Source of the DNA: a virus
Virus record (IMG/VR): IMGVR_UViG_3300044811_000008
Location: 1 to 24,717 of that record
Direction: 5' to 3' (one strand)
Length of the DNA stretch: 24,717 bases
Positions within the stretch are counted from its first letter, which is position 1, and each line of letters starts with the position of its first letter. Positions 1 through 24,717 of this stretch are shown one piece after another. Position numbers and translations under genes: made by a program. Under the pieces are notes generated by a model, which was given only the letters and a program-made list of their open reading frames with translations, was not told the DNA's origin and ran no database searches.

Positions 1-44
1 GTGAGGAGCGCGGCCTGGTGGAAGTTGGTGGACTGCTCGTCCAT
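1..44 (-). CDS. Partial early gene, 5' end only (product unknown)
   Basis: An ATG at 44-42 overlaps the TGA stop of the upstream XRE regulator (TGATG), and the frame stays open to the left edge. Only about 14 residues are visible, beginning MDEQSTNFHQAALL. The overlap suggests the gene is translationally coupled to the Cro-like regulator and belongs to the leftward early operon. Too little is present to suggest a function. The upstream gene's 3' end supplies a purine-rich AGAGG about 8 bases before the start. Confidence 0.45.
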   Translation of the reverse strand, partial: MDEQSTNFHQAALL

Positions 45-286
45 CACGCAGCCTCTTCCACGAGTAAGGCGGTGATATCGCCGCCCGCGAGAACGGTCGC
101 GAGCGCGGCAAGGTTGTCGTCGTTAGGCCGGACCCGGCCCTTGCGCCAGCGCCAGACCTGATGCTCAGTGGTGCCAATGGCGTCACCGACCTGGCGGTTC
201 GTCATGTCCCTGGCGCGAATCAGAGCGTCGATGTTGCCCGCGATGATGCCGGAAAGACCAGTGGCTTGACTAGGCACAATAAGCAT
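44..286 (-). CDS. Small XRE-family HTH regulator, Cro-like
   Basis: Short protein (77-80 residues) that is almost entirely one helix-turn-helix domain. Residues about 17-70 fit the XRE fold: an N-terminal helix (GNIDALIRARD), the TNRQVGDAIGTTEHQVWRWR helix-turn-helix, then a final helix ending before EEAA. Such one-domain proteins act as Cro-like or excisionase-type regulators in temperate phages. It diverges from the larger XRE protein at 324 and heads the leftward operon, so a lytic-direction regulator is likely. The frame can start at ATG 286, but that ATG overlaps a likely -10 box (TAGGAT, 290-285). If that promoter is right, the real start is the GTG at 277, read from a leaderless transcript, giving 77 residues. 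Confidence 0.8.
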   Translation of the reverse strand: MLIVPSQATGLSGIIAGNIDALIRARDMTNRQVGDAIGTTEHQVWRWRKGRVRPNDDNLAALATVLAGGDITALLVEEAA

Positions 287-315
287 CCTAACATCGCATC
301 GGACGACTAGTCAAG
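265..315. promoter_or_regulatory. Divergent promoters with a 9-bp inverted-repeat operator
   Basis: CTTGACTAG at 265-273 and CTAGTCAAG at 307-315 form a perfect 9-bp inverted repeat with a 33-bp gap between the two divergent regulators. Each arm holds a -35 box. Rightward: TTGACT 266-271, 17-bp spacer, TAACAT 289-294. Leftward: TTGACT 314-309, 18-bp spacer, TAGGAT 290-285. The right arm also contains the 8-bp palindrome GACTAGTC (305-312), and the left arm has the imperfect copy GACTAGGC (268-275). The layout is what an operator pair controlling a lysis-lysogeny switch would look like. Binding is inferred, not shown. Confidence 0.65.
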
Positions 316-323
316 TCCAACCT

Positions 324-794
324 ATGTTCAAGCCCACGACAAACGCTGCGGGGCATGCGAGATTCGCTCTCGTGGCCGCGCTCTACAAGCAGCAACTCGG
401 CGAGGTCATCAAAGCTCGCCGGAAAGAGCTCGGGCTGACGCAGAAGAACGTCGCCGACCGGGCGAACATCGAAGAGCCCCAGACAGTGTCCCGCTGGGAG
501 CGCGGACTGAACAGCCCGACCGACCTCGATGCTGTCGCGCGAGCGCTTGAGTGGACAGTTGACGAGATGCTTCGCCAACTGACCCCGCTCGGCCAGAAAG
601 CGCGACGGGGGCTAGACCCGCACGGGCCGACTCAGCTAGATCGCATAGAGGAGAGGCTTGCGGAGATTTTGCTCGTGCTTAGGCCGCAGTCACCTGGCGA
701 AGTTGCCGAGGAGGCAGCCCGGCACAGAGCAGAGAGGCGGCGCGCAGCCGCAACAGCTCGTGGCGGCAAGAAGGGCTCAGATCGTGCCGCGTGA
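324..794 (+). CDS. XRE-family HTH protein, putative immunity repressor
   Basis: The protein has 156 residues. An XRE HTH spans about residues 22-85: LGEVIKARRKELGLTQKNVA, then EPQTVSRWERGLNSPT, then a closing helix DLDAVARALEWTVDEML. A predicted amphipathic helix (about 105-120, LDRIEERLAEILLVLR) may dimerise, and the tail is strongly basic (Arg/Lys, ending KKGSDRAA). No LexA/CI-type peptidase domain is visible, so SOS self-cleavage is not expected. It is the only regulator pointing right, opposite the early and late genes, which suits a lysogeny repressor. The start is ATG 324; there is no clear ribosome-binding site, only about 22 bases from the predicted transcription start. A general phage regulator remains possible. 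Confidence 0.8.
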   Translation: MFKPTTNAAGHARFALVAALYKQQLGEVIKARRKELGLTQKNVADRANIEEPQTVSRWERGLNSPTDLDAVARALEWTVDEMLRQLTPLGQKARRGLDPHGPTQLDRIEERLAEILLVLRPQSPGEVAEEAARHRAERRRAAATARGGKKGSDRAA

Positions 795-876
795 GCGCGA
801 GGCTTGCAGCATCGGCGATGGTCCCCCAGACCACATCGTCGCCCGACGCCTCTACCGGGATCTTGTGCTTGACCAT
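679..876 (-). CDS. Possible small protein antisense to the repressor 3' end
   Basis: This 65-residue frame begins MVKHKIPVEASGDDVVWGTI. Its ATG (876-874) is preceded by GGAGAGG (890-884) with 7-base spacing, and a consensus-like leftward promoter lies just upstream (948-919). The first 35 codons mostly end in G or C, as in real genes here. The 3' 116 bases are antisense to the repressor's basic tail, so part of the frame could be a shadow. No known family is recognised. If expressed, it would come from a lytic-direction transcript that collides with repressor transcription. Confidence 0.4.
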   Translation of the reverse strand: MVKHKIPVEASGDDVVWGTIADAASLALTRHDLSPSCRHELLRLRAASLLCAGLPPRQLRQVTAA

Positions 877-918
877 CGTCTCGCCTCTCCATGTCTCCAA
901 CCTGACCAAAGCTCACCG

Positions 919-948
919 AACCTATGCACTACCTGAACGCTCTGTCAA
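919..948 (-). promoter_or_regulatory. Leftward promoter inside the repressor unit
   Basis: On the minus strand TTGACA (948-943) is a perfect -35 box, followed by an 18-bp spacer and TAGGTT (924-919), which fits the relaxed actinobacterial -10 pattern TANNNT. The predicted transcript starts near 912, carries a ribosome-binding site at 890-884, and reads antisense through the repressor gene towards the Cro-like gene. The surrounding GCTTGAC resembles the operator arm GCTTGACTAG upstream of the repressor, so the same regulator might touch it. Confidence 0.5.
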
Positions 949-961
949 GCAGGCCTAGAAC

Positions 962-966
962 GGAGG
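962..966 (+). promoter_or_regulatory. Strong ribosome-binding site
   Basis: GGAGG lies 7 bases before the ATG at 974. It fixes the start of the exported protein and is stronger than the site in front of the repressor. Confidence 0.75.
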
Positions 967-973
967 TCCAGCC

Positions 974-1336
974 ATGAAGTTCCGCACCTGCACCCTCGCG
1001 ATCTGTCTCACGCTCGCAGCAGTCGCGCCGGCCTCCGCGGCCAGCAGCGCGATCGGCGACCTCAAGGTCCGCGACATCGGGCAGCACATCCTCTACAAGT
1101 TCACGTTCTGCACTCAACACGCCGGGCACGCAACCTTCGAGGCCGAGACTCACACCAACCGAGGATTCGCCCCGACGTTTACCGCCACCGGGGGCGGATA
1201 CCAACCACGCGGATGCAGAGGCTGGATGATGCGAGTCGATGACACCTTCGCGTCTGGCGTCTGGCAGGGCTGGGTCAACGCCTACATCCATGGCCAGAAG
1301 ATCAGGAGCCGGTCCTACTACTTCAACGTCCACTGA
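974..1336 (+). CDS. Small exported protein, possible lysogenic-conversion factor
   Basis: The protein has 120 residues. A clear signal peptide (MKFRTCTLAICLTLAAVAPASA, cleavage near residue 22-23) leaves a mature chain of about 97 residues with two cysteines (C46, C81) that could form one disulfide. Many alternating polar and aromatic residues suggest a small beta fold (YKFTF, HATFEAETH, WVNAYIHG, RSYYFNVH). No family is recognised. It follows the putative repressor on the same strand, 179 bp downstream, and is closed by a hairpin, so it may be expressed in the lysogen. Phage genes in this position often alter the host surface or block superinfection; that role is inference. Other possibilities are a secreted inhibitor or an envelope-binding protein. 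Confidence 0.75.
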   Translation: MKFRTCTLAICLTLAAVAPASAASSAIGDLKVRDIGQHILYKFTFCTQHAGHATFEAETHTNRGFAPTFTATGGGYQPRGCRGWMMRVDDTFASGVWQGWVNAYIHGQKIRSRSYYFNVH

Positions 1337-1339
1337 GCG

Positions 1340-1365
1340 TGGCGGTCCCGCTGGCCGGACCGCCA
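1340..1365 (+). terminator. Hairpin terminator between convergent genes
   Basis: TGGCGGTCC (1340-1348) and GGACCGCCA (1357-1365) make a perfect 9-bp stem with an 8-base loop, beginning 4 bases after the stop of the exported protein. There is no T-tract, as is common for high-GC actinobacterial terminators. It lies between convergent transcription units and could stop both. Confidence 0.65.
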
Positions 1366-1437
1366 CAAGGACGGCCCGGCCATTGGGTGTGACCGTCAGA
1401 TGTGAGGTCCAGCGGCCACCGGAGCACGCTAACACGA

Positions 1438-1851
1438 TCAGACACCGGCTGAGCGACGGCACACAGGCCACGCACCGAACCCTTGCACGCGCATCAACAG
1501 CACCGCCCGAAAGATCTGCTCGAGCTTCGATGCCACCGCAGGCGAACCACGCCCACCAACCGCGCGCCAAGAGCTCAGCGTGAATTGGACCCCGCCATAG
1601 AAGCTATTGCCGGTCGCGATGTGCCAGCGGCTCGTGGACTCGCACCGAGCGATGGCCTCGAAGGTGCGCCAGTACGGCATGGCGGTGCGGCGCCACCGCT
1701 TGTGCTCGACGCGCACCACGCACGCCGGGTTATGGGCGCACGCCCGGCGTGCTGCACGATCGCAGCGGTGGGAGTGGCAGCCAGGGACGTGCGCCGAAGC
1801 GATGGCCCCAGAAAACAAAAACGCCACCGCAAGGGTGGCGCAAAGGAACAT
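1438..1851 (-). CDS. Secreted Rpf-like transglycosylase, peptidoglycan lysin
   Basis: The protein has 137 residues. An N-terminal signal peptide (about residues 1-20, hydrophobic ATLAVAFLFSGAIASA) is followed by a Cys/His/Arg-rich linker and an Rpf-type transglycosylase-like domain at about 60-131. Family hallmarks are visible: FEAIARCES with the likely catalytic Glu71, WHIATGNSFYGGVQF, SSWRAVGG, EQIFRA, and the closing GFGAWPVC. Cys70 and Cys131 are placed for the conserved disulfide. This family cuts the glycan strands of actinobacterial cell walls. As the last late gene, after the amidase, it probably helps lysis. An upstream GGAGG lies 17 bases from the ATG, too far to be ideal. The signal peptide would send it out by the Sec route without a holin. 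Confidence 0.85.
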   Translation of the reverse strand: MFLCATLAVAFLFSGAIASAHVPGCHSHRCDRAARRACAHNPACVVRVEHKRWRRTAMPYWRTFEAIARCESTSRWHIATGNSFYGGVQFTLSSWRAVGGRGSPAVASKLEQIFRAVLLMRVQGFGAWPVCRRSAGV

Positions 1852-1961
1852 GAAACGGATCGGGACAACCTCCCCCGTAGGATCGCCCGCCGACTACGCG
1901 ACGGGCCTATTCAGCCGCCCAGAAACGCGCCCAAATGGGCAGGCTTCTGGGCACGCCGCAT

Positions 1962-1977
1962 CCGCCCCGAAGGGCAG
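1962..1977 (-). other. UUCG-tetraloop hairpin after the HNH gene
   Basis: On the minus strand CTGCCC, TTCG, GGGCGG form a 6-bp stem (one U-G pair) capped by a cUUCGg tetraloop, 11 bases past the HNH stop. No T-run follows. It may stabilise or partly end the transcript before the Rpf-like lysin. The 136-bp gap 1852-1987 shows nothing else clear. Confidence 0.35.
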
Positions 1978-1987
1978 GCAAGAACGA

Positions 1988-2338
1988 CTACAACTCGCCC
2001 CACAAGTGAGCGGCCCTGAGCGCATCCAGGCTGCCGCCACGCGCAACCCACAGATCGAGGCCCTGTTGCGCGACCGCGACCTCCGCCCTATTCCCGGTCG
2101 GCTTGCTGGCGCGCATCAACGGCACGATCCCGCCGGTATGGACGTTGCCGTGACAGTTGCGACACAGCCACACGCCATCAGTGATCCACACCGGTCCGTA
2201 GACCGGGTCGACAACCGGCGTCACATCCGCCGGATGCCAAAACCGTCCCCACGCACGGGGCACAAGATGGTGCCATTCGATCATCAGCGGCCGAGGCGAG
2301 TGGCGGCGATGCAGCGAGCAGTCCGGCTGCGCGGCCAC
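1988..2338 (-). CDS. HNH endonuclease
   Basis: The protein has 116 residues. The HNH core is clear: EWHHLVPRAWG (His23-His24), then WLCRNCHGNVH with the zinc pair Cys59/Cys62, Asn61 and the metal ligands His63/His67. An upstream CSLH segment may add ligands. The nuclease would cut DNA with a single metal ion; whether it is a homing enzyme or serves the phage is not visible. The start is GTG 2338, overlapping the TAG of the upstream membrane peptide by one base (TAGTG). It is unrelated in layout to the HNH proteins at 13605 and 23685. It sits between two lysis genes, a common place for selfish HNH genes. Confidence 0.85.
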   Translation of the reverse strand: MAAQPDCSLHRRHSPRPLMIEWHHLVPRAWGRFWHPADVTPVVDPVYGPVWITDGVWLCRNCHGNVHTGGIVPLMRASKPTGNRAEVAVAQQGLDLWVARGGSLDALRAAHLWGEL

Positions 2339-2409
2339 TACAGGCGCCGCGCGAGGAACAGCACGAGCAGCACGAGGATCACGATGATCAGGACGGTCTC
2401 GATAGACAC
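2338..2409 (-). CDS. 23-residue single-pass membrane peptide, possible holin-like
   Basis: The peptide begins MSIETVLIIVILVLLVLFL and ends ARRL: one hydrophobic helix with a basic C-terminus. The start is GTG 2409 with AAGAAGG about 4 bases upstream. The stop overlaps the GTG of the HNH gene (TAGTG), and the amidase ends only 11 bases before it. Very small membrane proteins of this kind occur in phage lysis cassettes as holins, antiholins or modulators; this one is shorter than usual holins. The longer reading in the same frame (to 2613) lies inside the amidase gene and looks like a shadow. Confidence 0.6.
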   Translation of the reverse strand: MSIETVLIIVILVLLVLFLARRL

Positions 2410-2420
2410 GGGCCCTTCTT

Positions 2421-3590
2421 TCAGTAGGTGCCGGCCAGGCTGATGCGCTGCGCCCTGGCCGCCTTGTGGATCACGGCGTTGCGGGCGCGCAGGATCTGGC
2501 AGTAGCCGCCCAACCGGGGCTTGCCACCCGCGCCACCCGTCGCGCACAGGTTCTTCGCGAGACGCTTGTGCGTCACGAGATGCCGGGCGCGTAGCCGGCA
2601 CGTGGCGTTGCATGACGCCAGCGCGACGTAGTGCTTCAGCGTCCCGATGACCGCATTGAGGTCAAGGGGCTTGATGTCGACGTGGCCGCCCGAGCACGGG
2701 CCGCCCATCCAATGCGTCACGATCCCCGACCGTGTCGGCGAGCAGTCCGACACGCCACCAAGCCGCAACGGAATGCCATAGCGGCGGTGGATCTCGAGGT
2801 ATATGCGTGCGAGCTCGCGGTACCCTCCAGCGCGGAGGTAGGGCGGGTTGCCCTTCCCCGCAACCTCAATCGAGATGCCTGTGCTGTTGGCGCCTGCTTC
2901 GGTCCACGCCTTGTAGCGCAGCGGCACGTTGTAGTCGCAGTTGCCGTCCTTGTCCATGTTCAGATGCCACGACACCGCGGCACTCGGCTGGTTGCCGAAC
3001 GCGGTCAGGCCGTCTACGTCCGCACGACCGCCGGGAAGGTCGGGTCCGGCTGTGTAGTGCAGCCAGAACAGCGACGGCTTGGCGTTCCCGCTGCGGGCGG
3101 ACCAGTTGGTCGTGAAGAACCGTGTCCGGCAGCCTGGCATCGAGTCCGCGGCGAACGGCGCTTGGAGTTGCGCCACGGGCCCGACAATGGGGCCGCTGAG
3201 CTTGGGGAGGTTTGGCTTCTCGCGGGGCTTGAGATCATTCGTGCCACGCGCCGCGCCTACAGCAAGCGTCGACGCCACGCTCCGGGCTGACTGCGTGACC
3301 TGAACCACCTTCGTCGCGGTCGGTGTCGTCGCTGTGCCATGCACAACGATCGCCGCGGGCGGCGTAGGAACCGTGGCCTGCGCACCCACCCGGACCGTGA
3401 CGTGGTGGTCGGGCGTGACGGCGATCGTCACACCAGCCGCAAGCACCGCCGCCAGGAGGGCGGCGAGGACGTGCGACAGCTTCGACATCCCGAGCGCGGC
3501 CTTGACGCGGTCGACGCGACTCAGCGGCGCGGGCGTCTTTGCCGGGGCAGGCTTCTTCGGGCCACTAGGTGGCTTCGGTGCAGCAGGCAT
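2421..3590 (-). CDS. Membrane-anchored N-acetylmuramoyl-L-alanine amidase (endolysin)
   Basis: The protein has 389 residues: a cytoplasmic Pro/Ala/Lys-rich segment (1-35), a membrane helix (about 38-59, HVLAALLAAVLAAGVTIAV), a Thr/Val/Pro-rich linker (60-150), then an amidase_2/PGRP-like domain (about 155-320). Likely zinc ligands are His178 (LHYTAG), His293 (VTHWMGG) and His303 (GGHVDI); SWHLNMDKDG and ISIEVAG fit the family core. A Cys-rich basic tail (about 325-389) may bind the wall. The amidase would cut the bond between muramic acid and the stem peptide. The anchor suggests export as a membrane-held lysin, perhaps SAR-like, rather than a soluble holin-dependent one. AAAGGAGG lies 4 bases before the ATG. 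Confidence 0.88.
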   Translation of the reverse strand: MPAAPKPPSGPKKPAPAKTPAPLSRVDRVKAALGMSKLSHVLAALLAAVLAAGVTIAVTPDHHVTVRVGAQATVPTPPAAIVVHGTATTPTATKVVQVTQSARSVASTLAVGAARGTNDLKPREKPNLPKLSGPIVGPVAQLQAPFAADSMPGCRTRFFTTNWSARSGNAKPSLFWLHYTAGPDLPGGRADVDGLTAFGNQPSAAVSWHLNMDKDGNCDYNVPLRYKAWTEAGANSTGISIEVAGKGNPPYLRAGGYRELARIYLEIHRRYGIPLRLGGVSDCSPTRSGIVTHWMGGPCSGGHVDIKPLDLNAVIGTLKHYVALASCNATCRLRARHLVTHKRLAKNLCATGGAGGKPRLGGYCQILRARNAVIHKAARAQRISLAGTY

Positions 3591-3617
3591 GCGGCCTCCT
3601 TTAGAGGCGTAGAAGTG

Positions 3618-4268
3618 CTACGAGGTCGGGACGCAGGTAAAGCTGCCCGGCACGTTCGGGTCGGGCGTGCATTCCAGGGTGCTCGGCGAACTCCCCGCCG
3701 GGCCCTGCGGCCCTGGGGGACCCTGCGCGCCATCGGCACCAGGTGGGCCCGTCGCGCCCGTGCTGCCGGCGCACTGGTTGTGCTGATCGCAATACGCGGC
3801 GACCGCCGCGGCTACCTGGTCATCGGTCGGGCCGAGCCCGGGCGCACCATCGCTGCCGTTCTTGCCGTTGACACCAGGAGTCCCGTCCTGGCCAGCCAGG
3901 CCCATGAAGCCACGCGGACCAATACCACCCGGGGGGCCCGGGGCACCGATCTTGCCATCCACACCGGGCACGCCGGGCAACCCCTGCTTGCCTTGCAAGT
4001 ACCTGACGATGCGGCCCGTGTTGCGCTTCCCGGCAGCGATCTGTGTCGTGTTGCGATTCGCCTGCGCCTGGACGTGAACCGCTTTCTGTTTCGCGATCTG
4101 CGCGATCTTGGCGGCGAGGTCTGCCCGGTCTCGCTGCGCCTGATCGGCGCGCACATACAGCACCACGCTCAACAGCAGACCGACTGCCGCGAGTAGGAGG
4201 GCGGCGGAGATCATGATCCGCCATGGCCTTGCGAACGTCCTGTAGGACACCATCTTGGGCGGCGTCAT
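3618..4268 (-). CDS. Membrane-anchored collagen-like protein
   Basis: The protein has 216 residues. It has a membrane helix at about 17-38 ([22 protein letters not shown]), a predicted coiled coil at about 40-92 rich in Ala, Gln and Lys, a Gly-X-Y block at about 93-147 ([20 protein letters not shown] and onward), a 20-residue break with Cys160 and Cys166, and a second Gly-X-Y block at about 168-193. The tail holds Cys200 and Cys212. Gly-X-Y repeats form collagen-type trimers, and the coiled coil could nucleate them. The start is ATG 4268, overlapping the upstream stop (ATGA); the frame is open further, to 4343, but that part lies inside the upstream gene. Collagen repeats are usual in phage tail fibres; a membrane-anchored form inside a lysis block is unusual. 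Function unknown. Confidence 0.8.
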
Positions 4269-4618
4269 CGGATGTGTCCCGCCAACAGGCCAATGGCAGT
4301 GATGACGAGCGGCGTTGCGGTGAGAGAAATGCCGATGAACCACTTTCGGTCGCGCTTGCGTTCGACAGCTGCCGCACGCTGCTCTTCGGCCTGCGCTCGC
4401 TGCGCGGCGGCCAGGTCGTTGCGCAGCCCGACCGACGTTGCCGCCAGCTCGTTGCGCAGCCTGTGCAGGTTGTTGCGGCTAGCGGTGACATCCTCAGCGA
4501 CGTTGCGCAGATCGACTTCGAGGACCGCGACCTTCTCGACCATCACGAGGATGCGCTGAAACTCGGCGTAGAAGGCGTCGAGGCGAGCATCGGGCCAACG
4601 CTCACCAACGGTCGGCAT
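4265..4618 (-). CDS. Coiled-coil protein with C-terminal membrane anchor, XhlA-like
   Basis: The protein has 117 residues. A long charged predicted coiled coil (about 12-90, including [18 protein letters not shown] and [19 protein letters not shown]) is followed by a hydrophobic helix (about 93-113, [22 protein letters not shown]) and a short HIR end. This matches the layout of XhlA-type haemolysin or holin-associated proteins, though sequence identity to that family cannot be claimed by eye. It overlaps the collagen-like gene by ATGA, so the two are probably made together and may interact through their coiled coils. The ribosome-binding site is weak. Confidence 0.65.
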
Positions 4619-4640
4619 CGCGCACGATCACAAGTGCCCG

Positions 4641-5666
4641 CTACCCGCCCGCGTTCGCGCCGAGCTGCTTGAGCAGCCCCGCAAACGACCGGCCCGCACC
4701 CGTAACCTTGCCCTCCGTGTAACTGCCGCCCTGCGCCCGATTCGCGACCGGCAAATACCCGCCCTGCGGGCCGCCAGCCCACCCCGTCTCGATCGCGCCA
4801 TTGCCGGTCGCGATGACATCCCCGGCCCTGACCGTTTGGCCGACCTTGACATGCGGCGTAACGAGCTCGGAGACATACACGTACTTGCCTGCGTGCGGGC
4901 CATTGGCGAGCTGGTAGACGATGTAGGGCTGGCCCTTGTAGAAGTTGTGGCTGATGTTGACGACCTTCGCGTCACCGATCGCGCGGATCGGGCCCTGGAT
5001 GACGGGGTCGACGCCCTCATCGACTCGGCCGGGGCCCTTGAGAGAGGAGCCGAACGGGTTGACATAGCCGCCAGAGCCGCCGCTTGGCGCGCCTGGGGTG
5101 GTTGTCGTGACCTTCCGGGCAGCCGTGTTCTTCAACCCCGGCAACTGCGTCGCAAGATTCAGCAGGGCGTCGGTGTTGTCCGGTCCGCCCTGCCCAAGGA
5201 ACTGGGAGATCAGGGCGGACCGTTGCGCCGACCGATCCACGCCCGGCACCGTCTTGGTCGATGTCGTCGGACCAGAGGCCGGGGCACCCGCAGCACCGCC
5301 GAGCAAGCCCTGGGCCTGCCCACTAACCGCCTGATAGCGACCCCTGTACTGCGCCGCCGGCCGCTGCACAGCCGCCGCCAACGCGCCAGCCGTCCCGTAC
5401 TTCGCGGCCAAAGCGTCAGCCTCGTTGTAGAACCGGCCGATGCTCGCATTGAGATTCGTCGGGTTCGGATACAGCGACGCACGCTCCTGCCGCCACCCGG
5501 CGCTATCGCCAGTCCCGCCCGACGGGTTGCTCAGGTTCGACTCAACGATGCCGGTCTCGACAGCAGCCTTGACCTTCTTCGGCGACTCCCCGCGGCTGTG
5601 ACCAACCGCCAGTATGCGAGCGAGAATCTGGCGTTGCTGCGGAGTCAAAGTGTTGCCTGAAGCCAT
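4641..5666 (-). CDS. Transglycosylase-like/M23-like virion wall enzyme
   Basis: The protein has 341 residues. The N-terminal part (about 5-95) resembles a phage lysozyme-like domain: QRQILARILAVGHSRGESPK, VETGIVESNLSN with a likely catalytic Glu, and DSAGWRQERASLYPNPTN. A linker rich in Gly, Thr and Pro follows. The C-terminal part (about 205-310) has the peptidase M23 beta-barrel pattern (YVYVSELVTPHVKVGQTVRA, GDVIATGNG), but the HxH and other metal-binding histidines are not seen, so it may only bind or shape. It follows the internal virion genes, suggesting a virion enzyme that opens the wall on entry. Start ATG 5666 is chosen because of the TGATG overlap; the frame extends 4 codons further upstream. 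Confidence 0.7.
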   Translation of the reverse strand: MASGNTLTPQQRQILARILAVGHSRGESPKKVKAAVETGIVESNLSNPSGGTGDSAGWRQERASLYPNPTNLNASIGRFYNEADALAAKYGTAGALAAAVQRPAAQYRGRYQAVSGQAQGLLGGAAGAPASGPTTSTKTVPGVDRSAQRSALISQFLGQGGPDNTDALLNLATQLPGLKNTAARKVTTTTPGAPSGGSGGYVNPFGSSLKGPGRVDEGVDPVIQGPIRAIGDAKVVNISHNFYKGQPYIVYQLANGPHAGKYVYVSELVTPHVKVGQTVRAGDVIATGNGAIETGWAGGPQGGYLPVANRAQGGSYTEGKVTGAGRSFAGLLKQLGANAGG

Positions 5667-8600
5667 CAGCCGCCCCACCCGCTACTCGAAGACTTTGCCG
5701 ACGTGGCCGGACTGCCCCACCCGCTCGATGACGAACTAGATGAACCGCCCCACACGCTGCGGACAGCTTTCTTCTTGCCCGTGGTGTAGAGCGGGACCTT
5801 GTCGCCGCGCTGCCCCGACAGCTTGGTGATCGTCGCCTTAATGTCCTTCTGCTCCAATGCCAGCCGCCGATACTCAGCGGTCGCATTCGCGGCCTTGACG
5901 CCCTGCTGATTCAAAGCGCCCATCTGTGCGGTGACCTGATTGAGCTTCGGATACAGCGCCTCGATCATCGCGCCCGCCGGATCAAGCGGCTGCGCCTTCA
6001 CGCCAGTCAGGCCACCGATGATCTTCGCGACCTCGCCCTGCCCGCGACGGTTCGTGCCCGACGTCGTGAGCTGCTGAAGCAAGTTCGGCAACCCCGGAAT
6101 CGCCTTGGCGAAGTAGTCGCTCTTGCCGTTCCAGCCCCACACCTTGCGGCCGGTCTTCTTGTCGAAGTAGTCAGGGGTGATGCCCAACTTCTTGGCTAGG
6201 CCGCGATCGTTCTTGTAGATCGCGCTCACCCAATCTGGTGCAGCAACCAGTGGCCGCTGCTGGTTTTGGATGTCTGACCGGAAGAAGAAGCTGCGATTGG
6301 CGTACAGCTCGGCGGGGTCCTTGATGATCGGGCTGAGCATCCCGGCCGCGAACTGCGACAACTCGCTGAGGTACGCGCCGGCGTCCGCCTTGGTCGGGAT
6401 CTCGTTGAGCAACGTCAGCGGCAGCGAGTCCGACAGCACCGTCTTGACGCCGCCAAGCTTCAGGATGAACGGCGCCTGCCGGGCCTCATAGCCCTTGAGG
6501 TTGTTCTGGTCCTGCTGGAGGTTCAGGCCGGTCGCGAGCGATGCTTCCTCACGGGCCTTCTCGATGTTCGCGAACTTGCCCGGCTTGGTCACCAGCGCCT
6601 TGGCGTGGATCGGCAGCGCCCGTGCGGAGAACGTGTAGAACGGCGCGACCCTGCGCATCGTGGTCCGCTCGAGCTTCGTCAGGTCGCCATAGTCGATGTG
6701 GGTGTTCAGCGACAGGTCGGCCGCCTCGCTGGGCTTCAGGCCGCTGTCGAGACCGTGCTTGTACGTCGCGAGGCGCATCAGGTCTTCCCGGTTTTGCATC
6801 CACCGGTTCACACGATGGCCGGCCGCGGTGGCCTTGCCGCCGATCCTGGTGGTGCGGCCCATGCCCTTGCCCTGCTCGCGGAGCTCGCGGCCGATGTAGC
6901 CGGAGCGGATGACGCCCTGCTTCTGTGCCTCGGCCAGGAAGTCGTCGACGTTGCGCGGCTTGCCGGCGACCTTGATCGTCGCGTCGGTGAGGGCGACGGG
7001 CCTGAGCGTCTTTGATTCCGTGACCTCAACCTTGTTGAGCCGCCGGACGGCGCGGCCGGCTTGGGCGACGTTGACGGGCATCCGGTGGCCCGGCTGGGCG
7101 AGGTAGCCCATCTGGGCATCGCCGACGAGGTTGCGGGCATGAAACCCCGGGGTCATCGTGGCGATGCGCTTGAACGCGGCCTGGCTGCGATCAAACGCCA
7201 TCCCCGTCGCGGTGCGATCGGTCTGCGGAGCGATGTTCGCGAACTCCCGCTCGACCGTCCGCTTGTCCAAGATCACGTAGCGGCCCGCACCCGTTGACTT
7301 CGGGATCGCACTCCCATCCAGCTGGGTCAACTCACGCTGGCCGCCCACGTCGTGGTAGTGGAAGATTGCCTCTCCATCCTTCAAGGCCACATCGCCATTG
7401 CGGTCAGCGATCACCGGCCGCCCGATATCAGCGAGGCGCTTGGCGAGGTTCTTCGCAGCGACGGCCTTCGCGGTGCCCGCCATGTATTCGCCGTGAACCA
7501 GCGGAAGGTTCGTCGAGAATGCCGACTCCCCGCCAGCAAGCCGCTCAGGATTCTGGACACCGATCGGCCGCAGATCCGTTCGGGACTTCGACGACGACAA
7601 CCGGACCTTTCTGACCCCCTTCGTCTGCGGGGTGATCCCCACGTCATGTAGTGCCTGGCCGGGCTTGACCTCATCGGCGAGGGCGTGCGGGAAGTAGTTG
7701 ACGGCAGCCCCCGGACCGGTCGCCTTAGTGATGTCTCCCTCCGTCACGCCTGCGCGGGCTCGCACCCGTTTCGCCTGCCGCAGCGAGTCGCGCACCTGAC
7801 GGGCCGGCTCCTGAAGATGCGCGGGGAGCGCGCCGAGCTTGTTGGTCTCGACCGCGTTGATGACGTTCTCGTACTGGTCCTTCGGGACCAGCTTCTTCAA
7901 AGCGCGGGCGTGACGTTCGGCCTGGGCCATCCCGACACGCGCCTCCGCACGGGCCTGGCGGCCAACCTGGCGGACAGCGGTGTGCTCGGCCTGAGACTCG
8001 CCCGCCCTGGCGAGCTGGGGGCGCACATCTCCTGCGATGTTGCGGACGCCGGCACCAGCCGTCTTGACCTTGTCGGGTGCTTTGGCAGCGACCTTCTTGG
8101 CAACCCGACCAACGGCGGCGGTGCCTGTCGTGACGCCCGGCACCTGGTGGCCAGCCATCTTGATCGTGATGCCATTGCCGGGCTTGGCGCTGGCAGCAGC
8201 CTTTTTGGCTGCCGCCCTCGCGACGGTTTTGACTCCTGCCTCGCTCATACCCGCGCGCTCAGCCTTGCGGGTCACGCTCAGAGCGGCCTTCTCGGCAGCG
8301 GCACGCTCAACACTCGACGCGCCCCCTGTCACATAGGTCGTCGGGTCAAGCCCCACGTCGAGACCGAACCCGACAGCACCGGCGACGCCCTTCGGCACCC
8401 CGGCCTTGGTCAGCACCTTGCCGAACGTGTAGGGCTTGTTGTGCAGCAGCCCCTCCGTGAAACCGTGCGTGCCTGAGGTTGCGAGCCCGGCGATGGCATG
8501 GATCGGACGTGCGGTCTGGTTGAGGATGCTGAGGACGGGGGCGCCCATCCCTGCGCTCTGCGCCCGGAAGTCCTCGGCGCCCTGCTTATCCGGGCTGGCC

Positions 8601-9040
8601 ATGCCGCCCTTCTTCGGGTCAAGCACGACATGACGGTCCGGCAGGATGTCGCGATGATGGATATGCACCACCGAACCGTCCGGCTGCACCCTGAGTTCGT
8701 TGGCGATGTTGAGGATTTGGGCGGCCTTGATCCCCGCCACATCAAACGGCTTGCCGCTCAGGGCGGAGTGAACGGAGTCGCGGGCGTGCTGCACATAGGC
8801 GTGGGCCTGCACATGCCCATACCCCGGGCCCGAGCTCGTCGCGTCCGTCTGCCTAGCCGGGGCGGCAGCAGCGACTTGGCGCTTGTAGACCGCTGTCTTC
8901 TTGAACGTGGTGGCCTGCTTGGTTCCGTAGTCGCCGCCGGAAGACTGAACGTCGGTCACGGGCGCCCGCGTCGGCGTGACTTTCCTGATCGCGATCTTTG
9001 GCTTGGCGATGGGTCCGCCGCCCGACGCGATCTTGGCCAC
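5666..9040 (-). CDS. Large internal virion / DNA-ejection protein (putative)
   Basis: The protein has 1124 residues. The first half is basic and Ala/Lys-rich with long helical stretches (about 200-400, for example ERAAAEKAALSVTRKAERAG). The middle (about 430-750) is better folded, with motifs such as AAVNYFPHAL, PGFHARNLVGDAQMGYLAQP and VNRWMQNREDLMRLATY. The end carries a Ser/Gly/Trp tail in which SSSSGWG occurs twice. Size, helical content and position after the tail genes match proteins that podoviruses eject into the host to carry DNA across the envelope. An enzyme module is not recognised, and a polyvalent protein is possible. The start is GTG 9040, overlapping the preceding TAG (TAGTG); longer readings upstream lie inside the neighbour. 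Confidence 0.65.
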   Translation of the reverse strand: MAKIASGGGPIAKPKIAIRKVTPTRAPVTDVQSSGGDYGTKQATTFKKTAVYKRQVAAAAPARQTDATSSGPGYGHVQAHAYVQHARDSVHSALSGKPFDVAGIKAAQILNIANELRVQPDGSVVHIHHRDILPDRHVVLDPKKGGMASPDKQGAEDFRAQSAGMGAPVLSILNQTARPIHAIAGLATSGTHGFTEGLLHNKPYTFGKVLTKAGVPKGVAGAVGFGLDVGLDPTTYVTGGASSVERAAAEKAALSVTRKAERAGMSEAGVKTVARAAAKKAAASAKPGNGITIKMAGHQVPGVTTGTAAVGRVAKKVAAKAPDKVKTAGAGVRNIAGDVRPQLARAGESQAEHTAVRQVGRQARAEARVGMAQAERHARALKKLVPKDQYENVINAVETNKLGALPAHLQEPARQVRDSLRQAKRVRARAGVTEGDITKATGPGAAVNYFPHALADEVKPGQALHDVGITPQTKGVRKVRLSSSKSRTDLRPIGVQNPERLAGGESAFSTNLPLVHGEYMAGTAKAVAAKNLAKRLADIGRPVIADRNGDVALKDGEAIFHYHDVGGQRELTQLDGSAIPKSTGAGRYVILDKRTVEREFANIAPQTDRTATGMAFDRSQAAFKRIATMTPGFHARNLVGDAQMGYLAQPGHRMPVNVAQAGRAVRRLNKVEVTESKTLRPVALTDATIKVAGKPRNVDDFLAEAQKQGVIRSGYIGRELREQGKGMGRTTRIGGKATAAGHRVNRWMQNREDLMRLATYKHGLDSGLKPSEAADLSLNTHIDYGDLTKLERTTMRRVAPFYTFSARALPIHAKALVTKPGKFANIEKAREEASLATGLNLQQDQNNLKGYEARQAPFILKLGGVKTVLSDSLPLTLLNEIPTKADAGAYLSELSQFAAGMLSPIIKDPAELYANRSFFFRSDIQNQQRPLVAAPDWVSAIYKNDRGLAKKLGITPDYFDKKTGRKVWGWNGKSDYFAKAIPGLPNLLQQLTTSGTNRRGQGEVAKIIGGLTGVKAQPLDPAGAMIEALYPKLNQVTAQMGALNQQGVKAANATAEYRRLALEQKDIKATITKLSGQRGDKVPLYTTGKKKAVRSVWGGSSSSSSSGWGSPATSAKSSSSGWGG

Positions 9041-10329
9041 TACGCGGGCCCTCCGGGACGGCCACCGCTCGGCATCGTTGCCGGGGTGAGGACCTGGAAG
9101 TTGCCGTTGACGTGAACGCCGAGGGCGTGCGCGTTCTTGACGCCCCACGGTCCGAGGCCCTTACCGCCGTTCGATGCCAACGACCGCGCGACGTTGATGA
9201 CTCTGGGGTCGATCGCTTTCTTCAGCGGGTTCTTGCCCGTCGTGAGCATCTGGTTGATCTGGTCGAGCGTGAGCGGCTTGCCGTTGACGACGGGCGGCTT
9301 TTGGAAGTAGCCGGCGACGGTGTTGATCTGTGAGAGGTAGTCCTGCTCCTTCGACCGGGTCAACGATCCCGGGCCGCTCGCTGGCTGCCCGGCCGCTCCC
9401 GGCTTGACAGCCTTCGGCGGACCGGTCGGCGGGAAGTAGCCATGCTTGTTGTAATAGGCCAGCTTTGCCTGGTCGGTCGGGCTGGACGTGCCAGGCAGGT
9501 ACCCGTACTTCTGAACGAACTTCGTCTCGACTTGGGTCTTCGCCGTCGTCGCTTTCGTCTGCCCGGTCTGAGCGATCGTCTTCTGCGTTGTCGCCGCTGT
9601 AGACCCGATCTGCTGGGAAGTCAACGCGTTCTCCAACGCCGTCTTCGCCGCATTGCTCAGCTCGGTGTCGCGGTAGGTCTGCTTGAACGACCCCTTGTCC
9701 AGCAGCAGTTGCCTGAGTGCGGACTGCGTGACGCCCTGAGCCTCGAGGCCCTGCTGGCTGGCCGTGACCTTGCGGTTCCCCAGGGCGGCGTTCTCGTTGG
9801 CGCCCTGCGAGGCGAGCATCGCACCGAACGCGCCGGTGACGTCGTTGCGAGTGTTCGCGGCGTTGTGCGCCTGACCGGCTAGGGCCGGGTCGACGGTCGC
9901 TCCGCGCTGGGCGGCGCTGGCGGCCATGTCTGACTGCTGGCCAGCCCATTGCTGCTGCGCGGCGTTATTCAACCCTTGCTGGAGCCCTGTGACCGTCTGG
10001 TTGGCCCCCGCGTAGTTGGCCTGCTGCTGGGTCTGCGCCGCGGCAATGGCCTGCTGGTACTGGCTGAACCAGTCGTTGGTGCGGGCGGGCTGCGCCTGAA
10101 GGTTGCGCTGCGCGTCGCCGTACTTCAGGTTCGCCGCGGCGTTCGTGTCGGACGCGAGCTGTCCGGCGGTCAGGCCGGGCGCGACAAGCTGGGCGGCAGC
10201 AACAGCCGCACGAGCCTGCTTCGGCGTCGCTTTGTTCGGTGACGCCTTCGGAGCGAGCGCCTTCTGAATCAGCGCCTTGGTATGCGTCGAAAGCTGGGCC
10301 TTCTGGCCGGTGACAACAGGTTGAGCCAT
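9040..10329 (-). CDS. Ala/Gln-rich internal virion protein (putative)
   Basis: The protein has 429 residues, very rich in Ala, Gln, Asn and Thr. A Lys/Ala/Pro-rich start (1-45) leads to helical Ala/Gln stretches (about 75-280, including QYQQAIAAAQTQQQANYAGA), then a section with YGYLPGTSSPTDQAKLAYYN and a second KHGYFPPTGPP, which look like related short repeats (KYGYLPGTSSP and KHGYFPPTGPP), and a C-terminal GPWGVKNAHALGVHVNGNFQ segment. No enzyme motif is seen. Its place between two similar proteins suggests an ejected or tail-internal component. The start is ATG 10329 with AGGGGG 5 bases upstream. Confidence 0.6.
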   Translation of the reverse strand: MAQPVVTGQKAQLSTHTKALIQKALAPKASPNKATPKQARAAVAAAQLVAPGLTAGQLASDTNAAANLKYGDAQRNLQAQPARTNDWFSQYQQAIAAAQTQQQANYAGANQTVTGLQQGLNNAAQQQWAGQQSDMAASAAQRGATVDPALAGQAHNAANTRNDVTGAFGAMLASQGANENAALGNRKVTASQQGLEAQGVTQSALRQLLLDKGSFKQTYRDTELSNAAKTALENALTSQQIGSTAATTQKTIAQTGQTKATTAKTQVETKFVQKYGYLPGTSSPTDQAKLAYYNKHGYFPPTGPPKAVKPGAAGQPASGPGSLTRSKEQDYLSQINTVAGYFQKPPVVNGKPLTLDQINQMLTTGKNPLKKAIDPRVINVARSLASNGGKGLGPWGVKNAHALGVHVNGNFQVLTPATMPSGGRPGGPA

Positions 10330-10331
10330 CG

Positions 10332-11087
10332 TTACCCCCTCGGGACCGTTATGCCGGCCTTGTTGCCCTTGACGAACGCCTTCGCGCCCTTGATGACGTT
10401 GCCCTTGGAGTCAACGAAGATGAACGCGCCGGTCTTCGGATCAACGCCCGAGACCTTGATGCCGGAAGCCGCTTCCTGAGCGTACGGAATGTTCTTGTAC
10501 GTCACTGGTGTTGCGGGGGTTTGGGCGGCCGCAGCGATCGCGTTGCCCTGCGCGTCAAGACGCTGCTGGCCGGCGGTCTGGTTAGCGGAAAGGTAGCTCT
10601 GAAGCAGGCCGCTTATGTCACTGCCAAACCCACTCAGCAAACTGTTCTGGCCCTGCTGAAAGTTCGAGGTGTCCGTGTTCTGCGCGTTCTGAAAAGCGCC
10701 CGAGTACAGCTGGCCTTGGGCGGCGAGCCGGTTGCTGTCGCCCCTCGAGGACTGCGTGTACGCCTGCTTCAAAAGGGCGGCGCGGCTGAAGGGGTTTGAG
10801 GTGTCGTCGATCTTGAGGTCGGAGATGCCGCTGATCGGATCGCCCGAGTAGCTGATGCCGTACTGCTTGCCGAGATCGACGCCCCGATTGATGATCGATG
10901 CCTTCGTGTCACCGAGCCCCTGGTTGATCCCGCTGACGATGTTCTCGTAGGGCGCCGTATCCCACGAGGTGTCAGGGCCCGGCGCCGTGTACGGCGAGAC
11001 CGGCGCGGACGGCTTTGGTGCCTTCGGTTTCGCGACCTTGACAGTCCTTGCGCCCCACGTTCCGGCGCCATAACTTGGAATAGCCAT
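10332..11087 (-). CDS. Gln/Ser-rich virion protein (putative internal protein)
   Basis: The protein has 251 residues. A Pro/Lys/Ala-rich N-terminus is followed by a Ser/Gln/Asn-rich helical middle (SSRGDSNRLAAQGQLYSGAF, QNTDTSNFQQGQNSLLSGFG, LSANQTAGQQRLDAQGNAIA) and a small beta-like end (GAFIFVDSKGNVIKGAKAFV). Composition and place match the two proteins that follow it, so the three may act together during DNA ejection. No family is recognised. AGGAGG lies 4 bases before ATG 11087, which is preferred over the GTG one codon upstream. Confidence 0.6.
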   Translation of the reverse strand: MAIPSYGAGTWGARTVKVAKPKAPKPSAPVSPYTAPGPDTSWDTAPYENIVSGINQGLGDTKASIINRGVDLGKQYGISYSGDPISGISDLKIDDTSNPFSRAALLKQAYTQSSRGDSNRLAAQGQLYSGAFQNAQNTDTSNFQQGQNSLLSGFGSDISGLLQSYLSANQTAGQQRLDAQGNAIAAAAQTPATPVTYKNIPYAQEAASGIKVSGVDPKTGAFIFVDSKGNVIKGAKAFVKGNKAGITVPRG

Positions 11088-11095
11088 CACGCCTC

Positions 11096-11578
11096 CTATG
11101 CCTCGGCCCGGAAGTGAATGTTGCTCAGTTGGATCTCGGTGTTCGTGACACCGCCGTCGCTCTGGACATAAACGTCACCGTTGGCCTGAACCCTTCCGTA
11201 CCCGAAGGCCGATGCAGACCCAGTCCACCCACGAACCGCGAACGTCGTGTAGTCGAAGGCCGGCCGATACCCCACGGGCAGAGTGAAAACCACTAGCCCG
11301 AGCGTGCCGTTCTTGATCTCACCCTGAATATGCACCATGCCGAGTGGGTCCTTGAAAAACCGTGTCGGCCAGCGCCCGGCCGCGCCGGTGTTCACCCACG
11401 AGTTCTGAAACGCCGGGGCACCCGCAGCACCAACAACAACCCATGGCGAGTAGCCGACCTGCGCGCCGACAGCAATCGCGAGCGCATCGAAATTCTGCTG
11501 GATGCGCGACTCCAAACTGTCCGGCTCGACCGTTCCCGGCAGGTACGGGAACGGCAGCGGCAGGGCCGAGCCGGTCAC
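11096..11578 (-). CDS. Tail fibre / appendage-like protein
   Basis: The protein has 160 residues. A helical start containing SLESRIQQNFDALAIAVG resembles the trimerising stem used at the start of many phage appendage proteins. The rest is beta-rich, with FFKDPLGMVHIQGEIKNGT, VFTLPVGYRPAFDYTTFA and RVQANGDVYVQSDGG, a pattern common in short receptor-binding heads. It lies straight after the nozzle-like protein, whose stop overlaps its GTG start (GTGA), and before the internal proteins. A short tail spike or fibre tip is the best guess; no catalytic motif is seen. Confidence 0.65.
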   Translation of the reverse strand: MTGSALPLPFPYLPGTVEPDSLESRIQQNFDALAIAVGAQVGYSPWVVVGAAGAPAFQNSWVNTGAAGRWPTRFFKDPLGMVHIQGEIKNGTLGLVVFTLPVGYRPAFDYTTFAVRGWTGSASAFGYGRVQANGDVYVQSDGGVTNTEIQLSNIHFRAEA

Positions 11579-13620
11579 GGAGCACCCTCACTGAGCCCCG
11601 CCTCCATGTAGCCATGCAAAGCCAGCGTCACCTTCTCAACACTCCACGGGGCCGTCCCCGAGATCTGCCAACTGAACGCCCTGGCTTTCACCGCCGTCCT
11701 GTCGCGGGCTTGCGCGACCTGCGGCGCGCTCCCCAACGTCAACGTCCGCCCGGTGGGGAGGCTTGCGGGCTGAACCCACCCGCCCGACAGCGTGTAGCTG
11801 ACCACGCCTGATCCGTCGACCATGCTCTCCCGGACGATCTTCTCGACGCCGTGAATACCACTGCGGAGGTTGCGGCCACGCCAGTCAAACGGAATGAAGC
11901 TCGACCGGTACCGGGCCGTGATCGCGGTCCCCGCATCGGTCGTGTAGGCGTTGGGGGCCCACTGGCCGATGTCGTTGGTGCCCGTCGCGTAGGTGAACAG
12001 CAGTGTTGCGGGCTGCGACAACGTGGCGGCCATCGCGCCCATCGGGATGTCCCACAGCAACCACTGGTTGCCGCGCGGATCGAAGACGAGGGTGTGGTCG
12101 TTCGTGGCCGATGAGCCGAGCGCCAGCCCGATGTAGAGCCGGCCGCTGAACCAGGCCATCGAAGCCTGCGCAAACGCCGACGGATTGACCGTACCACCCT
12201 GAAAGTACGGTGAGACACCACCAACGAACAGGGCGTCGACCGGGTCGCTGACCCGCACGGGCGGCCCGCCGTTGGTGAAGTAGATGCCGCGACGGTCAAG
12301 GAAGTACACGCCATCCGGCGCCACAGCCGTAGCGAGCGGAGCAGCAAGGCCGGCCCCGGTGACCTGCCGGTAGTTGAAGACGGGCAGCCCGGTCGAGTCT
12401 GAGCCGTTGCCATAGAAGACAAAGAACTTCGAGCTCTTGAACACGAACGTCAGGTTGCGCCAGCTCGCGATGCCCTGAATGTCCTCGTTGTCGCCCGGGG
12501 TGAGGTAGGCGTACTGGTTGGCGTTGGCGGCCAGGCCGCCAGATGTCCCGTTCCAGACCTCGGGAAAGCCGGGATCGGAGAACACGACAAGGGAGGTGGA
12601 TGCTGTCGCGCCTGAGCCCGTCGGGATCGTTGCGATGTTCGCTGCGACCAGCCGGTTGTCCGGTGTCTGGAGCCCCACGAATTTCGCTTTGGGCATTCCG
12701 GAGGGTTGGCTGAACGTCGTGCCGACCAGCTTGCGGATCGTTGCGCCGCTGTTCGCGATGTAGGTCGCGTTGACGGTCGGTGATCCGAACGCCGCATAGT
12801 CCGACTGCGTGTCGCTCGCGGTCGCCAACGTCGCGGCGACGGTCCCGTCCGCGGCGATCGCATCGAGCCGTGAGCCCGAGGCGCCCGCAACAAGCGTATT
12901 CCCGGCCGGCGTGTAATAGACAGTGACCTGAATCGAGTCGACGTTGGCTACCACCGTCCCGGCGCCGATGCCTGTAAGCGCCGCGAACTCAACGCCGAAG
13001 GTCGCACCATTGATGTCTGCCGGTGTCCAAGTCGCACCCCACAGATCGCTCGCCGCACCATAGGCAGGGTCCGATGTTCCGATCGGCCAATTCGCCCTCG
13101 ACGACCCCTCGTTACCGGTCAACACGCCCGCCTTCAGAAGACGGACCGAGGAATCAAACACCAACGAATTGGCCGTGTTCCGACGGACGGTCACGGCAAT
13201 GCCGTTGATCGTGGCCGAGGTGGGGATCGCAAACCCGAAACTAGTCGCCTTCAGGTAATGCGAAACAGCGTTTGTAAGTGTCGCGGTGGCATAGTTGCCG
13301 TCGTTCGCTGTGATGTTGCCCGGGTTGGCCCACGCCACCGTGCCGATAGCGGCGTCGTCCGCGCCAGTCCCAGCGAAGTGCGTCACCGAAGAGACGGACG
13401 TCGGTCCGGCCAACGGAAAGATCGAGTCATACCGAGTCGCGCCCGCCGCAGCCGTCACCTTCAGATACCCGTCACGCGACCGCACACGACCAGGACGATC
13501 CAGGTCGACGTTTAGCGCGTCAAGCGCGCCACCGGTTGCGTCAGCTGCACTGCTGAGGTCCAAACCACCGAAGTCGTCGAACGCCACGTTAAATAACGGA
13601 GAAATCAGGCATCCCTCCAC
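11575..13620 (-). CDS. Tail nozzle / stopper-like structural protein
   Basis: The protein has 670-681 residues. The start holds FDDFGGLDLSSAADATGGA and DRPGRVRSRDGY, features of podovirus tail nozzle proteins (T7 gp12-like or P22 gp10-like group). Most of the rest is beta-rich with many Gly, Thr and Asn, consistent with a beta-propeller: SWRNLTFVFKSSKFFVFYGN, DGVYFLDRRGIYFTNGG, DHTLVFDPRGNQWLLWDIP. It would extend the tail below the adaptor. The start is uncertain: GTG 13620 overlaps the HNH gene by 16 bases and lacks a ribosome-binding site, while GTG 13587 also lacks one. The reading between them contains a rare TTA codon. Confidence 0.75.
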   Translation of the reverse strand: MEGCLISPLFNVAFDDFGGLDLSSAADATGGALDALNVDLDRPGRVRSRDGYLKVTAAAGATRYDSIFPLAGPTSVSSVTHFAGTGADDAAIGTVAWANPGNITANDGNYATATLTNAVSHYLKATSFGFAIPTSATINGIAVTVRRNTANSLVFDSSVRLLKAGVLTGNEGSSRANWPIGTSDPAYGAASDLWGATWTPADINGATFGVEFAALTGIGAGTVVANVDSIQVTVYYTPAGNTLVAGASGSRLDAIAADGTVAATLATASDTQSDYAAFGSPTVNATYIANSGATIRKLVGTTFSQPSGMPKAKFVGLQTPDNRLVAANIATIPTGSGATASTSLVVFSDPGFPEVWNGTSGGLAANANQYAYLTPGDNEDIQGIASWRNLTFVFKSSKFFVFYGNGSDSTGLPVFNYRQVTGAGLAAPLATAVAPDGVYFLDRRGIYFTNGGPPVRVSDPVDALFVGGVSPYFQGGTVNPSAFAQASMAWFSGRLYIGLALGSSATNDHTLVFDPRGNQWLLWDIPMGAMAATLSQPATLLFTYATGTNDIGQWAPNAYTTDAGTAITARYRSSFIPFDWRGRNLRSGIHGVEKIVRESMVDGSGVVSYTLSGGWVQPASLPTGRTLTLGSAPQVAQARDRTAVKARAFSWQISGTAPWSVEKVTLALHGYMEAGLSEGAP

Positions 13621-14141
13621 GATTTACCATTGCGGATGGCATAGATGCACTCGCGGGTCACGCCATACCGTTCGCTCAACACCTTGGCATCGTCGTCGCC
13701 GTGCTTGATGAGACGAGCGTCCTCAAGTGTGAGGACCGTGTTCTTGCCACGGCGAATGTTCTCGGTCTGCGTGACCGCTTCCAAGTGGTCCGGGTTGACG
13801 CAGAGGCGGTTGCGGCACAGATGGTCGACCTGAAGTCCGGCCGGCGGCTCGCCATACGCCTGGACGTAGTACCAACGATGGATACCCCACATCTTGCCTG
13901 CGCGGCCAGCCATCCCATAGCCGCCTGAGGTCGCTCGCTGCCACACCCAACACGGCGTTTCGTAGCCGCAGTCCCGTGCGATGTACTCAGGCGTCAGCTT
14001 GCAGTTGTGGCCTTGAACCCACTTGCGTGGCTCGCCCTTATGAAGTCCACGGCTGCGAGTCGTCCGCTTGTTGACGCTGGTCTTCTCGCCGCATCCGCAG
14101 TGGCAGTAGCCGTACGGAACGGTAGATTCCCGATCGCTCAT
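13605..14141 (-). CDS. HNH endonuclease with C-terminal HTH (HNH_3 type)
   Basis: The protein has 178 residues. The N-terminus holds a GYCHCGCGE zinc-like motif and CWVWQRATSGGYG; the nuclease core is GLQVDHLCRNRLCVNPDHLE with Asp106, His107, Asn116 and His119, followed by TQTENIRRG. A C-terminal helix-turn-helix (about 138-175, TLEDARLIKHGDD and SERYGVTRECIYAIRNGKSW) would give site recognition. This is the layout of phage homing nucleases. It interrupts the usual adaptor-nozzle order and has its own AGGAG 8 bases before ATG 14141 and a hairpin upstream. The frame extends to 14243, but that segment is not needed. Confidence 0.88.
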   Translation of the reverse strand: MSDRESTVPYGYCHCGCGEKTSVNKRTTRSRGLHKGEPRKWVQGHNCKLTPEYIARDCGYETPCWVWQRATSGGYGMAGRAGKMWGIHRWYYVQAYGEPPAGLQVDHLCRNRLCVNPDHLEAVTQTENIRRGKNTVLTLEDARLIKHGDDDAKVLSERYGVTRECIYAIRNGKSWRDA

Positions 14142-14164
14142 GAGGCTTGCTCCTCTTGGGCCAT

Positions 14165-14193
14165 GCCCCCGGCGATTCAGGTCGCGCGGGGGC
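14165..14193 (-). terminator. Hairpin between adaptor and HNH genes
   Basis: GCCCCCG (14165-14171) pairs with CGGGGGC (14187-14193) around a 15-base loop. It lies in the 98-bp gap after the adaptor stop and just before the HNH ribosome-binding site. It could be a weak terminator or could shield the HNH message. No T-tract follows. Confidence 0.4.
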
Positions 14194-14239
14194 GCTTGAT
14201 TTGTCCTCTCATTCTCGCAGGCTGAGGGGACGGTGAGGC

Positions 14240-14857
14240 TCACCAGTCGCCACTAGCCCCAGAGATGAACTGGCGGCCACCGCTGCCCTGCGAAAGGATG
14301 TCCCACTCCCGCATCCGCTCCACCACCATGTCACCAGCCTGCTGCGCAACCTGCGCCTCATCCGGCACATTCGATTCCCGAAACGCCAGCATCGCCGCGT
14401 AATCCACGATCGCCATCCGAAACCGGTCAGGCATCAACGGCACATCCGTCGAAGCAACCATGTCCGGACTCACCCTGGTGTACCGGACCGTCAACGTCAC
14501 GCCCGACACCGGAAAGGCATTCACCGTGTTCCCAGCCGTCACGAAATAGAACGCCGGAACGCTGCCCGTCAACGACAGATCCGCATACCTGTTCGTCACA
14601 TCGCGCCGCGACACGAACTCCAACGGATTGAGATTGGTGACATCGGTCACCGTCTCGATCCGGCCAAGATCCGACACCGTCACCGGGGCCGTCCCCGTAG
14701 TCGAAGCCTGGAGGTACTGCCACGACTCTGCGTCATCCACGATGTGCATCGCCGTGTTCAGGAACGTCGTTGCGCGCGTCAGCCCAGCGCCCGACGACAT
14801 GAAGTCGAAACCTCGCGCGAGGAGCAACGTCTGGAGGTCGCTGAGAGCGAGAGCCAT
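14240..14857 (-). CDS. Head-tail adaptor (P22 gp4-like)
   Basis: The protein has 205 residues. The N-terminus (LSDLQTLLLARGFDFMSSGA, then ATTFLNTAMHIVDDAESWQY) and the C-terminal helices (DRFRMAIVDYAAMLAFRE, VAQQAGDMVVERMREW) fit the phage adaptor family that binds the portal ring and joins it to the tail. Between them is a beta insertion (VTVSDLGRIETVTDVTNLN, VSGVTLTVRYTRVSPDMV). Its position after the capsid genes and before the nozzle supports this. The ATG overlaps the upstream TGA (TGATG). Confidence 0.8.
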   Translation of the reverse strand: MALALSDLQTLLLARGFDFMSSGAGLTRATTFLNTAMHIVDDAESWQYLQASTTGTAPVTVSDLGRIETVTDVTNLNPLEFVSRRDVTNRYADLSLTGSVPAFYFVTAGNTVNAFPVSGVTLTVRYTRVSPDMVASTDVPLMPDRFRMAIVDYAAMLAFRESNVPDEAQVAQQAGDMVVERMREWDILSQGSGGRQFISGASGDW

Positions 14858-15393
14858 CAGGCCGCCTTCTTCGCCCCACGCTTACCAGCCGCATTCTGGC
14901 TCCAGGGCGTGTCGCGGTTCATGCTGACCTGCGTCTCCGACACCGCCCGCCAACGTTCAAGCGCCTCCGCCCGCCGCCCCTCACGAACCCCGACCTTGCG
15001 TCGCTCCTCCCGCTCAGCCTCAGCCCGCCTGATGCGTTCGCGCATCCGCTCGACACGCACATCCTGCAAATCCATGCCTTGCAACTGCTCCAACAACTTG
15101 CCCGGGGGCTCCATCAACGCCCGGCCCTCCGAGTCCACGATCGGCGTCACCGACATCGGCGCGCCAGGATTCGCCCGGAGCAAGTGATACGCCCCCGGCA
15201 CCAGAGGTGTCCCGATGACCAGCCAGTCCGGGCCCTTGACCAGCCGCAAAAGCGGGTCAAGACGCTCGAGCTCCCGGTTCCATTTCGCGCACGTCGCATC
15301 CTCATGCGTCGCGTTACGAATCGCCTGAGCGAACTGGGCGGTGTTCTCTCGATGCTCCCGCTTGACCTTCGGCGGCACCCAAGCCCGGGCCAC
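14857..15393 (-). CDS. Conserved unknown protein of the head-tail module
   Basis: The protein has 178 residues. The N-terminal half has RELERLDPLLRLVKGPDWLV and GAYHLLRANPGAPMSVTPIV, a small compact part with one central strand pair. The second half is a long charged predicted coiled coil (about 110-150, VERMRERIRRAEAEREERRK) ending VSETQVSMNRDTPWSQ and a basic tail. I recognise it only as a type often found beside adaptor genes in actinobacterial phages; no function is known to me. GTG 15393 lies 2 bases past the upstream TAG, and its stop overlaps the adaptor start. Confidence 0.65.
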   Translation of the reverse strand: MARAWVPPKVKREHRENTAQFAQAIRNATHEDATCAKWNRELERLDPLLRLVKGPDWLVIGTPLVPGAYHLLRANPGAPMSVTPIVDSEGRALMEPPGKLLEQLQGMDLQDVRVERMRERIRRAEAEREERRKVGVREGRRAEALERWRAVSETQVSMNRDTPWSQNAAGKRGAKKAA

Positions 15394-15395
15394 GC

Positions 15396-15731
15396 CTAGA
15401 AGCCCTCGAAGCGGATGCGGCCCGAATACGCCGACAAGTCCGTCGCGTTCGCGACCTCCACCAGCTTGACCGGGGCGCCAGTCGTCGACTGATACGCCGT
15501 CAGCTTCCCTGCGGCGATGGAGTAGTGGACCAGGACGCCGTCGGTGCGGTCGGTCTTGACGAACGCGCCCTCCGGCAGCGCAGACGTGATCTTGTGAAGA
15601 CCAACATCGCTGGCCACCAGTGCCTCACCCCCGGTCGGGTAGGAGCTGGTCAGCGTGACGGTGCGATACCGCACCCGCTTGTTGGCGTTGGTGTAGTCGG
15701 CGTCAGCAATCTTTGCGAGCGTGACGGGCAT
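15396..15731 (-). CDS. Small beta-rich virion protein, possible capsid decoration
   Basis: The protein has 111 residues with no helix-rich part: KRVRYRTVTLTSSYPTGGEA, LVASDVGLHKITSALPEGAF and VLVHYSIAAGKLTAYQSTTG, ending LSAYSGRIRFEGF. The SYPTGGEAL and DVGL pattern followed by strand pairs is typical of small proteins encoded next to phage capsid genes and proposed to decorate the head. It is separated from the capsid gene by a strong hairpin, so its level may be set apart. GGGGG lies 7 bases before ATG 15731. Confidence 0.65.
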   Translation of the reverse strand: MPVTLAKIADADYTNANKRVRYRTVTLTSSYPTGGEALVASDVGLHKITSALPEGAFVKTDRTDGVLVHYSIAAGKLTAYQSTTGAPVKLVEVANATDLSAYSGRIRFEGF

Positions 15732-15780
15732 GACGTGTCCCCCTTAGAGACTCGGTTGAGTACCACCGTGGTGGTGAACG

Positions 15781-15807
15781 GGCGCCCCCACCCTGTGTGG
15801 GGGCGCC
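15781..15807 (-). terminator. Strong hairpin after the major capsid gene
   Basis: GGCGCCCCCAC (15781-15791) and GTGGGGGCGCC (15797-15807) form a perfect 11-bp, almost all-GC stem with a 5-base loop, 9 bases beyond the capsid stop. No T-tract follows on the minus strand. It may end part of the transcripts so that capsid RNA is in excess over downstream tail RNA, or it may protect the 3' end of the capsid message. Confidence 0.7.
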
Positions 15808-15816
15808 TTGCTGCGG

Positions 15817-17073
15817 TTAGGCAGTCAGGCCGGTGGCCGCTGCGCTCGTGTTGCGGCGACGGCAACCCACCTGCACCGGGTAGACCACGGCGTCCTTGAA
15901 CGTCGTGGTGTCCGCCTGCCAGCGGGTGCGGCCGCCGGACCCCTCGATGTCGCTCGCCCAGGTCGGGCCGCCCATCGCGCCCGTGATCCGCACGAAATCC
16001 GACAGGGTCAGGCAGTACCAGTCGCTGTCGAGCACGTCCGGGAACGCGTCGACGGTCATGCCGTTCCACTTGACCGTGTTGACGCTGCCGGCCGTCGCCT
16101 CGGTGTCACTTGAGAACCGCACCTGGTTTTGCAGCAGGCTGTAGAAGTTGGCCTGCTGCTTGAGGCCGGTCCACACATCGGTCTGCGGCTTGCCGGACTG
16201 CTGCATCACCGAGCGCTGCAACGTCAGCGCCAGGTCGAGACTGAACACCGTGGTCGTGGTGTCCCTGCTCGCGGCCTGCCAGAACTCCTCGCCGGCCGTT
16301 GCCGGGTTGATGCCACCGACCGCCCCGGACGTGTTGACGATGTTGCGAAGCCCGTTGATCTCGGAGTTCGCGGCCGTCGCACTGTTCGGGTTGGCGATGT
16401 ACACCGCATGGGTGTCTGCCGTCGTCGACACGGACGTGCCGATCGTGATCGTCGGGGTTGCCGCGACCGCCGAAATGGCGGACACGGTCGTCCCGGTAAC
16501 CACCACATCGGTATCGGCCGTGGTGCCAATGTCGATCAGCGACCCGACGCCCAGCCAACCGCGGACCAGGGCGTCATACCCGTACCGGGTGCCGGACGGT
16601 GACGCGCCCAGCACCACCGTGGTGCTTGACGACGTCGTGCCGCACAGCGCGACGATGCCGTCACCGTTCGTCATCAGCTGCCGGGTGCACTGGTGGCGGA
16701 CGTTCTCGACACCGTTCTCGATCTCGAGATCCTTCGCGGCAATGACCGACTGGGCGTTGTTGCCGCCCGCCTGCACCAGCGCAGACGTGTCGAGCGCCAC
16801 GCTCAGCCAGTGATAGACCAGGGTGTAGGTCGCCTGATCGACGCCCTGTGACCCTGCGGTGTTCAGCGAGCCGCCGCCGGCACCGACCGACGTGTAGCCG
16901 GCGAGGTTGCGGCTCTTGTGGATCGGCACCTGGGCCTGCTTGCCGATCATGGTTCCCTTCGTCGCTTCGATCCGTGCGAGCGGACCGTTGCCGGACTCGA
17001 ACTGGTTGACGAGCTGGTCGTCGGTCCAGCTCTCCTTGAGCACGCTCAACAGCGTGGTGGCGGTCTGAGCCAT
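15817..17073 (-). CDS. Major capsid protein (HK97-fold, putative)
   Basis: The protein has 418 residues. It has an N-terminal helical arm (ATTLLSVLKESWTDDQLVNQ), then GKQAQVPIHKSRNLAGYTSV and a long helix with the LEIENGVENVRHQCTRQLMT pattern. The middle (about 140-235) is Thr/Val/Ala-rich and may be a surface insertion domain. Late features include LQRSVMQQSGKPQTDVWTGL, VKWNGMTVDAFPDVLDSDWY and VRITGAMGGPTW, which match HK97-like capsid proteins. It follows the scaffold gene and ends at a strong hairpin. GAGG lies 5 bases before the ATG. Confidence 0.85.
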   Translation of the reverse strand: MAQTATTLLSVLKESWTDDQLVNQFESGNGPLARIEATKGTMIGKQAQVPIHKSRNLAGYTSVGAGGGSLNTAGSQGVDQATYTLVYHWLSVALDTSALVQAGGNNAQSVIAAKDLEIENGVENVRHQCTRQLMTNGDGIVALCGTTSSSTTVVLGASPSGTRYGYDALVRGWLGVGSLIDIGTTADTDVVVTGTTVSAISAVAATPTITIGTSVSTTADTHAVYIANPNSATAANSEINGLRNIVNTSGAVGGINPATAGEEFWQAASRDTTTTVFSLDLALTLQRSVMQQSGKPQTDVWTGLKQQANFYSLLQNQVRFSSDTEATAGSVNTVKWNGMTVDAFPDVLDSDWYCLTLSDFVRITGAMGGPTWASDIEGSGGRTRWQADTTTFKDAVVYPVQVGCRRRNTSAAATGLTA

Positions 17074-17114
17074 CGTTTCCTCTTTCTGTGTGGTTGACAG
17101 CCCAGACAGCTCGG

Positions 17115-17786
17115 TTAGGAGTCGTCTAGCTGCGCGAGCATGTGCGCGACTCGGCCCTCATGTGTGGCTCGGTCGGGCGTCTGGGTTCCGGCCGCCCCGT
17201 TGGGGGTGACTCGGTGGGTGGTGCGCTTGGTCTGCGCCCACTTCTGCTGGTCGGCCTCCCGGATCTTCTCCAGCACGCCATAGGCGTCACTGACCGGAGG
17301 GAGACCGTTCGCGCCCGCCGGCATCGTCAGTGCGATGCCGATGACCGCGTTCTGCTCCTCCTCCGACAAAGGAGCGCCGCGCTTCTCGCCGAGAGCAGTG
17401 AACGCGGAAGCAACATGGGCTTCGGCGACAGCGAGTTGCTGCTGCTGCTCGGACTGGGTCTGTGACTGCTTGAGAGCCTCAAGCTCCTGACGGAACTTGG
17501 TGAGCTCGGCAGCGGTCGGATCGTCGGGCAGTTCCGGGGTCTCGTCCTGAAGCTCGATGCCGCGCTTGGCAAGCAACTGCCGCAGCGCCTCATCGTCACT
17601 TTCAAGCCGTTCCCATTGCTGCTCGAGCTCGGCGCGCTTCTGGCTCTCCCTGGTTCCCCAGGACTGGGCCTCCTTGTAGCGCTCCTCCCAGTTGACCTGC
17701 TCCTGGGTCTCCTGCGTGGCGTCGGTCCCCGGTGCGGGGGTGTCGACGACTGCGGCCTCGTCGGCCGTCGTGGTCTCATCGCTCAT
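17115..17786 (-). CDS. Capsid scaffolding protein (putative)
   Basis: The protein has 223 residues. An acidic Thr/Glu-rich start leads to a long predicted coiled coil (about 30-125, including EERYKEAQSWGTRESQKRAE and AELTKFRQELEALKQSQTQS) and a C-terminal part ending in a basic TKRTTHRV segment and GRVAHMLAQLDDS. Acidic, helical, charged proteins directly before the capsid gene are scaffolds that shape the procapsid. The composition and place both fit; no protease domain is seen. AAAGG lies 7 bases before the ATG. Confidence 0.75.
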   Translation of the reverse strand: MSDETTTADEAAVVDTPAPGTDATQETQEQVNWEERYKEAQSWGTRESQKRAELEQQWERLESDDEALRQLLAKRGIELQDETPELPDDPTAAELTKFRQELEALKQSQTQSEQQQQLAVAEAHVASAFTALGEKRGAPLSEEEQNAVIGIALTMPAGANGLPPVSDAYGVLEKIREADQQKWAQTKRTTHRVTPNGAAGTQTPDRATHEGRVAHMLAQLDDS

Positions 17787-17880
17787 GCGAGAGCCTTTCT
17801 GTTGCGGCCAGTCCCGAAGGGTGTTGGCCTGGATGAACGCAAGGACCCGTTAGGGGTGTGTCTCGCGGTACTGCAAGCTG

Positions 17881-19887
17881 TTAGCGGGCGGCCGGAACCG
17901 TGGACGAGCCGGGAAGACTCGGCATGCCCTTGACCTGTGGCCGGGCGGCGTTCTGCGCGCCCTGAGCCATCGCGATCTGGTTCTGCTGCTCAAGCTGCTG
18001 CTGAGCGCGCTGCGTCTCAAGCTGCTGGATGCCAGACCAGACGAGGTTGCCGACCTCCTGGCCCTCGGGTGGCAGGCGCTCGAACTCGTCGGTTTTCATC
18101 CAGTCGCCGAACACGCTCTTCCACACCGCAAGGTTGTCGACCGGGGACGGCATGAACGACGGCGCCTGCTGCTGAGTGCCATCGGGCATCGTGTCCGTCC
18201 GGTCAGGCATCTGAAGGACGGAGCCGTCCTTGATCTTCTGGATGACGTTGTTCGCACGGCTGACATCGAGCCAGTAGGAGCGGGTCAGCCGGTCGATGTT
18301 GCCCGCCTGCAACGCGGCGATGGCGGCCTCGGGGTTCAGGAAGCCGGGGAAGTTCTGGTTGATCCACGTCAACTGCTGCTGAATGCCCGCCCTGGTGATC
18401 GGCGTCAAGCTCGCCGGCAGCACCCGGCAGGACACCTGGTCAAGGAGGTCGGCGCCCTGAAAGCCGGCGAGCGGCTCCCAATCCTCAAGCCCACGGACTT
18501 CCAGCAACCGCGGTTCGGTGTAATGCCGGGCCACCAACAGAAGGCAGTGACGCATCAGCCGTGAATGCCACTCCCCGAGGTCGCCAAGGAAGGATTGCCA
18601 GCGGTTCAGCGACTGCTCGATCCCGGACTCCAGTGTCGCGGCGGCAAGGTTGGGGGCCGGATCGACCTGCTGATCGGACGCGACGTTGCGCATGTCGTCA
18701 ACGGCGCGCTCAATGATCTGAAACAGCGACTGCGGCACCGCAGGCGGCTGTTCCCATTCGGGCTCCTTGCCGCTGATCGGCCGGTAGTAGCGCACCGCGC
18801 CCGGAACGTCGTCGGGGGTGCCGATCAGCGACCCGACCGGTGCTTTCATCTGCGGATTCAGACACCTGTTCTTCCACTCGACCAGCTTGTTGAACGCGTC
18901 CTGGATGGTGCGCTGAAAATCGACGAGCTGCCACGTCAAGCCAAGGTCGTTGTCGGTGTCAGCATCAACCTTGTAAACGAGACGATGTAGTAGCGGCTCG
19001 TCGAGGCTGGTGCCCTTGGCGTCCTGAAGCGGGTACGGGCCCCACCACGTTGGGCAGGATGGGTCGATCAATCGGTAGTCGACGATCGGCTTGCCGTTCG
19101 CGACGGTGATCGTCCGTCCGGACGGCCATTTCGGGCATGGCCGCTCGAAGTATTCGGTGACCATCACGAGGTTGTCGTTGCGGTCCCGGTCGGTCGGAAT
19201 GTCGCTCGCCGAGGCGTCAGCAACCAGCTTGACCGTCGGAATGAAGCCGGGGGTTTCCTTGACATCCTCGAGGGGCCTTGCGCGTTCGATGGCGTACCAG
19301 CGGGAGTCGTCGAAGTCGACGCCGGCCTCCCCGTAGGCCTGGTTGCCGTTGAGGACCAGGACTTTGATCTCGCCCTGACCAACCCACTCGTCTTGCCCGG
19401 TGTTCGGGTCGGTTGTTTGGAGGTACGGCCCGACGTTCGGATCGAAGTACGGCAACGCGTATCCGACGCCGCCCTGCCCGATCGCCAGCCGCGTTGTCTT
19501 CAGGGTTGCGGTGCGGAGCCGCCACTTGTCATAGCCGTACAGCGCGACCTTCTCGGCGAGGCTGGCGGCACCGATCGTCGTCGGATCGGTCGATGACGGC
19601 GTGATCTCGTAAGACGGGACGCGCTGTGTGGCGGCAGAGACCTTGGCGTCAACGATCGGGCCGATGTAGTTGTACTTGTTGCGCACCCGGTGGGGGGGCT
19701 TGCCGGTCCCGTTAACGCTCGTGACGGTCGACTGGAAGTTCAGGGCGCCTTTGCCGTCGAGATACCAGTAGGTATCGCCCCTTTCAAACCGCATGCACAA
19801 CCGGCGTTTGGCGGCGTAGCGCAGCATCTGTTTGCGGCCGCGTTCCATGCTCTGCTTGACATCGGTCGGAATGGTGGTGTCAGCCAA
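17881..19887 (-). CDS. Portal protein (P22-like)
   Basis: The protein has 668 residues, near the usual length of podovirus portals. It begins with a helical segment (DVKQSMERGRKQMLRYAAKR), then RYLW-type core parts: YNYIGPIVDAKVSAATQRVP, EYFERPCPKWPSGRTITVAN and a long stem helix WQLVDFQRTIQDAFNKLVEW with KNRCLNPQMKAP. The C-terminal 90 residues are Gln-rich with a predicted coiled coil (LETQRAQQQLEQQNQIAMAQ), like a portal barrel. Portals form the dodecameric DNA channel. The start is TTG 19887, overlapping the upstream stop by 8 bases; ATG codons in frame lie inside the first helix. Confidence 0.85.
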   Translation of the reverse strand: MADTTIPTDVKQSMERGRKQMLRYAAKRRLCMRFERGDTYWYLDGKGALNFQSTVTSVNGTGKPPHRVRNKYNYIGPIVDAKVSAATQRVPSYEITPSSTDPTTIGAASLAEKVALYGYDKWRLRTATLKTTRLAIGQGGVGYALPYFDPNVGPYLQTTDPNTGQDEWVGQGEIKVLVLNGNQAYGEAGVDFDDSRWYAIERARPLEDVKETPGFIPTVKLVADASASDIPTDRDRNDNLVMVTEYFERPCPKWPSGRTITVANGKPIVDYRLIDPSCPTWWGPYPLQDAKGTSLDEPLLHRLVYKVDADTDNDLGLTWQLVDFQRTIQDAFNKLVEWKNRCLNPQMKAPVGSLIGTPDDVPGAVRYYRPISGKEPEWEQPPAVPQSLFQIIERAVDDMRNVASDQQVDPAPNLAAATLESGIEQSLNRWQSFLGDLGEWHSRLMRHCLLLVARHYTEPRLLEVRGLEDWEPLAGFQGADLLDQVSCRVLPASLTPITRAGIQQQLTWINQNFPGFLNPEAAIAALQAGNIDRLTRSYWLDVSRANNVIQKIKDGSVLQMPDRTDTMPDGTQQQAPSFMPSPVDNLAVWKSVFGDWMKTDEFERLPPEGQEVGNLVWSGIQQLETQRAQQQLEQQNQIAMAQGAQNAARPQVKGMPSLPGSSTVPAAR

Positions 19888-20224
19888 TAGCGTTCTCGGC
19901 GGCCATCAGGTGCTCAGCAAGTTCGTCTTTGGTCATGTCCTCTCGGCCAGCCCAGAAGCCATCGTCGTCGTCGGGCAGCGCGGGTTGCGGCATCGACGGC
20001 AGCTCGGTTTGGATGGAGTGGTCGGTGACGGCCTGTTCGGGCGCTTGGATGCGCTGCGCCATATTCTGCACGAGCGCGATGAGGGCGGCGGTGTCGGGGC
20101 TGGGTGTGGCGCGCTCGGCGGCGTGGTGGGCAAGCAACTGGTCGATCCTGAATTCGTGATGGCGGATCGTGGCCAGCAGCGCGCCGAACGACGCGAGCAG
20201 GGCGATTAGAAGAGCGATCGTCAT
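19880..20224 (-). CDS. Small membrane protein of the packaging module
   Basis: The protein has 114 residues. A hydrophobic helix lies at the very start (about 2-20, TIALLIALLASFGALLATI), followed by a soluble part with TAALIALVQNMAQRIQAPEQ and an acidic DDDDGF stretch ending EHLMAAENAIG. No family is recognised. The ATG overlaps the upstream stop (ATGA), and the 3' end overlaps the portal start. A membrane protein between terminase and portal is unusual; a role at the membrane during assembly or at entry is only a guess. Confidence 0.65.
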   Translation of the reverse strand: MTIALLIALLASFGALLATIRHHEFRIDQLLAHHAAERATPSPDTAALIALVQNMAQRIQAPEQAVTDHSIQTELPSMPQPALPDDDDGFWAGREDMTKDELAEHLMAAENAIG

Positions 20225-20619
20225 GAGCCACGGAGCTGTAGAAGCACCTGAAGGATCGGAGTTGCGCCCGCTGCAATCGTTGCGTTCGTGACGACCGCGA
20301 TCGTAAATCCCGAGCCCGCCAACGCCGGCACGTTGAACGGCGTGCTATAGACAGGCGGCATCGCGTTCGCTGCTGGTGTCGTCACGACCGCCGTGTTCCC
20401 GCCGACCGTCGCGGCGACCGTCTGGTCGTACGCGAGGACCGCTCCGCCCGCGGCCGACATCCGCAACTGGCCGGCGTTCAACGCGTTGGCGAGCTTCCGG
20501 GGCGTCGAGTAGTCCGGCAGGATCGGGCCGTAGTCCGTCAGGCGCGAATGGCCAACGCCGTCGAGGCGCATGATCGCGGGAGATGCCGGGCCAGCCAAAC
20601 CATGAGTGACGCCAGGCAC
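20221..20619 (-). CDS. Unknown beta-rich protein of the packaging module
   Basis: The protein has 132 residues. A first part (about 12-60) contains SPAIMRLDGVGHSRLTDYGP and PRKLANALNAGQLRMSAAGG; the second part is beta-rich with VAATVGGNTAVVTTPAANAM and FTIAVVTNATIAAGATPILQ. No family is recognised. The start is GTG 20619, overlapping the upstream TAG (TAGTG). It is paired with another small beta protein upstream, suggesting both are virion or head-surface proteins. Confidence 0.6.
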   Translation of the reverse strand: MPGVTHGLAGPASPAIMRLDGVGHSRLTDYGPILPDYSTPRKLANALNAGQLRMSAAGGAVLAYDQTVAATVGGNTAVVTTPAANAMPPVYSTPFNVPALAGSGFTIAVVTNATIAAGATPILQVLLQLRGS

Positions 20620-20939
20620 TAGGCGAAGAACCAGCAGTCGATGGTTGCTGCGTTGATGACCCGCAACGCGGCGAGACTGTTGCCGTCATACTTCCATTCC
20701 GCGCTCGCCGCGATCGGGTAACCAACCGTCGCGGTCGGCGCAGTGCCGTCATCCCTGATACGGATCTGGGCAGTCGGCACCAGCAGCACCCGTGTCGCAC
20801 CAGCAGGCAGCACGCCGTTCGTGCACAACGACGCAAGGGTGGCTGCCGCAGTGGTGCTCGTGACCTGCTGATAGCCCTTGCTGTTGCTGTCGCTATCCAC
20901 CCGCAGCGGATTGGCGTCGGTTCCTGGAACGGGACTCAT
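20619..20939 (-). CDS. Conserved small phage protein, beta-sandwich-like
   Basis: The protein has 106 residues. The pattern LPAGATRVLLVPTAQIRIRDDGTAPTATVGYPI, read here as successive strands, followed by EWKYDGNSLAALRVINAA and a short aromatic end, is a form I know from many phages near head genes (RxDDGTxPTAxxGxPL, YDGxxLAALRxI). Its function is not known to me; a head-surface protein is likely. ATG 20939 overlaps the upstream TGA (ATGA). Confidence 0.65.
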   Translation of the reverse strand: MSPVPGTDANPLRVDSDSNSKGYQQVTSTTAAATLASLCTNGVLPAGATRVLLVPTAQIRIRDDGTAPTATVGYPIAASAEWKYDGNSLAALRVINAATIDCWFFA

Positions 20940-21292
20940 GCCGCAACCTCCTTCTTCGGCCGGCCGGTCTTCTTGCGCTCCACAAACCCGCGTGAGGCGA
21001 GGATGTCGATCGCCTCAAACCGGGCCTCCAGATCGTCGCGCTCCGTCGTGATCTTCTCGAGCTCGGCTTGCACAGCCGCGAGTTCGGTCGCAGCCTCGTG
21101 ATATTCGGCGCGGGACGGCAGGCCGATCAGGCGAGCCATCTCCTTGACCGCCTTGACACTCACGTAGACGTGGTTGTCAAAGCCGTCCATCTCTGACCCG
21201 GTATCGATGTAGCCGAGCTCGTCATGGCCGCTGATGAACGGGATGACGGCGCAACGGTGCGGCCGGATCGCCGCGACCTCGACCCACCTCAC
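20936..21292 (-). CDS. Small coiled-coil protein, unknown
   Basis: The protein has 118 residues. The first half holds IPFISGHDELGYIDTGSEMD and DNHVYVSVKAVKEMARLIGL; the second has a predicted coiled coil (YHEAATELAAVQAELEKITT, DDLEARFEAIDILAS) and ends in a basic KKTGRPKKEVAA, which could touch nucleic acid. The start is GTG 21292 in a GTGA overlap, with GGAGG 4 bases upstream. The frame is open to 21403, but that part lies inside the upstream gene. Confidence 0.6.
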   Translation of the reverse strand: MRWVEVAAIRPHRCAVIPFISGHDELGYIDTGSEMDGFDNHVYVSVKAVKEMARLIGLPSRAEYHEAATELAAVQAELEKITTERDDLEARFEAIDILASRGFVERKKTGRPKKEVAA

Positions 21293-21597
21293 CGGGCCTC
21301 CGCAGGCTTGAAGGCCAGCAGGCCGTCCTGGGCGTGACCGCTCAACGGCTGATAGACGATGCGTTGCTGATCGGTCACTTCGCGCTCCCGGCCGCACCCG
21401 CACAACGACTGGGAGTCGTCGACGAACCGGATGTAGACCTGTGACTTCTCGACGCCGGGCATGTCGCCCCCGGAGTCGGCGTAGGTGTGCTCCACGACCT
21501 GCCGGATCGCGGGGACCTGTTCCTGGCGGTAGCCGTCACACCGCGGGTCGGGGCAGTGCGCATAGCCGGTGATCTCTTGGTCGGTGACGCGCGGCAT
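21289..21597 (-). CDS. Small zinc-motif protein, unknown
   Basis: The protein has 102 residues. Two Cys pairs are present: CPDPRC (residues 15-20) and CGCG (66-69), which together can bind one zinc. Between them come RQEQVPAIRQVVEHTYADSG and VYIRFVDDSQSL. The start TDQEITGYAHCPDPRCDGYR and the end LSGHAQDGLLAF resemble a type of small protein common in actinobacterial phages near the terminase, of unknown role. ATG 21597 overlaps the upstream stop (TGATG). Confidence 0.65.
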   Translation of the reverse strand: MPRVTDQEITGYAHCPDPRCDGYRQEQVPAIRQVVEHTYADSGGDMPGVEKSQVYIRFVDDSQSLCGCGREREVTDQQRIVYQPLSGHAQDGLLAFKPAEAR

Positions 21598-21800
21598 CAG
21601 AACAGCTCCGCCGCGGCCTGGTTGACGCGCTTGGCGAGGCCGATCATGCCCTCGCGATCAAAGCTGCCTTTGATCGTCACGGTGCATGCCGAGTCGGTGT
21701 GCTTGTACGTCTCGACATTCTCCGGCGGCGGGCTTGGCTTGGAGGCCGGCTTTTGGGCCGGGGCCTTCTTGGCGGCGGGCTTGGTCTTGGTGGCTGCCAT
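21597..21800 (-). CDS. Small basic protein, unknown
   Basis: The protein has 67 residues. The first third is a Lys/Ala/Pro-rich tail (AATKTKPAAKKAPAQKPASK), likely disordered and able to bind nucleic acid; the rest is a small fold with DSACTVTIKGSFDREGMIGL and AKRVNQAAAELF. No family is recognised. ATG 21800 has AAGGG 6 bases upstream and is preferred over the GTG one codon earlier. It lies between the large terminase and the zinc-motif protein. Confidence 0.6.
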   Translation of the reverse strand: MAATKTKPAAKKAPAQKPASKPSPPPENVETYKHTDSACTVTIKGSFDREGMIGLAKRVNQAAAELF

Positions 21801-21820
21801 CACAGTCCCTTCGTTGATCT

Positions 21821-23335
21821 CTATGACATTGCCCCCATGGGGGGCGCCTCAGGTTCGCGACGCAACCACTCAGCAGGCGGCGCCATATTTAGGGCCGGGT
21901 CCCACCCAAGGTTGCGGGCGGGCGCCTCAAGCTCGGCAACATGGTCGTAGGGCCGGTACATCGCCAGATAGCGGAGGGCGTCGAGGCGATGGTCGTTCTG
22001 TTTGATCGGCTTGAACTCGCCGTCAGCGCGGTCCTCGGCGGCGTACTCGTCGGCCTCGTCGCGCAGACCGCGGCAGTCCTCGCTGATCCAGATGCGCTTG
22101 TGTTGAATCCTTGACCGGATCTGCTGGATGCCGGCCTCCACGTTGTTCTGGCCGTGCTCGCAATAGATCCCCAACCGGGCGAGGGCTCCCTCGACGGTCT
22201 CGGCATTGACAGCCGCCCGAGCCCTGGCGGCCGGGTCGATCACGAACGACACCTTGGCCTGCCCGACACCCCACTGCTTCAAGACACCAGCGATCTGCTT
22301 GGCGTAGTCATCCGGGGTGCCGTCCTGGATCAGCAGCTCGTCAAAGACGCTAAGCGTGTTGTCTGAGTCGAAGCCGCCGAAGACCAGGCCCGCGTTGCGG
22401 ATGCCCGGGTCGATTGACACGACGACATCCAGGCCCCGGACCGTCTCACCGCTCGGCGCCGGTACAACCCTGCGTTCGAAGTCGGTGTAGATCAGGCCGC
22501 CAACATCAACGAAGTCACCGAACTCGCGGGCCCGTCGCCACAAATCAGACGAGAGCGCGCCGAGAAAGCGTTCCTTGGCTGCCTCATCCAGCGTCGGGTT
22601 GTCATGAATCGAGCCCTTGATAACCGTGATGTCCGGGTGCTCACGCTTCTTGAAGATCTCGCGCCTGATCCAGCCCGTATTGGCCTTCAATGGCGTCATC
22701 GCGAACAGCTCATACCCCCCGAAATCCACCAGGCGGCCAAGGCACTCCTCCCTGATCTCAAGCGGCGGCGGCTCATCAAAGCCGACGACGTGGCCCTTCC
22801 AGCCACCGAACTTCGCAAGGTCCTGCTCATAGGTCATGAACTGAATCGACGACCCGTTCTTGAAATCCAGCCGGCGGTCCGGGGCGCCCTTGATCGCCTT
22901 ATCAAACGACCCGCCCCTCAACTGTGCTGGCGGGCACCACTGACGGAACGCCGGCAGAATCACGCTCTCGAGCAGCTGGAATGACGGGTTGACGATCCGG
23001 CACTGCGTGCCCCGAGGGGCAGTGTCCGCATCCCACCGCTTGAACGGCAGCAGCCACGGCGGCAGGCACTCCCGATCACAACACTCGATCAACAACCTGA
23101 CGGCTAGCGCCGTCGTCTTGCCAAACCGGTTGCCCGCGAACGCCGCCACCACCGGGGTACGGGCCTCAAAGAACGGGGCCTGCGCCACGTGCGGCTCAAA
23201 CGCCTGCAACGGATTGCCCTCAAGCAGCTCGTCAAGCGCCGCGAGCTCCCGCGCAAAATCCTTGTCATCAGCAAGCGCAGGATCAGCCCGCACCAACGCC
23301 CGCAGCCCAGCCACCCGCTCGCTGATCGTCGGCAC
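21821..23335 (-). CDS. terL: Terminase large subunit
   Basis: The protein has 504 residues. The ATPase half has a Walker A motif AGNRFGKT (67-74), a Walker B VVGFDEP (183-189) and a coupling motif FAMTPLK (211-217). The nuclease half has an RNase H-like fold with Asp309 (VSIDPGIRNAG), Asp367 (SFVIDPAARA) and Asp448/Asp452 (NDHRLDALRY). It is the motor that cuts and packs phage DNA through the portal. The start is GTG 23335 with AGGGG 6 bases upstream; it follows the small zinc/RHH protein by 29 bases. The sequence alone does not show whether packaging is by cos or headful. Confidence 0.92.
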   Translation of the reverse strand: MPTISERVAGLRALVRADPALADDKDFARELAALDELLEGNPLQAFEPHVAQAPFFEARTPVVAAFAGNRFGKTTALAVRLLIECCDRECLPPWLLPFKRWDADTAPRGTQCRIVNPSFQLLESVILPAFRQWCPPAQLRGGSFDKAIKGAPDRRLDFKNGSSIQFMTYEQDLAKFGGWKGHVVGFDEPPPLEIREECLGRLVDFGGYELFAMTPLKANTGWIRREIFKKREHPDITVIKGSIHDNPTLDEAAKERFLGALSSDLWRRAREFGDFVDVGGLIYTDFERRVVPAPSGETVRGLDVVVSIDPGIRNAGLVFGGFDSDNTLSVFDELLIQDGTPDDYAKQIAGVLKQWGVGQAKVSFVIDPAARARAAVNAETVEGALARLGIYCEHGQNNVEAGIQQIRSRIQHKRIWISEDCRGLRDEADEYAAEDRADGEFKPIKQNDHRLDALRYLAMYRPYDHVAELEAPARNLGWDPALNMAPPAEWLRREPEAPPMGAMS

Positions 23336-23364
23336 ACAGCACCCCTCTCAGGGCGCGCAGCCCC

Positions 23365-23688
23365 CTACAACGTGCCAGTACCCCCACAGCCCGGGCACTG
23401 CCCGATGCCGCGAAGCTGGCCCGACCCATTGCACTTCGGACAGGAACGCACAAGAGAAGGGGTCAGCCCAACACGCCGACAGGAAGCAGAAGCGGCTGGC
23501 GACCAGGTTGTTTCGCCGCCACTTACGCGGGGTTTTTCGTGATCCTGACCCGACCGCTGCTCGACGCCCAACGTCTTCTCCAACGCCCGCTCAACCCACC
23601 GAGACCACGACACATCGCCGCGCTCTACGTCGATGGCATCCGCAAGCTCTTGGCTCAGCCTGATCGACCTGCGGACCTCTTTGCTCAC
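23365..23688 (-). CDS. Ribbon-helix-helix plus zinc-motif protein, candidate small terminase
   Basis: The protein has 107 residues. The N-terminus (about 4-42, VRRSIRLSQELADAIDVE then VSWSRWVERALEKTLG) has the strand-helix-helix pattern of ribbon-helix-helix DNA-binding proteins. The C-terminus has CPKCNGSG (83-89) and CPGCGGTG (98-105), the CXXCXGXG type seen in DnaJ zinc fingers. The middle (about 45-78) looks disordered. It lies directly before the large terminase, the usual place of a small terminase, but lacks the usual HTH fold; a transcription regulator is the alternative. The start is GTG 23688 in a GTGA overlap; the longer frame to 23871 lies inside the HNH gene. Confidence 0.6.
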   Translation of the reverse strand: MSKEVRRSIRLSQELADAIDVERGDVSWSRWVERALEKTLGVEQRSGQDHEKPRVSGGETTWSPAASASCRRVGLTPSLVRSCPKCNGSGQLRGIGQCPGCGGTGTL

Positions 23689-24446
23689 GCCGCGAACGCT
23701 AACTGATCGACACGAGCGCCCTTCAACGAATTGCAGATGAAATGAGCGGTCTGCACATTCGCATACGCATGCGCCCCGCCAAGCGCCAACGGCAAGATGT
23801 GATCCAGCGTCGCCGCCAAAGGATCGGGAACCACCGCCTCGCGGACGATCGGCTTCCCGCACAACCGACACGTCCAGCCATCCCGAGCGAAGACCCGCGC
23901 CCGATACACGCGCTCCCCACCATCAGCCCTACGGCGATCATCACGCAACCGCCGTCCCGCACGCTTGCCGCAGAGCGCCGAGCAATAGCGGTCACCCTTC
24001 CCCGACACGACCACGAACGGCGCGCCGCAAGCCGCACACTCGCCGGCGACGAACAGCCGAACCAAGGGGCGAACCGTCAACCGACAAGCAGGCCCACCGC
24101 GAGTCACGAACCGAAAGACCTTCCGAGGCGGCGACCTCACCGGACGGCAGGCATCACACAGCACGCGCTGGCCGACGCCCGGCTCGAAGATGCCGCCGCA
24201 CCCCAGGCAGGACTTCCGACGAGGGCAGCCGCCTCGGCAATGCCTCTGGTGAGCCCGTACCGGAACGAACGGATCTCCGCAACGCTCACACACCCGCGAG
24301 GGAAGCGGGACAAAGACGCTCCGTCGCCGCAAGTACGCCTGCCGGGCCGAATACCGAGACGAGCACAACTGCGAGCAACACCGCGCGTCGACACGCCCAG
24401 GAACAAACCAGTCCCCACAGCGCAAGCAATTCCGCGGCTCCAACAC
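23685..24446 (-). CDS. HNH endonuclease with four N-terminal zinc-finger repeats
   Basis: The protein has 253 residues. Four Cys4 units come first: C7-C10/C24-C28, C53-C56/C70-C74, C80-C83/C97-C100 and C137-C140/C155-C159, each shaped CxxCGxxF..C..C. The HNH domain follows: WTCRLCGKPI (Cys193/Cys196), TLDHILPLALGG (Asp215-His216), AYANVQTAHFICNSLKG (Asn230, His235, Cys238). Adjacent to the terminase, it may assist DNA cleavage at packaging, as HNH partners do in HK97-type phages; a homing role is possible. The start is GTG 24446. Four fingers plus HNH is an unusual layout. Confidence 0.85.
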   Translation of the reverse strand: MLEPRNCLRCGDWFVPGRVDARCCSQLCSSRYSARQAYLRRRSVFVPLPSRVCERCGDPFVPVRAHQRHCRGGCPRRKSCLGCGGIFEPGVGQRVLCDACRPVRSPPRKVFRFVTRGGPACRLTVRPLVRLFVAGECAACGAPFVVVSGKGDRYCSALCGKRAGRRLRDDRRRADGGERVYRARVFARDGWTCRLCGKPIVREAVVPDPLAATLDHILPLALGGAHAYANVQTAHFICNSLKGARVDQLAFAA

Positions 24447-24717
24447 AACATCAGTATGTCAGACAAGTAAGACAAGTCCGTTTGCTGAACGAACCTGACG
24501 GACGCTCCCGAATCAGTAGACGCGATCGGTGAGGTTTGCCTACTCCCCCCGCCCCGTGGCGTGTCCATGTGCCCGTGCACCGGCTTGCTGGGAGGGCTTG
24601 TGGGATGCAACCGTGGGCAGCAACACACTGTGTGCGCCCGTGCCTGTTGAGGTTTGTGCGTGCCGGCATGGCACCACTCACCACTTGAGCTGGTCACACG
24701 GGAGCGCGTTAGGACTG
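24447..24717. other. Non-coding right end, possible packaging or control region
   Basis: No convincing gene is seen in the last 271 bases. The stretch just upstream of the HNH gene holds a direct repeat AGACAAGT (24461-24468 and 24470-24477, 9-base period). Further right are a C-run at 24545-24550, two copies of GCCCGTGC (24571-24578 and 24636-24643), CACACTGTGTG near 24625-24635 and GTGCC-GGCAT-GGCAC (24660-24674). Repeats and dyads next to the terminase genes would suit a cos/pac site or a late-promoter region, but no defined site can be named. Confidence 0.3.

Follow-up and report, generated by a model that had tools for sequence, protein, structure and literature searches.

Which kind of protein is encoded in the small-terminase slot of this phage, directly upstream of the large terminase gene (TerL), and does it package DNA or regulate the genes that do? 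The first-pass annotation had left two options, a new kind of small terminase (TerS) or a late regulator. The window analyzed here is the whole IMG/VR record of 24,717 nucleotides, a contig classed as linear and probably incomplete. At its right end the minus strand carries, in this order, an HNH endonuclease gene with zinc ribbons (23685-24446; Pfam HNH, E = 2.1e-10; phrog_1271, E = 1.4e-33), the gene in question (23365-23688), TerL (21821-23335; Pfam Terminase_6N, E = 1.3e-5; PHROG TerL phrog_2, E = 4.8e-23), and the structural genes, including those of the portal protein (19887-17881) and the major head protein (17073-15817). The HNH gene, the first of the operon, is preceded by an intergenic region of 271 nt (24447-24717) which ends with the record. 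The gene in question reads from a GTG start at 23688 to a stop at 23365 and encodes 107 amino acids; its start overlaps the HNH stop by 4 nt (GTGA), an arrangement by which translation of the two genes may be coupled, and its own stop lies 29 nt from the TerL start. It is a real gene, because its frame has the top codon score among the six frames of this stretch, the GC contents of the three codon positions in its N-terminal part (0.64/0.44/0.82) resemble those of TerL, and this part has been kept upstream of TerL in a related record, L001 (42% over 36 aa). Further downstream, behind TerL, an unannotated late gene (20936-21211, minus strand) codes for a coiled-coil-like stretch with an RPKK tail; its product matches that of L001 3054-3410 and, by eye, resembles proteins encoded downstream of TerL in the phages Jasmine, Shocker, and DS1 (PFVDTG...VYVS...MARLIG).

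Residues 1-45 (23554-23688, minus strand) are assigned to a ribbon-helix-helix (RHH) DNA-binding domain on the basis of a β-α-α profile match and of the predicted helices. Single-sequence searches against Pfam and PHROG did not name this domain. A profile of four members, the window protein and three relatives, aligned by hhalign with a reference profile built from Arc, CopG, NikR, and FitA with 94.9% probability and a score of 36.3; ten column-shuffled profiles reached at most 0.6% and a score of 10.6, and a helix-turn-helix (HTH) control profile gave 0.9%. The best PDB matches of the RHH profile were Arc structures, in register, with E values of 0.09-0.3 that are not significant alone. AlphaFold2 placed two confident helices, residues 13-23 and 28-39, at the positions expected for an RHH fold; the model is confident for about residues 1-40 only, the linker and the tail are without prediction, and residues 60-107 have pLDDT values under 50, the alignment being shallow. 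Foldseek returned no match for the RHH model, and the one chain obtained in a second look at the fold, 2k5j (yiiF), was discarded as too poor for use (Z 3.2, rmsd 11.5).

The protein has a C-terminal tail, CPKCNGSGQLRGIGQCPGCGGTG, in which two CXXCXGXG motifs stand literally in the sequence (CPKCNGSG ... CPGCGGTG, residues 83-105; 23374-23442, minus strand), forming a putative single zinc site. Its best match is anti-TRAP (Pfam, E = 0.0012; PDB, E = 0.0065), with DnaJ also close; at 19.3 bits against a Pfam cut-off of 32, the tail lies below the level of anti-TRAP membership. In anti-TRAP, these motifs bind zinc, which is essential for oligomer formation (PMC2896485). The tail of the window protein probably binds one zinc ion and acts as a knob for oligomerization or for binding a partner. 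The pairing pointed out in the first-pass annotation, an RHH part and a DnaJ-like zinc motif next to TerL, is borne out by the profile alignment, the literal motifs, and the short distance to TerL. The protein with this combination had no convincing relative among 50,697 phage records, a direct search of IMG/VR with the whole protein gave no relatives, and tblastn with the zinc tail alone yielded one irrelevant match.

After these direct protein searches had given none, relatives were obtained through TerL. The TerL proteins of L001, L004, L005, and L020 are 54%, 53%, 51%, and 58% identical to that of the window, and a wider TerL profile added L059 and others; a scan of genome contigs gave two distant TerL relatives only. 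Four members, namely the window, L001 (1091-1351), L004 (103-432), and L005 (670-1059), have an RHH gene upstream of TerL, directly so in L004 and L005 and with a small ORF (1376-1564) between it and TerL in L001. The RHH profile found no match in the records of L020, L021, L023, and L025, and the upstream ORFs of L059 showed no RHH gene either. What the RHH proteins have in common is the RHH part only, whereas the tail, including any zinc module, differs: those of L001 and L004 are without a cysteine motif, and that of L005 has another one (CPKN...CVHCGRPG). Because the relatives carry another zinc module or none, the CXXCXGXG tail is best regarded as accessory. The C-terminal part of the L005 protein resembles the product of the small L001 ORF (49% over 39 aa), a similarity we read as the fusion or splitting of a gene at this position. 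Furthermore, RHH-bearing and RHH-less rows are interspersed in the TerL tree, several forks of which are poorly supported; these mixed rows point to gain or loss of the RHH gene within the group.

The position of the gene directly upstream of TerL and its DNA-binding fold are what made a new kind of small terminase attractive, one in which the packaging site would be recognized by the RHH part and the ring assembled, or TerL bound, by the zinc tail. The relatives argue otherwise. In L001, L020, and L059, related proteins (27-34% identity) are encoded upstream of TerL by genes at 79-582, 4797-5273, and 5074-5667, respectively, the first ending 509 nt before the RHH gene and the others 617 and 259 nt before the next operon or TerL. 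AlphaFold2 gave the L020 protein an N-terminal helical domain (helices within residues 5-51, pLDDT about 85-94) and, behind it, a long hairpin of helices (53-88, 97-116), as one would expect for a small terminase with its HTH-like domain and oligomerization region (cf. PMC11331095). We call these proteins TerS-like, a label that rests on architecture and synteny, with family matches that are not significant (TerS PHROGs, E = 0.16-0.2). Fold searches with the L020 model gave no significant match; among the weak ones are HTH regulators as well as BFVD entries of the phBC6A51 type and of small terminases. In Shocker, a more distant actinophage relative, an HTH protein encoded upstream of TerL does match TerS significantly (phrog_24579, E = 9.8e-6; phrog_2538, E = 3.6e-4), and phrog_33113 is common to Shocker, Jasmine, DS1, and L032. 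Kinship between the TerS-like group of L001, L020, and L059 and the group of Jasmine, Shocker, DS1, L032, and L033 was considered and is not supported (hhalign, only 0.2%).

L001 possesses both the TerS-like gene and the RHH gene, a strong argument against the RHH protein as a replacement for TerS, and in L020 and L059 the TerS-like gene occurs with no RHH gene found. Neither Pfam nor PHROG listed a TerS family among the matches of the RHH/zinc protein up to E = 1. Phage TerS proteins have an HTH fold and the window protein an RHH one; in the latter no helix is predicted besides the two of the RHH domain, nor a central helical region such as assembles the 8-12-mer ring of small terminases, the low pLDDT of residues 60-107 and the shallow alignment applying here as well. 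The tail, moreover, is not conserved. No small terminase was seen among the window proteins scanned, in agreement with the first-pass annotation, an absence which speaks for a terminase role but carries little weight because the record is linear and probably incomplete. A search for a TerS gene truncated by the end of the window found none, and positions 24447-24717 showed no coding signal and no match to a TerS-like profile. Since only 271 nt are left, against a spacing of 259-617 nt in the relatives, the TerS gene of this phage would be expected as a separate gene shortly past the right-hand end of the window. A classical small terminase further upstream, which the first-pass annotation had named as evidence against its terminase reading, was seen in the relatives, within the meaning of the label given above, while the record of this phage ends before that position. 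Taken together, the RHH/zinc protein is probably not the small terminase, and we consider a new kind of TerS highly improbable.

The regulator suggested as the other option fits best, in view of the RHH profile match and of repeats that precede, in three relatives, the RHH gene or its operon. The clearest case is L004 with its GAGCTATAC array, where GCTATAC stands five times, in both orientations, at 22-93, ahead of the RHH start at 103; the exact unit occurs nowhere else in 7.7 kb. In L005, all three copies of CCGTATACA present in 8.6 kb fall at 373-433, and a perfect inverted repeat of 14 nt is among them; behind the repeats follows a short operon with an ORF (449-661) and then the RHH gene at 670. 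The 9 kb read of L001 contains three copies of GKTGATATC, all of them around the RHH start (1063-1102). The best unit counts in L004 (k 7-9), L005 (k 9), and L001 (k 7, GATATCA) were not reached in any of 300 shuffles; with overlapping palindromes entered only once, the array of L004 is still clearly distinct from the rest of its contig and those of L001 and L005 are less exceptional. No dense array was found upstream of TerL in the RHH-less L020 and L059. The layout in L004, L005, and L001 is that expected for an autoregulated RHH operator with candidate sites, clear in the first and fair in the other two. The repeat sequences differ from phage to phage, as expected if protein and operator evolved jointly. 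On the other hand, no sigma-70 promoter was recognized in these upstream regions, the L005 repeat resembles a terminator when the other strand is read, and for three of the upstream regions the folding is better than that of most shuffles, so that the repeats could instead be RNA hairpins.

The repeats also bear on a packaging accessory beside a conventional TerS, in which RHH dimers on the repeats would label the phage DNA close to TerL and bring in the terminase as a second layer of sequence-specific recognition, in this phage by way of the zinc tail. The compact array of L004 and, in L001, the location of repeats and RHH gene within the interval between TerS and TerL would suit such a role, but the protein would be dispensable in L020 and L059, where no RHH gene was found, and the arrays lie at the expected promoter sites with sequences that change freely between relatives, as operators do; we hold this role to be very unlikely.

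In the window itself the signal is weak. A candidate operator at 24457-24477 (minus strand), just before the HNH gene, consists of two copies of ACTTGTCT (24470-24477 and 24461-24468), 9 nt apart and found only here in the window, and of the palindrome TGTCTGACA; 28 of 300 shuffles do equally well. This weakness, together with the variation of the tail among relatives, as if partners vary, would be in keeping with an RHH regulator of other promoters, of early or host genes, for which the TerL neighborhood sets only the timing and the tail binds another protein. Within the 7.7-9 kb read in the three relatives, however, the exact unit occurs only before the RHH gene or its operon, and control of other promoters is a rather unlikely alternative to the autoregulation proposed here. 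The HNH gene may be a mobile, homing-type insertion between promoter and RHH gene, which would account for a candidate operator ahead of it. No HNH gene was seen between the intergenic region and TerL in the five close relatives, and a second one is located among the structural genes of the window (13605-14243, minus strand; phrog_826, E = 5e-28), so that the phage has at least two. A role in packaging similar to that of gp74 of HK97 (PMC11331095) is conceivable for the HNH protein of the window.

A G-rich element (e.g., CACGGGGCGGGGGGAG) was observed between genes, ahead of TerL or its operon, in five relatives (window 24543-24558, minus strand; L001 971-985; L020 5805-5820; L059 5834-5853; L005 287-306). 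The pairwise scores window-L001, window-L020, and L001-L020 equal or exceed those of nearly all shuffles, but in the window and L001 the element is not the most G-rich stretch. A packaging site and a regulatory element are both conceivable, the comparison being no more than suggestive of a conserved packaging site. In Arthrobacter phage Jasmine, each end of the genome has an annotated Lsr2-like gene (L046 373-927, L055 1267-1821), and the two copies may represent a terminal repeat.

From the RHH profile match, the position of the gene, the repeats, the separate TerS-like gene, and the precedent of plasmid pSM19035, we conclude that the window protein is probably an Arc-like RHH autoregulator of the packaging operon. 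It would be a transcription factor of the Arc/CopG type, encoded within the operon of HNH, RHH, and TerL genes. Each DNA-binding ribbon would be made up of two chains, and neighboring dimers would occupy short repeats in the operon promoter, thereby restricting transcription of the packaging genes, their own included, or setting its timing, with the zinc tail as an accessory and the small terminase as a separate gene. DNA binding and repression, as well as the step from repeats to regulation, we infer from sequence.

Among known systems, the Arc repressor of phage P22 and the MetJ/Arc/CopG superfamily share with the window protein the RHH domain, the very short N-terminal lead, and the small size, and an RWPxE stretch is common to L001, L004, and Arc. 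Arc, however, belongs to an immunity region and lacks the C-terminal CXXCXGXG tail, whereas the window protein is encoded in a packaging operon. In plasmid pSM19035, the RHH protein ParB/Omega controls the expression of its operons through 7-bp direct and inverted repeats overlapping the promoters (PMC9499535); here, there are fewer repeats, which are set apart from one another and vary from phage to phage, and no ParA partner is seen for the window protein. With anti-TRAP, the assembly of which needs zinc, and with the cysteine-rich domain of DnaJ, the likeness lies in the two CXXCXGXG motifs, yet the tail is fused behind an RHH domain and has no TRAP context. With phage TerS the window protein shares the place of a DNA-binding protein gene upstream of TerL, its own binding being predicted.

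A gene in the small-terminase slot can therefore pass wrongly for that of a packaging protein. In this phage group, an Arc-like regulator would be encoded upstream of TerL in four members, with a TerS candidate further upstream. In the literature searched, no description was found of an RHH switch dedicated to packaging genes and acting on fast-changing operators; if autoregulation holds true, these phages would possess such a switch.
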